Shown here: piece after piece, positions 1 to 64,000 of the stretch
How positions within the stretch are numbered: position 1 is the stretch's first letter
Layout: every line of letters starts with the position of its first letter
Source: an uncultured Saprospiraceae bacterium
Lineage (GTDB): Bacteria > Bacteroidota > Bacteroidia > Chitinophagales > Saprospiraceae
DNA: 64,000 nt
Reading direction: 5' to 3'
NCBI GenBank assembly: GCA_937929945.1
Contig: CALFUK010000060.1
Location: 1 to 64,000 of the forward strand
Position numbers and translations under genes: made by a program
The notes under the pieces: generated by a model
Seen by the model: only the letters and a program-made list of their open reading frames with translations
Told to the model about the DNA's origin: nothing
The model's database searches: none

Positions 1-371
1 AATCTCAAAGAGATTTGATGGTGGGTGATTGGCCAGGATATCCATTTAGGGATCGACAAAGTCAATCCTCATGTCTGAGTAAAATCGTTCCTTATCAATC
101 TCAAAGAGATTTATTAGTGGGTGATTGGCCAGGATATCCATTCAATGATCGTCACAGTCAATCCTCATGTCTGAGTAAAATCATTCCTTAGCAATCTCAA
201 AGAGATTTATTAGTGGGTGATTGGCCAAGATATCCATTCAATGATCGTCACAGCCAATCCTCATGTCTGAGTAAAATCGTTCCTTATCAATCTCAAAGAG
301 ATTTATTAGTGGGTGATTGGCCAGGATATCCATTCAGGGATCGTCACAGTCAATCCTTTAGCTGTAGCTAA
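1..371 (+). repeat. 96-bp tandem direct repeat, nearly four copies, cut by the window edge
   Basis: Copies begin at 1, 97, 193 and 289, exactly 96 bp apart and almost identical; the fourth diverges after about 355. Each copy opens with the short hairpin AATCTC-AAA-GAGATT. Because 96 is a multiple of three, one frame (codons starting at base 3) is open through all copies except for a TAG at 189-191, and ends at TAA 369-371. The repeat reads as a 32-residue unit containing WPGYPF and DRHSQS. A degenerate further copy at about 385-456 keeps WPG.P.RDRHSQS in another frame, partly through different codons (CGA for CGT, GGT for GGA). This suggests the end of a decayed repeat-protein gene, but a purely DNA- or RNA-level repeat cannot be excluded. 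Confidence 0.85.
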
Positions 372-746
372 AATCATACTTCTTGTTATTTATCTCGAAG
401 CATCCGATGATTCGTGCATGGCCAGGTAAACCACTTAGAGATCGACACAGTCAATCCCATAATCATAACAAGCTATAACCGTATATAAATAAGCCAAATT
501 AGTTGATGACGAGTATTGGGCCAGATCATTGGTAGCCCTTCCTCGACTCTGGATGAGCCTCATTCAGCAAAAGTTCTGGCAGGCCCCTTTGTTCTGATCG
601 ATCAGATCGTAACAGATGCCAGCAAATGGTTGGGCATTAGCAATGGACATGCGAACGGTGAGCATCATTTTCTACACAGTAAAAGTCTACACTGCATTTG
701 ATCTAACATGACTCGGCTCCCCTCCGTTTATCAATCAGCTCAGACT
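372..746. other. intergenic stretch with one degenerate repeat copy
   Basis: Apart from the diverged fifth copy of the 96-bp repeat (about 385-456), nothing could be supported here. A 61-codon open frame at 516-701 on the plus strand has no recognisable domain, signal peptide or promoter, and I do not treat it as a gene. Confidence 0.5.
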
Positions 747-779
747 GAAAAAACCCTGAACAGGGTCTGATCAGGGTTT
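747..779 (-). terminator. intrinsic terminator of the S74-domain gene
   Basis: Inverted repeat AAACCCTGA (751-759) / TCAGGGTTT (771-779). Read on the minus strand it is followed by a run of six T, directly downstream of the minus-strand gene that ends at 813. Confidence 0.8.
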
Positions 780-812
780 CCAATTTAAATTTAGATTTTA
801 AGGCATGAGGGG

Positions 813-1853
813 CTACTCTTCTAATGCAGTAACTCTACTGTGAAGCTGCTCATTTTGAGACGACAATCGATCGATCATAGCCTGCTGCTCTTGGATAGAC
901 TTGATCAGTACAGGTATCAAGGTACTGTAGTTCATACCCATAGTTTCTGCTGCTTTTTGCTCCGTTTCTCCTGTTTTGTCATTGATGATCGTCTCCGTCG
1001 CGTACACAGCCTCTGGTATTACAGTTAGTACCTCTTGCGCGATCAATCCGAGTTGTTGTTTGGGATTCTGCTTATTTTTCCATTGATAGGTGACCGGCTT
1101 TAGCCGCAGTAGATCCTCTAATCCATAAGGCAGGGATTCTATATTTTTCTTCATCCTAACATCGGATGTTTGTATGGTACCACTCTCCGCATAGACGGCT
1201 GACCAGCGCAAGGCTCCTGTACCTATCGTGTACAGATCATCCTTAACTGGTATGAGATTCCCCCTAAAATTAAAGGATGCTAAATACTCACCAAATAAGT
1301 TAATCGGTCTAATGGATAAATAATCATATCCAGGTCCAGTCCCTTTGTCTTTATAATAAAAATTGAATCTGGATGTAGCAGTATTAGATGCCAAGGCAAC
1401 TGAACCATTCGCACGTCCCGCAACATCCCAAAAGTCATCCCCCGATGAGCCAGAATTAATAAATTTAATACGCGCATAATCATCAGCTGTCGTCTCATCT
1501 ATCTCCAAGTGAGCTGAGGACAAGGTAGAATTGTGTCTGACATCAAACTGAGCAGTCGGCCCTGTGGTACCAATGCCAATGTCACCCGTAGCTCCGTCAA
1601 TGGTCATTCTGGTCAAAGCAGAACCATTCGTCCCTGAACCAAATCTAAGATCCCCTCGATGCGATTCTAAATAAAAAATACTCAATTGCTCTCTGAGCAT
1701 GCCCTTTCTTCGGTTATCACCTGTGTCAAAAAATTCTAATGAGGCTGTCCCATCAGATATCTTGACATCTCCTTCAAATTCGCCTATTTGAGATTTGGCA
1801 TTGATGGATAGTAGTAATAATACACTCATGCTTAAAAATGTATACTTTTTCAT
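813..1853 (-). CDS. secreted protein with C-terminal S74 intramolecular chaperone domain
   Basis: Probable exported protein of about 346 residues. The first Met that gives a signal peptide (MKKYTFLSMSVLLLLSINAKSQ) is at 1853; an upstream in-frame Met adds a poor N-terminus. The middle (about 30-240) is Gly/Asn/Ser-rich and resembles fibre shafts. Residues about 240-330 carry the S74 (endosialidase-type) chaperone signature: SDVRMKKNIE, then a LKPVTYQWK segment and GLIAQEVLTVIPEAV. In that family the domain trimerises a beta-helical fibre and often cleaves itself off at the Ser before D. The last 20 residues (QEQQAMIDRLSSQNEQLHSRV) look like a coiled coil, again typical. Such proteins are common in phage tails but also occur as secreted Bacteroidota proteins; no phage genes lie nearby. 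Role unknown, probably a surface fibre. Confidence 0.85.
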   Translation of the reverse strand: MKKYTFLSMSVLLLLSINAKSQIGEFEGDVKISDGTASLEFFDTGDNRRKGMLREQLSIFYLESHRGDLRFGSGTNGSALTRMTIDGATGDIGIGTTGPTAQFDVRHNSTLSSAHLEIDETTADDYARIKFINSGSSGDDFWDVAGRANGSVALASNTATSRFNFYYKDKGTGPGYDYLSIRPINLFGEYLASFNFRGNLIPVKDDLYTIGTGALRWSAVYAESGTIQTSDVRMKKNIESLPYGLEDLLRLKPVTYQWKNKQNPKQQLGLIAQEVLTVIPEAVYATETIINDKTGETEQKAAETMGMNYSTLIPVLIKSIQEQQAMIDRLSSQNEQLHSRVTALEE

Positions 1854-1967
1854 TTTTTTAATATTTAATACGGTTAGAAAAATGACAGCGCTGAAGTGGC
1901 TGACATATTCATGTACCATCAAAAAGAAAGAGGTAAATGAAAAGCTGTACAATTCTTTTTTAAAAGC

Positions 1968-2002
1968 AAAAAAGCGATCTCTAAGTCAGAGATAATCGCT
2001 TT
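1968..2002 (-). terminator. terminator-like hairpin upstream of the S74 gene
   Basis: Stem AAAGCGAT (1971-1978) / ATCGCTTT (1995-2002), extended by CTCT/AGAG, followed on the minus strand by six T and then more T-rich sequence. It would stop minus-strand transcription coming from the repeat region before it reaches the S74 gene. Confidence 0.6.
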
Positions 2003-2006
2003 ATCT

Positions 2007-2288
2007 GAAACGTCTATGACGTAGATAATTACGACACCCAAGTGGATGATTAAACTTAGTTATTTGCTGATTGGCATTCAGTTCCAAAATTTAAACATAT
2101 GAAACGTCTATGACGTAGATAATTAAGACACCCAAGTGGATGAGTAAACTTAGCTATTTGCTGACAGGCATTTCGCCCTGAAATTTAAACATATGAAACG
2201 TCTATGACATAGATAACTAAGACACCCAAGTGGATGATTATACTTAGCTATTTGCTGACAGGCATTCAGTTCTAAAATTTAAACATAT
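2007..2288 (+). repeat. triple 94-bp repeat, array A
   Basis: Three tandem copies begin at 2007, 2101 and 2195, exactly 94 bp apart. The consensus starts GAAACGTCTATGACGTAG, continues with GACACCCAAGTGGATGA, then TTTGCTGA.TGGCAT, and ends AAATTTAAACATAT. Each copy contains the small palindrome ACGTC-TAT-GACGT (third copy GACAT). The unit length is not a multiple of three and all frames are closed, so it is non-coding. The same element recurs at 31403-31684 and 42498-42780 and once, diverged, on the minus strand at 13036-13088. Confidence 0.9.
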
Positions 2289-2548
2289 GAAAACACACTT
2301 TATAAGTACGACTCAATCCTTTTAGACATACCCGACTTTTGTATGAGGTGATGTACCATGTGTGCCATAAAATCGATAAGGTTAATCGATTTGACCTTTA
2401 GATTTTCTCATCATCCTGAGTCAGCTCCAATCAGCATTTTCTCATGGGTAGATCACCATATCACTAATGACAGGACAGCACCTAAAAAATCCCACTGACA
2501 CATTCATTGGCCAGCATCACTTCTTTGCTGCGCCACTCCATAAAAAAA

Positions 2549-2576
2549 AGACCCCCAATCTTTTGACTAAGGGTCT
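2549..2576 (-). terminator. intrinsic terminator of the LuxR-type gene
   Basis: AGACCC (2549-2554) pairs with GGGTCT (2571-2576); the minus strand continues into eight T. It lies about 90 bp beyond the stop of the minus-strand HTH gene. The stretch 2289-2548 upstream of it holds only a short AAATCGAT/ATCGATTT inverted repeat (2370-2392). Confidence 0.75.
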
Positions 2577-2667
2577 AACAGAGATTTCTATTTCTATAAT
2601 ATTATTCTGATTTGTAGATCAGATGACTGGTACTAAAAGAACAGCAAGATCCTAGTAGCGCTGTGTG

Positions 2668-2934
2668 TCATAAGGCAATGGACAAAGGTCTTTCCTCAAA
2701 GGCAGCTGTAGTCTTGCCTTTAGACAAGCGTAGATAATTCAATTCAAAAGCTCGTCTGATCAGACCTGCCGTGTTTTTGACATTGAGCTTTCTGAGTAGG
2801 TTCTTACGGTGAGAGAGGATCGTGTGGTCGCTGAGATGCAGAGCCATAGCCATATCCATCGTAGAGTATTCTTGCGCGATCATATACAGGACCTCTTGCT
2901 CTCTGGTTGATATTAAGTTATTGTAGTTCATCAT
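2668..2934 (-). CDS. small LuxR/GerE-type helix-turn-helix regulator
   Basis: An 88-residue protein that is essentially one LuxR-type DNA-binding domain: STREQEVLYMIAQEYSTMDMA, then the recognition part LSDHTILSHRKNLLRKLNVKN and AGLIRRAFEL. These are the hallmarks of the C-terminal GerE domain, in which T.RE.EVL and HR..L..KL.V.N are conserved. There is no receiver or sensor domain, so it is either a stand-alone regulator or takes its signal from a partner. It sits alone between the GH9 gene and the 94-bp repeat array and has its own terminator. Target genes cannot be read from the sequence. Confidence 0.85.
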   Translation of the reverse strand: MMNYNNLISTREQEVLYMIAQEYSTMDMAMALHLSDHTILSHRKNLLRKLNVKNTAGLIRRAFELNYLRLSKGKTTAAFEERPLSIAL

Positions 2935-3165
2935 TGTGATTTTAGATCATGTGCTTTAGAAAAAGAATAGGTAAATCAATGCTGGCATTAATTATATGAA
3001 GGCTATCATAAATAAGTCCGCGAATGCATCCATACCTTACCCTCGGAGGTAAATTAATATGTATTCATCTTATAGGGTTCGTTAGACATGACTACCCAGA
3101 GAAAGCTTCTTCTATCTGGTGTGAAATAAGTCATATGGTCCCAAAAGATATGGTGTGATAAGTGC

Positions 3166-5817
3166 TTACATCTTTATAAACTTCTGTAAGCTTAGCTTCC
3201 CATTCGTCGGATTCTGTATGCTGATGAAGTACATCCCAGGCCCCAGATTGTTGGTATTGATGACGATTTCTTGAGGTTCATTGGGTATTTCCCACAGCAC
3301 CTGTCCAGCCATATTTATGAGTGCGAGCTTGTACTCTGGGAGGGCGCCTCGGATGGTAAAAAATTCGTCAGTCGGATTCGGAAATATCTCTATGGAAGAA
3401 GGAGACAGACCGATATGGGTATCACCTGATGTCAGGCCACAGCTGTAGTCTCCAGCTAGAGCTCCGTATATCGCTGCAGCCGTCACATTATTCTGATGAA
3501 TGGTATACTCTGGTCCTAGAGCGGCGTAGCGCTGCTCGAACCATCGTTCGTGTCCAGGCCAGACATTTATATCAGGATAGATCCATTGGTTAGGCCAGTG
3601 ATGATGAGAGCTGGTGATGATCGATGGTTCATCTCTCTTCCAAGGACCATAGGGTACAATGCCGCTCTTCATATATTCACCGCCATCCCCGCTCGCCCAA
3701 GAGTCTAAGTGGAGTAAGCCATAGGGAGACTTCTCGCCCAGACCAGAGATCCATGTCATCTGAAGTGGATTAGTGCCCAAGAAATAATCTACGGTGGTAT
3801 ATAAATACTTCAGGTATTCGGCTGCTTTGGACGGATTAGATTCTCTGATCAGATTATAACCCATCAAGCCTTCTAATACATAAGGTGTCGTCGGATGACC
3901 ACTAAGCATGGGTAAGAAGGGATTGCCTCCCCAGCGGCAAGATCTCTTATCGACATTCCAGATAAGGTAAAAATCTGAAGTGTATTCTATAGCAATCTTA
4001 ATGGAATCATCAATGCTACCACTCTTGGTCATATCAGTAAATGCATAGACATAAGGGCCATAGGCTGGTTCTGCTTGTAGGACATCAAAAGCTTTCTGAC
4101 CAGTTGCCGTCCATGTCGCTTGAAAGTCTGCATCATAGCTCGCATCTCCTGTCAGTCTAAATAGCGCTGCGGCAGCATAATTTCTGGCCCATACATGAGT
4201 GTAATCTTGACAGACGGCATTGACATCGTACGCTTGCACGGCCCATTGATACGCACTGATCGCCTCAGCTTCCCAGTCAATATTCTCAGGATCTGTCAGC
4301 TGGCCCTGCTCTAATAAATAAGCAAAATGAGCAGCGATGCCTGCATAATTAAATGTGGTCACCACATCCTCACCAGAAGCCACCCAGATCCGATCATTAT
4401 CCTGCCAGCTGCCTCTGATGATGTCTCCTTCGCCTAAGTCATCACCCCACAGGTCTCCAAAGACTCGACCGCCTGGCACACCACCTGTGGTCCAGTTCTT
4501 TGATTCAGTCTCATCTTTTATTCGCTTGTAATACCTGATGAGCCATCTAGCTTCATCTAATATATCAGGCAGTCCATTATTATTCTCTGCTGTCCCTAAC
4601 TGACCATCCGTAAAGTTTTCGGGAAAATGCTCATAAGTAAGCAACAACTGGACTGGTACTTTATAATGCGAGGGATATCCATCCCAGTCTCCTGCATCTT
4701 GATACCAGCCCCATGCATCTAAGTCTCCAAGTATGCCACTTTCCCATAAGGGCTTATCAGCCTCATTAGCATCAGGAACAGACGCTTGACATATGGTGGT
4801 GGTGGTATACTTTAGTTTACCCGCAAAACCTGGTGTCACCAGCGGATTATGTGGTGCTGGTCTCGTTGCTTCCGTGTAAGGATGATCTAATTCTACACCA
4901 CTTCGATTGTAATAAATACTCTTCATGACCATTTCAAACGGCAGACGCGTAGAGTTACAGGAGATATTAAATGGATAAGACGATCCAATCCCTTCCACGA
5001 ATAATTTATACTCACCAGGAACATTATAGGCTGAAAAATCACACTCATAGACTTCAGCGCCTAAGAAATTATTATTAGGTGTTTCCGTGACATCACCACG
5101 AGCGGACTCTTGTGCGAATTCATCTTTTCTAAATTTCAGATTTCCAGAATAAACGACCTGGCCCGAGGACACATCGATTAGTCCAAATGCATTATTATCA
5201 TACGCTGACAAGTCGAGACTCCCCCCATCTCCCAGCCAATGATAGACATATCCATACTTCAATTCTGCTGCGGTAGAATAGGCGATGTTATTCACATGAA
5301 TGGCATCTGATCTCAACTGCTGCTCATCAAAGACAAACTCAATCTCTCGCTGCCCGCCAATCACGCCTGCACTCATGGTCAGTCGGTACGTCTGGCCACC
5401 TTGTAAGGCCTGAGCTAGCCTTAGATATATCCAGTGCTCCATCACATGATCTGGTGAATTATTGGCACAGCCTATGACACCGTAAAAAGGCTGCACTTCG
5501 TAGACCTCACATAAGGGAGCAAAATCTGTCGGTTTAGACTTCCGATTTAGACTAGTCGGTGACTTTGCAGCGGTGTAAGCTGGATCTGTCGGACTACTCA
5601 GTTGGTATTGATTCGGCTGCGTCGCCAGATTTACATTGACAGGATTAACGAAGGCAGTGGCCTGCTTTCTTACTTGGCCAGCGACGGCATGCTGGACATA
5701 GCCCTCGTCTATGTGCACCATCAGGACTCGATCAGTCAGCGGCCTGACATCTATGGTCTCTTGAGCTGAGAGGCTGCTCAAAAGAAACATCGCTAAAATG
5801 ATTGTTGTGTACTTCAT
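3166..5817 (-). CDS. secreted glycoside hydrolase family 9 protein with T9SS tail
   Basis: An 883-residue exported glycosidase. Residues 1-18 form a signal peptide (MKYTTIILAMFLLSSLSAQ). Around 180-285 lies the Ig-like domain that precedes many GH9 cellulases (DAIHVNNIAYSTAAELKYGYV ... VYECDFSAYNVPGEYKLFVEG). The GH9 (alpha/alpha)6 barrel runs from about 300 to 790 and contains the catalytic QDAGDWDGYPSHYK block near 370-385 and LPDILDEARWLIRYY near 420. The last 75 residues are a T9SS type A sorting domain (IEIFPNPTDEFFTIRG ... LGPGMYFISI). GH9 enzymes mostly hydrolyse beta-1,4-glucans. The C-terminal signature is unusual: where cellulases have a Glu-containing NE....N motif, this reads YTIHQNNVTAAAIYGAL, so substrate or even activity may differ. 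Predicted at the cell surface or secreted. Confidence 0.9.
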   Translation of the reverse strand: MKYTTIILAMFLLSSLSAQETIDVRPLTDRVLMVHIDEGYVQHAVAGQVRKQATAFVNPVNVNLATQPNQYQLSSPTDPAYTAAKSPTSLNRKSKPTDFAPLCEVYEVQPFYGVIGCANNSPDHVMEHWIYLRLAQALQGGQTYRLTMSAGVIGGQREIEFVFDEQQLRSDAIHVNNIAYSTAAELKYGYVYHWLGDGGSLDLSAYDNNAFGLIDVSSGQVVYSGNLKFRKDEFAQESARGDVTETPNNNFLGAEVYECDFSAYNVPGEYKLFVEGIGSSYPFNISCNSTRLPFEMVMKSIYYNRSGVELDHPYTEATRPAPHNPLVTPGFAGKLKYTTTTICQASVPDANEADKPLWESGILGDLDAWGWYQDAGDWDGYPSHYKVPVQLLLTYEHFPENFTDGQLGTAENNNGLPDILDEARWLIRYYKRIKDETESKNWTTGGVPGGRVFGDLWGDDLGEGDIIRGSWQDNDRIWVASGEDVVTTFNYAGIAAHFAYLLEQGQLTDPENIDWEAEAISAYQWAVQAYDVNAVCQDYTHVWARNYAAAALFRLTGDASYDADFQATWTATGQKAFDVLQAEPAYGPYVYAFTDMTKSGSIDDSIKIAIEYTSDFYLIWNVDKRSCRWGGNPFLPMLSGHPTTPYVLEGLMGYNLIRESNPSKAAEYLKYLYTTVDYFLGTNPLQMTWISGLGEKSPYGLLHLDSWASGDGGEYMKSGIVPYGPWKRDEPSIITSSHHHWPNQWIYPDINVWPGHERWFEQRYAALGPEYTIHQNNVTAAAIYGALAGDYSCGLTSGDTHIGLSPSSIEIFPNPTDEFFTIRGALPEYKLALINMAGQVLWEIPNEPQEIVINTNNLGPGMYFISIQNPTNGKLSLQKFIKM

Positions 5818-5965
5818 GATTTGTGTTTTTTCTTATCTATACGGATTCACCCTGCATCACCCTACCAGCTGACTAAAAATAAATGCTATCAAGACAAGAA
5901 GAAGTCATGCGTAACATTAGCAGCGTCATCAGGATTGTAGTTTCTTTGCAGAATAAATAGCGTCA

Positions 5966-6580
5966 TTGAATATAGTAGCCATCGTCTTAGCTGCAGGTCT
6001 GTCCAGAAGAATGGGATCTCAAAATAAATTGCTCTTAGAGCTCGGCAAGCAGTCTATGGTAGAAGCCGTAGTAGACAGACTGATCGCCAGCCCTTCATCA
6101 AAAGTGATCGTAGTCGTGGGACACGAAGCTGATCAGATAAAATCAGTCATTTCAGACAAAGCCGTAAGCATCATCAAAAATGATCAATACCAAACAGGCA
6201 TGACCAGCAGCATCAAGGCTGGCGTAGCACAGCTACCTGAGGATGCTGATGCATTCATGATCTGCCTATCGGATATGCCACTGCTGATGACACATCATTA
6301 TGCTGAACTAATCAAGGCATACGCTGTTCACTCAGCTGCGGATGAGTGTATACTCAGACCCCAAGTCAATGGCAAGAAAGGCCACCCTGTGATCTTTCAC
6401 AAAGCCTATAAAGAAAGCATCATGCAGTGTACGGATACTGATGGCTGCAACGCAGTCATCCAAGCGCATCATGCTAAATGCATATACTACGATACAGAAG
6501 CAGTAGCCTACATCAGAGACGTAGATACGCCTCAAGATAAACAGTGGATCTCCACATCATATGACAGAAGAAAAAGATAG
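5966..6580 (+). CDS. MobA-like NTP transferase (MocA-type nucleotidyltransferase)
   Basis: A 204-residue GT-A-fold nucleotidyltransferase. The nucleotide-binding loop LAAGLSRRMGSQNKLLLEL is at residues 8-26, and a metal-binding region LSDMPLLM near 95-102. The family includes MocA, which transfers CMP to the molybdenum cofactor, and related enzymes of unknown substrate; no molybdoenzyme or cofactor gene is nearby, so the substrate stays open. It overlaps the start of the following helicase gene by 20 bp, implying co-transcription and coupled translation. Confidence 0.85.
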   Translation: MNIVAIVLAAGLSRRMGSQNKLLLELGKQSMVEAVVDRLIASPSSKVIVVVGHEADQIKSVISDKAVSIIKNDQYQTGMTSSIKAGVAQLPEDADAFMICLSDMPLLMTHHYAELIKAYAVHSAADECILRPQVNGKKGHPVIFHKAYKESIMQCTDTDGCNAVIQAHHAKCIYYDTEAVAYIRDVDTPQDKQWISTSYDRRKR

Positions 6581-8453
6581 ATACCTCAGACTGATCGACG
6601 CGGTAGAAGCAGAACGAAAAGAGGAAGAACACTACTTCAAATCGATCCAGTCCAAAAAAACGGTCAAAGAAAAAGTGCAGTCAGGCATCATGTGGCACCC
6701 CGTACACATTGTGAAAAAATACTACACCATCGGCGAATTAGTCGAAATCATCCTGGAAAGAAAAAAAGAGCATCAAGGCCCTCACAAATTTAAGTCAGGT
6801 GTCGGATGCCAGCTATCATACAAGACAGATGTCACAGTCAATATACCAGCCGTGGTGTCATTTGTGAAGCGGGACAGAATGGGCATCATCTGCAATGGCG
6901 GCATCCAAGAGCTAAGTGATATCCCAGACCATGCTAGAGCCAGCGTCGAAGTGATCTATGATGAGCGCCCCTACCGACTGATGAAACAGGCCCTGGCCAA
7001 AGTCATCAATGCAGAAGAAGAGCACATCAGAGAACTAAGAGAAGGCATCAGAAATAAAGCCACCTTCGAAAGCTATCAAGATCCAGATGCAGCGATCCAT
7101 ATGATCCCGACGCAGCTCAATGAATCTCAGTCGACAGCCCTCGGCGGGAGCTATGCGGCAGAGCGGCTGTCCATCATCCACGGTCCGCCAGGCACAGGCA
7201 AGACGACTACACTCGTCGCCTTGATCAGGCAGCTACTGACGACGGAGAAGAAAGTGCTGGTATGCGCCCCCAGTAATAATGCTGTAGATCTACTAGCTCG
7301 TCAGCTTGACGCAGCTGGAGTCAATACCCTGCGGATAGGAAATGTCACCAGAGTAGGCGACTCGATAGCGCACCTCACACTAACTCAAAAAGCCGCTGAC
7401 CACGCTGACTGGAAGCACATCAAAAAAGTAAAAATAGAGGCTAATGAGGCACGTAAACACGCCTCCAGCTTCAAACGAAAATTTGGAGCCAAGGAAAGAT
7501 CCAATCGAAATGCGATGTACAAGGAGTCCAGAGACCTCATGAAGTGGGCCAAAGAATTAGAAGAGCGGATGATCTCTAATATCGTACATGGAGCACAGGC
7601 CATCTGCACCACACTCATGGGTGTGAGTCAGCGGCATATATCTGGCGTCATATTCGATACGCTGATCATAGACGAGGCCTCACAGGCGCTGGAGCCAGAA
7701 TGCTGGAATGCCATCCTGAAAGCGAAGAGAGTCATCCTGGCCGGTGATCACCTGCAGCTACCTCCCACCATAAAATCCCAAGAAGCCAAGTCACTTGGAT
7801 TAGAGCAGACCCTGCTAGACCGCATGACCGCCCAAATCGAAAGCAGCCACCTTCTCCAAGTCCAGTATCGCATGAATGACAAGATCCTGTCATTCTCCAA
7901 TCAGCAATTCTACGATGGTCATCTGGTATCCGCAGAGGCAGTAGCGAATCACAAAATAGACGACCACCCCTTGGTCCTCATAGACACCAGCGGTACAGGG
8001 TTTGAGGAGAAGCTAAATCCAGAATCCAGAAGCCGCTATAATGAAGGCGAGTATTTCATCATCAGAGAGTGGCTACTGCTGTACAAGGACTTGGTAAAAG
8101 ACTCCAGCATAGGCATCATCAGCCCCTATGCCGAGCAGGTCAGGTATCTCCGGCATAAGCAAGAAGAAGAGGAGGTATTCCGAGAGCTGGATGTGGAGGT
8201 GAACTCCATAGATGGATTCCAAGGCCAAGAGAAAGATGTGATCATCATCAGCCTGGTGCGCTCCAATGACTCTGGCGAAATCGGATTTCTCAAAGACGAG
8301 CGACGGCTCAATGTAGCCATGACCCGAGCCCGAAAAAAACTCATCATCATCGGAGACCTATCCACCCTCTCCAGCAATAATCTATTCGAAAAGCTGGCGG
8401 CACACGTGGAGAGTCACGGACTGTATCAGTCTGCCTATGAATATATGAGTTAA
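6561..8453 (+). CDS. superfamily I helicase of the UPF1/IGHMBP2 type
   Basis: A 630-residue DNA/RNA helicase. An N-terminal beta-barrel region (about 1-180) precedes two RecA-like domains. Motifs visible in order: Q-like LNESQSTAL (about 187), Walker A GPPGTGKTTT (about 207), CAPSNNAVD (motif Ia, about 233), DEASQALEPE (motif II, about 370), GDHLQLPPT (motif III, about 394), QYRM (motif IV, about 434), SIDGFQGQEKDVIIIS (motif V, about 548) and NVAMTRARKKL (motif VI, about 582). This set is diagnostic of the UPF1-like branch, which moves 5' to 3' on single-stranded nucleic acid. Such bacterial proteins are annotated as IGHMBP2-family helicases; their cellular role is unclear. It overlaps the upstream nucleotidyltransferase gene by 20 bp. 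Confidence 0.93.
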   Translation: MTEEKDRYLRLIDAVEAERKEEEHYFKSIQSKKTVKEKVQSGIMWHPVHIVKKYYTIGELVEIILERKKEHQGPHKFKSGVGCQLSYKTDVTVNIPAVVSFVKRDRMGIICNGGIQELSDIPDHARASVEVIYDERPYRLMKQALAKVINAEEEHIRELREGIRNKATFESYQDPDAAIHMIPTQLNESQSTALGGSYAAERLSIIHGPPGTGKTTTLVALIRQLLTTEKKVLVCAPSNNAVDLLARQLDAAGVNTLRIGNVTRVGDSIAHLTLTQKAADHADWKHIKKVKIEANEARKHASSFKRKFGAKERSNRNAMYKESRDLMKWAKELEERMISNIVHGAQAICTTLMGVSQRHISGVIFDTLIIDEASQALEPECWNAILKAKRVILAGDHLQLPPTIKSQEAKSLGLEQTLLDRMTAQIESSHLLQVQYRMNDKILSFSNQQFYDGHLVSAEAVANHKIDDHPLVLIDTSGTGFEEKLNPESRSRYNEGEYFIIREWLLLYKDLVKDSSIGIISPYAEQVRYLRHKQEEEEVFRELDVEVNSIDGFQGQEKDVIIISLVRSNDSGEIGFLKDERRLNVAMTRARKKLIIIGDLSTLSSNNLFEKLAAHVESHGLYQSAYEYMS

Positions 8454-8629
8454 AAGTGACTGCGTGCTGACTGATGTAAGCCATCTCATTCTACATTTCT
8501 CAATAAAAAAATGAGCGTTTAAATCATATCCGGCAGAGAATCGGGTTCGGTGAAATCAAACTATTTTAGAAAACCTTTTACCGAACTGGTATAAATCTTG
8601 CACTACATACCTGATTAATCAAATGACTT

Positions 8630-10315
8630 ATGGAGCAAAATAAATTTAGAGCACAGATATCTCGAGCGGCAATAGAAAAACTGTATATCTCCATGAGGCA
8701 TCTACTCATCAGAGGTCACTATAAGCCCACTGGCGTATCAGGAGAAGCAATGATCGAATCACTCTTATCTCTTAAACCCGAGATATATGGTTCCATCGCC
8801 GATCCAGAAAAAGTGGAACTCAACGGGCTCCTCTACATATTCCAACGGCTGCCCATCGGTATCGAGCAGTGCCAATTCATCAAGCTCATCAGCAGAGAGG
8901 GCCTGGAGTCATCCAGCTTCACCCCCATCATCCCTGCTAAGCGAAGGCGTAACTGCTATCGCGTGGATAAGAAGCAGATGCTGATCGAAATGACCAGAGG
9001 CCGAAGCGACATTTATGATGTTCTCACCCACCTGACCTTCATGTTCATCGAGGCAGAGAAAATAAAATATAATAGCACCGACTCTAAGTCCAAGAAAAAA
9101 CGAGAGTGGAAAAAACTCGAACAGATCGTCAAACAAATAGAACTGGGTGAAGAGTATAATATGGAAGTAGGCTGTACTTATCTCAGCACCATTCTGGGGC
9201 GCACCTATAATGAAACCCTCATCGCCTGCGAAAAATTTGCTGGAGCTCGGGGCGTCAATTCACTTTTTCAGATCGTGTATTGGATGGGACGTCTCAGCAT
9301 AGACGAGCAAGTATCTAAACTAGACAGAGAGATCACCTTCTCCTCTAGCCTACGCAATGTCATCGGCCATCACATCTATGGTGAACAGTGGGCTGACAGG
9401 ATCAAAAATTATCTGGTGGAGAAGGATCTATTCGATCTGCCCATACAGATCATCAGTGCCAATCTGCATAGCGTGCAGAACTGCCTGTATGCCACGACTG
9501 CTATCAAGAAAAAAGTCAAATACAACAAGTTCTCAGAACTGATGGGAGAGGTCAGCAAACCGAATAATGGAAAGCTCCGCAAACTCATCAATCAATACGC
9601 TCTTAAAAACGGCATGCACGTACTCAATGATGAAAGTGGCACCAACATCACCGTACAGATATTCGAGATAGATCAAGACGATTTTTCAAGAATGGCGAAG
9701 GACCTTGGCTGGATCGACTTTAAACAAAAGAAACAGAAGACACTGATCCTGATGATGGATTATGCCTTCGGTGAGCAGGCCTATGAGACCATGGACGAAC
9801 TGCTAAAACCGATCTATGTGGATGGCAAAGAAAAATCGCTGAATGTCAAATCAATCAACATCATGGGCAAGGCTGGCATCCTAGCTGGCGAGAAAGGAGA
9901 TATCATGATACCAGATGCTCACATCTTCGAAGGGACTGCGGATAATTACCCCTTTAAAAATGAGCTGAACAAAAAAGAATTCGAAGGCAATGGTCTGGGA
10001 GTCTATGATGGCACCATGGTGACCGTACTCGGCACATCGCTGCAGAGTCGGGATATCCTGGAGTACTTCCTCACTTCCAGCTGGAATGGATCAGGCTTGG
10101 AGATGGAGGGTGCTCACTACCAGAAAGCCATCCAGTCTGCGTCCAAAATACGCAAGCACATCGATAAGAATGTAAAGCTCAGGTATGCCTACTACGCTTC
10201 TGATAATCCGCTCAAGACAGGTAGCACCTTAGCATCTGGTAGTCTCGGTATCGAGGGCATAGAGCCCACCTACCTGATCACTTCCAGGATTTTACTGGGC
10301 ATAGCTAAGCAATAG
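8630..10315 (+). CDS. conserved Bacteroidota protein, possibly DUF6909, with phosphorylase-like C-terminus
   Basis: A 561-residue soluble protein with no signal peptide and no membrane segment. From memory it resembles a conserved Bacteroidota family called DUF6909, but I cannot verify this. The N-terminal half is helical and basic. The C-terminal third (about 350-555) has short motifs reminiscent of nucleoside phosphorylases/AMP nucleosidases: IMGKAGILAGEKGDIMIPDA, GDIM..D followed by VTVLGTSLQSRDIL and GLEMEGAHYQKAI (compare the EME.A motif that contacts ribose). This is weak evidence for nucleoside or nucleotide chemistry. It stands alone, between the helicase gene and convergent panC. No function should be assigned. 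Confidence 0.7.
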   Translation: MEQNKFRAQISRAAIEKLYISMRHLLIRGHYKPTGVSGEAMIESLLSLKPEIYGSIADPEKVELNGLLYIFQRLPIGIEQCQFIKLISREGLESSSFTPIIPAKRRRNCYRVDKKQMLIEMTRGRSDIYDVLTHLTFMFIEAEKIKYNSTDSKSKKKREWKKLEQIVKQIELGEEYNMEVGCTYLSTILGRTYNETLIACEKFAGARGVNSLFQIVYWMGRLSIDEQVSKLDREITFSSSLRNVIGHHIYGEQWADRIKNYLVEKDLFDLPIQIISANLHSVQNCLYATTAIKKKVKYNKFSELMGEVSKPNNGKLRKLINQYALKNGMHVLNDESGTNITVQIFEIDQDDFSRMAKDLGWIDFKQKKQKTLILMMDYAFGEQAYETMDELLKPIYVDGKEKSLNVKSINIMGKAGILAGEKGDIMIPDAHIFEGTADNYPFKNELNKKEFEGNGLGVYDGTMVTVLGTSLQSRDILEYFLTSSWNGSGLEMEGAHYQKAIQSASKIRKHIDKNVKLRYAYYASDNPLKTGSTLASGSLGIEGIEPTYLITSRILLGIAKQ

Positions 10316-10325
10316 AAAAACTGTA

Positions 10326-11180
10326 TCAAGCTTGACCCTGCAGGATGATGTTATCAATCAAGCGGACATCTTCTACCCAGACGGCGATGCAGGCTACGAC
10401 GTATTTCTTCTTAGTGATGTGATTGATAGGTCGAAGACTATGACCGTCGATGATCTGAAAATATTCTGGGCGAAAGCCTGGTATCCTCAGTCGGTCTATG
10501 GCTTCTTCTTCCAAGTCGTGTACTGACATTTCACTCTTTTGATCGTGTACCCACTGTAGTGTCTCATAGATGACCCCAGCTGCTTGGCGCTTCTTCTTGG
10601 ATAGGCGTTCATTACGCGATGACATGGCCAGGCCATGCGGCTCTCGTATGATGGGACATACGACGAGCTCCGTCTTCAGCTTAAAGTGTGTCATCATGTG
10701 ACTGACGATCGCCACCTGCTGGAAGTCTTTCTGCCCCATGTAAAGCTGATGTGGATTCACGATGTCCAGTAGCCTCTTTACGACTTGGGCGACACCATCA
10801 AAGTGGCCAGGGCGAAACGCACCCTCCATTACTTTATCGAGCTTGCCGAAATCGATCTTGACCTCCGTCTCTATATCTTTAGGATAGACTTGGGGTGCAG
10901 ATGGAAAGAAGAGGACATCGCATCCTTCTGCGATCAGCAAGGCACTATCAGCCTCATAGGTACGCGGGTATTTTTCCAGATCACTCGTTTCATTGAATTG
11001 CGTCGGATTCACAAAGATGCTGCATACCGTGATGTCGCTCTTTTCCTTAGAAAGTTTTATCAAAGACATGTGGCCCTCGTGCAGTGCTCCCAGCGTCGGG
11101 ACGAATCCAATCTTCTTCCTCTTCTTGCGGAAGGGTTTGAGGTAAGCTTGCAGACCTTTGACCGTTTTGTATACTTTCAT
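10326..11180 (-). CDS. panC: pantoate--beta-alanine ligase
   Basis: Catalyses ATP-dependent condensation of pantoate and beta-alanine, the last step of pantothenate (vitamin B5, coenzyme A) synthesis, in the cytoplasm. The 284-residue product has the usual length. Visible signatures: FVPTLGALHEGHMSLI (HIGH-like ATP site), FVNPTQFNETSDL with the pantoate-binding PTQF, MGQKDFQQ and AMSSRNERLS near the C-terminal third. The Met at 11180 is chosen since the protein then starts MKVYKTVKGL as usual; an upstream in-frame Met would add nine residues. No panB or panD lies in this window. It converges with the gene ending at 10315 with only 10 bp between them. Confidence 0.95.
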   Translation of the reverse strand: MKVYKTVKGLQAYLKPFRKKRKKIGFVPTLGALHEGHMSLIKLSKEKSDITVCSIFVNPTQFNETSDLEKYPRTYEADSALLIAEGCDVLFFPSAPQVYPKDIETEVKIDFGKLDKVMEGAFRPGHFDGVAQVVKRLLDIVNPHQLYMGQKDFQQVAIVSHMMTHFKLKTELVVCPIIREPHGLAMSSRNERLSKKKRQAAGVIYETLQWVHDQKSEMSVHDLEEEAIDRLRIPGFRPEYFQIIDGHSLRPINHITKKKYVVACIAVWVEDVRLIDNIILQGQA

Positions 11181-11388
11181 TTGTTTCCTTTTCAAGGTAA
11201 ATGCCATGCTGTAGTAACTTATATACCATCCGCTCGGATGATATGGTGATCTACCTCATAGGCGTTTCTTCCGTTTCTATAAATTAACAAAAGCAAGATA
11301 AAACATTATAGTATAGACTCCCACTTGATCCTTCGATAGAATGAGAAGTATGACTTACCTTGCTCCATTAATAGGTAGAAATATCGGT

Positions 11389-11997
11389 ATGAGTTGGATT
11401 TATCTCGTTGATTTATTTGGGACTGCTGTCTTTGCTATCTCAGGCGTACTCACTGCCATCGAAAAGCGATTTGACCTGGTCGGTTCTCTGATCATCGGAT
11501 TCGTCACTGCGATCGGGGGTGGCACATTGCGGGATCTACTCATCGGCAGATCGCCTGTAGGCTGGCTCAATGATCGTAACTATTTCATCATCATTTTGCT
11601 GAGCTATGTCGTGGCACTGGTATTTCGTAGGCAGATCAAGCGATTTCAAAAGAGTCTGTTTCTTTTCGATACGATTGGCATAGGCCTCTTTACCATACTT
11701 GGCATTCAGATCGCGACGGAATACCAACTCAATCCAGAGATCTGTCTGGTGATGGGCGTCATCTCTGCCTGCTTTGGAGGAGTAATCAGGGATGTCTTGA
11801 CGAATGAGATCCCACTCATCTTCAGAAAAGAAATCTACATGACGGCCTGCTTAGTCGGGGGCCTGGTATATCTGCTACTCTTACGCATCAGCGACTGGGA
11901 TAATCTAAGTATTTCAGTGTCTATCTGTACGGTCATACTGATCAGGTATTTCAGTGTGAGGTATGGCTGGTCTCTGCAAATGCCAGCTCGGGATTAG
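11389..11997 (+). CDS. TRIC-family (UPF0126) cation channel membrane protein
   Basis: An integral membrane protein of about 202 residues with roughly seven hydrophobic segments. It carries two copies of the family repeat: VDLFGTAVFAISGVLTA ... AIGGGTLRDLLIG, and FDTIGIGLFTILGIQIA ... ACFGGVIRDVLTNEIP. The paired G-G-x-x-R-D motifs are diagnostic of UPF0126, which is homologous to trimeric intracellular cation channels; bacterial members are potassium-permeable trimers. I prefer the start at 11389 (MSWIYLVDLFG), where homology begins; the frame is open to an earlier ATG at 11341. Its last four bases overlap the end of the convergent GH113 gene. Confidence 0.88.
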   Translation: MSWIYLVDLFGTAVFAISGVLTAIEKRFDLVGSLIIGFVTAIGGGTLRDLLIGRSPVGWLNDRNYFIIILLSYVVALVFRRQIKRFQKSLFLFDTIGIGLFTILGIQIATEYQLNPEICLVMGVISACFGGVIRDVLTNEIPLIFRKEIYMTACLVGGLVYLLLLRISDWDNLSISVSICTVILIRYFSVRYGWSLQMPARD

Positions 11998-12992
11998 TCT
12001 CTGCCATACCAGCGCTCTATGACTGTCTGTGCCATCTTATTTTGAGGGGTGTAATCCTTATCAATGTAGCCTTCATGCCCCTGCATATTGGGAAACCACT
12101 TCCATAAAAACCCACCAGCCCAGAAGTCCTCTTTCCAGAAAGCTAAGAATAAAGATTCGATGGCGTTAGCCTGTGCCTGCTCATTGATGGACAGCTGATG
12201 CACCTGCTTCTCCAGCTCCCAAGCTCGGTATGCGCATCCATCCACTGAGAGATAACCAAACTCTGTGAAGAGTATCTGTTTCTTTTTCTTTTTGCTGTAC
12301 TTCGATAGCTTTTTGACTATGGGCCTCCACTCGGACAGCAGCTCTACGAAGTCGGGTGTGTCCGAATCCGTGAGTGGAAAGTACGCACTGATACCGATGT
12401 AGTCCAGCGCATCCCAGAATGGCACTTTTTGATACGAATCCCAATTAGCTGAGTAGGTCAATTGTCCCGTATACATCGCTCTGATATCCCGAATCATAGA
12501 TCTCCAAAAATCTTCTCGCTTAGCTGCTGAGTGATTGATCTCGGTCCCGATGCATATCATCTCTGCGCCCTGCTCCACTGCTATATCGACCATATTCATA
12601 ATGTAAGCTCTATACTGAGTCTCCCAAGATTCCCACTGTGCATCATCTTCAAAATCAAGATCACCCACCCAACTACCAGGTATGTATATCTGAGGCTTCA
12701 GCATGACCTTCAGTCCAGCTGCCTGTGCCGAGCTGATGCTCTTACGCACCCCATCTGATCGCTCACCCCACCACTGCCCTGGCATATTGAATACCAGTCG
12801 AGGCTCTCCCTGTCGCATGAAGCTGAAGGGGACCAGAGTGGTCCAGTTAGCATTGACCTCTGCGATTTTTTCCAGTGGATTATTCTGAAATTCTGAAGGC
12901 GGGGCCACCATCGTGATGCCCTTTATTTTGTCCTGAGCAGTGATGCCACTGATCAGTCCCAGCAAGAAAAGGACGAGTAGTTTTCTTATCAT
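11994..12992 (-). CDS. secreted glycoside hydrolase family 113-like protein
   Basis: A 332-residue TIM-barrel glycosidase with a signal peptide (MIRKLLVLFLLGLISGITAQ). After that, KIKGITMVAPP and NANWTTLVPFSFM match the start of GH113 beta-mannanase-like barrels. Candidate catalytic residues are the Glu in ICIGTEINH (about 150) and the Glu in ILFTEFGYLS (about 245). Family members hydrolyse beta-mannans or act on related glycans; the exact substrate here is not shown. There is no T9SS domain and no lipobox, so it is probably periplasmic. With the GH9 gene it makes the window's second exported glycosidase, but the two are not linked in an operon. Confidence 0.85.
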   Translation of the reverse strand: MIRKLLVLFLLGLISGITAQDKIKGITMVAPPSEFQNNPLEKIAEVNANWTTLVPFSFMRQGEPRLVFNMPGQWWGERSDGVRKSISSAQAAGLKVMLKPQIYIPGSWVGDLDFEDDAQWESWETQYRAYIMNMVDIAVEQGAEMICIGTEINHSAAKREDFWRSMIRDIRAMYTGQLTYSANWDSYQKVPFWDALDYIGISAYFPLTDSDTPDFVELLSEWRPIVKKLSKYSKKKKKQILFTEFGYLSVDGCAYRAWELEKQVHQLSINEQAQANAIESLFLAFWKEDFWAGGFLWKWFPNMQGHEGYIDKDYTPQNKMAQTVIERWYGRD

Positions 12993-13035
12993 ATATTAAG
13001 TGTTGAGGCGAAATGTATACTTACCACACAACTCC

Positions 13036-13088
13036 GTTTATTCATGTACGTCACTGTCATAGTTATGTCTACGTTATAGACGTTTCAA
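13036..13088 (-). repeat. single diverged copy of the 94-bp repeat element
   Basis: On the minus strand this reads GAAACGTCTATAACGTAG, then a spacer with GAC and GTG, then ATGAATAAAC, matching the first half of the element in arrays A-C in order and spacing. The second half is not recognisable. It begins at the stop codon of the M23 peptidase gene. Confidence 0.55.
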
Positions 13089-13708
13089 ATTAAGATGTGT
13101 TTAATTGGATCAGGGCAGTTCGAAAAATAATCATCTTTCTCTGCCTGACTGCACACGCCTGGATAGTCACCTGCGTGCCCCTGCATATCTAAGATGATCT
13201 GAAAATGCAGATGGGGAGCCCAGCCACCATTTTCGTTGATGTCGCCCACATATGCTAATGGATGACCCTCTGAAATGACCTGACCCACTACCAGCTCTGA
13301 TAGGCCCGCAGAAGATAGATGACCGTATAGACTATAGTAGGTGCTGTTCTCGGATCCGTGCTTGGTGATGATCGTGTATCCATAGTCTAGGTAGGCATCA
13401 TTATTCTGTATGCTGTGGATCACACCATCAGAGTGAACATACACGCGCTCCCCTGCTCCGAGCCAGATATCTATCCCGAGATGTATGGTCCTCACATCGT
13501 CGCTAAATAACTCACTCTGCAGGTAAAAATCTCTTTCTTCCTGATAACCTCCATAAGCCAGTCGCTTTCCCATCAGTCGAGTCTGATCTTGTATGTACGC
13601 CTCGATATCATGCTGGGTTTTCACCCGGCTAAGGTCCGCATTATTCACACTTAGATCTATCAGATGATAGTCTGATCGATGATAGTCGCTACCAGCTACG
13701 GGATACAT
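13085..13708 (-). CDS. M23-family peptidase domain protein without signal peptide
   Basis: A 207-residue protein whose residues about 85-185 form a LytM/M23 zinc metallopeptidase fold: HLGIDIWLGAGERVYV supplies the first His and Asp ligands, YGHLSSAG the general-base region and APHLHFQI the last His ligand. M23 enzymes usually cut peptidoglycan cross-links, yet no signal peptide or membrane anchor is visible, and the N-terminus MYPVAGSDYHRSDYH looks like a cytosolic start. A similar M23 domain occurs, from memory, fused to class III aminotransferase and kinase domains; a stand-alone cytosolic version would parallel that. Its substrate is therefore uncertain. The gene ends on a copy of the 94-bp repeat element. 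Confidence 0.85.
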   Translation of the reverse strand: MYPVAGSDYHRSDYHLIDLSVNNADLSRVKTQHDIEAYIQDQTRLMGKRLAYGGYQEERDFYLQSELFSDDVRTIHLGIDIWLGAGERVYVHSDGVIHSIQNNDAYLDYGYTIITKHGSENSTYYSLYGHLSSAGLSELVVGQVISEGHPLAYVGDINENGGWAPHLHFQIILDMQGHAGDYPGVCSQAEKDDYFSNCPDPIKHILI

Positions 13709-13851
13709 AGGTTAATTGATTTCATTATTAGAATCGCAATACTAAACAATTTCTAAAAACAGTGGTCTGCCAACATCTGATTTTAGATTATATTTAAAAT
13801 ATGAAGTATAAAATCGTAATTTTCTAATATTTAATTAATTTAATTAAAACA

Positions 13852-13884
13852 TTTGCATCATAATTAGAATCCATGCTATATTTG
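13852..13884 (+). promoter_or_regulatory. Bacteroidota-type promoter of the tRNA-like RNA
   Basis: TTTG at 13852-13855 and TATATTTG at 13877-13884, separated by 21 bp, match the phylum's -33/-7 consensus (TTTG ... TAnnTTTG). Transcription would start near 13890, about 30 nt before the RNA's folded body. Confidence 0.75.
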
Positions 13885-13920
13885 TATTGTCTTTAGAAGT
13901 AAAGCATCAATTTTAAATAC

Positions 13921-14062
13921 TGTGAGGTGATGAAATTGGCAGCCATGCCCTCTTGTCTCGGGGGTGAGGAACCAGCGACAAACGTCAGATATGGGTTGAC
14001 CACAAATTTATCTTTGTCTGATGGCTAAGCTCCTCGTGGAGGTTCGACTCCTTCTCTCACAG
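13921..14062 (+). ncRNA. tRNA-like RNA with greatly enlarged variable region
   Basis: A 142-nt sequence folds as a tRNA. Acceptor stem TGTGAGG (13921-13927) pairs with TCTCACA (14055-14061). The D-arm is ATG/CAT with GG in an 11-nt loop. The anticodon arm is CCCTC-TTGTCTC-GGGGG (13948-13964), and the T-arm is GGAGG-TTCGACT-CCTTC (14038-14054) with a consensus T-loop. The D-arm text (TGATGAAATTGGCAG) resembles tRNA-Leu, but the loop would place GTC at the anticodon and T at position 37, which fits neither Leu nor a normal tRNA. Between anticodon stem and T-stem lie 73 nt: a 5-bp stem GAGGA/TCCTC encloses an insert of 60 nt that can itself fold (GACAA and AGATA pair with TATCT and TTGTC). Own promoter and terminator flank it. 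Could be a degenerate tRNA or a tRNA mimic with another function. Confidence 0.65.
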
Positions 14063-14074
14063 CTTAGGCTAATA

Positions 14075-14108
14075 AAACCTTGTTGATGTATTTCAGCAAG
14101 GTTTTTTT
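14075..14108 (+). terminator. intrinsic terminator of the tRNA-like RNA
   Basis: AAACCTTG (14075-14082) pairs with CAAGGTTT (14097-14104), followed by a seven-T run. It ends the transcript 12 nt after the acceptor stem. Confidence 0.85.
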
Positions 14109-14206
14109 ATTTCCTTTCTGGAATATCTCTGAGTGAAAGCAGTCCCTGTAATCACAATATTGTTACTTTCATTGTGCAGTCCCACTAATGCATAAGGCAA
14201 TACTTC

Positions 14207-15310
14207 ATGAAAAAATACAGAAATATATACGTCGCTGCCACCAGCCAGCACATCGGTAAAACCACTACGACACTCGGTCTCATATCAGCCTTTCATGAGC
14301 AAGGTGTAAATGTAGGCTACTGCAAGCCAGTGGGACAGCAGTACGTGAATATCCAGAATCAAAAAGTAGATAAGGATACCATCCTCTTCGCAGACTTATT
14401 GGGATTCGAAATAGAACCAGAGATCCACAGCCCCATCATCTTTAGCAGAGGGACCACCGAGCATCTCATAGAGAATCGGCATGATCTCGGACTAGAGCCT
14501 ATCCTCTTAGACGCAGTTAAAGAACTTAACTCCCGACACGAGCTCACTATTTTTGAAGGTACGGGTCACCCAGGCGTCGGCACTATTGCAAATCTCTCAA
14601 ATGCGAGAGTCGCTAAGGTCCTAGATGCGGGAGTCATCATGGTGGTAGAAGGCGGTATCGGCAGAACCATCGACATGCTCCATATGAGTACCGCATTATT
14701 CCGAGAAGAAGGGGTGCCCATCATAGGCGTCATCGTCAATAAGGTATGGGAAGATAAAGCAGACAAAATAAAGCACTACCTCTCACTCTTCATGAATGAC
14801 CACGACATCCCTCTACTCGGCATCCTACCGTATGATAAGACACTCGCCTACCCACTGGTACGTACAGTCTGTGCTGCGATCAAAGGTGACGTGATCAAAC
14901 ACGAAGAGAATCTGAATAATAAAGTCTCCAATATCTTAGGAGGCTCGATCATAGACCTCAATGAATTTAAGGCATCAGAGGACATGCTCCTAGTGGCCAG
15001 CGCCAGACTGGCAGACAGAGCCATCAGCAAGGTCATCTCATTCTCATCCCTCATGGACCTGCAGGACTCCCCTCTCTCAGGCATCGTCATCACAGGTAGC
15101 GAGGCGCTGACTGATGACTCTAATAATTACATAGATCGCTATAAGATACCTCTGATCAGGACTAAGCTAGACACCTACGGTGTGACTGTGAAAATAAGTC
15201 GAGTGGAGGTCAAGATCAATCGCCGGACGCCATGGAAAGTCAGACGAGCCATCGAGCTGGTGCAGCAGAATGTAGACCTCAGCACCATCATACAAATCAT
15301 AAATAAGTAA
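14207..15310 (+). CDS. BioD-like P-loop ATPase with DRTGG domain
   Basis: A 367-residue cytosolic protein. Residues 1-210 are a P-loop NTPase of the dethiobiotin-synthetase/CobQ type: the P-loop is AATSQHIGKTTTTLGLISAF (about 10-29), FEGTGHPGVGTIANLSNARVA (about 112-132) corresponds to the switch region, and VIMVVEGGIGRTIDM follows. Residues about 225-335 match the DRTGG domain, best known between the N-terminal P-loop part and the catalytic part of long phosphotransacetylases. Proteins with only these two domains lack the acetyltransferase and are thought to be regulatory or nucleotide-sensing; CBS/DRTGG-like modules bind adenine nucleotides. Actual role unknown. It follows the tRNA-like RNA but is separated from it by a terminator. 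Confidence 0.8.
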   Translation: MKKYRNIYVAATSQHIGKTTTTLGLISAFHEQGVNVGYCKPVGQQYVNIQNQKVDKDTILFADLLGFEIEPEIHSPIIFSRGTTEHLIENRHDLGLEPILLDAVKELNSRHELTIFEGTGHPGVGTIANLSNARVAKVLDAGVIMVVEGGIGRTIDMLHMSTALFREEGVPIIGVIVNKVWEDKADKIKHYLSLFMNDHDIPLLGILPYDKTLAYPLVRTVCAAIKGDVIKHEENLNNKVSNILGGSIIDLNEFKASEDMLLVASARLADRAISKVISFSSLMDLQDSPLSGIVITGSEALTDDSNNYIDRYKIPLIRTKLDTYGVTVKISRVEVKINRRTPWKVRRAIELVQQNVDLSTIIQIINK

Positions 15311-15461
15311 AGGTCAAAGATGTAAGCGAATAGGACAAGACTGTCGATGATCTATCCGATGCATCTACTGGATGCTCATAGTCCCAAAAACTTTAATAGG
15401 TCAAAACATGTGCCTGTAGATAGCGGCATACGTCTTAGAGGCAGAAATTGTTCTTATTATG

Positions 15462-15505
15462 GACCAGCGGTTATTCACTGATAGTCAATAGCCGCTGGTC
15501 TTTTT
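15462..15505 (+). terminator. intrinsic terminator between convergent genes
   Basis: GACCAGCGG (15462-15470) pairs with CCGCTGGTC (15492-15500), the stem continuing with TATT/AATA, then five T. It sits between the BioD-like gene and the convergent DUF4920 gene. The minus strand has no T-run next to it. Confidence 0.8.
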
Positions 15506-15509
15506 ATTT

Positions 15510-16007
15510 CTATTTCAGTAGGATCACTCCCGAAGCCATGAATTTTAATTCTTCTTTTGGCTCATTGATCGCTAAGATTTGATCCTTTGGTAGTCCCTCA
15601 TCCTCGGCATAGTGTCTGAGCTCATCCACAGAAGTCACCTCCTTATAGGCTCTGCCCTCCACGATCACCTCTCGTCCAGCGATATCCTTTGGCATAAAGA
15701 AGCCATAATCCTCAAACTTGACAAACATCTCCTCATCAGTGCTCTGATCCGCCGAAGTCAGGTTCATCCAGCAGCCTTTCGCCTGGCACACGCCGGTTAC
15801 TTGAGCTTTTACCTTTACATTCTCTACTGATTCTACTTCTTTCAGACGCTGGTGCAGCTCTGCATAGGAGATGGCTCCATCAGATTCGAAGGTATCGCCG
15901 AAGGTTTGCAGGTTTTCTGCGTTGACTTGGGCCGTGGCTGGCTGCTGCTTACAGGCGATGCATAAGATTAAAAGCATCGTCGTAAGTGAGCCGATTATGT
16001 ATTTCAT
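15510..16007 (-). CDS. DUF4920 lipoprotein
   Basis: A 165-residue probable lipoprotein. The Met at 16007 gives a standard signal (MKYIIGSLTTMLLILCIAC) with Cys as the lipidation site; the frame extends upstream but without signal-like sequence. After an Ala/Gln-rich linker, residues about 30-160 match DUF4920, a small OB-like domain: KVKAQVTGVCQAKGCWMNL and MFVKFEDYGFFMPKDIAGREVIVEG. The CQAKGCWM motif, with two Cys and a Trp, is the family hallmark and suggests metal or thiol chemistry, but no function is established. Located in an outer or inner membrane leaflet. Confidence 0.85.
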   Translation of the reverse strand: MKYIIGSLTTMLLILCIACKQQPATAQVNAENLQTFGDTFESDGAISYAELHQRLKEVESVENVKVKAQVTGVCQAKGCWMNLTSADQSTDEEMFVKFEDYGFFMPKDIAGREVIVEGRAYKEVTSVDELRHYAEDEGLPKDQILAINEPKEELKFMASGVILLK

Positions 16008-16146
16008 ATTTATCATATTATTATAATTAACTGCCGGTAAATCAAAGACATTAAAAATGTTGTATCCAGAGATAAAGTTAATTATTTTTTGGCTCTGACA
16101 CCATAGCGAAGGAAGTCTGCTATCTTCACTCATTTTACTTTTAGCT

Positions 16147-16809
16147 ATGGGTGGTAAAGATATTCAATTAGTCATTTTTGATTGTGACGGTGTATTAGTC
16201 GATAGTGAAATGATCTCATCTAATGTCCTTGCTGAGATTTTTCAAGAGATCGGACTGACGCTTTCTCCTGTGGATATATATGAAAGGTTCAGAGGAGGCT
16301 CCATGAAAAACACACTCCAGTATGTAGAAGATCAGCTGGGAGGTCCCATCCCGATCGACCTGGAAGCTGAGTATCGCAGGCGATCATTTGAGGCTTATAG
16401 ACGTGATATGACAGCCATCGACGGAGTAGAAGAAATACTGGCCGAGCTTCAGGTAGCTAAGTGTGTCGGCTCTAATGGTCCACAGTCTAAGATCATGATC
16501 AACTTGGAAGTAACAGGCCTATTGCAGTATTTTGACAAGGATCACATTCACTCTGCTTATGACATCCAGAAGTGGAAGCCGCTGCCCGACTTATACTTAC
16601 ACGCTGCTGACAGACATCAAGTCAAGCCAGCACAGTGTCTGGTCATAGAAGACAGCATTCACGGAGCGCAGGCAGCGCAGGCGGCTGGAATGGTTTGCCT
16701 GGGCTACACAGCAGATACATCAGCCGCAGACTTCCAAGCTGTGAACGCTGTATCCATCAGCCATATGTCAAAAATAAGAACACTTTATCCAGAGCTGTTC
16801 CGGAACTAA
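16147..16809 (+). CDS. HAD-superfamily hydrolase (beta-phosphoglucomutase-like)
   Basis: A 220-residue phosphatase of HAD subfamily IA. Motif I is VIFDCDGVLVDSE (residues 9-21) with the nucleophile Asp and the acid/base Asp; motif II is in VGSNGPQSK (the Ser/Asn position); motif III Lys is in YDIQKWKPLPDLY; motif IV is CLVIEDSIHGAQAAQAAGM. Together these point to the beta-phosphoglucomutase/phosphatase (YniC, GS1-like) group with a helical cap. The substrate, a small phosphorylated metabolite, cannot be deduced. Gene stands alone, divergent from the DUF4920 gene. Confidence 0.9.
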   Translation: MGGKDIQLVIFDCDGVLVDSEMISSNVLAEIFQEIGLTLSPVDIYERFRGGSMKNTLQYVEDQLGGPIPIDLEAEYRRRSFEAYRRDMTAIDGVEEILAELQVAKCVGSNGPQSKIMINLEVTGLLQYFDKDHIHSAYDIQKWKPLPDLYLHAADRHQVKPAQCLVIEDSIHGAQAAQAAGMVCLGYTADTSAADFQAVNAVSISHMSKIRTLYPELFRN

Positions 16810-17125
16810 TCTCAATCTAAAATTGTGCCGATTCTGTAAAAAATCTCGCTACAGAAACGCGACAAAACCCTGCGAATGGTCTACAAAAACAAATGCATCT
16901 GTAAGGATTAAGACAACTGTATGAATTGAGTGTTAACCTGTGCATACTATTGGTGTTTACCCTTGGGAAAATAGAATTTTTACATCTATATTTGAAAAAC
17001 TGAATCACTTCTAAATTGTCTATTTATGTCTTGGACTATTGATATTCAGTGAGACCTTATTCTTGTATCCTATACACTCATACACCGTTAATCTAATTGT
17101 TACATACTATCCGTAAACCTGTTGG
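16810..17125. other. intergenic region without recognised features
   Basis: About 316 bp, AT-rich, between the HAD gene and the first metalloprotease gene. I see no terminator hairpin with a T-run, no consensus TAnnTTTG box and no convincing small gene. Confidence 0.5.
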
Positions 17126-19183
17126 ATGAAATTGATACTGAAAGCAGTACTCTGCTTACTATTGACGAAGACTTGCCTACTGGCAACTACCATATCTCCT
17201 TATACTAATCTCGGTGAACTTAGTACTGCCTCAGATGCCATCTACTTAGTGAAAGCTATGGACATTGAGACCAGTGAATATGGTAACTCTACTTCCTTTT
17301 ATCAACTATTTTCGGTTTTGGAGACGATCAAGGGAGAAAATACGCCAGAAGTCTCCGTAAAATACCTCTCAGCTGTAGAAGGAGATATGGTGAAAAGTAT
17401 TCAAGGCGACGTTTCATACGAACCTGGCCATACCTACCTCATCTTTTTGACAAAAAATGGTGAGGGAGATTACATCAATGTGTGTGTCTCTTATTATGTA
17501 TTCGAAGAAGTCATAAAAAACAATGAATCATATCTTGTGCCAGGCGGTACCCACGAAGAAGTGAATATTTACCAAAATGGCAGAACAATAGAACCGCTCT
17601 ACACCTACTCAACTCAAGCACTGGTCAAAGAACTACAGCAAGTCGTTCACCAAAAAACCAAGTGGGACTACACGAAGGCTAAAGCCAAGACAGACCTACA
17701 CGAAGAGCTAGATCACAAACAAAATAAAGCAATAGCGAATCACTGCAATTTATTCCCCGTCAATCCTCCACCAAGATGGAGAAACTTTGAAACACAACAA
17801 CTACCAATCTATTACCAAGGGAATAGCTCAGGATGCTCTAACATAAATACGGAGATGACGAACTCCATCAATCATATAAGAAATAAGTACAAGGGAGTAA
17901 ACCTCAGGTTGCAAGGCACATTCACCAACTACAATCCCTCCTGTGCCAATAATAATGCAGCAGATGGTAACTTCATCTCTTATGTCAATAGTAACCTCAA
18001 TGGAGAGAGATCAGTCATGGTCGTCTTTGATGATCCGTGTAATCAGCTGGGATCCATCAACTCTAACTGTGGTGGCACGCTAGCCGTAGGAGGTCTATAC
18101 TACGCTACGAATCAAACCCATGCATATAATGGAGACATCTACAGTAAAGCCATGTATGGCTATGTCATCGTTAACGACGGTGCAGGCCAGTGTAACTGTG
18201 GCACCTTTTCAGGAAATAACACAGAGACTAACTATGTGCTGCTAATGACTCACGAGCTGACACATACTTTAGGCTTTAATCATATGACGACTAATATTAC
18301 GAACGCTAACATGTCAGCCTATAGCTGCTGCGCTAATTCTTCTGTGAGTAATTTTGACCTGCAGTGTGTGAATTATGTCTACGAACCAGCTAATGTACCA
18401 GGCTGTACTGATACAGCAGCAGAAAACTATAACTCGCAAGCGACCACTAACAATGGATCCTGCACTTACTGTAGTAATGGAGTCAAAGATGGAGATGAGC
18501 AAGGTATAGATTGTGGTGGCTCAGGTCCAAACTGCCCCAGCTGTATGGCTGATTTGACTATCGCTCATGAGGGCACGTTGAGTATTTCTGGCAGCACCAT
18601 TATTATAAATAATGCGACAGTGGCCAATAATGGGTCAGGTACAGCTCCGACATCATTTCTAAGATTCTATCTATCTAATAATACAGTGATCACCACCTCT
18701 GATGTCCTAATCGCTACGAGGCAGATAGCACCCATAGCAGGCGGGAGCCAGCGATCCATTTCGCTGTCAGTCAATGCGGCTAGTGTCAACTTAGGTCCTG
18801 GCCAATACTTTGTCGGAATGATAGCGGACGCTACTTCGATCGTAGCGGAGACAAGTGAGGTCAATAATACAGCCTATGAAGTCAGTCCTAAATACGTGAT
18901 TAGCTCTTGCAATGACGGCATCAGAAATGCAGGCGAGACTGGGGTGGACTGTGGAGGAGACTATTGTCCCGCATGTGATTGTCAAGGGAATGTGACTTAT
19001 AGCAATAACATAAACTTCAATGTAACAAGACACGCTCGGACCTATGTCAGAACAAGCTCGACTGTTAAAGTGGGCAATAATGCCACTGTCAGCCTAAATG
19101 CGCAGAGTTATGTTCTGTTAAATCCAGGTTTCGAAGTAATAAAAGGGGCATCCGTGCTCATGAATACCGAGAATTGTGATTAA
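17126..19183 (+). CDS. secreted metzincin-like metalloprotease with CARDB and coathanger-stack domains
   Basis: A 685-residue exported protein with signal peptide MKLILKAVLCLLLTKTCLLA. The zinc site is HELTHTLGFNH (residues about 377-387), a complete HExxHxxGxxH metzincin motif. Following it are a short Cys-rich segment (GCTDTAAENYNSQA), the repeat NGVKDGDEQGIDCGG...CPSC, a CARDB-like adhesion domain (about 475-590; ADLTIAHEG ... VNNTAYEVS), a second DGIRNAGETGVDCGGDYCPAC unit and a C-terminal 3-coathanger-stack-type tail (YVLLNPGFEVIKGASVLM), typical of secreted Bacteroidota proteins. It probably digests proteins or matures surface proteins outside the cell. An N-terminal domain (20-200) has no clear match. 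The next gene starts 11 bp downstream and encodes a protease with the same kind of tail, so the two form an operon. Confidence 0.88.
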   Translation: MKLILKAVLCLLLTKTCLLATTISPYTNLGELSTASDAIYLVKAMDIETSEYGNSTSFYQLFSVLETIKGENTPEVSVKYLSAVEGDMVKSIQGDVSYEPGHTYLIFLTKNGEGDYINVCVSYYVFEEVIKNNESYLVPGGTHEEVNIYQNGRTIEPLYTYSTQALVKELQQVVHQKTKWDYTKAKAKTDLHEELDHKQNKAIANHCNLFPVNPPPRWRNFETQQLPIYYQGNSSGCSNINTEMTNSINHIRNKYKGVNLRLQGTFTNYNPSCANNNAADGNFISYVNSNLNGERSVMVVFDDPCNQLGSINSNCGGTLAVGGLYYATNQTHAYNGDIYSKAMYGYVIVNDGAGQCNCGTFSGNNTETNYVLLMTHELTHTLGFNHMTTNITNANMSAYSCCANSSVSNFDLQCVNYVYEPANVPGCTDTAAENYNSQATTNNGSCTYCSNGVKDGDEQGIDCGGSGPNCPSCMADLTIAHEGTLSISGSTIIINNATVANNGSGTAPTSFLRFYLSNNTVITTSDVLIATRQIAPIAGGSQRSISLSVNAASVNLGPGQYFVGMIADATSIVAETSEVNNTAYEVSPKYVISSCNDGIRNAGETGVDCGGDYCPACDCQGNVTYSNNINFNVTRHARTYVRTSSTVKVGNNATVSLNAQSYVLLNPGFEVIKGASVLMNTENCD

Positions 19184-19194
19184 ATTCGCGGCGG

Positions 19195-21312
19195 ATGAAA
19201 ACCGCCTGTTATTATATATCCGTATTGCTGTTATGCATCAGCCTAAGCTCATACGCGCAGCAATCTGCTAAGCTATCCTTCTCTGGGACCTCCAAAGCGC
19301 TTAAAAGCTTAAAGACAGACCACGGTGCTATCAATGAATATCAGGTGGTAAGTATCAGCCCTAAGGTACTATCGCAAATCACCTCATCCACCAACAGAGA
19401 TTTCTACCTCGACATCAAGCTTCCTTATATCAATCGCACGACTCAGCTGATCGAAACCAATCTGACGCTTAATCAAGAGTCTGACTCAGTCAATAAGTCT
19501 CTGGTAAAGACTAAAGTGCTCGCATCTGATGATCTCAGCTCGATCAGATTGACCTTAGCAGATCATTTTATTTATGGATTCTTTACAGAGAATGGGAAGA
19601 GATACTATATAGAGCCACTGCGCTACCAGCAGACGGGAGCACCAGCAGATGACTACATTATATACCCTGAAGATGCTGTAAAGGACAAAGGCCATACATG
19701 TGCTGGAAATGCTGTCAAAAGCACACCAGAGCCTCCATCCAGCTCGGCAACTGACAAAAAAGCTAATCTCTGTAAAATCGTAAAATTAGCGATAGCCAGC
19801 ACGAAAGACATGGTGGATCGCTACGGCTCTGTCGCAGAAGTCAAAAATCGCAACATCGGTGTGATGAACATGGTAGCCGCAGATTATACTGGTTTTTTGG
19901 ATATGATAGAATACGAAATCACAAAACATTACGTATCCACTTCCACCAGTGCCGACCCAATCAATAGTACCTCAGACTTTGTTACAGCAATGTCACAATT
20001 TAAATCGTGGGCTGCTAATGGACCTTGGAACAGCAATTTTAAAATGGCCCAACTATGGACAGCACGTACCATGGCTTGGGGCAGTAACACCTACACCATA
20101 GGTTATGCTGATACTCCAGGCTGGTTTCAGGTATTAGAAGATGCAAGTTTTGCGACTGCTTCTTTATTGAGGACAGTAACCTCGCACGAAATAGGGCATA
20201 ACTGGTGGGCTTATCATGATAATTCGAATACCAATATCATGGCTGGCTTCATCAAGACTACGAGTACTTGGAATGCCGCAGCTATCAATAGCATCAATGC
20301 GCGCATGAACTTCACCAATCCTGGTCTCCCTTCATGTGACCCAAGCAACCCCAAACCAGTGGCAAGATTTAACGCCAGCAACATCAAATCCTGTGGATCA
20401 TCAATCATCTACCTGAACGATGAATCACTCTATGGAGGATCCAGAAGCTGGTCAGTGAATCGAGGTAGCCTCAGCTCCACTACGGGCGCCACATCTAGAC
20501 TGACACTCCCAGCTTCGGGCAATGTCACCGTCACTCTGATAAAGTCAAATAGTGGAGGCACTCATAGCGTATCCAAAGTGATACAAGTGATCAGCAATGC
20601 ACATGGCTATTGTAAGCCTTCTTCTAATTATGGGACGGGGGGCTTTAGCTTCTTAGAGCTGAGTCCTACCAGTAATGGCTCGACAGTGTTCTCACAGCGC
20701 AGCCAATTGGCTTCTGAGATAGGCAGCTATACTGACTACAGCTGTCACGAGACGATCAGGCTGTCACGAAGTACAGCTTATGATGTGACATATACTGCCT
20801 CAAGTAAGAGCCAGAGTGGTCAAAGGCTTTGGGTATACATAGACTATAATGATGATGGCATTTTTAACACCTCTAACGAACTCGTCACCAGCTCTACTTA
20901 TTACTGGCTGAGCGGCCCGATCAGTCATGGCACACAGGCAGGCAGCAGTATAGAATCAGGTCTGCGCTTTACCACCCCGAATTATGTGGTAGACAATCGG
21001 ACAATAAGACTGCGCGTCAAGTCTGATAACGTGAACAGCAATAACCCCTGCTACGCTTCATCAAAGGGCCAAATCAAAGATTATTTCGTCCACTTTGGGG
21101 ATAACCTGTGTAACTCCACAGTCGTGAATGTCAGCTCAGTGACCGCCAATAATAAATCCTATGGTGGTGACACAGAAAACCTTAACTCCACAGCAATCAT
21201 CAACAAGACCAATATCAGCTTTGCCGCAGAAAAGAGCATCAACCTTAGCTATCCATTTGAAGTAAAAATTAATAAAACCTTTACTGCTACCACAGCTAAA
21301 TGTCCAGACTAA
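19195..21312 (+). CDS. secreted reprolysin-like metalloprotease with GEVED and coathanger-stack domains
   Basis: A 705-residue exported protein (signal peptide MKTACYYISVLLLCISLSSYAQ). The metal site is SHEIGHNWWAYHD (about 330-342), matching the adamalysin/reprolysin HEIGHN.GA.HD pattern except that the structural Gly is Trp. Residues about 385-460 resemble a PKD-like domain, about 475-640 a GEVED domain (LWVYIDYNDDGIFNTSNE ... IKDYFVHF), and the C-terminus a coathanger-stack tail. The propeptide-like region is 25-195. Probable extracellular protease partner of the preceding gene, 11 bp away. The Gly-to-Trp change may alter the active-site turn, but all three zinc His and the Glu are present. 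Confidence 0.88.
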   Translation: MKTACYYISVLLLCISLSSYAQQSAKLSFSGTSKALKSLKTDHGAINEYQVVSISPKVLSQITSSTNRDFYLDIKLPYINRTTQLIETNLTLNQESDSVNKSLVKTKVLASDDLSSIRLTLADHFIYGFFTENGKRYYIEPLRYQQTGAPADDYIIYPEDAVKDKGHTCAGNAVKSTPEPPSSSATDKKANLCKIVKLAIASTKDMVDRYGSVAEVKNRNIGVMNMVAADYTGFLDMIEYEITKHYVSTSTSADPINSTSDFVTAMSQFKSWAANGPWNSNFKMAQLWTARTMAWGSNTYTIGYADTPGWFQVLEDASFATASLLRTVTSHEIGHNWWAYHDNSNTNIMAGFIKTTSTWNAAAINSINARMNFTNPGLPSCDPSNPKPVARFNASNIKSCGSSIIYLNDESLYGGSRSWSVNRGSLSSTTGATSRLTLPASGNVTVTLIKSNSGGTHSVSKVIQVISNAHGYCKPSSNYGTGGFSFLELSPTSNGSTVFSQRSQLASEIGSYTDYSCHETIRLSRSTAYDVTYTASSKSQSGQRLWVYIDYNDDGIFNTSNELVTSSTYYWLSGPISHGTQAGSSIESGLRFTTPNYVVDNRTIRLRVKSDNVNSNNPCYASSKGQIKDYFVHFGDNLCNSTVVNVSSVTANNKSYGGDTENLNSTAIINKTNISFAAEKSINLSYPFEVKINKTFTATTAKCPD

Positions 21313-21536
21313 GCTGAACAGATAAGTCTGTACGCCTCGATATGGACATCAGTCAAGATGCCTAACTGTTTTGATCAAATCTCAACTATATGTATTGGTA
21401 TCTAAATAGAAATTTCGCAGTTGTATTCTTGCGTGGACACAATGTATAATCTACAGCCAGAAAAGCGAGCTGTCATAGTGATGTCTGAAAGTCTCTTATA
21501 ATTTGAAGTTCAATCTCAATGCTTATCCAAAAAAAT

Positions 21537-22366
21537 AAGAGGTTTCTCAACATCTTGAGAAACCTCTTATTAATTAACACCTTTAAACTGCATGTCAAAG
21601 ATAAGGGCTCACCAAGCTGTATCATAGCCATGCCCATCTACAAGCTCGCAGCACTCCCCCCTACAGTATATACACACATGATAATTAATAGTCATGTGTA
21701 ACAGCAATCTATGATTACTTTGGTCTCGAGCTATGTATGTAGTAGATCACAATATTGTGAAAGTGGAGAGGCTGCAATAAAGTTGTGAAGATGGAGAAGC
21801 TGCAATAAAAAAAGGCTTTCCAACATCTTGAAAAGCCTTTTATTAATTAACACCTTTAAACTGCATATCAAAGATAAGGGCTCATCAAGCTATACCATAG
21901 CCATACCTATCTACAAGCTCGCAGCACTCGCCATACAGAATATCAACACATGATAATTAATAGTCATGTGTATCAGATAGCAATTACTATTTTATTCTCG
22001 AGCTTTGAAGAAGATCACAATATTGTCAAAGTGGAGAAGCTGCAATAAAGTTGTGAAGATGGAGAAGGTGAAATAAAAAAAGGCTTTCCAACATCTTGAA
22101 AAGCCTTTTATTAATTAACACCTTTAAACTGCGTAGCAAAGATAAGGGCTCATCAAGCTATATCATAGCCTTGCCCATCTACAAGCTCTCAGCACTCAAC
22201 CTACAGAATATCCACACATGATAATTAATAGTCATGTGTATCAGAAAGCTACTACTATTTTAGTCTCGAATTTTGAAGAAGATCATAAAATTGTGAAAGT
22301 GGAGAAGTCGCGGGGATGAGTAAGCTGCAAAGAAAAAAGGCTTTCCAACATCTTGAAAAGCCTTTT
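21537..22366 (-). repeat. tandem array of four terminator-like repeats
   Basis: Four units of about 257-273 bp, with hairpins at 21537-21568, 21810-21841, 22078-22109 and 22335-22366. Unit 1 stem AAGAGGTTTCTCAA pairs perfectly across loop CATC; units 2-4 read AAAAGGCTTTCCAA / TTGAAAAGCCTTTT, so a T-A pair has become C-G. On the minus strand units 2-4 run into 6-7 T. Each unit also holds TATCTTTG (minus strand) about 30 bp before the hairpin, and units 1-3 a second hairpin ACACATGA/TCATGTGT near 21674, 21955 and 22215. The array lies beyond the stop of the giant minus-strand gene and after the protease operon, so it may end transcription from both sides. The bases 21313-21536 and 22367-22675 hold nothing else I can support. 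Confidence 0.8.
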
Positions 22367-22675
22367 ATTAATTAACACCTTTAAACTGCATTCCAAAGAT
22401 AGGGCTGGTGATCATATATACAAAGTGTATGGCACTACAAGCACACCTCAGGACCCCTACAGAATGACCACACATATAAGATATATCTAACCTATTAACC
22501 ATTTTAACAGGATTAATTAAATAGATAGGTCATATTCATAGTGAAAAAAACCTAAACCCTCAATTTTTCTAACATTACATCCGATATATCAAACTTTACT
22601 ACCGAAAATAGCTTCTCGGGCAGCATCATGGATGGCATAACCAATCATAAAGCCCAACGTGAGAGAGCTATTCAT

Positions 22676-25600
22676 TTACGGAATAAACAGCATTTTCTTA
22701 GTGGATGAATAGTTTTCGCCAGTCAGCTGGTAATAATATATGCCATTCGACTGAAATAAGTCTCTCACTATCGTAATCTCATGATAGCCTTTCTGATAGC
22801 CTGACTGCTGCGAATAAACCACGCGACCTGATACATCCATGACAGAGAAAGCCAAAACCATGTCAGTCGGCACGCTAAATCCGATAGCCGTAGACTTCGA
22901 GAATGGATTAGGCTGGTTTTGAAATAACTCAAACTTGGCATCTTCTGCCACAAAACTTAAGGTCAAGCCTGACTTTTTAATGGGATAATCCACATAGGCC
23001 TCAGCCAAGATCCCACTCGGAGAAATCTTGATGCTTTCAGATAGACGGCCAGACTTATCAGCTCTCAGTACCAACTGAAAGAGAGGACCTTCTATCGTCT
23101 GCTCAGATGCTTCATGCCAGCTGACATAGAGTCGACCGCCTGACACATGATAGTGATCCGCAGTAACATCGATGCTAGCTGACCGAAGCTCTACCACCGA
23201 CATATCCTGGATGTCAAGGGCAAACTGAAGACCATATAGACTTGACTGATCCTCTAATTCTATATCGACAATGTACTCTTGCCCTGATGTGACAGATACA
23301 TCCTGAATGGTCAGCTGTGTCAGATCAGATGATGACCTAGACTTAGACTTTTGTAGCTGACTTCCCGATGCATTTCCACTCACGTCACCTACTTTGATTC
23401 CAATAAAGTCTTGAGCTGATAAATTAGCATTCAAGGCGTCGATCACAATCTGCTCTACGAATGGCCAAGGACTGTTCACATCAGCAAACTGATTCTCCGC
23501 ATTAATAAATCTCCAACTACTATTGGCGGGTAGTTCTGTGATGAGGCCTAAAATTAGCCTTCTCAGCAGTACGACATCACTGGCCGTGAGTTTTTGATCA
23601 TTATTGATATCACCAGCAATGACTTTGTATGGATCATCAAAACTCTGCAGCCCTAATATGTGCTGCTGTATTAAGACTAGATCCAATGTACTAACTCCAT
23701 TGAGGTAGTCACCATCTTTTTCTGCCTTGATGATGTAATTCATCGATAGAGGATTGTCATCAAAGGCATAGAGTCCCGAATCAGAATTATATACTTTAGG
23801 GTAACCTGGCAAGGCACTGTTAATGATGATATCTGCAGATTCGATCATTGATCCTGTGGGTGTCCTCAGGCTACCAGTGATGAGTGCTGCCACTTCGGGC
23901 TCTTCACCCGCACCTGGCTGATCACTAGCGTCATCAGGATCATTCGCAGGTGGATTATTGATGACGTTACAGTCATCATCCGTGTCATCTATTCTGAAAT
24001 AGACAGAGCAAAAATCTCGATTGCCTGATCTGTCCCATACATACATGGTGAGATCTAAAGTTCTTGTGGCAGCACCATCCAGATCCGCACAGGAATAAGT
24101 CACAGCAGAGCTCCCCCGCTCTACGATGAAGTCTGGATCATCATCAGGATGGATGTCCGAAAGGGTGAATCTTAGATCCTCTGCCTCGTCACAATTGTCA
24201 TAAGAGCCGATATTAAAATCAGAAGCCCAGATGGTAGCCTTACCATCCGTCTCCATGACGGCTGTGGACACGCCTGACAGGCAGTATGGTGTCGGCTCTC
24301 TGGAGTCTCTGGCAATGTATGTATCCTCAGCAGTGGCCACATTCTGACAGCCGTCACTGACAAGATATTTTACGGTGTATTCGCCTGAGCCGACATGATC
24401 CACTTCCCAGGATATGTCTGATCCACTGGCTGTGTGCTGTGACACGATTTCGCCCTCATAATTCAGAATCTGGATATCCCACTTCAGCAGTGACACACAG
24501 CCAGAATCCTCCGCATGCTTATTAATCGTTATACTGCCCTGACATGACTCGCCACTAAGATCAGCATCTATGGTGACACCTGGATCTATGACAGGCACCG
24601 TCTCATCCACGACCTTGATCACCTGCTCCCAGCTGTAGTACCCATCCCAGACGATGGCCGCAGAGTCTTGACCCGCGTGACCCTTCACTCTGGCATATCT
24701 ATAGTAGGTGCCATACTCTTGCTGCGCTATGCATCCCGTCGTATCACAATTATCTTGCACCGCTTCGAAGAGCTCATTCTTATGATTACTGCCTGCATGG
24801 TAGGTATTCGGATCATAGTGACACCAGTCGATCACCGTCCACCGCTTAATGATCTTGGAGCATGAGCTGCCATTACCAGCGTGGATGGTATCGATGTCAA
24901 CATTATGCCCGATCAGGCCACAGTCTACAGCTGCCCACTCTGGAGCGCACAGCTCTATCTCATCAGTACAGTTTACAGCTTCACCGAGATCTACTTGTGC
25001 CGCTTTTTCTTGGCAGTAGCCATATTCATCTTTGGAGCGATGTATGCCTCTGACCCAGTCACCTGTGTAGTGCTTCGGCCATTTGATCGTGGTGGGATCA
25101 AATTTTTGACCATCTAAATATATCTCTTGATCACACATGTGATGCTCTTCGGCATCTACGGTGCCATTATGATTTTGGTCAAAATACCAAGACCGGATGA
25201 TCCTGCCAGTGCCACAGGATGGATCACCGTATTCAACATCTTTGTAGATCATGTTATGCTCATCACAGCCATTCTCAATCTCGGGCATGCCCATCTTAGA
25301 CATGTCGTGCAGATCGTCCAGGCAGTCCGTGTGTCTGGCAGGTGCGCAGATCTTCAGCTGAGGCAGTTGTTTCTTCGTGGTGACGAGTATCATACAGTCA
25401 TTATAATTACCCACATAGTCATCTGGAGCAATCGGCCCATCACCTGGGTCTTGATCAAAGACTCTGAGGACTACAGTCACAGAATCATCAGCGCAGCAAA
25501 ACTTGACATAGTCATCAAAATAAACCAAGGCGGAAGAATCTATGATGATACCATTTTTATCTCTCTCATAGATGGTGGCGTCTGCATCTTCACAGGCTAT

Positions 25601-27760
25601 GGGCAGTCCAGTCTTTCTATCTGAGGAGGCATCCCACTCGTCCATCCTCAGCACTTTATAGTACACATCATTACAGTCAGAATCGTGAGATCCGTCATCA
25701 AATGCTGCTGCGGGCACCTTGGCGACTCCGCCATCATGCTCACCCTCATCACTGATCAGACTGATGACCAGCTCATCTGGGCAGACGGCTACAGGCGGTA
25801 CATGATCCACCACTTCCAAGAGTGTACGCTTAGTGTCTGATCGGTTACCGCAGTCATCTATCGCTACATAGTATATCCAGTATACACCAGGTGATACGCC
25901 ACTGGCTGTCATCATAGCCTGCTCGCCATCAATGGAAAAGACGGTCATCTCCCCAGGAGCAATCTCTCGCTCAGCTACGATTTGCTGCGTGCTGGTATCT
26001 TTCACGGTGATGCTATAGCCAATGTCATGCGTACAGTTGTCATAGGCACTAATGAGCGGTATCGGCACATTAGCCGTACAGTGCCATGGCTCGATGCTGG
26101 TATATAGATGATCTCTGTATTTTCTGATCTTGGGTGCCTTAGTGTCTTTGACTTCAAATATCTGCAGGCACTCATTAGTTGTCTGCTGGCACCAGTCCAC
26201 GATACTCCAGGTCCTGATGACCTTGTGAGATCCGTTAGTCCCTTTACCGCAGATCGCTATCTCGACGTCATCTCGGGCAATGAGTATATTGCACAGGTGT
26301 GTCCCTTCTTGTAGGGGGATGATCACTGGCAGCTCTGCCTCACGCTCTACCTTGACTACTTCTTCAGTGATGACCTTGGTGACTACGGGCAGAAATATCC
26401 ATTCATCATTGATGTATAATTTTTGTACGACCGTATCCACTGGCACTTCTCTCCAGATGAAGGAGTCGATTTTCACCGTACCCATTTTTCGTTTTCCTGT
26501 CTTGATGTGAGGATAGGCATTCACAATGGCCGCCGAGTCTGATATCGTCTCTTTGAAATAATGATATAGAGAATCAGGATCGCTGCTCTGCTCGCAAGAG
26601 ATTTCAAAGCCAGACTCTGCGCAGTCCACCACCTCCAGATCGAGACTGGTGAAACTAAAATTTTGTTCAAATATCTTATGCTCTGTCTTGATGCCATGAT
26701 CCATGATAGCCACATACCACTGCCTCACGCAGACATTATTATCCAGTATCGCATCGCAGTCGCCTGAGAACTTGAGGCTGTATGTTCCTCTGGCATCAGG
26801 GTGTGATGCTTTTACTAAGAGCTTGGCTCCTTCCGCGATGGGCGCAGGGAGAGTATTGGCGATCGGCGTGGCTATGATATTCCCCGCAGTAGTCATGGTG
26901 TAAGTGTATACCTGCAGTGTGGCTTCTATCCATTCTATTGATCCACCTGGACCGTGTATGGCATACTTCAGGTCGCTTTCTACATCGAGCATCAGATTAC
27001 AGTTAGCTACGTTAGGGGCTACGTGTAGATCCGCTCTCCAGTCGCTGTAGTCTACTCCGTTCAGCCGATTCAGCGGAAAGAGGCCTGTCTCAAAGTGCTT
27101 AGCCTCATCCAGCAGTAGGTCATCATCAAAATCATCTGAGATCTCATCTGATATCGTAGAGTAGTACGTACCCGTATTCTTATCCTCACAGTCTGGCAGT
27201 TGAGTGAAGTGATCCTTGAAGTACATGTTATAGTGTAGCTGATCACAGGCATTGCTCAGCTCGGGATTCAGTCCCCAGCTGGCAGTGTATTCATCACTAT
27301 CCAGTACATCATGTACTTCAGAACAAGTGAAGGTCCATGTCGATTTTGGCTGATTGACTATTTTAGGAGCCACCTTACTTTCGATGGTGACGACACCCCA
27401 GCAGCTATTGCCACAATCATTTCCAATGCTGTAGTTATGAGAACCAAATATCTTCTCACTCTTCCATCCTGGCATGCCTGACCCATAGGCCGAGAGCGGA
27501 AAGTCTTCAATACCTAAGGAAGAAATAGAGATGGTAAAATTTTCATTTGGATCATTCTTCTGGCGCAGTGTATCACCCTCCAAGAATAAGTCAGCATGAA
27601 GCAGATAGTCACACTCGAAATCAAGGGATATCTGGATTTCATTCTCACACGACATCGTCGGGCACTCTACCTGACTGAATAAGTCAGACATCATCCCACT
27701 GATGGTTAACATCACTACAACACAGATGAGGCTCTGAATTGATAAACCGGCTTTTGACAT
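22676..27760 (-). CDS. giant secreted multidomain protein with dockerin-like, cohesin-like and T9SS type A domains
   Basis: A 1694-residue exported protein (hydrophobic signal around residues 6-30). The long body (about 30-1290) alternates Ig/HYR-like modules with a recurring motif of the form KVIRTWSIVDWC / KIIKRWTVIDWC and Cys-rich spacers such as AVCPDELVISL. Near 1295-1350 is a CarboxypepD-like fold (ITGSLRTPTGSMIESADI). A dockerin-type pair follows at about 1350-1405: DGDYLNGVSTLD and GDINNDQKLTASD are calcium-loop-like. About 1480-1590 resembles a cohesin-type beta sandwich, and the last 85 residues are a T9SS type A sorting domain (FQNQPNPFSKSTAIGF ... GIYYYQL). Likely a surface adhesin or matrix scaffold. 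A 1630-residue paralogue lies at the other end of the window; both are followed by four tandem terminator hairpins. Confidence 0.85.
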   Translation of the reverse strand: MSKAGLSIQSLICVVVMLTISGMMSDLFSQVECPTMSCENEIQISLDFECDYLLHADLFLEGDTLRQKNDPNENFTISISSLGIEDFPLSAYGSGMPGWKSEKIFGSHNYSIGNDCGNSCWGVVTIESKVAPKIVNQPKSTWTFTCSEVHDVLDSDEYTASWGLNPELSNACDQLHYNMYFKDHFTQLPDCEDKNTGTYYSTISDEISDDFDDDLLLDEAKHFETGLFPLNRLNGVDYSDWRADLHVAPNVANCNLMLDVESDLKYAIHGPGGSIEWIEATLQVYTYTMTTAGNIIATPIANTLPAPIAEGAKLLVKASHPDARGTYSLKFSGDCDAILDNNVCVRQWYVAIMDHGIKTEHKIFEQNFSFTSLDLEVVDCAESGFEISCEQSSDPDSLYHYFKETISDSAAIVNAYPHIKTGKRKMGTVKIDSFIWREVPVDTVVQKLYINDEWIFLPVVTKVITEEVVKVEREAELPVIIPLQEGTHLCNILIARDDVEIAICGKGTNGSHKVIRTWSIVDWCQQTTNECLQIFEVKDTKAPKIRKYRDHLYTSIEPWHCTANVPIPLISAYDNCTHDIGYSITVKDTSTQQIVAEREIAPGEMTVFSIDGEQAMMTASGVSPGVYWIYYVAIDDCGNRSDTKRTLLEVVDHVPPVAVCPDELVISLISDEGEHDGGVAKVPAAAFDDGSHDSDCNDVYYKVLRMDEWDASSDRKTGLPIACEDADATIYERDKNGIIIDSSALVYFDDYVKFCCADDSVTVVLRVFDQDPGDGPIAPDDYVGNYNDCMILVTTKKQLPQLKICAPARHTDCLDDLHDMSKMGMPEIENGCDEHNMIYKDVEYGDPSCGTGRIIRSWYFDQNHNGTVDAEEHHMCDQEIYLDGQKFDPTTIKWPKHYTGDWVRGIHRSKDEYGYCQEKAAQVDLGEAVNCTDEIELCAPEWAAVDCGLIGHNVDIDTIHAGNGSSCSKIIKRWTVIDWCHYDPNTYHAGSNHKNELFEAVQDNCDTTGCIAQQEYGTYYRYARVKGHAGQDSAAIVWDGYYSWEQVIKVVDETVPVIDPGVTIDADLSGESCQGSITINKHAEDSGCVSLLKWDIQILNYEGEIVSQHTASGSDISWEVDHVGSGEYTVKYLVSDGCQNVATAEDTYIARDSREPTPYCLSGVSTAVMETDGKATIWASDFNIGSYDNCDEAEDLRFTLSDIHPDDDPDFIVERGSSAVTYSCADLDGAATRTLDLTMYVWDRSGNRDFCSVYFRIDDTDDDCNVINNPPANDPDDASDQPGAGEEPEVAALITGSLRTPTGSMIESADIIINSALPGYPKVYNSDSGLYAFDDNPLSMNYIIKAEKDGDYLNGVSTLDLVLIQQHILGLQSFDDPYKVIAGDINNDQKLTASDVVLLRRLILGLITELPANSSWRFINAENQFADVNSPWPFVEQIVIDALNANLSAQDFIGIKVGDVSGNASGSQLQKSKSRSSSDLTQLTIQDVSVTSGQEYIVDIELEDQSSLYGLQFALDIQDMSVVELRSASIDVTADHYHVSGGRLYVSWHEASEQTIEGPLFQLVLRADKSGRLSESIKISPSGILAEAYVDYPIKKSGLTLSFVAEDAKFELFQNQPNPFSKSTAIGFSVPTDMVLAFSVMDVSGRVVYSQQSGYQKGYHEITIVRDLFQSNGIYYYQLTGENYSSTKKMLFIP

Positions 27761-28213
27761 AAGCTTGAGTTTAAATTAATAAATCACAAAAAGTGATAGA
27801 GCGCTATTAAAAAGGAACAGCGATACTTGATAACTATTACTTGATAATAGCGACTCGTATCAATGGGGGGATTATACTGATAAGGGATTACTCACAGAGA
27901 GGCAGAAACCATGCTACAGCGGATCTTTGGCTTGGGTAATTTTCAGATTGAAATAAGACACATAAAATATTTTAATCATATCATTTTCATAGATCGCTGA
28001 TAAATAGCTGATTACGCAGTTAAATTATTTGATATGACGATTATAAATATGTGTGTTTTAAAGGGCTAAAAGTCTGTCTCGGTAGAATACTTACAGTCTC
28101 CTAATTTTAAATAAGTCAGATTTTAGTTAGTTATTTGATTCGATAGCAGGGCACTAATTCACACTTTATAATTACATAATTTTACATTAAATTACATTTT
28201 TACAACTTTATCG
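27761..28213. promoter_or_regulatory. divergent upstream region of the giant gene and the toxin-antitoxin pair
   Basis: About 450 bp, strongly AT-rich. Just upstream of the giant gene is an inverted repeat CGCTATTA (27802-27809) / TAATAGCG (27845-27852) enclosing a direct repeat of ACTTGATAA, which could form a leader hairpin or a protein site on the minus strand. No consensus minus-strand TAnnTTTG was found. No small gene is apparent. Confidence 0.4.
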
Positions 28214-28221
28214 TATATTTG
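28214..28221 (+). promoter_or_regulatory. -7 promoter box of the toxin-antitoxin operon
   Basis: TATATTTG fits the Bacteroidota -7 consensus TAnnTTTG and lies 28 bp before the toxin start; a T-rich stretch (28195-28200) is at the -33 distance but lacks a clear TTTG. Confidence 0.55.
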
Positions 28222-28248
28222 CGTTACTAAGAATAATTATTTTGATGA

Positions 28249-28605
28249 GTGATGCAAGAAGCTAAGGAAGTAGACGTATTTCTAAGAGAATTCAAGCTCA
28301 AAATGCAGATCTGGGATGTGCTATTCCTTAGCAGAAACAAGAATATCCAGACATTGGCAGAGTTGGAAATCACACCTGCATACCGCATAAAGGTTTTGGA
28401 AACACTAATCAATAAAGACTATGCTCAAGGCCCGCTTAGAGATGAGATGTTGAATGGCGCAGACATGTGGGTCTTCGGAAAGATGATCAAGGGTAAAGAG
28501 GTGTATATCAAAATCACACTTGGAAAGCCAAATACCAGCGTGATCTGTATTTCTTTCCACACTGCTGAATACCCTATGAGCTATCCATTAAAACGAGACC
28601 TATGA
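28249..28605 (+). CDS. MqsR-family toxin of a type II toxin-antitoxin system
   Basis: A 118-residue protein. The C-terminal half, MWVFGKMIKGKEVYIKITLG followed by VICISFHTAEYPM, matches the conserved core of proteins annotated as MqsR-family toxins in Bacteroidota; MqsR is a RelE/YoeB-fold ribonuclease that cleaves mRNA at GCU. The N-terminal part (FLREFKLKMQIWDVLFLSRNKN) is helical. The gene starts at the first ATG in frame, just after a TATATTTG promoter box, and its stop overlaps the antitoxin start by four bases (ATGA). Toxin-first order agrees with mqsRA. Catalytic residues were not individually identified. Confidence 0.8.
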   Translation: MMQEAKEVDVFLREFKLKMQIWDVLFLSRNKNIQTLAELEITPAYRIKVLETLINKDYAQGPLRDEMLNGADMWVFGKMIKGKEVYIKITLGKPNTSVICISFHTAEYPMSYPLKRDL

Positions 28606-29606
28606 AAAGCCCTGTAACTGGCAAACAAATGAAACTCACTAAAAAGGAATCTTCACTGACTTATAGGAAAGAAGAATTCTCTTACTGCAGTCATACATAC
28701 CTGTGCGAAGACTCTGGAGAGCAATTTAGCTCGACTGCCTTAGACGAATTGAACCTACTGCAAGTGCATAATCAATACAGGGATAAACACAACCTTCCAT
28801 TTCCTCAGGAAATAAAGGACATCCGACAAAAATATGGTTTAGCAGCATCTAAAATGTCAGAGATCTTGGGCTTAGGAATTAACAGCTATCGGAACTATGA
28901 AAATGGAGAAGTCCCTTCTAATGCAAATGGCAGGCTGATCCAAATGATAAATGACCCAAGAAAGTTTAGGGACATCGTAGATCTATGCGAGACTCTTTCT
29001 TCAAATCAAAAATCTCGGTTAATTGTCAAAATAAATGCAATGATCAATGTATTAACCGAAAATCAATTCTTCAATAGCATGGAGACGTATCTATTTGGCA
29101 GTAAGCTTCCAGACTCTTTAACAGGATACGTAAAACCAAATTTTTATAAATTAACTGAGATGGTTAAATTCTTTGCAGAAAGATTAGCGCCTTGGAAAAC
29201 TGTGCTAAACAAGCTTCTATTTTATTCAGATTTCCTCGCTTATCGATCCCAAGCTTATTCAATGAGCGGAGTACGCTATAGAGCCATTAAGATGGGACCA
29301 GTACCGAATAACTATAATAGCATTTACGAATTCATGTACAATCAAGGCCATATCGACATCATCAACATTCCATTCTCTGATACCGTCTTTGGATATAAAT
29401 TTAAACCATCAAAAGAGAAAGAATTCCAAGCAGATATCTTCTCTGCCACAGAAATGGATGTCTTACATAAGGTCGCTGAAACGTTCTCAAAGATGAATAC
29501 CAATCAAATCATCGAGTTCAGTCACAACGAGAAAGCCTGGAAAGAAAATGAACATTCAAAGAAATTGATCAATTATAAATATGCTTTTGATATAGAGCAG
29601 ATATAG
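28602..29606 (+). CDS. antitoxin with MqsA-like HTH and SocA/Panacea (DUF4065) domain
   Basis: A 334-residue fusion. Residues 1-55 carry a zinc-ribbon-like start (SPVTGK, later CSHTYLCEDSGE) in the place of the MqsA metal domain, but with fewer Cys than canonical MqsA. Residues 65-130 are an MqsA/YgiT-type helix-turn-helix (EIKDIRQKYGLAASKMSEIL, LGINSYRNYENGEVPS). Residues about 180-330 are a SocA-like Panacea/DUF4065 domain (TEMVKFFAERLAPWKTVLNKLLFYSDFLAY ... YRAIKMGPVPNNYNSIYE). Panacea domains neutralise many unrelated toxins by direct binding, and the HTH should autorepress the operon. It overlaps the toxin gene by four bases. Confidence 0.85.
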   Translation: MKSPVTGKQMKLTKKESSLTYRKEEFSYCSHTYLCEDSGEQFSSTALDELNLLQVHNQYRDKHNLPFPQEIKDIRQKYGLAASKMSEILGLGINSYRNYENGEVPSNANGRLIQMINDPRKFRDIVDLCETLSSNQKSRLIVKINAMINVLTENQFFNSMETYLFGSKLPDSLTGYVKPNFYKLTEMVKFFAERLAPWKTVLNKLLFYSDFLAYRSQAYSMSGVRYRAIKMGPVPNNYNSIYEFMYNQGHIDIINIPFSDTVFGYKFKPSKEKEFQADIFSATEMDVLHKVAETFSKMNTNQIIEFSHNEKAWKENEHSKKLINYKYAFDIEQI

Positions 29607-29677
29607 CATTCAGTAAAAAATCATTGTCATAAAGAATACTCAATGTAGGGTCCAAACTGATAAGAAAAAGTGCATCC

Positions 29678-30142
29678 TCACCCCCGCATCTGAGCCCCAA
29701 AGTGCTGGACCCAATAATCACCCACACGAGAGATGCCCATCTCCACCATATTTTGATTCATGATCATCTCACAGTGCGTGGGACTATTCAGCCAGTCTTC
29801 TATGACTTGCTCCCAGGTGGTCTGCCCTGTGGCGATGTTTTCTCCGATGTGCTGCCAGTTGTACCCAAGCTCATCCAGGCGATCACCCACACTTTTGCCT
29901 TTGCGAGAATAGTGAGAGAAGTACTTGTGACGTTTCATGTCCGAGGCGTGACGTCTGGCAGAAGCTTCTAATTGATCACTCCATTGTAGTGCTCCAGCTG
30001 GCGCCATGATTTTATTGCCACATTGACATCCTTTAGCTCTTATCTCATTGACTTCTTGCAGCATGTCATGCTTAAATAGCTTGACATCTGTCTGGCTATT
30101 CAGAACTAAGATTAAGGTAATCAGATATAGGACTGTATGCAT
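29678..30142 (-). CDS. secreted CAP (SCP/PR-1) domain protein
   Basis: A 154-residue protein that is a signal peptide (MHTVLYLITLILVLNSQ) plus one CAP domain. Motifs: MLQEVNEIRAKGC, ALQWSDQLEASARRHASDM, YFSHYSRKGKSVGDRL, the CAP tetrad signature GENIATG near residue 100, and WLNSPTHCEMIMNQNMVEMGIS with VQHFGAQ at the end. The two His and two Glu that form the CAP cavity are present. Bacterial single-domain CAP proteins are exported and of unknown function, perhaps lipid- or peptidoglycan-associated. Confidence 0.88.
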   Translation of the reverse strand: MHTVLYLITLILVLNSQTDVKLFKHDMLQEVNEIRAKGCQCGNKIMAPAGALQWSDQLEASARRHASDMKRHKYFSHYSRKGKSVGDRLDELGYNWQHIGENIATGQTTWEQVIEDWLNSPTHCEMIMNQNMVEMGISRVGDYWVQHFGAQMRG

Positions 30143-30360
30143 ACTTCTAAGAACGCGATAAATGGGAAGAAATTTCTGTCGCGCATTGTTAAACTTCTGT
30201 TACACATGTTGGAAGAATTAGAAGTACTAAGTAAGTAGCTATTTCTTATTAAGGCATTATTGTCAGGTTGCCGCCAGATCATTTGCAAAGTTGGGCTTAC
30301 ATTTATCATCGCTTAGCAATTGTATCAGAGAGCAAAGAAAAGATAAGCATAGATCAATCA

Positions 30361-31200
30361 ATGAAACTAACATACTCCAGCATCAAAGACGAAGACTTAT
30401 TCGTGATGACTAATTTTGACTGCACTGAATCCCAGCACTTACTATATGCAGCTGGTCTATATAAGATCTTGTGGTGTAAAGGGAGCTCTATCAAGCTAAA
30501 GGTAGATGGCTATGAAGTATCCTTAAAGAAAGATCATGTGATCTTCTGCACACCGCTGAACGTGATGGAGATTCCAGAAGGTCACGATGACCTGGTATCC
30601 TATGCCTTCAATAAAGAATTCTTCTGCATCCAGACTCATGATGATCAGGTATCATGCAATGGCTTTCTCTTCTTCGGGTCCTCTCAACCACAAATCGTCT
30701 AGCTTACTAAAAAAGAAAAGCAACACTTTGCTACACTGCAAGTCTTTTTCGCAAAAGACTTCTTAGTGAAAGATCATCTGCAGGGAGAGCTGCTGCGGTC
30801 ACTCTTGAAAAGACTCCTGATCCTCTCCACCCGGATGCTAAAAAACCAACTGCCAAAAGCTGATGTGGCTAACTCACAATTAGAAACCATCAGGCAGTAC
30901 AATCTACTCGTAGAGCAGCACTTCAAAGATAAACACGCCGTCAAAGACTACGCTGATCTACTCTTCAAAGCACCCAAGACGCTATCGAATCTATTCAAAA
31001 ATTATGGCGACAAGTCTCCGCTCACTGTCATCAATGACCGCATATTGCTCGAGGCCAAGAGACAACTCCTGTATTCTGACAAGTCCATAGAGATGATTTC
31101 CCAAGATTTGGGTTATCATGAGGCTGGCCACTTCTCTAAATTCTTCAAAAAGCACACGGGCCTGACTCCCAGCAACTTCAGAATAGAAAGACGCTCCTGA
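30361..31200 (+). pseudogene. AraC-family regulator interrupted by an in-frame amber codon
   Basis: A sensor-like N-terminal half (30361-30699, ending CNGFLFFGSS then QIV) is followed by TAG at 30700-30702, and the same frame continues without shift through LTKKEKQHFATLQVF to a complete AraC helix-turn-helix pair ending at 31200 (LLFKAPKTLSNLFKNYGDKS, SIEMISQDLGYHEAGHFSKFFKKHTGLTPSNFR). Read through, the protein has 279 residues, normal for the group; homologues I remember have an ordinary residue at the TAG position. TAG is used as a normal stop by other genes here, so this is a nonsense mutation, or a sequencing error, rather than recoding. A later ATG at 30766 could still express a DNA-binding fragment of 144 residues. 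Confidence 0.8.
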
Positions 31201-31402
31201 TTTAGTGTATCATATATGTATTATGTCAACACTCTGCGCAAGCGTCTTACGCAGATACTTCTAAATTCATTAAGATAGCTCTCAGCCCCTCCCAAACACA
31301 CAAAGGGAAAAATGTACTCTTCTCAGGGAATAATGGACATGCTACATGAGTCTCCCTTCATACATCTTTGCCCCATCAATTAAAGAAAATATTTAAACCT
31401 AC

Positions 31403-31684
31403 GAAACGTCTATGACGTTGATAATTAATACACCCAAGTGGATGATAAATCCTTAGTTATTTGCTGATTGGCACTTCGCCTTGAAATTTAAACCTATGAA
31501 ACGTCTATGACGTGGATAATTAAGACACCCAAGTGGATGATAAATCCTTAGTTATTTGCTGATTGGCATTTCGCCTTGAAAATTTAAACCTACGAAACGT
31601 CAATGCCGTAGATAATTTAGACAACCACATGGAGCCTCTACTTTAATTATTTACAGATTGGTATTTCGTCAAAAATTTAATATT
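31403..31684 (+). repeat. triple 94-bp-type repeat, array B
   Basis: Copies start at 31403, 31498 and 31594 (95 and 96 bp apart). The first two closely match array A (GAAACGTCTATGACGT, CACCCAAGTGGATGATAAA, TTTGCTGATTGGCA); the third is diverged. The end of the third copy, CAAAAATTTAATATT, runs directly into the ATG of the cupredoxin-like gene, so the array forms its 5' untranslated region or promoter. The stretch 31201-31402 before it holds nothing recognised. Confidence 0.88.
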
Positions 31685-32653
31685 ATGAAATTGAATATTG
31701 CAAAATTAATCGCTGTCATCTTTATCGCACTACTCTATACACAGATGAGTGCTCAGACACAAAACATCAAACTCATACAAGAGCCAGGTGTCTTTACCAC
31801 AACATCACTGGAGCTCACTGAGGGAGACTACCAGTTTGAGATTGCTAATCAAGGTGTCGGTCATGAGGTCGGATTCGTCTTAGTTCCCAAGGGAAAATAC
31901 GACGCTGCTCACCACATCAAGGAAGCCTACGTCACGGCTGCAGTACCAGCAGGTAGCTCATCCCTAACAAAAGTAGTATCTCTAAGTACTGGAGAATACG
32001 AATACTTCTGCCCGCTGAACCCCACTGCTAAATACCCACTGACAGTGGCTGATGGCGTGAAGAATGTCAAACTGACACAAACACCAGGGAAATTCCAAAA
32101 CGAATCAGTATCGCTGGGTGAAGGCCAATACCAATTTGAGATCATCAATGATGGTGTCAATCATGAAGTAGGATTCGTGTTGGTGCCTAAAGGTAAATAT
32201 GACGCAGCTGATCACATTAAGGCTGCCTACGTTAAGACACCCGTAGCGCCTGGCAAATCATCACTAACCAGTGTGGTCAATCTTTCTGCAGGTGAGTACG
32301 AATATTTCTGCCCACTCAATCCAACTGAGAAATACCCGCTGACCGTATCAGATAAGGTGCAGTCCGTCAAGCTGACACAGACTCCAGGTAAGTTCGCTAA
32401 CGAAGTCGTCAGTCTATCAGCAGGCCAATACCAGTTCGAAATCGTAAACGATGGTGTCAATCATGAAGTCGGCTTCGTACTAGTGCCTAAAGGTAAATAT
32501 GACGCAGCTGATCACATCAAAGCTGCCTATGTGAAGGCTCCTGTAGCTAAAGGCACCTCTTCACTGACGGATGTCGTGACGCTATCGGCAGGATCATACG
32601 AATATTTCTGTCCGCTCAATCCGACTGAAAAGTATGCCTTGGAAGTTAAATAA
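31685..32653 (+). CDS. secreted protein of three tandem cupredoxin-like domains
   Basis: A 322-residue protein. ATG at 31685 gives a clear signal peptide (MKLNIAKLIAVIFIALLYTQ); the frame opens earlier at 31658 but inside the repeat. The mature part is three near-identical 100-residue domains, 300 bp apart in DNA, each running from VKLTQTPGKF... through GQYQFEIVNDGVNHEVGFVLVPKGKYD to GEYEYFCPLNPTEKYPL. This is a plastocyanin-like fold: His in NHEVGF and Cys in YFCPLNPT correspond to two type 1 copper ligands, but the His and Met that normally follow the Cys are absent. It may bind copper atypically or not at all. Recent duplication is evident from high identity. Own terminator downstream. Confidence 0.85.
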   Translation: MKLNIAKLIAVIFIALLYTQMSAQTQNIKLIQEPGVFTTTSLELTEGDYQFEIANQGVGHEVGFVLVPKGKYDAAHHIKEAYVTAAVPAGSSSLTKVVSLSTGEYEYFCPLNPTAKYPLTVADGVKNVKLTQTPGKFQNESVSLGEGQYQFEIINDGVNHEVGFVLVPKGKYDAADHIKAAYVKTPVAPGKSSLTSVVNLSAGEYEYFCPLNPTEKYPLTVSDKVQSVKLTQTPGKFANEVVSLSAGQYQFEIVNDGVNHEVGFVLVPKGKYDAADHIKAAYVKAPVAKGTSSLTDVVTLSAGSYEYFCPLNPTEKYALEVK

Positions 32654-32679
32654 GATCCACCCTTTACAATTGTATCAGC

Positions 32680-32717
32680 GGCCATATCAATCTGAGTATT
32701 GGTATGGCCCTTTTTTA
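32680..32717 (+). terminator. intrinsic terminator of the cupredoxin-like gene
   Basis: GGCCATATCAAT (32680-32691) pairs with ATTGGTATGGCC (32698-32709) with one G-T pair, followed by six T. Confidence 0.88.
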
Positions 32718-32744
32718 TTGTCGTGACTTTATAGTAGTGATGAA

Positions 32745-34961
32745 TCACAGCACCGTAAAGGTCCCCTTCATGGTCCGGCTCGTCGGCCTTCTAAACTCGC
32801 GCAACTCTATCTCTATGATGTAAGCATAAACGCCAGGCTCGATCATATCACCTCCGAATAAACCATCCCAAGAGATGTCAACTCCTTGAGATTCGTAGAC
32901 CTGACTCCCCCAGCGATCAAAAACAAGCATTGAGACAGCATCAAATTCGCAATTGGAGAGAGGACCCAAGCTGTCATTCACCGAATCTCCATTAGGTGAA
33001 AAAGCATTAGGGACATAGACAAAGCAAGAATCGCAATCATCAAAGGTAAGCGCACCCATGAGATTAGTAGAGCTGGATGATGTGCCACATACATCTGTAA
33101 ATGCATCTGAGGATTCGCTAAAATCAAAGCTGTAGTTACCATCAGAATTGATCACCGACCCTAAATCTAAGCTGATCATTGCACTAAGGTCACAGTCAAA
33201 GCTAGAAGGCGTCAAGGAGATATCTCTACCACCATAGTTCAGATTCATCATAGCACCTGCCGCACTCGCGCAGCTGACTTCTTTAGAAAAACGAAGCGTC
33301 ATCGACTGAACATTACAAGAATCTGGGAAGCTGACATCAGTAATCATGGGTGCATCGAGCATCAGATCAACAGTAATCCCCAATGAGCCTGAAGCAGAGG
33401 GGACGCCGCATAGGGTAAGTACTTCATCGACACCATTAGCGATCAGTGATAAGTCATAGTCGCCATTAATAGAGAGCGCTTCGTCCAGCTCTAAGGTCAG
33501 CTCTGTCAGGCTCATGGGTGATGCTGTATTACAGTCGCTATCTACGATAGTACCCGTCACCATCCTGCCCTGATAGGCTACTGCTAGATTTGCACTGCTG
33601 ATAGAACTGCAGATGACAGGTTGGCTGAATGAAAGTTGCAGCTCTCTGATGGCACAGTCAGTGCTCCAGTCTGCTGACTGTATTCTGGCTCCATCCTGAG
33701 ATTCTTTGAGAAATATCGTCATGATATCTCCACTGAGCGGCAGTAAGCATTCATTCGTCAAATCAAATCCTGGAACCCGATTGATGAACAATTGGTATTC
33801 TCCATTTTCCAGCTGAGGCTGATCAAACTCAAAGACAAAGCTGCTACTGGATACACAATTATCGACCATGGTGGTTCCATTAATAAATCCATCAGGACCT
33901 GTGACAGTGAATGAATTACCTGTGACTCCCGCGCAGAGCATGGCTTGAGAAAAATTAATGGTGACTGAATTTATCTGGCATGGATCATCGGGCACAACAT
34001 CCACTAAGGAGGGAGCGCCCCCATCATTCGTCACTTGAAAGGGTGCTCTCACATCACCTGTGCTATTGTCACAGAGATCAGTCACAGCTCGTCCTGCAGT
34101 AGGCTCGATTTGCAGTTCATTCATTCCAGTAGCTGTGAGAGGCTGAATAAAACTAACCTGAAAGCGACTATCTGAGGTGCCACCTTGATCACATATTTCA
34201 GAAGTGACAGTCCCAATGTTTGCAGGATCTCCATTAAGTGAAATATTCTCTACGGCAATAGAGCTACACTTTATATTTTCAGAGAATAACACTTCTACTG
34301 TCGACACTGCACAGCCTTGATCAGCTACGACATCTGCTACAGCAGGATTCACATTATCGATGATCCCAATGTCACCTGACAGGCTAAAGTCTATGGTGTA
34401 CCCTCCTTCTTCTCGATCAAAGTTAGATACAGTAAGGACATAAGTATTACCAGCCTCGACATCTATAAAATCATTAAATGGGTTCTGCCCTAAATCATTC
34501 GTCGGTACAGTAGCACCACAATTGCCACCCTGCTTAGAAAAGGATGATCCACCGTTAGCTCCAGTATCACCCTCACAAAGTGGACCTCCGGCAGAGTTAC
34601 AGCTCACTAATAAACTTCGATCTGAGAATATATCAGCACATGACGCATTTGTCAGGTTATACATCGACCAGTCATAATCTACAGAAGCATTATTAGGCTT
34701 GATGATAAATCCGAATTTACCCGTCCGATTTACGGTGAACGAATACCAGATATTTTTAATCTCCACCTGGATACAACTGATATCAGGATTAATCTCGTTT
34801 GGGAAAAAACCTTCATCAGTAGGTACGATGATCTCCTCATACACGTCATTACAGACAGGTGTGGCTCCAATACAGTCTGTATTGGTGATCTGTGCTGATA
34901 GAGAGAAGTGAAAACCCAAAAAGCAAATACACATAGATATGACAGCCAGTAATCGATTCAT
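32745..34961 (-). CDS. secreted multidomain protein with T9SS type B (gliding-motility) C-terminus
   Basis: A 738-residue exported protein (MNRLLAVISMCICFLGFHFSLSAQ signal). Residues 25-210 form an N-terminal jelly-roll-like region seen in many Saprospiria exoproteins (NTDCIGATPVCNDVYEE ... DRSLLVSCNSAGGPLC). From about 215 to 640 there are four repeats of roughly 100 residues resembling SbsA/Ig-like domains, each with a VxFSx...CSS-type start (VLFSENIKCSSI, INFSQAMLCAGV, LSFSQPVICSSI, LRFSKEVSCASA). The last 90 residues are the gliding-motility-associated C-terminal domain (YVPNAFSPNGDSVNDSLGP ... FDRWGSQVYES ... GVYAYIIEI), the T9SS type B signal that anchors proteins on the surface. Probably an adhesin. 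Confidence 0.9.
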   Translation of the reverse strand: MNRLLAVISMCICFLGFHFSLSAQITNTDCIGATPVCNDVYEEIIVPTDEGFFPNEINPDISCIQVEIKNIWYSFTVNRTGKFGFIIKPNNASVDYDWSMYNLTNASCADIFSDRSLLVSCNSAGGPLCEGDTGANGGSSFSKQGGNCGATVPTNDLGQNPFNDFIDVEAGNTYVLTVSNFDREEGGYTIDFSLSGDIGIIDNVNPAVADVVADQGCAVSTVEVLFSENIKCSSIAVENISLNGDPANIGTVTSEICDQGGTSDSRFQVSFIQPLTATGMNELQIEPTAGRAVTDLCDNSTGDVRAPFQVTNDGGAPSLVDVVPDDPCQINSVTINFSQAMLCAGVTGNSFTVTGPDGFINGTTMVDNCVSSSSFVFEFDQPQLENGEYQLFINRVPGFDLTNECLLPLSGDIMTIFLKESQDGARIQSADWSTDCAIRELQLSFSQPVICSSISSANLAVAYQGRMVTGTIVDSDCNTASPMSLTELTLELDEALSINGDYDLSLIANGVDEVLTLCGVPSASGSLGITVDLMLDAPMITDVSFPDSCNVQSMTLRFSKEVSCASAAGAMMNLNYGGRDISLTPSSFDCDLSAMISLDLGSVINSDGNYSFDFSESSDAFTDVCGTSSSSTNLMGALTFDDCDSCFVYVPNAFSPNGDSVNDSLGPLSNCEFDAVSMLVFDRWGSQVYESQGVDISWDGLFGGDMIEPGVYAYIIEIELREFRRPTSRTMKGTFTVL

Positions 34962-35237
34962 CCTGCAAATATCAAAAGCTATGTGCTGATATAGTAAATT
35001 ATGAGCTATTCAATTTGCAAATTCATCATACTGAAATAGCAATTTGTCATGGCCACACTGCTCATACGAAGCCTATAAAACTGAAAAGTGAGGTAAAAAT
35101 GATAGCTATAGTAACTATTAGTACAACAAGCAAAAAAAGAAAACATCGAACATAGCCCTATATAAACAATTGATTTTCAGTATATAATGAAATGATAATT
35201 GAACATATGAGCCTACATCCAGCTAAGAACGGTCTCT

Positions 35238-35268
35238 TTTGATAAGTGTGATAAATGATATAGCTTTG
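35238..35268 (+). promoter_or_regulatory. promoter of the phe/tyr operon
   Basis: TTTG at 35238-35241 and TAGCTTTG at 35261-35268 with a 19-bp spacer fit the Bacteroidota consensus. The start site would lie near 35275, about 10 nt before the leader peptide ATG. Confidence 0.75.
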
Positions 35269-35284
35269 CCTTCAGACATTAGTT

Positions 35285-35347
35285 ATGAAATCTTTTTCTT
35301 TTAGCAGCTATTTTTTCTTCTATTACTTTTTTAGCAAAAAGCGATAA
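35285..35347 (+). CDS. phenylalanine/tyrosine leader peptide
   Basis: A 20-codon open frame, MKSFSFSSYFFFYYFFSKKR, ending in TAA at 35345-35347. Seven of 20 residues are Phe and three Tyr, with eight aromatic residues in the stretch 9-16. It lies between a consensus promoter and a terminator hairpin, upstream of pheA, exactly as expected of a ribosome-stalling leader of an amino-acid attenuator. When charged tRNA-Phe or tRNA-Tyr is scarce, ribosomes should stall in the run and leave the downstream RNA free to form the antiterminator. Confidence 0.85.
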   Translation: MKSFSFSSYFFFYYFFSKKR

Positions 35348-35418
35348 GGAACCCTTGTTATTAGAAAACAAAAAATAAACGAAAGGAGGCCTTATTCAAA
35401 ATAAGGGCTCCTTTTTTG
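35344..35418 (+). promoter_or_regulatory. transcription attenuator of the phe/tyr operon
   Basis: Terminator: AAAGGAG-G-CCTTAT (35382-35395) pairs with ATAAGG-G-CTCCTTT (35401-35414) with a single G-G mismatch and five-base loop, followed by T. Antiterminator: ATAAGG at 35344-35349, which overlaps the stop codon of the leader peptide, is complementary to CCTTAT at 35390-35395 in the terminator's left arm. A ribosome that reaches the stop codon covers 35344-35349 and lets the terminator form; one stalled on the Phe/Tyr codons leaves it free to pair. The pheA start is 16 bp beyond the hairpin. Confidence 0.82.
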
Positions 35419-35433
35419 CTTTAGCATATATAG

Positions 35434-36297
35434 ATGAGTGTAGATAAAAAGATAATCATTCAAGGTATCAAGGGCTGCTTTCACCAAGAAGCGGCACAAA
35501 AATACTTCGACACCACAGCGGTAGACACTGTCCCATCTGACTCCTTCGATCAGCTGGCTGACATCCTGCAAGCTCATGAGTCAGATCATCTGGCGATCAT
35601 GGCCATCGAAAATTCGATAGCAGGCAGCTTACTGCAGAACTACCGCATCCTCCGAGAGAGAGAATTCAAAGTGGTCGGAGAAGTGTATCTACGTATCAAA
35701 CATAACCTCATGGCCATCGCAGGGCAGACCATAGCAGATATCAGAGAGGTCAGCTCACACCCCATGGCGATCAATCAGTGTCTCGAATATTTTGCACAAT
35801 ATCCTAACATCAAACTTATCAAGTCAGAAGACACCGCACTGGCAGCGAGGCAGGTGGCAGAAAAAGCCACACCAGGCATTGGTGCAATTGCCAGCAAATC
35901 CGCAGCTGAGATCTATGGATTGGACATCATCGGAAAAGGCATAGAGACCTCTAAAGAAAATTACACCCGATTCTTCATCATCCAAGGCAAAAACCAAGTT
36001 AAGGAAATCGACCCGCTGTACAATAAAGCTTCGATATACATCAGAGTACTGGACCAACCTGGATGTTTACTCAAGGCCATGGACATTATTGCGGAGCATC
36101 ACATTAATATCAGTAAGCTCCAGTCCTACCCCGTCTTAGGCAAGCTGAATGAATATTACTTTTATCTGGATTTAGAATTTGCAGAAGCTGGTCAGTATGA
36201 GGCAGTCATGGAGCTACTTCCGACAGTGACCACAGTACTAAAAGAATTAGGAACCTATCAAAAAGCGAGTGTATATGATCATCAAGCCATCATTTAG
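35434..36297 (+). CDS. pheA: prephenate dehydratase
   Basis: Converts prephenate to phenylpyruvate in phenylalanine synthesis. The 287-residue cytosolic protein has a periplasmic-binding-like catalytic domain (1-180) with IQGIKGCFHQEAAQKYF, MAIENSIAGSLLQNY (catalytic ENS), VSSHPMAINQC and the key TRFFII motif (about 185), then a C-terminal ACT domain (about 195-275; ASIYIRVLDQPGCLLKAMDI, with SKLQSYP in place of the usual ESRP). The ACT domain usually gives feedback inhibition by Phe. No chorismate mutase is fused here; that activity sits on the last gene of the operon. First structural gene after the attenuator; overlaps the aminotransferase gene by 23 bp. Confidence 0.95.
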   Translation: MSVDKKIIIQGIKGCFHQEAAQKYFDTTAVDTVPSDSFDQLADILQAHESDHLAIMAIENSIAGSLLQNYRILREREFKVVGEVYLRIKHNLMAIAGQTIADIREVSSHPMAINQCLEYFAQYPNIKLIKSEDTALAARQVAEKATPGIGAIASKSAAEIYGLDIIGKGIETSKENYTRFFIIQGKNQVKEIDPLYNKASIYIRVLDQPGCLLKAMDIIAEHHINISKLQSYPVLGKLNEYYFYLDLEFAEAGQYEAVMELLPTVTTVLKELGTYQKASVYDHQAII

Positions 36298-37462
36298 AAT
36301 AGGGCAAGTCAAGACATACTACTTCGCGACGAAGCTGGCACAGATAGCCGCGATGAGGACCATGGGTAAGGATGTCATCAATCTTGGCATAGGCAGCCCT
36401 GATCTGAAGCCACCACAAGAAATCATCGACACGCTCCAAGCCGCCTCTACGGGAGAGATGGCTAATCAGTATCAAAGCTATAAAGGAGTTGCAGCCTTAA
36501 GGCAAGGCTTTGCGGAATGGTATGATAGATGGTTTGGCGTGACTCTCGATGCTGACACAGAAGTGCTGCCACTGATCGGATCTAAAGAAGGCATCATGCA
36601 CATATCCATGGCCTTTCTCAATGAAGGAGATGAAGTGCTCGTGCCCAATCCTGGATATCCAGCCTACCGTATGGCCAGTAAGCTAGCCGGAGCCACAGTG
36701 AGGCATTTTGACCTCAGAGCTGATACTGGCTGGAGACCAGACTTAGCCAAGCTCAGAAAGCAGGACCTCAGCAAAGTCAAAATCATGTGGATCAACTATC
36801 CTAACATGCCTACTGGAGCCAAAGCAGATCTATCATTATTCGAAGACATCATTGCCTTTGGAAGAGAGCAAGGCATCTTGATCTGTCATGATAATCCCTA
36901 TGGATTCATTCTGAATGAAGAGCCGATCAGCATCATGCAGGTAGCGGGAGCAGCAGAGGTCGCCATCGAGCTAAATTCTCTGAGTAAGTGCTTCAATATG
37001 GCTGGCTGGAGAGTCGGCGTCATGGTAGGCCAAGCAGAGTACATCAATGCCGTCATGACATTCAAAAGTAATATGGACAGCGGCATGTACCAGCCCATCC
37101 AGCTGGCAGCAGTCAAAGCACTGTCACTAGATCAATCATGGTTTGACCAGCTAAATGATGTCTATCGGCAAAGAAGAGAAATCGCCTGGAAGATGATGGA
37201 CCTACTCAGCTGTAACTATGATAAAGAGTCGGCAGGACTATTCGTCTGGGGCTTAGTACCAGAGTCAGTCTTCGATGTAGAGAGCTGGATCGAGACGATA
37301 CTACAAGAGGCTCTGGTATTCATCACGCCTGGATTTATCTTTGGCGATAATGGTGACCGGTATATCAGGATATCCCTGTGCTGTGATCTGGAAAAACTGA
37401 CGGAAGCTCTTAAAAGAGTGGCTGTTTTATTAGAGAAACAAAAGCAAAAAGTAGAGGGATGA
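36275..37462 (+). CDS. class I/II aminotransferase of the aromatic amino-acid operon
   Basis: A PLP-dependent fold-type I aminotransferase of about 395 residues. Signatures: NLGIGSPDLKPP, NPGYPAYRMASKLAG, WINYPNMPTGAKA (the NP.NPTG region, here YPNMPTG), ICHDNPYGFI, and the Schiff-base Lys in ELNSLSKCFNMAGWRVG (about 232). In this operon it most likely transaminates phenylpyruvate and 4-hydroxyphenylpyruvate to Phe and Tyr, or prephenate. I place the start at ATG 36275; the frame also has a GTG at 36269. It overlaps pheA by 23 bp and tyrA by four (ATGA), so all are translationally coupled. Confidence 0.92.
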   Translation: MIIKPSFRIGQVKTYYFATKLAQIAAMRTMGKDVINLGIGSPDLKPPQEIIDTLQAASTGEMANQYQSYKGVAALRQGFAEWYDRWFGVTLDADTEVLPLIGSKEGIMHISMAFLNEGDEVLVPNPGYPAYRMASKLAGATVRHFDLRADTGWRPDLAKLRKQDLSKVKIMWINYPNMPTGAKADLSLFEDIIAFGREQGILICHDNPYGFILNEEPISIMQVAGAAEVAIELNSLSKCFNMAGWRVGVMVGQAEYINAVMTFKSNMDSGMYQPIQLAAVKALSLDQSWFDQLNDVYRQRREIAWKMMDLLSCNYDKESAGLFVWGLVPESVFDVESWIETILQEALVFITPGFIFGDNGDRYIRISLCCDLEKLTEALKRVAVLLEKQKQKVEG

Positions 37463-38325
37463 AGCTGTGTGTCATAGGATTAGGACTTATCGGAGGATCG
37501 ATTGCTAAAGAGTGCAGGAGCTTAGGCTATGAAGTCGTCGGCGTCGATGAAAACCCAATGCATCAAGAGAAAGCCATTGACTTTGGCCTGGTGGATCGCA
37601 TCGAGACAATAGAATCAGCTCTGATGATGAGTGACGTATTCTGCATCGCGATACCAGTGGATGCCGTAGAAGCAGTGAGCCTTTCGTTATTGGATCAGAT
37701 CAAGTGGACACAGACCATCTTTGACGTGGGCTCAACTAAGGCTAATGTCTGTGCAGCTGTGAAAACACATCCGAAGAGATCTCGCTTTGTGGCAGCTCAC
37801 CCCTTAGCTGGGACAGAGTTCTCAGGGCCAGGGGCAGCCATCCTAAATCTATTCAGAGGCAAGAAAAATATCGTCACAGACGAAGACCTCTCTGATGAAG
37901 ACGCCCTGGAGTCAGTCCTCACCATCTTCAATGACTTGGGCATGCAGTCTCTCTTCATGCAGTCTGAGGCACATGACCGACACATGGCCTACGTCTCGCA
38001 CCTGTCCCACGTGAGTGCCTTCACACTGAGTCTGACTGTACTGGACATAGAGCAGGACCAAAAGCAAATATTTAATCTGGCGAGTACTGGATTCGAAAGT
38101 ACTGTCCGGCTGGCTAAAAGTAATCCAGAAACATGGGCCTCTATTTTTGATAAAAACTCATCACATCTGTCAGACGCATTAGATGGATACATCCGCCACC
38201 TGCAGCACTTTAAGCAGGTCATCGAAAGTGGTGACAAGGTAGCTGCGAAAGAACTCATGCAAAAGGCAAATGAAATCAAAAGAGTACTGAATGGCCTCAA
38301 AATGAACGTGGTCAAACTGAGCTAA
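37459..38325 (+). CDS. tyrA: prephenate dehydrogenase
   Basis: Oxidatively decarboxylates prephenate to 4-hydroxyphenylpyruvate using NAD(P), the tyrosine branch. The 288-residue product begins with a Rossmann fold, CVIGLGLIGGSIAKECRSLG, with an acidic residue after the second strand (VVGVDENP), suggesting NAD preference. Further signatures are FDVGSTKANVC, FVAAHPLAGTEFSGPGAA (catalytic His region) and HDRHMAYVSHLSHVSAFTL. A long C-terminal helical dimerisation domain follows; there is no ACT domain. Starts inside the aminotransferase stop codon. Confidence 0.95.
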   Translation: MKLCVIGLGLIGGSIAKECRSLGYEVVGVDENPMHQEKAIDFGLVDRIETIESALMMSDVFCIAIPVDAVEAVSLSLLDQIKWTQTIFDVGSTKANVCAAVKTHPKRSRFVAAHPLAGTEFSGPGAAILNLFRGKKNIVTDEDLSDEDALESVLTIFNDLGMQSLFMQSEAHDRHMAYVSHLSHVSAFTLSLTVLDIEQDQKQIFNLASTGFESTVRLAKSNPETWASIFDKNSSHLSDALDGYIRHLQHFKQVIESGDKVAAKELMQKANEIKRVLNGLKMNVVKLS

Positions 38326-38371
38326 ATAACTAGACAATCATAAAATACATTACAAGCAAATCTTAAATTAA

Positions 38372-39457
38372 ATGGAATCACAAACATCAACATCATCTCG
38401 AACCAACTGGCTACGTAAGACAGATACTCCATATGTCATAGCAGGTCCATGCAGCGTAGAGACTGAAGAGCAGACACTAGAAACTTGCAAAAGAGTCGCA
38501 GCCACAGGTAAGGTCGATATGCTCCGAGGAGGTATCTGGAAGCCCAGAACATCCGCTGGCAACTTTGAAGGCATCGGCGTCAAGGGTCTGCCCTGGATGA
38601 AGCGAGCGAAGCAAGAGACGGGCCTACCCATCACTGTGGAAGCAGCTAAGGCAGGTCATGCCGAAATGTGCTTAGAGTTTGATGTGGATGTCATCTGGAT
38701 CGGAGCCAGGACATCAGTCAATCCATTTTCGGTGCAGGAAGTAGCTGAAGCGCTCAGAGGCAGCGACGTACCTGTATTAGTGAAAAATCCGATTAATCCA
38801 GACCTAAAATTATGGCTGGGTGCAGTCGAACGATTCGAGCGAGTGGGGGTGAAAAATGTAGGTGCCATCCACAGAGGCTTCTCTAACTTAGGTGAGAAAG
38901 TATACCGAAACCGACCTCAATGGCAGCTAGCCCTTGACTTCATGAAGGAGAGACCAGATCTGCCGATGGTCTGCGATCCCAGTCACATCTGCGGTAGAAG
39001 AGACTTACTCCATGATGTCTCTCAGAAGGCAGTGGACCTCAGCTACGATGGACTGATGATCGAATCTCATCGAGATCCTGATAATGCCTGGACTGATGCC
39101 AAGCAGCAGATCACTCCAGAAGTACTAGGCGAAATGATCACAGCGATGAAGCTAAGACTCCACAAAGAAGACAATGCCGATGTGCAGAATAGCCTCAGCT
39201 TCTTACGCCAAGAGATCAGTGAAATCGATAATGATATCCTCAACCTCTTAGTCTCAAGAATGGGTGTGGCAAGAAAAATAGGCGACTACAAAAAGAAGAA
39301 TGACATCACCATCTACCAACCCAAACGTTGGGAAGAAATCACATCATCTGCCAAACAAAGAGGCAGCGAACAAGGACTCAGCGAAGAATTCATCGACAAG
39401 TTTTTACGGGCTATCCACGATGAAAGCATCAATCAGCAAGAACAAATTATGAAGTAA
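38372..39457 (+). CDS. bifunctional DAHP synthase / chorismate mutase
   Basis: A 361-residue fusion. Residues about 15-265 are a 3-deoxy-7-phosphoheptulonate synthase of the AroA-beta/KdsA-like type (VIAGPCSVETEEQ, LRGGIWKPRTS, WIGARTSVNPF, PVLVKNPINPDLKLW, VCDPSHICGRRDL, MIESHRDPDNAWTDAKQQ). Residues about 272-360 are an AroQ-type chorismate mutase (LRQEISEIDNDILNLLVSRM, ARKIGDYKKKNDITIYQPKRW). Together they perform the first step of the shikimate pathway and convert chorismate to prephenate, the substrate for pheA and tyrA. The mutase is often a sensor for feedback inhibition. Last gene of the operon, 46 bp after tyrA, with a strong terminator. Confidence 0.94.
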   Translation: MESQTSTSSRTNWLRKTDTPYVIAGPCSVETEEQTLETCKRVAATGKVDMLRGGIWKPRTSAGNFEGIGVKGLPWMKRAKQETGLPITVEAAKAGHAEMCLEFDVDVIWIGARTSVNPFSVQEVAEALRGSDVPVLVKNPINPDLKLWLGAVERFERVGVKNVGAIHRGFSNLGEKVYRNRPQWQLALDFMKERPDLPMVCDPSHICGRRDLLHDVSQKAVDLSYDGLMIESHRDPDNAWTDAKQQITPEVLGEMITAMKLRLHKEDNADVQNSLSFLRQEISEIDNDILNLLVSRMGVARKIGDYKKKNDITIYQPKRWEEITSSAKQRGSEQGLSEEFIDKFLRAIHDESINQQEQIMK

Positions 39458-39476
39458 ACATAGACTGAAAAATCGC

Positions 39477-39508
39477 ACCCTCTGCTTTTCTGCAGAGGGT
39501 TCTTTTTT
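39477..39508 (+). terminator. intrinsic terminator of the phe/tyr operon
   Basis: ACCCTCTGC (39477-39485) pairs perfectly with GCAGAGGGT (39492-39500), followed by TTCTTTTTT. It lies 20 bp after the stop of the DAHP synthase gene. Confidence 0.9.
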
Positions 39509-39668
39509 ACCCCCATCACGGGGATTGCTAAGCCCGCCAGGGATTGGTAAGCCATCATCAAGTAAAACATATCCCTAATCATAAATACACCGATACCCAC
39601 ACACAGCTCAGAGATCTCTGCCGAGCTCACCGATCTCTGATGCCCTCAACTCAACCACATGAAGTACA

Positions 39669-40040
39669 TTACATATTCTTCACCACAAGTAAGAGGATAC
39701 CAATAGCCGCTGGCACTGACTGAACAAACAGAGTCTTTCGATCCACGGTCAGGCTACCATAGACACCAGCCACAAAAATACAGGCCATAAAAAACAAGGC
39801 AATGCGTTCAGCCCAAAAAGCATCCTGGATAAAAAATGTCCAGATCAAGCCTGCTGCTAAAAAGCCATTATACAATCCCTGATTAGCGGCCATGACCTCA
39901 GTCTCAGCAAACAGCTTTTTAGGCATCTGACTGAATACTTTAGGTCCCTTCTTCTTCCATGCGAACATCTCAAACCACAAGATATACAAATGGATAAGCG
40001 CTAAGAGCCCAATAACAATCTTGATGCATATGTCTACCAT
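39669..40040 (-). CDS. DUF1304 small membrane protein
   Basis: A 123-residue integral membrane protein with four hydrophobic helices. The family pattern is visible: LLALIHLYILWFEMFAWKKKGPKVF, then AANQGLYNGFLAAGLIW with the conserved NQG..N and, further, the GVYGSLTVDR loop. DUF1304 proteins are common in bacteria with no known biochemical role. It follows the acetyltransferase gene by nine bases on the same strand, so they are probably co-transcribed. Confidence 0.9.
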   Translation of the reverse strand: MVDICIKIVIGLLALIHLYILWFEMFAWKKKGPKVFSQMPKKLFAETEVMAANQGLYNGFLAAGLIWTFFIQDAFWAERIALFFMACIFVAGVYGSLTVDRKTLFVQSVPAAIGILLLVVKNM

Positions 40041-40049
40041 TGGAAAAAT

Positions 40050-40583
40050 TTAGGGTGAAATCTCATAGCAGAGACAGTTTAAAAATCTGGGATGCCCAAT
40101 CAGCTTCGGATGTACAAATTCTAATTTTTTCCTCATCCCGATTTTCTTCATGACATTAATCGATGGAAGGTTTTGCTCTACCGTAGTCGCAAAGACTGAC
40201 GCTAAGCCCAAGGTATTGAAGGCATACTCCAGATTCGCTCTGGCTCCTTCGGTGGCATATCCCTGACCCCAGCAATCCTTGTGAAGACGCCAGCCTATAT
40301 CTACACCAGGGGTGAATGATGACTCATATGTCTGATAGCAGAGTCCAATAAAACCGATAAACTGGTCATCCTCCAGTCGATCTACAGCAAAGTAGCAATG
40401 CTGACGTTCATCATACATGCTTTGCATCTTTCTTATAAATATGGTAGTCTCTTCAGGCGTAGCTGGGGCGGGAAAATATTCCATGACATCGGGGTCAGCA
40501 CTTATCCTAATCATTTGGGGGATGTCAGTGTCTATCCAATTTCGAAATCCGAGTCTGTCAGATGTGAAGCCATATTTTTTCAC
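40050..40583 (-). CDS. GNAT-family N-acetyltransferase (RimJ/RimL type)
   Basis: A 177-residue acetyltransferase. It starts TSDRLGFRNWIDTDIPQMIRI as RimJ/RimL-like enzymes do, and the acetyl-CoA loop is DIGWRLHKDCWGQGYATEGARANLEYAF (Q/R-x-x-G-x-G/A). Family members acetylate protein N-termini, amino sugars or small molecules; the substrate is unknown. Upstream member of a probable two-gene unit with the DUF1304 gene. Confidence 0.88.
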   Translation of the reverse strand: MKKYGFTSDRLGFRNWIDTDIPQMIRISADPDVMEYFPAPATPEETTIFIRKMQSMYDERQHCYFAVDRLEDDQFIGFIGLCYQTYESSFTPGVDIGWRLHKDCWGQGYATEGARANLEYAFNTLGLASVFATTVEQNLPSINVMKKIGMRKKLEFVHPKLIGHPRFLNCLCYEISP

Positions 40584-40708
40584 CAGCGGTATCTTTTGTA
40601 TACACGGCTAAGATACGAATGACCGCCACACTCTGGCATCACCCATCAAACTTAAATGGCTGCAATCACCATTCTGGTAAAAGTTAATAAGGAGAAGTAA
40701 GTAAACGA

Positions 40709-41593
40709 CTACAGTCGTCTGGCATTAAAGGTGTCGCCCTGTGCTATGTCGCCTGTCTCCAGCCCCTTTCTGAACCATCTGATCCGCTGCTCTGAGGTAC
40801 CATGAGTAAAGGTCTCTGGCCTTACATAGCCTGTCGTCTTCCGTTGGATATTGTCATCGCCGATCGCTTCTGCTGCTCGCATCGCTTCTACGAAGTCGTC
40901 ATCTTCGATCAGATCAGTATTCTTATAAGTATGGTGAGCCCACACTCCAGCCAAGAAGTCAGCTTGGAGTTCTAGTCTCACAGATAAATCATTGTATTCA
41001 GACTGACTGACTCTCCCCTTTCGCTCATGAACATAGTTAGTGTATCCGAGCTGGTTTTGCACATGATGCCCTACCTCGTGAGCCACCACATATGCAAATG
41101 CAAAGTCTCCAGGAGCTCCAAACTTACGCTTCAGCTGCTCATAGAAGTCCACATCTAAATATATTTTATTGTCACCTGGACAGTAGAATGGCCCAGTAGC
41201 TGATCCAGCCATACCACAGGCTGAAGCTATCTGCTCTTCGAAGAGGACTAAGCGAGCTGGCGAATAGTTACGTCCCAGCTGCTTGGGAAAAATTTCGCCC
41301 CACACCTCTTCTGTCTCTTTCAGCACGACCCCTGCTATATCTGCAAGTGCTTCTTCTTGCTCTGTGCCTACATACTGTTCACCTGAGCGACGAGGCTGCT
41401 CTTGCTGTGGCGCTGGTGCGCGCTGAGCTTGAGATAGAAATCCACTAGGATCTCCTCCTAAAATAAAGATGAGCGCCGCTATAAGCAGGGCTCCTATACC
41501 AAGACCTCCACCCGTACGGAGCATGCCTCCTCTTGATCTCTCCCCTCTCCGATCTTCGACATTTTTGCTTTGTTCTCTACCTTGCCAGCGCAT
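40709..41593 (-). CDS. neutral zinc metallopeptidase, YpfJ-like, membrane-anchored
   Basis: A 294-residue protein. After a basic cytosolic start (MRWQGREQSKNVEDRRGER), one transmembrane helix (GIGALLIAALIFILGG, about 32-47) leaves the rest outside the cytoplasm. The putative peptidase domain (about 85-290) has the zinc motif VVAHEVGHHVQNQLG (about 165), FYCPGDNKIYLDVDFYEQL before it and ELQADFLAGVWAHH after, the distant Glu ligand. This is the putative neutral zinc metallopeptidase family (YpfJ). Substrates are unknown. Confidence 0.9.
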   Translation of the reverse strand: MRWQGREQSKNVEDRRGERSRGGMLRTGGGLGIGALLIAALIFILGGDPSGFLSQAQRAPAPQQEQPRRSGEQYVGTEQEEALADIAGVVLKETEEVWGEIFPKQLGRNYSPARLVLFEEQIASACGMAGSATGPFYCPGDNKIYLDVDFYEQLKRKFGAPGDFAFAYVVAHEVGHHVQNQLGYTNYVHERKGRVSQSEYNDLSVRLELQADFLAGVWAHHTYKNTDLIEDDDFVEAMRAAEAIGDDNIQRKTTGYVRPETFTHGTSEQRIRWFRKGLETGDIAQGDTFNARRL

Positions 41594-41662
41594 ATTGATT
41601 AGAATTGTTTACACTAATGTAATTGATTTCTTCCTGATTGAGTTCCTATTCTGATGGCTATG

Positions 41663-42394
41663 TTAGGATAAATCCTTTTTCTGCAAATGCCGCAAACCAT
41701 TCACGGGGAAATGATCATCACAATCTGAATATTGAAATTCGAAAGAGGCTTTTTGATAATCGAATAGCAATCTATGTCGAGGGCCCTCAAGATGAGAATC
41801 ACCAGATGTGTATCCCGCATCTCCTTCATACATGGATATGGCTTGACTGCCCTCCATCTGGATCATTGGAAGTATATAGAGGGGCTCTGAGCGCTGCCAT
41901 TCTGCCACAACCTCGCTGTAACTCATACAGTATCTGATCCGCTGTAGACTGATGAATGTCGGAGGCATAAGCAAGATTTTTTTAGCGAGTGCAGCGGCCA
42001 TGGCTGCCTCTGGAGTCATCCAGCGATGCTCTAGTATTTCAGAATTGTCCACCGTGATCACCGTCCCATCATAGGGCACCTGAGTATGAAAGAAATAAGT
42101 ACCAAATCGCTTCGGCTCACTGGTAGGCGTCGTCCAGTGGACGAAAAAGTGTAGATCAGCCTCCTGAAGATCGAGATCAGCCTCCTCTTTTGCTTCTCTG
42201 ACCACAGCAGTCTTCGCAGCCTGCAGAGAGTTGACACCTTCCATTTCATGTGGTTCTACTTTACCACCAGGAAATACCCAAAAGCCAGAGGCAAATTTCA
42301 CAGCGCGATTGCGCCTGAGCATGAGGACCTCGATGCCTCCCTGCGGAAGCTCTCTAATCACTTGTACAGTAGCTGCTGGTCTGATGGCTGTCAT
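41663..42394 (-). CDS. NUDIX hydrolase
   Basis: A 243-residue protein with a NUDIX fold in the N-terminal two thirds. The NUDIX box lies at about 43-75: GGKVEPHEMEG, a longer-than-usual insertion, then VVREAKEEADLDL, which carries the REx2EE metal-binding core. The start RPAATVQVIRELPQGGIEVLMLRR and the ILEHRWMTPEAAMAA segment fit the family of long NUDIX proteins related to mammalian NUDT19/RP2p that act on CoA or nucleotide diphosphates. The specific substrate is not evident. Confidence 0.85.
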   Translation of the reverse strand: MTAIRPAATVQVIRELPQGGIEVLMLRRNRAVKFASGFWVFPGGKVEPHEMEGVNSLQAAKTAVVREAKEEADLDLQEADLHFFVHWTTPTSEPKRFGTYFFHTQVPYDGTVITVDNSEILEHRWMTPEAAMAAALAKKILLMPPTFISLQRIRYCMSYSEVVAEWQRSEPLYILPMIQMEGSQAISMYEGDAGYTSGDSHLEGPRHRLLFDYQKASFEFQYSDCDDHFPVNGLRHLQKKDLS

Positions 42395-42497
42395 AGATAG
42401 CTAACGTTGGTTTGGTGGATATGGTTTTAGCTCTTGGTCATCTTCACTGATGAGCTTGCATAATTAACTTGAAAAAAATAAAACCAAGCATTAATAT

Positions 42498-42780
42498 GAA
42501 ACATCTATGACGTAGATAGTTAAGACACCCAAGTGGATGAGTAAACTTAGCTATATGCTGATCGGCATTTCGCCCTAAAATTTAAACATATGAAACGTCT
42601 ATGAAGTAGATAGTTAAGACACCCAAGTGGATGAGTAAACTTAGTTATATGCTGATCGGCATTTCGCCCTGAAATTTAAACATATGAAACGTCTCTGACG
42701 TAAATTACTAAGACATCCAAGGGAATGAATAAACTTAGTTAATTGCAGATTGGTATTCAGTCCCAAAACTTCAAACATAT
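42498..42780 (+). repeat. triple 94-bp repeat, array C
   Basis: Copies start at 42498, 42592 and 42686, each 94 bp apart. The first two are close to array A; the third has drifted. The last copy ends CAAACATAT at 42780. No gene follows in the same orientation, unlike array B, and the flanking gene on the left is on the minus strand. Confidence 0.9.
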
Positions 42781-42910
42781 CAGAGTAGAATATCAACAAG
42801 CTGAAAGATACCGTCAATACGCTATTGAGAAACAGTAGCTTCAGCAATAAGAGAATTCATCAGATCATAGATCAACGGCTATCCCCATGATACGAATCGC
42901 CTCTCGAAGA

Positions 42911-43258
42911 TCATCTGGCCTGATAAATGTATCCCTCTCCAGTCGTGCCATCTTCCAAGGCATAGCTGATCTGGACTCTTTCGTAATCTTCGGTCCCTTC
43001 GAATTCGTCAATCATCTGCCAGTGGTCACTCAGCTCACTGGAGATAAAGACTAAGACACTGACCTCTGAAGTAGCCGAGGGCTGATATTGTGGATAGCCT
43101 TTTCTTTCAGACCAGCCATTGTCGATGATCTGTCCTTTAATCGTCGCTTTTTGCCAAGTCCCGCTGATATGAGAGATGACCCAGTGATTTGATTCTTCAG
43201 GGGCTAAAGATCCATATATGATAAGTGCTCTTACTTTTTTGATGTTGAATGATTTATT
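42911..43258 (-). pseudogene. gamma-glutamylcyclotransferase-like frame without a usual start codon
   Basis: On the minus strand a frame is open from about 43279 to the TGA at 42911-42913. It translates to LIIYGSLAPEESNHWVIS, then ISGTWQKATIKGQI, GYPQYQPSA, VLVFISSELSDHWQMIDEFEG, DYERVQI and ends GEGYIYQAR. This is the whole gamma-glutamylcyclotransferase/AIG2-like fold: the YGSL substrate loop and the catalytic Glu (in MIDEFEG) are intact. Upstream of YGSL the frame has no ATG, GTG or TTG before the stop at about 43277, so initiation would need ATA, ATT or ATC. Either the start codon has mutated and the gene is dead, or a rare start is used, or there is a sequencing error. Confidence 0.72.
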
Positions 43259-43282
43259 GGTAAATATATCTATCTGATCTCA

Positions 43283-43572
43283 GACCTATGGAAAGCCTTG
43301 GATAACAAGTCCATTCATACAATATATTCATACAAAATATATACCCTATCCTTTTTGTTTAATTTTTGCCTCCAGCACCTGAAGCTCTTCCAAGTCTTGC
43401 TGATCAGCTGCTATGACATCCACTGCTTTTCTCCTTTAGTGAAATGCGTCATACAGTGCCCCCACTTCCGCCTTCAACTATAATTATGATGACATCTTAT
43501 TTCTCCTTCCTCGACCCAAGCTAGTTTACATATTTGCTATGCCAGCATGCTTACCTATCTATCCGTTTTAGC
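43283..43572. other. intergenic region without recognised features
   Basis: About 290 bp between the cyclotransferase-like frame and the TIM-barrel gene. A 61-codon frame exists on the plus strand but has no domain or promoter support. No hairpin with a T-run stands out. Confidence 0.4.
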
Positions 43573-44493
43573 TTACACTTTCAGGTCCACAGACTTGTAG
43601 GCATCGATCAGCTTTTGCTCGCCTTCCAGCCCTTCGTGATAATTACCGTGCTCCATTCCTAAGATACCGTCGAAGCCTTTCTCGTGAATCATCTTAAAGA
43701 TATTAGAGTAGTTGATTTCTCCTGTGGTAGGCTCCTTTCGGCCTGGATTATCTCCTATCTGGAAGTAGGCGATTTCGTCCCATGATTTTTCGATGTTGGG
43801 GATCAGATTCCCTTCTTGGATCTGCTGATGATAGATGTCAAATAATATCTTGCAAGCCGGACTATCCACCGCTTTACATACTTCATATCCCTGCGCCGCT
43901 TTCGTGAGAAATAATCCAGGATGATCCCTAAAATTAAGCGGCTCTAAGACCATAGTGAGTCCATGAGGCTCAAGGATACCACTGGCTTGCTTCAGCGACT
44001 CTACGACGTGCGAGGTCTGATAGCCCATATCTTGGCGCAGATCTAAGTGTCCAGGGACTACAGTCATCCACTTCGCATTCACCCGCTTAGCGACATCGAC
44101 GGCATCTCTGATGTATTGTATAAATTCGTCTCGCTTATCTTGATCACCACTGGCCAGATTAGCCTCTCGCCAGTAGATTTTGTGGGCGACGAAGACACCC
44201 ATCTCCAGACCTCGATTGGCCATGGTGCTGGCCATTTTCTCCTGCAGACTGATCTCACGCTCGCGCATACCATTATCTTCAAATCCAGAAAACCCCTGAT
44301 CAGCCATGAAGTTGAGCTGATCAATCGGATCATCTCCTGCATGATGCTTAAACATACCGAGGTGAGGCGCGAATTTCATCTTGAATTTATAGTCTTCTGC
44401 ATCGACCCTACTGATCGCGGATCCAGACTTACAGCCAAGACCTATGGCTGAGGCAGTCAGCACACTTTGCGTTATAAATGATCTTCTATTCAT
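43573..44493 (-). CDS. Tat-exported sugar isomerase/epimerase-like TIM-barrel protein
   Basis: A 306-residue protein related to hydroxypyruvate isomerases and xylose isomerase-like TIM barrels. With the Met at 44493 it begins MNRRSFITQSVLTASAIGLG, a twin-arginine-type signal with Cys following (GCKSG), so a lipid-anchored periplasmic location is possible. Motifs include KFAPHLGMFKHHAGDDPIDQL, GFSGFEDNGM, MVLEPLNFRDHPGLFL and ILFDIYHQQIQEG, matching the metal-binding Glu and His sites of the family. The upstream frame extends to 44586 but reads into the previous gene. It follows the Gfo/Idh gene by 16 bp, so they form one operon for sugar or polyol conversion in the periplasm. Confidence 0.88.
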   Translation of the reverse strand: MNRRSFITQSVLTASAIGLGCKSGSAISRVDAEDYKFKMKFAPHLGMFKHHAGDDPIDQLNFMADQGFSGFEDNGMREREISLQEKMASTMANRGLEMGVFVAHKIYWREANLASGDQDKRDEFIQYIRDAVDVAKRVNAKWMTVVPGHLDLRQDMGYQTSHVVESLKQASGILEPHGLTMVLEPLNFRDHPGLFLTKAAQGYEVCKAVDSPACKILFDIYHQQIQEGNLIPNIEKSWDEIAYFQIGDNPGRKEPTTGEINYSNIFKMIHEKGFDGILGMEHGNYHEGLEGEQKLIDAYKSVDLKV

Positions 44494-44509
44494 TATGTTG
44501 ATATATAAA

Positions 44510-45844
44510 TTATACAGTTTGAGATTTTCCCGGTACGGCGATCTGATAGCGGCCATCAGCATCAGGCATGACAGGCGGATCAGCATCCCAGCTGTAGGTG
44601 GCTGGCGAAAGATCTATATTGGACTTTAGGGCATCATCCCATTCGATGACCTTGCCAGAGTAGCTAGCCATGCGACCTAAGATCGCCGTCATCGTAGCGT
44701 GTGCTCCATTCTCCGCATCAGCGTATTTGTACTCACCATTTGCCACAGCAGCGAAGAGCAGGTTGTGCTCCGCCTGATACGGATTAATATCATTTTCATC
44801 ATCATGATTCAGTAGCGTGTAGCCACTTTTAGTCTTGATCACCCCGGGCTTAGGTGCGGTACCATTGCTGCCATGAAACGCTTCGCTCACACGGCTGGCA
44901 CAGCCCTCGATGTGGCGACACTGGCTGAACATGCGGGAGCCATCCCCATACTCATACTCTATGAAGTGATGATCAAATATCTCTCCGTGGTCGATGCCAT
45001 CGCGTACTTCTCGACCACCCATGCCCATCGCTCTTACGGGAAGAGCTTGCTTAGCCCAGTTGCCCACATCCAGGTTATGGATGTGCTGCTCATTGATGTG
45101 ATCTCCGCATAGCCAGTTGAAGTAATACCAGTTGCGCATTTGGTATTCCATTTCAGTCTGGCCAGCCTCGCGCTCTCTCACCCACACTCCAGCACTATTC
45201 CAATATACACGAGAGGTGATGATATCACCGATCACGCCATTATGGATCATATCCATCCACACTTGGTAAATTTTCTGGTAGTGGCGCTGCAGTCCGACGA
45301 CGACATTCAGTTTTTTCTGCTTGGCTATTGCTGCGGCAGCGAGCACCTTTCTCACTCCTGGAGCATCGACGGCCACTGGCTTTTCCATAAAGACATGTTT
45401 GCTTGCATTGACTGCTGCCTCAAAGTGCATGGGCCTAAAGCCAGGTGGCGTCGCTAAGATGATCACATCTGACAGCTCGATCACCTTCTTATATCCGTCG
45501 AATCCATCGAACTTATGTTCTTCTGGGACGTCTATTTTTGGATTTAGATCTACATTTTTTTCTTGTGACCAGTCTTTGAAATTTGGGTCTGTGATGCGAT
45601 TATAGCACTTATCTATATTGTCCCTGAAGGCATCTGCCATAGCTACCAGCTTGACATTTTGACCAGATAGTAGGGCCTGAGTGATCGCTCCTGTCCCTCT
45701 ACCTCCACAGCCGATGAGGCCTACTTTGATCACATCAGAGCCATCAATGTGGACTGCAGCTTTCAGCTGATTCTGAAATATTAGTCCCGCACCAGCGGCT
45801 GCGGTAGATTTTTTGACGAAATTTCGTCTAGTCAGTTTTTTCAT
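44510..45844 (-). CDS. Tat-exported Gfo/Idh/MocA-family oxidoreductase
   Basis: A 444-residue NAD(P)-dependent oxidoreductase. Start at 45844 gives MKKLTRRNFVKKSTAAAGAGL, a twin-arginine signal (RRNF). The Rossmann fold begins KVGLIGCGGRGTGAITQALL, and FMEKPVAVDAPGVRKVL is the conserved EKP motif around residue 145, which holds the catalytic Lys. WYYFNWLCGDHINEQHIHNLDVGNW is typical of the secreted clade of this family. Such exported members usually act on sugars or inositols in the periplasm with tightly bound cofactor. First gene of a two-gene operon with a TIM-barrel isomerase-like protein. Confidence 0.9.
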   Translation of the reverse strand: MKKLTRRNFVKKSTAAAGAGLIFQNQLKAAVHIDGSDVIKVGLIGCGGRGTGAITQALLSGQNVKLVAMADAFRDNIDKCYNRITDPNFKDWSQEKNVDLNPKIDVPEEHKFDGFDGYKKVIELSDVIILATPPGFRPMHFEAAVNASKHVFMEKPVAVDAPGVRKVLAAAAIAKQKKLNVVVGLQRHYQKIYQVWMDMIHNGVIGDIITSRVYWNSAGVWVREREAGQTEMEYQMRNWYYFNWLCGDHINEQHIHNLDVGNWAKQALPVRAMGMGGREVRDGIDHGEIFDHHFIEYEYGDGSRMFSQCRHIEGCASRVSEAFHGSNGTAPKPGVIKTKSGYTLLNHDDENDINPYQAEHNLLFAAVANGEYKYADAENGAHATMTAILGRMASYSGKVIEWDDALKSNIDLSPATYSWDADPPVMPDADGRYQIAVPGKSQTV

Positions 45845-46044
45845 GTCTTTGCATTTTTGAGGCCCAAATGACAATCAATATACCAAAGTCAACTTTCACA
45901 ATTAAGCGAATCACTCTGATGCATCGTGCACATTTCAGGTAGTTAATATGTATGACTCTCTAATTTCAAATCATAAGATAGTAAATGATAGCCTAAAACG
46001 TAAAGCGAATGGAATAGGAAGTAACATTTTCTAAATAGCAGCAT

Positions 46045-46083
46045 AAAAAAAGCGGCCACTGACAACGAATTATCAATGACCGC
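46045..46083 (-). terminator. intrinsic terminator of the OmpA-like gene
   Basis: On the minus strand GCGGTCATTGA pairs with TCAGTGGCCGC (46052-46062 and 46073-46083) through two G-T pairs, followed by seven T. It is 23 bp after the gene's stop. Confidence 0.88.
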
Positions 46084-46105
46084 ATCTAAATTGCCTGAGT
46101 CTTTA

Positions 46106-46897
46106 TTAGCCCAGAAGCTCTGGAGCTTTCAGCAGTTTGAAGAATTGATCCAACTTAGGTGTGATGATGATCTCAGTTCTTCTGTTTTGTGATTTTCCTT
46201 CTTGGGTGTCGTTATCTCCTTTGGGCACATACTCCGATCTGCCAGCAGCTGTCAGCCTGTCTGGCTCTACTTGGTGCTTCGTCTGTAGCTCTCTGACGAC
46301 AGCTGTAGCTCTGAGCACACTCAGGTCCCAGTTATCATTTACTTTATCATTTGCTATCGGGACGTCGTCTGTATGGCCTTCTACCAGTACATTGATGTCA
46401 TCATAGTCATTGATGATGGACGCCACCTTCTGCAGCACTGCTCCTGATGCTGCGGAGAGTCGGGTGCTCCCAGATCGAAATAGCATCTTGTCAGCGATAG
46501 ATACATATACGGCGCTCCCTTTCACCTGCACCTGTATGTCTTCATCATCAAAGTCCAATAGAGATCTTTTCAGATTCGTCACCAGTGCCAGATTGATGGA
46601 GTCTTTCTCATGTATCTTATTTGTGAGATTCTGGATGTAGTCATTTTGCCGATTCATGGACTCTAAAGAATTTTGAATGGACTTAGCATCCGTCTGTGTG
46701 ATGACGGACAGGTCTGACAGCCTATCCAGCAGACTGCTATTCGTCTCTCTGATGTGACTCAGCTGTGTCTCTAGCTGAGTGACCTGCTCATCTTTAGTGA
46801 GCAGCTGCTCCTCTAATTGTTTGACTTTGGATCCGCATGATGTTAGGCTCAATAAGCCGATGATCACAAATATTAAATGTGTTGTATTGTACTTCAT
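46106..46897 (-). CDS. OmpA/MotB-like lipoprotein with coiled coil
   Basis: A 263-residue lipoprotein (MKYNTTHLIFVIIGLLSLTSCG, lipidated at Cys). Residues about 25-105 form a long coiled coil (KVKQLEEQLLTKDEQVTQLE, IRETNSSLLDRLSDL). Residues about 125-250 are an OmpA-C/MotB peptidoglycan-binding domain: DKMLFRSGSTRLSAASGAVL, VLVEGHTDDVPI, NWDLSVLRATAVVREL, AAGRSEYVPKGDN and SQNRRTEIIITP. It should tether the outer membrane to the peptidoglycan. Met 46897 is preferred because it starts the signal peptide. Single-gene unit with its own terminator. Confidence 0.92.
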   Translation of the reverse strand: MKYNTTHLIFVIIGLLSLTSCGSKVKQLEEQLLTKDEQVTQLETQLSHIRETNSSLLDRLSDLSVITQTDAKSIQNSLESMNRQNDYIQNLTNKIHEKDSINLALVTNLKRSLLDFDDEDIQVQVKGSAVYVSIADKMLFRSGSTRLSAASGAVLQKVASIINDYDDINVLVEGHTDDVPIANDKVNDNWDLSVLRATAVVRELQTKHQVEPDRLTAAGRSEYVPKGDNDTQEGKSQNRRTEIIITPKLDQFFKLLKAPELLG

Positions 46898-47151
46898 AAT
46901 GTAGGATGCTTGCAATGTAAATCTTAATGAAACGCTTTCAAATAGGAAAAACCCTTAACGCCCTCTGAGAGTAATCACTGATACGGGCGAGAGACCAGAC
47001 AAGTATAAACTCAGGAATCAATGAAATGATTGCCAATGAATGGAAGCTAATTAAAAGTAACTGGTGATCATGCGGTGACGAGCCACGCTGGTCAATCTCT
47101 CATATGCCTCTCAGTAACACGTACTTACAAATCAGATCAAATAATCATGGG

Positions 47152-47727
47152 TCACTCACAGACTGAAAAAATGGGCACACAGAAGCTACCACTGATTTCA
47201 GCCGTATCGCTTTCATCGTCTTGTGCTGTGATCGTTCCCGATATAGTACCGCCAATAAACTCGCCCTCACGAGCCCCATTTTCAGCAATTGTGATGCGCG
47301 TATTCCCCAATGAATACCTTATCGTAGGATCAGATGATTGATACAATGCATCAGGTCCATCAATGTATGGCTCTAAGACATCTCCGATACTTGGCACATC
47401 GACACTACCAAATATGATCCCGGGTACACCATCCAAAATATCGTCATACCTCGGTGTCCATCCGAAGGTCTCCCATGCTATATCTATGACTAAATAATTA
47501 TATCCATACGGAGGCGGAAAATCAGGATTGAACCGTTCACATGTCGGCCGGTATAAATAGGCATGGCCTTCTCCCTCAAAATCGACGAGGGTATTTGTAT
47601 TCGCTTTGATCATAAATAAACTGTCACAGTTCATCATGATGTTTTGAGATGTCATTTCTTCTGGACCTTCATTTTCACAAGACAAACAAAAAATAAGAAT
47701 GAGAAAGAAAGGAAGAAGGCGATACAT
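47152..47727 (-). CDS. hypothetical lipoprotein
   Basis: A 191-residue protein with a lipoprotein signal (MYRLLPFFLILIFCLSC; lipidated Cys at residue 17) and no recognised domain. The mature part is acidic and rich in Gly, Asp and Pro. A central stretch (YGYNYLVIDIAWETFGWTPRYDD) and a C-terminal beta-rich region with GGTISGTITAQDDESDTAEISGSF, resembling an immunoglobulin-like edge, are seen, together with paired Cys near the end (SFCVPIFSVCE). Function unknown; a surface or periplasmic lipoprotein. Confidence 0.75.
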   Translation of the reverse strand: MYRLLPFFLILIFCLSCENEGPEEMTSQNIMMNCDSLFMIKANTNTLVDFEGEGHAYLYRPTCERFNPDFPPPYGYNYLVIDIAWETFGWTPRYDDILDGVPGIIFGSVDVPSIGDVLEPYIDGPDALYQSSDPTIRYSLGNTRITIAENGAREGEFIGGTISGTITAQDDESDTAEISGSFCVPIFSVCE

Positions 47728-47828
47728 CGAGTGAAGTTTAGAGCTTAAAACTAACTCAAAAAAATAGATATAAGAGCTAATCCATTAAATCAAGTTAAAA
47801 ATGCTGCTTACTAATTAATGACTCAATG

Positions 47829-48110
47829 CTATCTCTTGGAAATCTTATTGTGGCTGATGGCGCGCTGCCGATTGCATTTAAAGCGAGTGATGTCTTCACT
47901 TCTTTTTTTGAGGTGTTTTTTAGATACCCCTTCATTGACCCGTTTTCTCCAGAGACGAAAGCTCTTAGCCTTGAGCTCCGATCTCATGACTTTGATGACA
48001 TCCTTCTCCGCTAAGCCAAACTGATGCAGAATCGCTTCAAACGGTGTACGGTCTTCCCAAGCCATCTCTATGACCCGATCTAAATCTATCTCTGACAAGC
48101 CGTGCTTCAT
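47829..48110 (-). CDS. TIGR03643-family small basic protein
   Basis: A 93-residue basic protein matching TIGR03643 (DUF2805): LSEIDLDRVIEMAWEDRTPF at the start, then GLAEKDVIKVMRSELKAKSFRLWRKRV. The family is known mainly through its genomic association with FeS-type photolyase/cryptochrome genes, and here it lies just downstream of one on the same strand, though a terminator separates the two. It may bind nucleic acid (high Lys/Arg content, helical), but no function is established. Confidence 0.85.
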   Translation of the reverse strand: MKHGLSEIDLDRVIEMAWEDRTPFEAILHQFGLAEKDVIKVMRSELKAKSFRLWRKRVNEGVSKKHLKKRSEDITRFKCNRQRAISHNKISKR

Positions 48111-48185
48111 GCTCTCTTAACTACTGACAAGGACCAAATGTTCAGCAGCGATTCGCATTAGATCAATCCATTAATTTAGAGGAAT

Positions 48186-48220
48186 AAAAAAAGCAGTTCT
48201 ACTCAGGTGAGTAAAACTGC
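48186..48220 (-). terminator. intrinsic terminator of the photolyase gene
   Basis: GCAGTTCTACTC (48193-48204) pairs with GAGTAAAACTGC (48209-48220) with one G-T pair; the minus strand then runs into seven T. Confidence 0.88.
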
Positions 48221-48347
48221 CGTCCGTTAACTAATATGTCTGTGTAGGAAAGGATAATTTGGGGGACTATGCTATCACAGCCTGCCAAACTATTGATTCA
48301 AATATAGATCAATATATAAGGCTGCGCTATCCCTAAAAAAAGGGATT

Positions 48348-49880
48348 TTAAAGGTTTTCTATGTTTTTTAGGTGAGTATCGGCTTGTCGAATTATCGCCT
48401 CCTGCTGATCTGTGGGAAATTTCTCCCATACACGATACATCATAGAGACTCGTGCATTTTTGACAAACTTCTCACGATGGGCATCATAAAAGTTCCAGTA
48501 TAGACTGTTGAAGGGGCAAGCATTCTCGCCTATCTTTTCCTTATGATTGTAGTGGCAGCCATCACAATAGTTACTCATCTTCTTCACATAGTTAGCTGAT
48601 GATACATATGGCTTAGAGCCTACGATACCCCCATCGGCATATTGCGACATGCCCCGCGTGTTAGTTATCTCGACCCATTCGATCGCATCGATGTAGATGC
48701 CCAGGTACCAGGCATCCACCTCATCGGGGTCTATTCCTGCCAGCAAAGCAAAATTACCTGTGATCATCAATCGCTGAATGTGGTGCGCATAGGCGTAGTC
48801 TAAAGACTGACCTATGGCGTGCGACAGGCAATTCATCTTGGTCTCACCTGTCCAGTACCAGCTGGGTAATTTTCGTTTATGCTCGAAATAATTTAGAGTG
48901 GCATACTCTGGCATTTTTAACCAGTATATACCACGCATGTATTCTCTCCAGCCTAATATCTGACGGATGAAGCCCTCCACTGTGGCAATGTGAATCGACT
49001 CCTGGTGTTGATCCCATTCTTGCAGTACTCGATCTATCACCTCCTTCGGATGCAGCAGCTTAACATTGATCGCGAATGAAAGTCGAGAGTGATAAATACT
49101 CCAGTGATCCACATGCATAGCGTCCTGATACTTCCCAAAGAGGGGTAGGCACTGGGTCGCAAAAAACTCCAGCATCTCCAGACTTTGCTCGCGAGTGACG
49201 GGCCAGATGAAGGCCTCAGGATCTATATTCCCAATGGTCTTGATGCCTGCCTTCTGGACTGCATCATAAATGGGTGTGACATCTATGGGAAATAATTTAG
49301 CTGCGAGGACATCTTGCTTCGCAGGAAGCTTTTTTCTGTTTTCAGCATCGTAGTTCCACTTGCCAGTCAGTGGCTTGTCTCCTTCCATCAGGATGTCATA
49401 CTTCTTCCTCATCATCCGGTAGAAGCTCTCCATAAGAAAGGTCTTCTTACCCTTGAAGAAAGTAGCGACATCCTCTCGCTCGGTCAGAAAGTGCTCCGTG
49501 TCGTAGCTCTGACTGGTGATGGATAAGGTATCACATATTTCTAGTAGCTGCTGATCCAACCGGTATTCATCCGGCAACTGGTACTCGAATGAGCTGATCT
49601 TCAATTTCTTGATCAGCTGCTGCAGATTCTTCTCAAGTGTTTGTTGATTTTGCTCGTCATCGATCTGGTAATAGATCACTTGATGGCCGGTATCTTCTAA
49701 GTAAGATGCAAATGCACGCATAGCAGCGAAGAAGGCGACGACCTTTTGGATGTGATGGCTCACATAGTCAGTCTCTTGTCGCATTTCAAACATGCAGTAG
49801 GTGGTGTCTTTATCAATCTTATCGTACCAGCTGTGGTGGTGATTCAGCTGATCGCCAAGTATCAGTCGTAGTTTTTTCAG
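48348..49880 (-). CDS. FeS-type deoxyribodipyrimidine photolyase/cryptochrome, probable CTG start
   Basis: A DNA-repair photolyase or cryptochrome of the iron-sulfur (FeS-BCP/CryPro) group. An ATG at 49793 gives 481 residues, but the frame continues upstream and encodes the conserved N-terminus KKLRLILGDQLNHHHSWYDK; the only plausible initiator before the in-frame stop of the preceding gene is CTG at 49878-49880, giving 510 residues, the usual length. The cluster Cys are present: one in MNCLSHAIGQSLDYAYA and three in YCDGCHYNHKEKIGENACPFN. The FAD and DNA-binding parts (WSIYHSRLSFAINV, GWREYMRGIYW) are intact. It repairs UV damage, perhaps (6-4) photoproducts as in PhrB of Agrobacterium. It starts 6 bp after DUF2256 gene's stop. 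Confidence 0.85.
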   Translation of the reverse strand: MKKLRLILGDQLNHHHSWYDKIDKDTTYCMFEMRQETDYVSHHIQKVVAFFAAMRAFASYLEDTGHQVIYYQIDDEQNQQTLEKNLQQLIKKLKISSFEYQLPDEYRLDQQLLEICDTLSITSQSYDTEHFLTEREDVATFFKGKKTFLMESFYRMMRKKYDILMEGDKPLTGKWNYDAENRKKLPAKQDVLAAKLFPIDVTPIYDAVQKAGIKTIGNIDPEAFIWPVTREQSLEMLEFFATQCLPLFGKYQDAMHVDHWSIYHSRLSFAINVKLLHPKEVIDRVLQEWDQHQESIHIATVEGFIRQILGWREYMRGIYWLKMPEYATLNYFEHKRKLPSWYWTGETKMNCLSHAIGQSLDYAYAHHIQRLMITGNFALLAGIDPDEVDAWYLGIYIDAIEWVEITNTRGMSQYADGGIVGSKPYVSSANYVKKMSNYCDGCHYNHKEKIGENACPFNSLYWNFYDAHREKFVKNARVSMMYRVWEKFPTDQQEAIIRQADTHLKNIENL

Positions 49881-49886
49881 GATCGC

Positions 49887-50048
49887 TTAGGTTTTGAGTG
49901 GTTTAGTAAGATGTTTAGATCGCCTGCATTTTTCGCTGCAGTAACGGACGTCATCCCATGATCGCTCCCACTTCTTTCTCCAGGTAAAGGGCAGCTCACA
50001 GACAGGACAGATCTTGGTCGGCAGGTCACGTTTCTTCTTTGTCTTCAT
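49887..50048 (-). CDS. DUF2256 small zinc-finger-like protein
   Basis: A 53-residue protein: KICPVCELPFTWRKKWERS followed by WDDVRYCSEKCRRSKH. The two CxxC/CxxxC pairs and the FTWRKKW block are the DUF2256 signature; it is predicted to bind zinc. The family is usually encoded beside FeS-type photolyases, as here, where it precedes the photolyase by 6 bp on the same strand. Function unknown, possibly an accessory factor for photolyase. Confidence 0.9.
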   Translation of the reverse strand: MKTKKKRDLPTKICPVCELPFTWRKKWERSWDDVRYCSEKCRRSKHLTKPLKT

Positions 50049-50246
50049 GAATGACGGTATCCACTCGGTACAACAGTACTATGCAGACTATGTTTGGAAT
50101 GTGGATAAATTACTAACAAGTTGGTAGTCCTGTGGATAAGCCGATTTATATCTCTAAAAAACATATAATAAAAAATTAAATATTTGTTGGAAAAGTGTTG
50201 ATTAGTCAATACCGAAGATTATCTTCGTATGATATTCTATAATAAT

Positions 50247-52379
50247 ATGCACCAGGCTAAAAGATATTTAGTCACATCCGCTCTGCCATACGCTAATGGA
50301 CCACTTCACATTGGCCATCTTGCTGGTGCATATATTTCAGCAGATATATATGTCAGGTTTCTACGGCTTTCAGGTAAAGACGTGGTCTACATCGGAGGAT
50401 CTGACGAACATGGCGCTGCGATCACCATCAAAGCGCTCAAAGAGAATACCACTCCCAGAGCCATCATAGATCAGTACCACGAAGAATTTAAAGATGCCTT
50501 CACTAAGATGCGCGTCTCATTCGACATGTATCATCGGACCTCAGAAGCCATTCATCATAGCACGAGTCAAGAGTTCTTCAAAACTCTATATGAGAAAGGA
50601 GAATTTCAAGAAAAAGAGTCCGAACAATATTATGATGAAGAAGCTAAGCAGTTTCTGGCAGACCGCTACATCAAAGGGACATGTCCTAAGTGCAGCTACG
50701 AAGAAGCCTATGGCGACCAATGTGAAAACTGTGGCTCTTCACTCAGCCCTACAGAACTCATCAATGTAAAATCCACCCTATCAGGTAATGAGCCCGTCCT
50801 ACGCAAGACCACTCACTGGTACCTGGCACTGGACAAATATGAAGAGTGGCTGAAGTCATACATAGAGGATGGTACACTGGATGGAGAATACCATCATGAT
50901 CCCGAGAGCTGGAAAAACCACGTAGTAGGTCAGTGTAAATCTTGGCTGGACGGCGGGTTACAACCAAGATCTATGACTCGAGATCTAAACTGGGGCGTCG
51001 ATGTACCCAAAGAAATACCAGGATCAGAAGGCAAAAAACTGTACGTGTGGATGGATGCCCCTATAGGCTATATCTCAGCGACTAAGCAGTGGGCCTTGGA
51101 CAACGATAAAGATTGGGAGCCATACTGGAAAGATAAAGACACAGCACTCGTGCATTTCATAGGTAAGGACAATATCGTATTCCACTGCCTGACATTTCCA
51201 GCCATCCTGAAAGCGCATGGTGATTATATCCTACCGGTCAATGTACCGGCTAATCAGTTCCTCAATCTAGAAGGTAAGAAGATCTCTACCTCAAAAAACT
51301 GGGCTGTGTGGGTCAATGAATACTTGGAAGATATACCTAACAAGGTGGATGAACTCAGGTACCATATGATCAAGATCATGCCTGAGCAGCGCGATTCAGA
51401 ATTCACCTGGAAAGGCTACCAAGACTCCGTGAATAATGAGCTGGTCAATAACTTAGCGAACTTCACGAATCGAGTTATGGTGCTGGCACATAAATACTAC
51501 GATGGTGTCGTACCCGCTTTTGATGAGAACCAAGGCATCGCTAGCTGCAATGACCAAGATGAATTGTCATTTCACGACAGCGAGATCATCACACTTTTTG
51601 ATGCACTTTCAGAATTAGGCCAGCACATCAGAGACTTTGACTTTAGAGCTGCCTTAAAGATGTTGATGCAGGTGTCCTCCCAAGGCAATCAGCTACTCCA
51701 ATTCAATGAGCCGTGGAAGGTGGTTAAAACAGATCCAGAATTGGTAAAAGTCGTGATCAATCTGGGCCTACAGTATGTAGCAGCACTGAGCATAGGGATC
51801 AGACCATTCATGCCAGATACATCTGACACGCTGAGGGAACTACTCGGATTACCACAAATTAAGGAAGAGGGAGAATGGGATGACATGATGAATACACTCG
51901 CAGAAGGTGAGTCACTGCTCATCAGCGAGGGCCATCAGATCAATCCAGCAAAACACATCTTTAGCAGAATCGATGATGAGCTCATACAGAAGCAAGTAGA
52001 CAAACTCTTTGCCACATCTTCTGATGCCGCAGCACCAGCTGTCAGTATCAAGAAGACGGTACAGTTTGATGATTTTACGAAGCTGGACATTCGGACCGCC
52101 ACCATACTCGAAGCGGAAAAACATCCTAATGCAGATAAGCTGCTTAAGCTCACACTGGACCTTGGTTTTGAAAAAAGAACCGTGGTCTCTGGAATCGCAG
52201 AGCACTACTCCCCTACTGAAGTGGTCGGAAAGAAAGTATCATTATTAGCCAATCTCGCCCCGCGTAAGATCAGAGGCATCGAATCAAATGGCATGATTCT
52301 CATGGCAGAAGATGAGTCAGGCAAGCTGGCTTTCATCAGCCCAGAGAACGGTATGGTGGACGGTGCAGTGGTCAGATAG
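50247..52379 (+). CDS. metG: methionyl-tRNA synthetase
   Basis: Charges tRNA-Met in the cytoplasm. The product of 710 residues starts MHQAKRYLVTSALPYANG, with the ATP-binding motif GPLHIGH at about 18-24 (a 6-residue longer start at 50229 is possible). The zinc knuckle CPKCSYEEAYGDQCENC is at about 144-160, the second ATP motif is KISTSKN (KMSKS variant) near 345, and the anticodon-binding domain follows. The last 110 residues are an EMAPII-like tRNA-binding domain (FDDFTKLDIRTATILEAEKH ... MILMAED). Complete and of usual length for long MetG. Its stop is 2 bp from the end of the convergent DUF1801 gene. Confidence 0.97.
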   Translation: MHQAKRYLVTSALPYANGPLHIGHLAGAYISADIYVRFLRLSGKDVVYIGGSDEHGAAITIKALKENTTPRAIIDQYHEEFKDAFTKMRVSFDMYHRTSEAIHHSTSQEFFKTLYEKGEFQEKESEQYYDEEAKQFLADRYIKGTCPKCSYEEAYGDQCENCGSSLSPTELINVKSTLSGNEPVLRKTTHWYLALDKYEEWLKSYIEDGTLDGEYHHDPESWKNHVVGQCKSWLDGGLQPRSMTRDLNWGVDVPKEIPGSEGKKLYVWMDAPIGYISATKQWALDNDKDWEPYWKDKDTALVHFIGKDNIVFHCLTFPAILKAHGDYILPVNVPANQFLNLEGKKISTSKNWAVWVNEYLEDIPNKVDELRYHMIKIMPEQRDSEFTWKGYQDSVNNELVNNLANFTNRVMVLAHKYYDGVVPAFDENQGIASCNDQDELSFHDSEIITLFDALSELGQHIRDFDFRAALKMLMQVSSQGNQLLQFNEPWKVVKTDPELVKVVINLGLQYVAALSIGIRPFMPDTSDTLRELLGLPQIKEEGEWDDMMNTLAEGESLLISEGHQINPAKHIFSRIDDELIQKQVDKLFATSSDAAAPAVSIKKTVQFDDFTKLDIRTATILEAEKHPNADKLLKLTLDLGFEKRTVVSGIAEHYSPTEVVGKKVSLLANLAPRKIRGIESNGMILMAEDESGKLAFISPENGMVDGAVVR

Positions 52380-52381
52380 AT

Positions 52382-52750
52382 CTAAGTTCTTTTTGATTGA
52401 TAAGCTACCGTATCATCCAAATGATAGGCCTCGGCAAATAACTCATTAATCAACTCAAGGTCCAAGCTGCTATCCACTTTTAATTCTATACCCGCCACCT
52501 GACTTCTATCTTTAAAGTCCAATAGATGCCACAGATGCTCTAACTCCATGGCTCTTAAGAATGCCAATTCTACACCTCCAGATTTTAAGGGATTAAGGTA
52601 GCAAATCCACGACTTCCTAAAATAAAAAGGAATGCGGTATCTCATCTTCATCTCTACATCGGGATAATCAATAAACACGGTACTCAGCTCCTCGATGATA
52701 GTCACCACCTCTTCACTTTGTTTGGATAAGAAGTCCTGATATTGAGCCAT
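52382..52750 (-). CDS. DUF1801 domain protein
   Basis: A 122-residue cytosolic protein of the DUF1801/YdhG-like family: AQYQDFLSKQSEEVVTIIEEL, EMKMRYRIPFYFRKSWICYLNP (compare the usual YG.P.F...), and GVELAFLRAMELE. Biochemical role unknown; some members are iron-uptake or chaperone-like, but this is weak. Single gene, convergent with metG. Confidence 0.85.
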   Translation of the reverse strand: MAQYQDFLSKQSEEVVTIIEELSTVFIDYPDVEMKMRYRIPFYFRKSWICYLNPLKSGGVELAFLRAMELEHLWHLLDFKDRSQVAGIELKVDSSLDLELINELFAEAYHLDDTVAYQSKRT

Positions 52751-52833
52751 GATTCTTTCAGCTATATTTACTAGAATAATATACAGTATCTTCTTGGGGT
52801 CAAAAAATTAGAAGAGCTGTTGTTCATTCTTCT

Positions 52834-53949
52834 ATGATGAAAAAGCCATTGAAAATATTAATCGCATGTGATAAGTATAAAGGTTCGCTGTCGGCTGATG
52901 ACGTATGCACTATTTTAGAAGAGGGTATCATGACATATCACTCCCATGCAGAATGCTTCGCGCAGCCATTAGCTGATGGAGGTGATGGTACTGTCAGCAT
53001 CATTCGAAAATTCCTAGGATTACAGCCCGTCAATGTGGCTACGATCGACCCATTGAATAGGCCGATAGAAGCAGCCTACTACCACAGTGATGATACCGCA
53101 TACGTAGAGCTGGCAGAATGCTCTGGCATATCACAGCTCACCCCGACAGAGCTTAATCCGATGATCACACACTGCATCGGGACAGGAAAGCTCATTCGAC
53201 AAGCTATCAAAGACGGATATCGTAAAATCACACTCTGCATAGGCGGTAGCTGCACGAATGAAGCAGGGCTATCAATTGGCCACGCTTTAGGATTTAAATT
53301 TTTAGATAAAGATCAGCGTGAGCTGATCCCTACAGGTGGAAATTTAGCTGAAATAGTACACATAAATCCACCCGAGTTAGATGTAGATGTGAGCATGACA
53401 ATTCTCTGCGATGTGAATAATCCATTGTATGGACTGAATGGAGCTGCTCATGCCTTTGCAGCTCAAAAAGGAGCTGCAGATCACGAGATACTTCGTCTCG
53501 ATGATGGACTCAGACATATTGCCAGTCTATTAGAGAGATACACTGGACAGTCCGTCAAAGATCTCCAGGGAGGTGGTGCTGCAGGGGGTATAGCCGCTGG
53601 ACTCCATGCGCTGCTCGGAGGCAAACTTATATCTGGCTTCACTTACATCAGCGAAATGATTCAGCTGGAGGACGGGATAAGACAGGCTGACATCGTCATC
53701 ACGGGCGAGGGCTATTTAGATTCTCAGTCCTTCGATGGAAAAGTCATAGGTCAGATGGCGACCCTGTGTCAACTGCATGATAAACCTCTAATTGCTGTCG
53801 TCGGTGGTACAAATCTTGATAGAAGAAAACTCAATGCCAATGGAATCACAGCATTATACCAAATCATGGACCACGCCTTAGATCAAGAAGATGCTATCAC
53901 AAACGCAACACGCTACCTAACACAAATATCAGCAACTCTCAAAATATAA
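52834..53949 (+). CDS. glxK: glycerate kinase
   Basis: Phosphorylates D-glycerate with ATP to 2-phosphoglycerate, joining glyoxylate/tartronate or serine degradation to glycolysis. The 371-residue product is a class II (GarK/GlxK) enzyme: ILIACDKYKGSLSADDVC at the start, PLADGGDGTVSI, GGSCTNEAGLSIGHALGF, GGGAAGGIAAGLHALLG and VITGEGYLDSQSFDGKV. Full length. Start is the first of two Met codons. No glyoxylate pathway genes are adjacent. Confidence 0.94.
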   Translation: MMKKPLKILIACDKYKGSLSADDVCTILEEGIMTYHSHAECFAQPLADGGDGTVSIIRKFLGLQPVNVATIDPLNRPIEAAYYHSDDTAYVELAECSGISQLTPTELNPMITHCIGTGKLIRQAIKDGYRKITLCIGGSCTNEAGLSIGHALGFKFLDKDQRELIPTGGNLAEIVHINPPELDVDVSMTILCDVNNPLYGLNGAAHAFAAQKGAADHEILRLDDGLRHIASLLERYTGQSVKDLQGGGAAGGIAAGLHALLGGKLISGFTYISEMIQLEDGIRQADIVITGEGYLDSQSFDGKVIGQMATLCQLHDKPLIAVVGGTNLDRRKLNANGITALYQIMDHALDQEDAITNATRYLTQISATLKI

Positions 53950-54560
53950 TACAGCACCTCAGAAGGCTTACTAGACAACTAATTAAACATGATGTAAGCA
54001 GGGCATGATATCAATAGATGTAATAACGAAAAAAGGATTCGCCTTCATGACGAACCCTTTACTAATTCAAACATCTACTCAGAATAATTTCGTTATGCCT
54101 TTATTCACACTAACATAAACCTTAAAAAATCAGTTTTGGGTCCACTAGCTCCATAACATATATGAAGTTCGCTCGTCACTATCAGCACACCTCTTCTATT
54201 TTTTATCTAACTGATCACTGCGAAAAATAATCGAGTTACTAAGAGATGGTTTTGATGTTCTAAAACTACTATGAAATACGACTGTCTACAAGTACCATAT
54301 TATAGGCAAAAAGGATATTGATACAATAAATAATACGTAAAACGCTAAAGCTTTGAGCGATATACATTTACAATCTGATACTGATGCGAATTATGTCAAT
54401 GATTTGTCAGAACCTATAGTTTGATTGTAGTTCATGACTTACAGTCGCATTTCAAACAATCAGTCAAGTGACAGCCCATATGTTTAGAGAAAGAGAGAGA
54501 GCTTGGGTACTACAGTAGAGGAGACTTTACAAAAGCAATATTGATCTGTGGGTCGTTTAT
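53950..54560. other. intergenic region with one terminator-like hairpin
   Basis: About 600 bp. AAAGGATTCG (54032-54041) pairs with CGAACCCTTT (54051-54060) with one mismatch. It follows glycerate kinase; the T-run is on the minus strand (six T), so it ends minus-strand transcription better than plus-strand. The remaining sequence, AT-rich, shows no gene or repeat that I can support. Confidence 0.5.
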
Positions 54561-54973
54561 AAAAAGGTGAGCAGCCAGCCTGAGAGTCTGGCTGCTCAAT
54601 CCTAATTAAGCCTAATATTAATCTTTATTCTTTTAAAAATGATTCGTCAATTTCAGGACACACTTTTCAGCTGGTGAAAAAAGGGGGCAGTCAGCCTGAG
54701 AAATATGACTGCCCATCCTAATTCAGCCTAATATTAATCTACTATTCAATAACTCTATTCGTCTTTTTTGAAAGCATTTAAGCAGTCAGTTAAAAAAAGG
54801 AGGTGGATCACGCCTGAGAGATATGATCCACCCATCCTAATTCAGCCTAATATTAATCTACTATTCAATAACAATTTATCTTTTGGTCTGAGATCAATTA
54901 AAGGGCTTGAGAAAAGGGAGGCAGTCACCCTGAGAAGTAACTACCTCATCCTAATTCAGCCTAATATTAATCT
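54561..54973 (-). repeat. tandem array of four covarying terminator hairpins
   Basis: Four units 116-118 bp apart, downstream of the giant minus-strand gene. The stems differ but each pairs: GAGCAGCCAG/CTGGCTGCTC (54569/54588), GGGCAGTCA/TGACTGCCC (54685/54706), GGTGGATCA/TGATCCACC (54802/54824) and GAGGCAGT/ACTACCTC with one mismatch (54918/54940). The loop CCTGAG and the flank CCTAATT.AGCCTAATATTAATCT are nearly constant. On the minus strand each stem is followed by four to seven T, so each is an intrinsic terminator. The last unit's flank reaches the gene's stop codon. Base changes on both sides of the stems mean the folded RNA form is kept by selection. Confidence 0.88.
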
Positions 54974-57900
54974 TTATTCAATCACAATCATTTTCTTCGT
55001 CATAGTCTCTGCTCCACTATCCAACTGGTAGTAATAGACGCCTGCTTCATGTCCCGACCAATCCAATACGTACTCTTGATACCCTGCTTGATACTCCGAT
55101 ACCAATGTCTCGATCAGCTTACCATCCACACCTAAGATACTTAGGGTAGCAGGACCAGCCTCAGCTAAATAAAAGCTGATGGTCGTCTGATGCTTGAATG
55201 GATTCGGTTCGTTTTGGAAGAGAGCCGTGCTGACATCTGCGACATCCGCTGCACTCCTCACAGTCATATCTATATTCACTCTATCTAATGCCTCTCCGAT
55301 GTATGCCTCTGCGGCGGTAATGCCGTCTACATCAAATTGTAGAGACTGATTGATACTCATGCTGGACGCTATGGATAGATCAGTCATAGCTTCTACCTCC
55401 ATAATGAAAAGCACATCATCGCTGCTCACACTCTCCATAGCTGACCAACTGAACATAGTCCTGTTGTCAGTCGCATGATAATGCTCAGAAGACATTTGTA
55501 CCGCTGCTCCGACTATCTCCTTGATCATAAGTCCAGGATGATCTAATGTAAACTGGAAGCCATATACTTCAGTAAAGTCTTTAGCATACACCTTAATGGA
55601 CTCCGTCTGCCCCTTTACTAATAGCATATCTTTTACTTCCAATGAAACCTCGTTATCAGTTCTTAGTTCTGCTCGCTTCAGTCCATTTACAATGGTACTA
55701 TTATTGACATCACCCACTTTAATCCCAAGGAAGTCTTCCTCCATTTGATCTTGAGCTATGTTATTAATCGCCAATCGGCTGACGAATGGCCAAGGACTCA
55801 ACACGTCAAAGAATGTCTGATGCGCATCGACGAATAACCAGCTTTCATTATTCGTTAGCTCTTTGTCAATGCCTAATATTAATTTTCGTAATTCAATCAA
55901 ATCTATTGCAGTGATTTTTCGGTCAGCATTCACATCAGCCGCAATCATCTTGTAGGGAGTGTCAAATGCAGCCACTCCTAAGATGTGCTTCTGAATCATC
56001 ACAATGTCTATGGTGGTGACTCCATTCACGTAGCTATCATCTTTACTGGCTCTGATCTGATAGTCGACATCCATAGGATTATCGGCGAAGGCATACATAC
56101 CTTCATCACCCGTCATCATCTCTACTGGATATTCAGCTAAGGAGCTGTTCACGCTGACACTTGTCCCTGGTATTCTATCACCCAGCTCTGTCTCGATCGT
56201 ACCAGAGATCATTGCTCCATTACCTTGTTGTGCGCTATCATCATCACAGTCATTAGAGAATAATAATGATACAGAACAATAGTCCCCATTGCCTGACACA
56301 TCCCAGACATAGACATCAAGTATTTTCAGAGATTGAATGAGTGAGTCACAGGTAAAAAAGATACTAGCTTGATCAGTGAATCCTTCGTCAGTCGGATGCA
56401 GTGGTGTGACACCCTGCTCGACGATAGAGAATTTTAATTCTTCTTTAGCCGTACAGTTATCAAAACTTCCCAGGTCATAATCTTTCGCCCAGATCGCAGC
56501 TGTATTATCAGACTCCATGAAGACTGTAGTCAGACCAATGACACATATAGGTGTCGGTGTCTTCTCGTCACCATACATCACTGTGGTCGTACCAAAGCCT
56601 TGATTGCCACATCCATCAGAGACCCTCCACTTGATAAAGCGCACATCACCTGGGCTACCCTCTCGCGTACTCATGGTCGCTGTCGAGCCCCTGCTTACTT
56701 TTACATTCGTACCTTCATCATCGTTCACTGGATCACCATTTTCATCCACGACTTCGATCGTCCAGTGCAGGAATTCTGCCGGTGACTCGATGCCATCACA
56801 AAAGTCCATCGCGCTGGCAGTGATCACTTCAGAACCGAAGCAGAGTCTATCACCTTGCTTTTGGTCAGACCCTCCCGTGGTATTGACAATGACTGTGTCA
56901 GCCTGCAGTACGACTATCGGCGCACTGTCATCCACCACTTTGATCACCTGATCATAGGTATAGTATCCATCTACATCCACCCTGTCATAGCGGAAGTACA
57001 CAGAGTCCTGGATCTCTGGCCCATATTCGGGGCAGCTGCTACAGATACCCTGCGTCCAGTCTTCGATAGCGACGAAGCTATCGGAGAATTGATCATTATC
57101 ATCATCCAGATTATCTGCATTAGTATCCCAGGTACACCAGTCTACGACTGTCCATCGGTTGATGATCTTCAGACAGGCATCACTCGCTACCACCGTATCT
57201 GACTCTACACTGTAGCCGACTAATCCACAATCAGTATCACACCATACAGGTATCTCATCTACCAGTCCAGACATACACGTGAATGGCTGACCCATCAGTA
57301 CGATGGTGGGCTCTTGCTCTACTGATTCATCTACTTCACATTCATAATTGTATCCATCGAAGAGGCTGCCGTCATAATGCTTTGGCCACTTGATCGTGTA
57401 TGGATCAAATCGATCCACCTCGGCATCTATGGTGACGATCTGCTCACAGTAGCCATCACCTCCAGAAAGGTCTCCACTGGCATCCAGATCGATGTACCAC
57501 TCTCTAATAATGGTACCAGATCCACAGCCTAAGTTATTATCGGTCTCAGCGAGCAGGACGACCTCTAAATCATCAGCGCATATATCACCTATGACCTGCG
57601 GTCCTTCGGCACCTTCTAAGTCACCAGCACAACCGACCGTGATCGGCTCACACACGAGATTGCCTCCTCCTTTATTAGTCACTGTCACGCTCACCATACA
57701 TCGGTTCTCATTACCAAATTTATCAGTGACGATGACGATGACGAATAATTCTTTGCCTACATCTTCACAGCAGAACTTCACATAGTCTCCTGGTATGGCT
57801 ACATCTGTAAACTGGCTGCTGTCTTTGACACAGAGAAGATCAGCCTCTTCTGTGGTAGGAAAACAGGTGACGGGCTTATAGCCCAACTCATTTCCATCAC

Positions 57901-59848
57901 AGTCCGTCACGATCTCTTCAGTATCTTCCATTCTGATGACTTGGAATGTGATATCACCACATCCAGAGTCATGACTGTTCGCATCGAATACGTCAGCCAT
58001 CACTTTAGCGACTCCATCAAAGTCTATCCCATCACCAGAAGTAAGTGTAATAACCAGTTCATCCTGGCATACAGCTACGGGGCTGATGAGGTCTACGACA
58101 TGCACATTGAGCGTCACGGGTGTCATATTGCCACATCCATCTGAGACTTGTAAGGTGACTGGTACTAATGAGTCTTGAGCTGGTATACCAGTGATGAATC
58201 CTTCTGAAATTGTCCCGTACGGCGTGTTCCAAGTGATCTCAAACTCAGAGGCACAATTGTCAGTTATTTCAAGCTCAGGCAAAGGGGCTCTACCTGTGCA
58301 CGTCCATGGATCTATACTTATTTGGATATCATCTGGCTCTAATACCACAGGAGCTTCATTGTCAAATAATTCAATATTCTGTACTCCTGATAAATTTGTC
58401 GTAGAACTGCACCAATCTATAATCGTCCAATTTCTGATTATTTTTTTACCGCCCATACAAGCCTGAAACTCATCATCACTATAAGACGCTATCAGATTGC
58501 ATTGCTTCTCCTTGATTAGTACGATTGGATTTTTAAATCCATCTATAACCGTATCTATCACAATTGAGTCTTTTAGTTCTTTCTTTACCACATCAACTAA
58601 AGTCCATATCTCCTCCAATACCCCATCGCCATCCACATCGACTCGTACTTTCGTCATCTCTTGCACAGTATCTCTAGCCCCTATCACGTGCACAATCTTT
58701 TCTTGATAAATGGTGTCTGGCACCAATGTATGCACGTCGATGTAATAAGGATATGCCAAGGTACCAGATCCAGTCTCAGCAAAAATAGCTTCAGGAGATG
58801 CATCTAATCCACATCCCAAATTGATGTTGTTAGGGAAAAATAATGGAGTGACTGTACCACTACCAGTCAATGAAGGGCTAATGTCTAATTTTTCTGTTCG
58901 ATAAGCTTGCCGCAATAAGACCGTTTTGACTCGTTCTCCGTGCATCATGGTCGTAGCTGTGTAGCTTACGACATTGAGCTCTCCACCATCTGAACATATA
59001 TCGCCTGTGACTTCATGATCTACAGAGAGATCTCCGACTAGAGGTGCAGAGCATCCAGCATCAATTAAGGCTAAGACGCTATCCACCGAAATAAAATTTT
59101 GGGGGATACTGCCACACCACGTAACACAATTCGAATCTAAACCACAGTCAGCAATGTTTAGATCGATAATATAGTCACCGAAGGCACTGGAATTATCTTG
59201 GGATAATGTGACAGTGTATTTGAGCTGAGCATTAATCGGAAACGATCCGCTAAATTCACCAGTGTCATCAATTAAAATTGTGGTGACTAAATTCCCTAAT
59301 TCATCTATGAGCTCAGCAGTAGAGGTGGAATGCCCCCAAATGGGCTCTCCATTCCTGCCATTACCAGCGTTAAAGAAAAAGTCGGCTTTTATATCAATAT
59401 TGAGGGTATTATGACAACTCTCAAGTGGAGTGATCATGACTGAATCCTTTCGATTGAACGCATCTAATTTTCCAGAAGCCCTCTCGGATACGCCCGGTAC
59501 GTAGGCACACTCTGCTTCAATTCCTGGCAGAACAGCATTAAATTCTAAGTTGATCTCGCCCCAGCAGCTATTGCCACACTCGCTAATCACTTTATACTCT
59601 AATGGCCTGTTAGTATGCTCTCCAGTCAGCGTGTCACCTATCAAGGTGCCATCAGTATCAAATACTTGAATGTCATAGCTGAGGTCTCCCGAATTCTCGA
59701 TCAAGAGATCAGGATCAAGCTTCACAAAGCAGTCACTTCCTATACTTATTTGGATCTTGTCATTACATGAAATAGCAGGGCATTGAGACTGCACCCCGTG
59801 GCAAATGAATACCAGTAAAAAAGCTGAAATTAGGCTCGCTTTCATCAT
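54974..59848 (-). CDS. giant secreted multidomain protein, paralogue of the 22.7-27.8 kb gene
   Basis: About 1624 residues. Start at 59848 (MMKASLISAFLLVFICHGVQ) gives a clean signal peptide; the frame opens six codons earlier. The mature protein begins CPAISCNDKIQISI, matching the paralogue (CPTMSCENEIQISL). Repeated Ig/HYR-like modules carry the motif KIIRNWTIIDWC / KIINRWTVVDWC, with the domain AVCQDELVITLTSGDG in both. Then come a CarboxypepD-like stretch (MISGTIETELGDRIPGTSV), a dockerin-like pair (DDSYVNGVTTID and ADVNADRKITAID, about 1272-1320), a cohesin-like sandwich and a T9SS type A tail (FQNEPNPFKHQTTISF ... AGVYYYQL). Likely a surface or matrix scaffold; the dockerin and cohesin parts could link such proteins, which is inference. 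Four tandem terminators follow. Confidence 0.86.
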   Translation of the reverse strand: MMKASLISAFLLVFICHGVQSQCPAISCNDKIQISIGSDCFVKLDPDLLIENSGDLSYDIQVFDTDGTLIGDTLTGEHTNRPLEYKVISECGNSCWGEINLEFNAVLPGIEAECAYVPGVSERASGKLDAFNRKDSVMITPLESCHNTLNIDIKADFFFNAGNGRNGEPIWGHSTSTAELIDELGNLVTTILIDDTGEFSGSFPINAQLKYTVTLSQDNSSAFGDYIIDLNIADCGLDSNCVTWCGSIPQNFISVDSVLALIDAGCSAPLVGDLSVDHEVTGDICSDGGELNVVSYTATTMMHGERVKTVLLRQAYRTEKLDISPSLTGSGTVTPLFFPNNINLGCGLDASPEAIFAETGSGTLAYPYYIDVHTLVPDTIYQEKIVHVIGARDTVQEMTKVRVDVDGDGVLEEIWTLVDVVKKELKDSIVIDTVIDGFKNPIVLIKEKQCNLIASYSDDEFQACMGGKKIIRNWTIIDWCSSTTNLSGVQNIELFDNEAPVVLEPDDIQISIDPWTCTGRAPLPELEITDNCASEFEITWNTPYGTISEGFITGIPAQDSLVPVTLQVSDGCGNMTPVTLNVHVVDLISPVAVCQDELVITLTSGDGIDFDGVAKVMADVFDANSHDSGCGDITFQVIRMEDTEEIVTDCDGNELGYKPVTCFPTTEEADLLCVKDSSQFTDVAIPGDYVKFCCEDVGKELFVIVIVTDKFGNENRCMVSVTVTNKGGGNLVCEPITVGCAGDLEGAEGPQVIGDICADDLEVVLLAETDNNLGCGSGTIIREWYIDLDASGDLSGGDGYCEQIVTIDAEVDRFDPYTIKWPKHYDGSLFDGYNYECEVDESVEQEPTIVLMGQPFTCMSGLVDEIPVWCDTDCGLVGYSVESDTVVASDACLKIINRWTVVDWCTWDTNADNLDDDNDQFSDSFVAIEDWTQGICSSCPEYGPEIQDSVYFRYDRVDVDGYYTYDQVIKVVDDSAPIVVLQADTVIVNTTGGSDQKQGDRLCFGSEVITASAMDFCDGIESPAEFLHWTIEVVDENGDPVNDDEGTNVKVSRGSTATMSTREGSPGDVRFIKWRVSDGCGNQGFGTTTVMYGDEKTPTPICVIGLTTVFMESDNTAAIWAKDYDLGSFDNCTAKEELKFSIVEQGVTPLHPTDEGFTDQASIFFTCDSLIQSLKILDVYVWDVSGNGDYCSVSLLFSNDCDDDSAQQGNGAMISGTIETELGDRIPGTSVSVNSSLAEYPVEMMTGDEGMYAFADNPMDVDYQIRASKDDSYVNGVTTIDIVMIQKHILGVAAFDTPYKMIAADVNADRKITAIDLIELRKLILGIDKELTNNESWLFVDAHQTFFDVLSPWPFVSRLAINNIAQDQMEEDFLGIKVGDVNNSTIVNGLKRAELRTDNEVSLEVKDMLLVKGQTESIKVYAKDFTEVYGFQFTLDHPGLMIKEIVGAAVQMSSEHYHATDNRTMFSWSAMESVSSDDVLFIMEVEAMTDLSIASSMSINQSLQFDVDGITAAEAYIGEALDRVNIDMTVRSAADVADVSTALFQNEPNPFKHQTTISFYLAEAGPATLSILGVDGKLIETLVSEYQAGYQEYVLDWSGHEAGVYYYQLDSGAETMTKKMIVIE

Positions 59849-59876
59849 CAGATTGGTTATTATCAATTATAGTTTT

Positions 59877-59918
59877 CAAACATAGATATTCTTGTAATAG
59901 GTTGTAACCTGAATATCT
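59877..59918 (-). promoter_or_regulatory. promoter and operator-like inverted repeats of the giant gene
   Basis: The minus strand carries TATGTTTG at 59877-59884, a match to TAnnTTTG, 29 bp before the start codon. Immediately upstream are AGATATTC (59884-59891) and GAATATCT (59911-59918), an inverted pair enclosing a palindrome AGGTTGTAACCT (59899-59910). This could be an operator covering the -33 region, where no TTTG is evident, so an activator might be needed. Confidence 0.5.
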
Positions 59919-60619
59919 GTGATGTAAATATAACAAAATATTTATATATGTTATTTTTATTATATGTAAAATGTAAATACGTCGTCAGCGGTAATGCGCT
60001 CCAGACCTGTAAACAGGGGACTAAGCGGTAGAAAAGGCGCTATGAAAAAACTTTAAAAAATACTTTCTATCATGCAGAAATGCGCTGCCATTCTGGGCGC
60101 ATTTGAGATTCTATGCGCATTTTGAATTCTGAGCGCATTTTGGATTCTAGGCTAAGTGGATTATGCATTGGTCGTGATAAACCTATTTGAAATGGAGACC
60201 TCTGCATTGGCTTCATAAACATCTTGGAGGACCAAGAATCCTATTGAGAACGAAAGCCTGACTCCACTTTTCAAGGAGAATACAAAGGGTCAATTTTTTT
60301 TCTAAGGGAATACAAGGCTTGATAGAGTAGCCAGGCTCTATCAATCCCAGATCCTACAAAATGCTGCATCATTATCTGAACTTATCTTGGAACCCTGCAT
60401 AAGCTGTAAGTCCATGCTGGCTCATGTAATACATGGGGCGACCTATCTCCATCTCCTTTTTCAAAAAATCAACCTAACTGTCGGACCGCTAAACTCAGGA
60501 CGATTGTACTCTTTCATAGCACTTACTCATTAAAAAGAGTCGAGCTACCTAAGTCCTTATCTAATCAGGAAACATTATGCTTTAGAATGGTGTTATTCTC
60601 TTTGTTAAAAATAAGCTAT
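59919..60619. other. intergenic region with short repeats and a hairpin
   Basis: About 700 bp. Four short direct repeats starting GCGC (60082, 60097, 60115, 60133; the last three 18 bp apart, of the form GCGCATTTTGAATTCTGA) occupy 60082-60150. TTGATAGAG (60319-60327) pairs with CTCTATCAA (60336-60344), a hairpin without a T-run. GGGAATACAA-like words recur near 60280-60316. No gene was recognised. Confidence 0.5.
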
Positions 60620-61030
60620 ATGAGGATCTCCGTATTTAGAAAAGCGCACTTTAATGCAGCACACAGACTGCATAACCCCCGATGGTCAGACGAGAAGAAC
60701 GCTGAAGTCTATGGTCTCTGTAATAATGCCCACTATCATGGTCATAACTATGATATGGAAGTGAAAGTGACGGGAGAGGTGAATGAAGATTCCGGCTACC
60801 TCATCGACCTCAAAGTCCTCAGCGACATCATCAAAGAGCACGTCGAGAAGCGATTTGATCATAAAAACCTCAATCTGGACATACCCTACTTCAAAGATGT
60901 GATCCCTTCTACAGAAAATTTCTGCTACCTCATACACGGCATACTCCAAGAAAAACTTGGTTCCGACCTGGATGTCAAGGTCCGCCTATACGAAACACCA
61001 AGAAACTACGTAGAATATCCCGCTGATTAA
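60620..61030 (+). CDS. 6-pyruvoyl-tetrahydropterin synthase / QueD-like enzyme
   Basis: A 136-residue T-fold protein. RISVFRKAHFNAAHRLHNPRW and the cluster GLCNNAHYHGHNYDMEVKV give the zinc ligands (His in FNAAH, and two in HYHGH) and the catalytic Cys of GLCNN. The C-terminal Glu in LYETPRNYVEY contacts the pterin. Family members make 6-pyruvoyl-tetrahydropterin, or 6-carboxy-tetrahydropterin for queuosine; with no other queuosine or pterin gene here, the exact reaction remains open. Start at 60620 is preferred because the fold starts there. Followed 24 bp later by the WecA-like gene. Confidence 0.9.
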   Translation: MRISVFRKAHFNAAHRLHNPRWSDEKNAEVYGLCNNAHYHGHNYDMEVKVTGEVNEDSGYLIDLKVLSDIIKEHVEKRFDHKNLNLDIPYFKDVIPSTENFCYLIHGILQEKLGSDLDVKVRLYETPRNYVEYPAD

Positions 61031-61054
61031 CAATGCTTTGTATCTTTAGGATGT

Positions 61055-62116
61055 ATGTATCATATCATACTTGCATTCATTACCGCATTCTTACTGACTT
61101 ATCTGGCTATACCGTCGATCATCAGTGTAGCTAAGAAGAAGAAGCTATTTGATGAGCCAGGCGATCGCAAGTCACATCAGGTCAGTACCCCATCTTTAGG
61201 AGGAATCGGCATTTTTGCAGGTACTATATTTTCCATCATCCTCTGGACACCTTTCAATTTTTTTGGTGATCTGCAGTATATTCTCTGCGCCTTCATCATC
61301 ATCTTCTTAATCGGTGCTAAAGATGACATAGACCCCATGTCTCCTATGAAGAAATTCATTGGTGAACTGCTCGCTGCTGGCATCTTAGTCTTCAAGGCGA
61401 ATATCCGACTGACGAGCCTCTACGGCATCATGGGTATCTATGAGATACCTGGCTGGGCCAGTATCCTCCTGTCCATTTTCACCATATTGGTGATCATCAA
61501 TAGCTTTAATCTGATCGACGGCATTAATGGCCTCTCCGCCAGTATTGGCTCCTTGATTGCGATCACACTGGGCATCTGGTTCCTGATGATTGATCGCATC
61601 GAGATCGCCATTTTAGCCTTTGCCACCGCCGGATCCACCATCGCCTTCCTAAAGTATAACATCACACCCGCCAGGATATTTATGGGAGATACCGGCTCCC
61701 TCCTCTTGGGGTCCGTCTGTTCTATTTTAGCCATCCTCTTTATTGAGCTACATAACATCATCGGTGACTCACCCTATGCCTTTAAGGCAGCCCCTTCCGT
61801 GGCATTTGGCATTTTGATCTTACCTCTTTTCGACACCCTTCGGGTATTCATCACCCGCGTATTCCAGGGTAAGTCGCCCTTTCATCCAGATCGGCAGCAC
61901 ATCCATCATTTGCTTTTAGACTCAGGGCTGACTCACATGCAGGCTACCTTTATGCTCTTAGTGGTCAATTGTTTTTTCATCTTTATTGTCGTCAAGCTGC
62001 AGAATATCGGCACCCTCAACCTATTGATTTTGATCTTGGGTATTGCTGCTATTCTATCCACCATACTATTATTCATCGCTTCGAATAAGAAAAGACTCAA
62101 AGAAGTAAGACCTTAG
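61055..62116 (+). CDS. WecA/TagO-type undecaprenyl-phosphate sugar-1-phosphate transferase
   Basis: A 353-residue integral membrane enzyme of the MraY/WecA superfamily with about ten helices. It transfers a sugar-1-phosphate, probably GlcNAc-1-P, from UDP-sugar to undecaprenyl phosphate to start an O-antigen, teichoic acid or other wall polymer. Signatures: DEPGDRKSHQVSTPSLGGIGIF, AKDDIDPMSPMKKF (Asp-Asp), NSFNLIDGINGLSASIG (NxxNxxDGxDGL-like), ARIFMGDTGSLLLG and the C-terminal HPDRQHIHHLLLDSGL. The last His-rich motif favours WecA over MraY. Forms an operon with the fluoride channel gene 4 bp on. Confidence 0.92.
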   Translation: MYHIILAFITAFLLTYLAIPSIISVAKKKKLFDEPGDRKSHQVSTPSLGGIGIFAGTIFSIILWTPFNFFGDLQYILCAFIIIFLIGAKDDIDPMSPMKKFIGELLAAGILVFKANIRLTSLYGIMGIYEIPGWASILLSIFTILVIINSFNLIDGINGLSASIGSLIAITLGIWFLMIDRIEIAILAFATAGSTIAFLKYNITPARIFMGDTGSLLLGSVCSILAILFIELHNIIGDSPYAFKAAPSVAFGILILPLFDTLRVFITRVFQGKSPFHPDRQHIHHLLLDSGLTHMQATFMLLVVNCFFIFIVVKLQNIGTLNLLILILGIAAILSTILLFIASNKKRLKEVRP

Positions 62117-62120
62117 CGCT

Positions 62121-62486
62121 ATGAATTTTCTTTTCATTTTCTTAGGTGGCGGACTCGGCAGTATCTGCAGGTATGGCATATCCTCACTGCTCAAGCAATA
62201 CCAGCTCCACTTCCCCATAGCTACCCTCACCGCTAATGTGATCTCCTGTATCATCTTAGGCCTGCTGATCGGCCTGAGCCTCAAAGATGGCCTATCAGAC
62301 CAGCAGCGTCTCTTATGGATGACAGGATTCTGTGGTGGCTTCAGCACCTTCTCGACCTTCAGTGCAGAGACATTTCAGCTGTTTGAGAAGGGCCACTTTA
62401 CCACAGGCCTATTATACATCGGGCTGAGCTTAATCGTATGCCTGAGCTGTATCGGACTGGGGATGTGGCTGTCCCAGCGGCTGTGA
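62121..62486 (+). CDS. crcB: fluoride exporter channel
   Basis: A 121-residue four-helix membrane protein of the CrcB/Fluc family, which forms a double-barrelled dimer that lets fluoride leave the cell. Signatures: FLGGGLGSICRYGISSLL with the conserved Arg, TLTANVISCIILGLLIG with the key Asn, and GFCGGFSTFSTFSAE with the Phe-box and Thr/Ser track. Complete. Starts 4 bp after the WecA-like gene; no fluoride riboswitch was seen. Confidence 0.94.
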   Translation: MNFLFIFLGGGLGSICRYGISSLLKQYQLHFPIATLTANVISCIILGLLIGLSLKDGLSDQQRLLWMTGFCGGFSTFSTFSAETFQLFEKGHFTTGLLYIGLSLIVCLSCIGLGMWLSQRL

Positions 62487-62520
62487 CCTTAGCTGGACCT
62501 AATAGCCATAGCTACCTGAT

Positions 62521-63939
62521 TCAGAATGTCCTCCTCCCGACCGCATAACAGTAAATGGCTGCTGGTACATAATCAAAATGATAATCCTGAAATGTTATTA
62601 CATCGGTGACATCTATCGTCGTCACAATGGCCGATCTCAGCTTATTTTTCAGCAAAAAAGAGGACAGACTTTTGAGCTCCAGAGGCTTCTGGTGAAATCG
62701 ATTGCTCCACTTTATCTCGACTGCCCACTGAGGCCTGAGCGTCTCAGGCTGCAGACTGACGATATCTACCTCTCCATCTTTCCATCGGGAGTAAAAAGGC
62801 GTAAGCCAGTAGCGATGAAACCACTGCGAATAAATGGCCGTCTCCACCATATTTCCCATGACATCTGACGTAGAAGTAATGGGCGAAAACAAAGCGCTGC
62901 GAAGCGATGGATTCGTCAAATATATTTTAAAGAAGTTAGCCCGCTTAAATTTCTTCCCATTCTGATCAATGCGATTCACCACGCGGATTAAAAATGCTGC
63001 CTCTAAGTACAGAATGTATTTTTTGATCGTATTCTTTGACACCCCAGAGCTAATCGAAAGCGAGTCATATGAAAACTCATTTCCACTATTAAAGGCAATG
63101 GTGGTAAATAAAGAATTTAATTCTTGTACGTCTTGGATGCCATACAGACTGGGTAGATCTCGTAATAAGACCTTATCAATGATGTCACTTTTGATGTACC
63201 TACCAGGATTAGCCTGAATCTCCTTCGATAATGAGACCTCAGGATAGCCCCCAAAATTGATGTAGTCAACGAAATGCTTATTGAGCTCATCTATGTCTAT
63301 GGTGTCATAAAATTCTATCTCTTCTCCGTGCCATCTCTTTGATGTCGTATAGATGAGAGATTCTAAATCTTTTAGATGGATATACTCATGAAAGGTCAAG
63401 GGAGGTAAAGTAAAATCTGTAAATCGCCCTGCTCCAGACTCCTGACTCTTCAGCTTCAGTGCTGCAGCTGCAGATCCAGAAACGATAAACTTACACCGGT
63501 GATAAGAATCAACCAATGACTTGAGATGCACCTCCCAGCGTTTTAGATATTGGATCTCGTCAAAAAAGATGTAATAACCAGACATCTCATCTTCCCTGCC
63601 AACAGCCTTACGGCAAAAATTAAAGAGTGTTTCTATCCCAATGCCATTGAATATGGGTGTCTCTATGGATAAGTAAAAAATCTTTTGCGGCTCGACACCT
63701 GATCGAATCAGCTCCTGTATAGCATGAAATATCATGACTGTCTTACCGACTCTTCTCGGCCCCATCAAAACCGCCGCTCTCTTTATCGAACTTTCTGATA
63801 CTAAAGGAAAAAACTCATCAAAGTACAAGCGCTTTTTCATTGAGCTATAGAAATCATCGATTGCCCCATCCTTCCACCATGGGTTTTCAAATCGGATCCG
63901 ATTGATGACTTGCTCTTCTGTAATCTTAAATAGAGGCAT
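62521..63939 (-). CDS. AAA_14 / DUF4143 ATPase
   Basis: A 472-residue cytosolic ATPase. After a helical start (PLFKITEEQVINRIRFENPWW), Walker A is MGPRRVGKTVMIFHAI (about 58-73), Walker B is MSGYYIFFDEIQYLKRW (about 118-134), and a sensor-like SGSAAAALKLKSQESGAGRF follows; the C-terminal half matches DUF4143 with its HTH and nuclease-like part (GVSKNTIKKYILYLEAAFLIRV, RWKDGEVDIVSLQPETLRPQWAVEIKW). The last motif, D...EIKW, is the PD-(D/E)xK-like signature. These proteins are common, occur in many strain-variable copies and have no agreed function; some are antitoxin- or defence-linked. Stands alone near an inverted repeat at the window edge. Confidence 0.9.
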   Translation of the reverse strand: MPLFKITEEQVINRIRFENPWWKDGAIDDFYSSMKKRLYFDEFFPLVSESSIKRAAVLMGPRRVGKTVMIFHAIQELIRSGVEPQKIFYLSIETPIFNGIGIETLFNFCRKAVGREDEMSGYYIFFDEIQYLKRWEVHLKSLVDSYHRCKFIVSGSAAAALKLKSQESGAGRFTDFTLPPLTFHEYIHLKDLESLIYTTSKRWHGEEIEFYDTIDIDELNKHFVDYINFGGYPEVSLSKEIQANPGRYIKSDIIDKVLLRDLPSLYGIQDVQELNSLFTTIAFNSGNEFSYDSLSISSGVSKNTIKKYILYLEAAFLIRVVNRIDQNGKKFKRANFFKIYLTNPSLRSALFSPITSTSDVMGNMVETAIYSQWFHRYWLTPFYSRWKDGEVDIVSLQPETLRPQWAVEIKWSNRFHQKPLELKSLSSFLLKNKLRSAIVTTIDVTDVITFQDYHFDYVPAAIYCYAVGRRTF

Positions 63940-63982
63940 AGTATCATAATTATGACTCTAAATGTATAATATTTATCAAATA

Positions 63983-64000
63983 GAGTCAAAACTTTGACTC
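63983..64000 (-). promoter_or_regulatory. inverted repeat upstream of the AAA_14/DUF4143 gene
   Basis: GAGTCAAA (63983-63990) and TTTGACTC (63993-64000) form a perfect inverted pair with a two-base centre at the very end of the window; half sites recur as TAGAGTC and GACTCTA between 63952 and 63986. On the minus strand a TTTG lies here, 20 bp from TACATTTA, a weak -7 box, so the inverted repeat overlaps the -33 element and could be an autoregulatory operator. The site may extend past the window. Confidence 0.45.

What the first reader, a model, noticed from the sequence alone, without database searches (positions are those of the whole stretch)
35238..35418. Complete ribosome-mediated attenuator for phenylalanine/tyrosine genes
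A consensus promoter, a 20-residue leader with seven Phe and three Tyr, a strong terminator before pheA, and an antiterminator segment (35344-35349 complementary to 35390-35395) that overlaps the leader's stop codon fit together as a textbook attenuator. Such leaders are well known in Proteobacteria; one reading both Phe and Tyr in this phylum would be a valuable example.
Basis: partly seen in the sequence, partly recalled or inferred. Interest (0 to 1): 0.8.

Follow-up and report, generated by a model that had tools for sequence, protein, structure and literature searches.

The report
Phe/Tyr leader-peptide attenuator before pheA
This stretch looks like a real genetic switch that lets a Bacteroidota bacterium make its phenylalanine and tyrosine enzymes only when those amino acids run short, and matching switches sit in front of the same genes in many other members of the class Bacteroidia.

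Summary
A 20-codon leader (35285-35347; 7 Phe, 3 Tyr) lies between a Bacteroidota-type promoter (35238-35268) and an intrinsic terminator (35383-35417). It precedes pheA - aminotransferase - tyrA - DAHP synthase/chorismate mutase. Nearest named relatives are uncultured Saprospiraceae.

An aromatic-rich leader plus terminator precedes pheA in 23 of 29 relatives, 72 of 80 named loci, 26 of 31 class-level loci and 2 of 39 loci of other classes, but 1 of 298 other genes. The antiterminator strand pairs with its own terminator arm far better than with other loci's arms (mean rank 0.103; four control stretches 0.48-0.61).

One refinement: the steadier feature is the distance from the last aromatic codon (about 13 nt), not overlap with the stop codon. 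In the window alone the pairing is not above shuffles; its support is comparative.

The mechanism is classical ribosome-mediated attenuation. No Rfam family reaches gathering score in the window or 20 relatives. A structured element before pheA in Flavobacteriaceae is already in print. The least expected part lies outside the window: two such units in series, with different codon content, in Chitinophaga.

The parts
35238..35268 (+). Bacteroidota-type promoter: TTTG, 19 nt, TAnnTTTG (TAGCTTTG 35261-35268)
   Evidence: 2 exact matches in the window against 0.17 expected; motif TAnnTTTG near 45 of 99 non-redundant leader starts, 7.0 expected from letter shuffles. That this is the Bacteroidota consensus is recalled.
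35285..35347 (+). leader peptide ORF MKSFSFSSYFFFYYFFSKKR*, 7 Phe and 3 Tyr codons
   Evidence: none of 2000 shuffles as aromatic; similar leaders in relatives
35343..35356 (+). antiterminator strand (segment 2), overlapping the leader stop codon
   Evidence: pairs with 35383-35396, -9.2 kcal/mol in the nascent RNA; family-level own-versus-cross pairing
35343..35359 (+). local hairpin GAUAAGG/CCUUGUU, -4.9 kcal/mol, that competes with the antiterminator
   Evidence: role inferred
35383..35396 (+). segment 3: terminator left arm, alternative partner of segment 2
35383..35417 (+). intrinsic terminator: hairpin 35383-35413 and run of six T (35412-35417)
   Evidence: -16.4 kcal/mol, z -3.0, 1 of 200 shuffles as stable
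35434..36297 (+). pheA, prephenate dehydratase
   Evidence: Pfam PF00800 E 4.9e-53; best NCBIfam model is prephenate dehydratase, 191 bits, below its cut-off of 219
36275..37462 (+). class I/II aminotransferase
   Evidence: Pfam PF00155 E 6e-54
37459..38325 (+). tyrA, prephenate dehydrogenase
   Evidence: NCBIfam NF006307 313.7 bits, cut-off 295; PF02153 and PF20463
38372..39457 (+). DAHP synthase fused to type II chorismate mutase
   Evidence: PF00793 and PF01817

Best explanation
A ribosome-mediated transcription attenuator of the pheA-aminotransferase-tyrA-DAHPS/CM operon. RNA polymerase starts a few nt after 35268 and a ribosome follows on the short leader. When Phe-tRNA and Tyr-tRNA are charged, the ribosome runs through the aromatic codons to the stop at 35345-35347. 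It covers segment 2 (35343-35356), so segment 3 pairs with segment 4, the terminator forms, and transcription ends before pheA. When either charged tRNA is scarce, the ribosome stalls in the Phe/Tyr run with its leading edge just short of segment 2. Segment 2 then captures segment 3 (35383-35396) before segment 4 is made, and RNA polymerase continues into the operon.

Shown: the leader, the terminator, the alternative helix, their recurrence in relatives, and the locus-specific matching of segments 2 and 3. Inferred: that the leader is translated, that transcription and translation are coupled, that termination occurs in the cell, and that the signal is Phe/Tyr.
For: Leader with terminator in the window is rarely reproduced by shuffling.

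Unit before pheA in 24 of 30 loci from the relatives search (the window plus 23 of 29 relatives), 72 of 80 named loci, 26 of 31 class-level loci and 2 of 39 loci of other classes; the counts are the same at score 2.2, and 21, 64, 20 and 1 at score 3.0. Controls: 1 of 298 upstream regions of other genes in the named loci and 0 of 34 in the window; 0 and 0 at 2.2 and 3.0.

Segments 2 and 3 match within loci: 99 non-redundant units, own duplex mean -14.9 against -9.6 with other loci's arms and -8.3 for shuffles; mean cross-rank 0.103, 46 of 99 in the top 5%. Upstream, leader-head, spacer and downstream stretches gave 0.498, 0.517, 0.612 and 0.477 (n 99, 99, 59, 42).

The antiterminator core starts a median 13 nt after the last aromatic codon (IQR 11-15), close to the ribosome's edge (a passage of PMC4833913 gives up to 12 nt past the stop codon).

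Codon content agrees with gene content: of 58 loci with tyrA and/or DAHPS behind pheA, 57 have at least 2 Tyr codons; of 12 with neither detected, 11 have fewer.

In two rearranged clusters the leader sits before the DAHPS gene that now comes first (gene names).
Against: In the window alone the antiterminator pairing is ordinary: shuffle p 0.257, cross-rank 0.15. At equilibrium the terminator plus the local hairpin (-21.5) beats the forced antiterminator (-9.8) by about 12 kcal/mol, so antitermination would have to be kinetic.

By eye no Shine-Dalgarno-like stretch precedes the leader start. No transcript, ribosome profile or reporter was seen. Over half of the 99 units lack the exact promoter motif near the leader (45 have it).

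11 of the 12 loci with neither tyrA nor DAHPS are Marinifilaceae by title, so the codon-to-gene agreement rests on essentially one evolutionary change, and three of these (L086, L093, L106) have a doubtful choice of leader frame. tyrA was sought only by tblastn with the window's protein.

6 of 30, 8 of 80 and 5 of 31 loci lack a unit. In five of the nineteen the sequence upstream is short (L008, L045, L067, L077, L083); in seven pheA follows another gene closely (L017, L026, L129, L144, L149, L153, L166, by eye). L005, L014, L028, L047 and L056 have neither excuse; L061 has a leader that the cut dropped; L058 is titled Bacteriovoracaceae.
Confidence: 0.93

Rival explanations
1. The aromatic ORF is a by-product of T-rich DNA, and the terminator simply ends transcripts or noise from upstream.
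For: The leader codons are T-rich, and an ORF with a weaker aromatic score arises in 176 of 2000 shuffles. The window's own antiterminator is not special by shuffling.
Against: None of 2000 shuffles reaches the observed score. Leader plus terminator recurs before pheA but before 1 of 298 other genes. Locus-specific matching of segment 2 to segment 3 is not expected without a function.
Confidence: 0.02
2. The leader senses general slowing of translation, or ribosome arrest by the nascent aromatic peptide, not the supply of Phe and Tyr.
For: Runs of aromatic residues could slow peptide bonds or the exit tunnel (inference).
Against: By eye the order of residues is not conserved between genera, only the aromatic content. 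Phe-only leaders occur in Marinifilum, where neither tyrA nor DAHPS was found behind pheA.
Confidence: 0.03
3. The 5' region also, or instead, controls translation or is a ligand-binding RNA, with the leader ORF secondary.
For: Not excluded by sequence; no Rfam family matches at gathering score.
Against: The T run ends 16 nt before the pheA start and the alternative pairing targets the terminator arm. By eye no conserved block beyond promoter, leader, segment 2 and terminator appears among five close sequences.
Confidence: 0.02

Closest known systems
Rfam RF01859 Phe_leader
   Same: Phe leader with the same order of parts; the model aligns end to end (1-125 of 125) to 35284-35416. That it is the pheL-type leader of Proteobacteria is recalled.
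   Different: 21.6 bits against a gathering score of 55, so not a member. The leader here also has Tyr codons and the operon carries tyrA and DAHPS.
Structured 5' element upstream of pheA in Flavobacterium psychrophilum and other Flavobacteriaceae (PMC9723704)
   Same: Same gene, same phylum; the paper reports strong clues for leader-peptide attenuation before amino-acid operons and names a conserved pheA 5' element without an Rfam match (section 19; passages).
   Different: That section gives no leader sequence, codon content or antiterminator for pheA; its supplement could not be opened here. The window belongs to another family.
Bacteroid-trp RNA (RF01692)
   Same: Row in the motif table for Bacteroidetes (passage of PMC2864571); that it reads Trp codons is recalled.
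   Different: Different operon; no gathering-score match in the window or in 20 relatives.
ilv and thr leaders of enterobacteria (recalled)
   Same: One leader reading several amino acids for a branched pathway.
   Different: Other amino acids and another phylum.
Tandem attenuators of the Salmonella mgtCBR leader (PMC3641672, search listing only)
   Same: Two short ORFs in one leader.
   Different: Those do not control an amino-acid operon; the serial pairs noted here are in relatives, not in the window.

Membership tests
ribosome-mediated (leader-peptide) transcription attenuators | short leader ORF rich in codons for the operon's product | tested here: met
   7 Phe and 3 Tyr of 20 before pheA/tyrA; 0 of 2000 shuffles as aromatic
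ribosome-mediated (leader-peptide) transcription attenuators | intrinsic terminator between leader and first gene | tested here: met
   -16.4 kcal/mol with T run; termination itself not measured
ribosome-mediated (leader-peptide) transcription attenuators | alternative pairing that excludes the terminator, placed so that the ribosome's position decides | tested here: met
   met for the family of loci and present in the window; in the window alone the pairing is not above shuffles
ribosome-mediated (leader-peptide) transcription attenuators | readthrough rises when the cognate charged tRNA is scarce and needs leader translation | not testable with these tools
   needs reporters or RNA-seq
Rfam RF01859 Phe_leader | covariance-model score at or above the gathering score of 55 | tested here: not met
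   21.6 bits at 35284-35416; no family passes in any of 20 related loci
Rfam RF01692 Bacteroid-trp | covariance-model score at or above its gathering score | tested here: not met
   no gathering-score match of any family in the window or in 20 relatives

The most novel reading that the evidence does not exclude
An uncatalogued family of aromatic attenuators, widespread in Bacteroidia, that read Phe and Tyr, and often Trp, together. The codon set follows which branches the operon serves, and the leader can move to whichever gene heads the operon. In Chitinophaga and some Saprospiraceae two attenuators stand in series, mostly behind one promoter; in Chitinophaga their codon sets differ (Phe/Tyr/Trp, then Phe/Tyr), which would act as two gates for one operon. 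All this would mean close coupling of transcription and translation in a phylum that starts translation largely without Shine-Dalgarno pairing (the last point is recalled).
Probability: 0.7. Interest if true: 0.62.

Novelty: new member of a known kind. Interest (0 to 1): 0.5.

Why it matters
Attenuators of this kind work only if a ribosome closely follows RNA polymerase. A recurrent family with a fairly steady spacing between the last sensed codon and the antiterminator gives a direct, testable handle on coupling in Bacteroidota. It also gives a rule for annotating leaders now left as intergenic sequence, and a comparative set in which sensed amino acids can be set against operon gene content.

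Tried and rejected
Rfam at gathering score on the window and on 20 loci found nothing. At E up to 10 on 241 bases there were 27 rows, all below gathering score and most of them surely chance, with Phe_leader among them.

The first terminator scan missed the window's own terminator because it tried only even lengths; it was redone. Nine of 158 leader-terminator pairs were dropped by the cut used from then on (terminator at or below -8.9 kcal/mol, 5-60 nt after the stop): rows of L044, L061 (two), L063, L070, L086, L093, L106 and L135. Some of the 149 kept rows are still doubtful: L039's first unit, and L086, L093 and L106, where a competing reading frame was taken as the leader.

The control regions were 400 nt long and the pheA regions up to 600 nt; every pheA locus counted also has its leader start within 400 nt.

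The spacing result takes the last aromatic codon at least 6 nt before the helix, so very short distances could not appear; it is descriptive. A pause hairpin like that of the E. coli trp leader was not established in the window.

In the same genome no clear leader was seen before thrA or before the second ilvD-type gene. The Ile/Leu/Val score of that second gene's best ORF (4.55) is close to that of the first gene (4.92), so the ilvD leader rests on its terminator and pairing, read by eye. No aromatic leader was recognised at the head of the genes upstream of pheA in L188 and L189, nor in L190 and L191.

The F. psychrophilum paper came up; others (tyrosine codons, leader peptide, attenuation; Bacteroidota, attenuator, leader peptide) returned nothing. 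Lopatovskaya et al. 2010, a comparative survey of attenuation, was seen only as a citation and may already list such leaders.

Full report
Observation. Bases 35285-35347 encode MKSFSFSSYFFFYYFFSKKR* with seven Phe and three Tyr. The promoter TTTG-N19-TAGCTTTG (35238-35268) has one other match in the window; 0.17 matches are expected. The terminator hairpin 35383-35413 folds at -16.4 kcal/mol and ends in a run of six T. Dinucleotide shuffling of the 472-nt intergenic stretch never gave so aromatic an ORF in 2000 trials; a weaker aromatic ORF appeared in 176 and was followed by a terminator in 2. The operon is pheA, an aminotransferase, tyrA and a DAHP synthase/chorismate mutase, which by established pathway knowledge serve both Phe and Tyr. 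The nearest named relatives are uncultured Saprospiraceae.

Alternative structure. It competes with a local hairpin 35343-35359 (-4.9). At equilibrium the full stretch prefers the terminator plus that hairpin (-21.5 against -9.8 with the antiterminator forced); the stretch downstream of a terminating ribosome folds into the terminator at -16.6. By shuffling, the window's pairing alone is unremarkable (p 0.257, cross-rank 0.15). The case therefore rests on relatives.

Conservation of leader and terminator. PF00800 was found in 34 of 60 genomes searched, the window's own included. Loci were given for 30: the window's and 29 of the 33 relatives with a match. With the final cut, 24 of these 30 carry an aromatic leader followed by a terminator; one of the six misses (L008) has only 120 nt upstream. 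Of 80 named loci kept from 530, 72 carry it; four of the eight misses are cut short (L045, L067, L077, L083). From the phylum draw (172 of 198 genomes with a match), 44 genomes of the same family, order or class had a match. I examined 31 of these as a group, and 26 carry a unit; three more (G008, G030, G055) are in the first set and carry one; ten were not looked at. Of genomes of other classes 39 were examined, 29 of them among the 30 best-scoring rows of that search, and 2 carry a unit. The counts are the same at a stricter leader score of 2.2 and fall to 21 of 30, 64 of 80, 20 of 31 and 1 of 39 at 3.0. The first two sets overlap: L031/L011, L032/L027, L033/L015 and L046/L003 match in contig length and leader. 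Upstream regions of other genes gave 1 of 298 in the named loci and 0 of 34 in the window, and 0 and 0 at 2.2 and 3.0.

Pairing test. From 149 units, 99 non-redundant ones were kept. The leader-end strand pairs with its own terminator arm at a mean -14.9 kcal/mol, with other loci's arms at -9.6, and after shuffling at -8.3. The mean rank of the own arm among all arms is 0.103, where 0.5 is expected; 46 of 99 are in the top 5%, and 74 of 99 have shuffle p of 0.05 or less. Four other stretches of the same loci, put through the same test, ranked 0.498 (n 99), 0.517 (n 99), 0.612 (n 59) and 0.477 (n 42). The paired strands differ between lineages, for example GGGAC/GUCCC, GGGGC/GCCCC, GCCGGGAC/GUCCCGGC, GGGAGG/CCUCCC and GAUAAGG/CCUUAUU (read), so both sides have changed together.

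Geometry. The antiterminator core begins a median 13 nt (IQR 11-15, sd 3.7, 98 units) after the first base of the last aromatic codon before it. Its distance to the stop codon has sd 10.3. In the window the first figure is 13 nt and the core overlaps the stop. A ribosome held at the last aromatic codon would about leave the strand free, and one that moves on would cover it. The choice of codon in that script excludes distances under 6 nt, so this is descriptive support.

Codon content and gene content. Of 70 named loci with a leader and at least 2.8 kb downstream, 58 have tyrA and/or DAHPS detected behind pheA, and 57 of these have at least two Tyr codons. Twelve have neither, and 11 of these have fewer than two Tyr codons. 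Those 11 are all Marinifilaceae by title (Marinifilum, Labilibaculum and one 'Marinifilaceae bacterium'), so this is essentially one change; the twelfth, L043, has an aminotransferase behind pheA and four Tyr codons. Among the 99 units, 92 have at least two Phe and two Tyr, 41 have a Trp codon and 4 have no Tyr.

Operon heads. In the five class-level loci without a unit pheA closely follows another gene (printed sequence); in the two looked at further these are an EPSP synthase gene (L187) and a thioesterase-like gene (L188). In L187 the cluster is DAHPS/CM, 3-dehydroquinate synthase, EPSP synthase, pheA, and an aromatic leader with a matching terminator stands before DAHPS/CM. The same holds in a same-family relative where DAHPS/CM precedes pheA (L186/L017). 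No such leader was recognised in L188 or L189; L129, L153 and L166 were not followed upstream.

Other leaders in the same genome. Upstream of hisG there is MIKTYTNTIHHHDLLRSE, upstream of trpE a leader with three Trp in a row, and upstream of one ilvD-type gene MIIVDINIIVAVT, each followed by a terminator-like hairpin read by eye from the printed sequence; no clear one was seen before thrA or the second ilvD-type gene. The window's attenuator is thus probably one of a set.

Series attenuators outside the window. Twenty-five loci carry two units by the cut; L039's first unit is doubtful. The motif TAnnTTTG lies before the first in 22 of 25 and before the second in 2 of 25 (counted from the table). 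In all nine Chitinophaga loci with two units the first leader has a Trp codon and the second has none; the tenth Chitinophaga locus (L083) has only 114 nt upstream.

Relation to known work. The arrangement matches the Phe_leader family in form but not in score (21.6 against 55 bits), and no Rfam family reaches its gathering score in the window or in 20 relatives. The F. psychrophilum transcriptome paper PMC9723704 (section 19 read) reports strong clues for leader-peptide attenuation before amino-acid operons and a structured element before pheA conserved in other Flavobacteriaceae. [quoted passage not shown] PMC7366714 (passages) mentions possible leader ORFs in Bacteroides thetaiotaomicron. 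PMC2864571 lists Bacteroid-trp (passage). I therefore call this a new member of a known kind: the mechanism is classical, the family is uncatalogued as far as these searches reach, and the phylum has prior hints.

Noticed in passing
L009, L010, L012, L016, L019-L022, L025, L053, L074, L090, L091, L100, L101, L103, L105, L107, L108 upstream of pheA: Two aromatic leader-terminator units in series, mostly with a promoter motif before the first only; in the nine Chitinophaga loci the first leader has Trp and the second does not.
   Followed up: partly
L181 (hisG), L182 (trpE), L183 (ilvD-type) of the window's own genome: Other leader peptides with runs of His, Trp and Ile/Val codons followed by terminator-like hairpins, read by eye.
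   Followed up: partly
L057, L060, L063-L065, L109 (Marinifilum): pheA with neither tyrA nor DAHPS detected behind it has a Phe-only leader.
   Followed up: partly
L009, L016, L018-L020, L022, L025 leader ends: Several leaders end in codons such as TATGGnnnnCCATAA (often Y-G-x-P), which form a small hairpin just before the antiterminator strand; the stem varies on both sides between loci (for example ACGC/GCGT). Seen by eye only.
   Followed up: no
L186 959-1033 and reverse complement of L187 3841-3936: Where DAHPS/CM heads the rearranged cluster, an aromatic leader with matching terminator stands before DAHPS/CM instead of pheA.
   Followed up: yes
window 31658-32653 (+): ORF with three similar repeats by eye; the first part matches Pfam Cupredoxin_1.
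   Followed up: no
window 32745-34961 (-): Divergent gene for a protein with a type IX secretion (type B) sorting domain.
   Followed up: no
window 22394-22424 (-): Second exact match to the TTTG-N19-TAnnTTTG promoter pattern.
   Followed up: no
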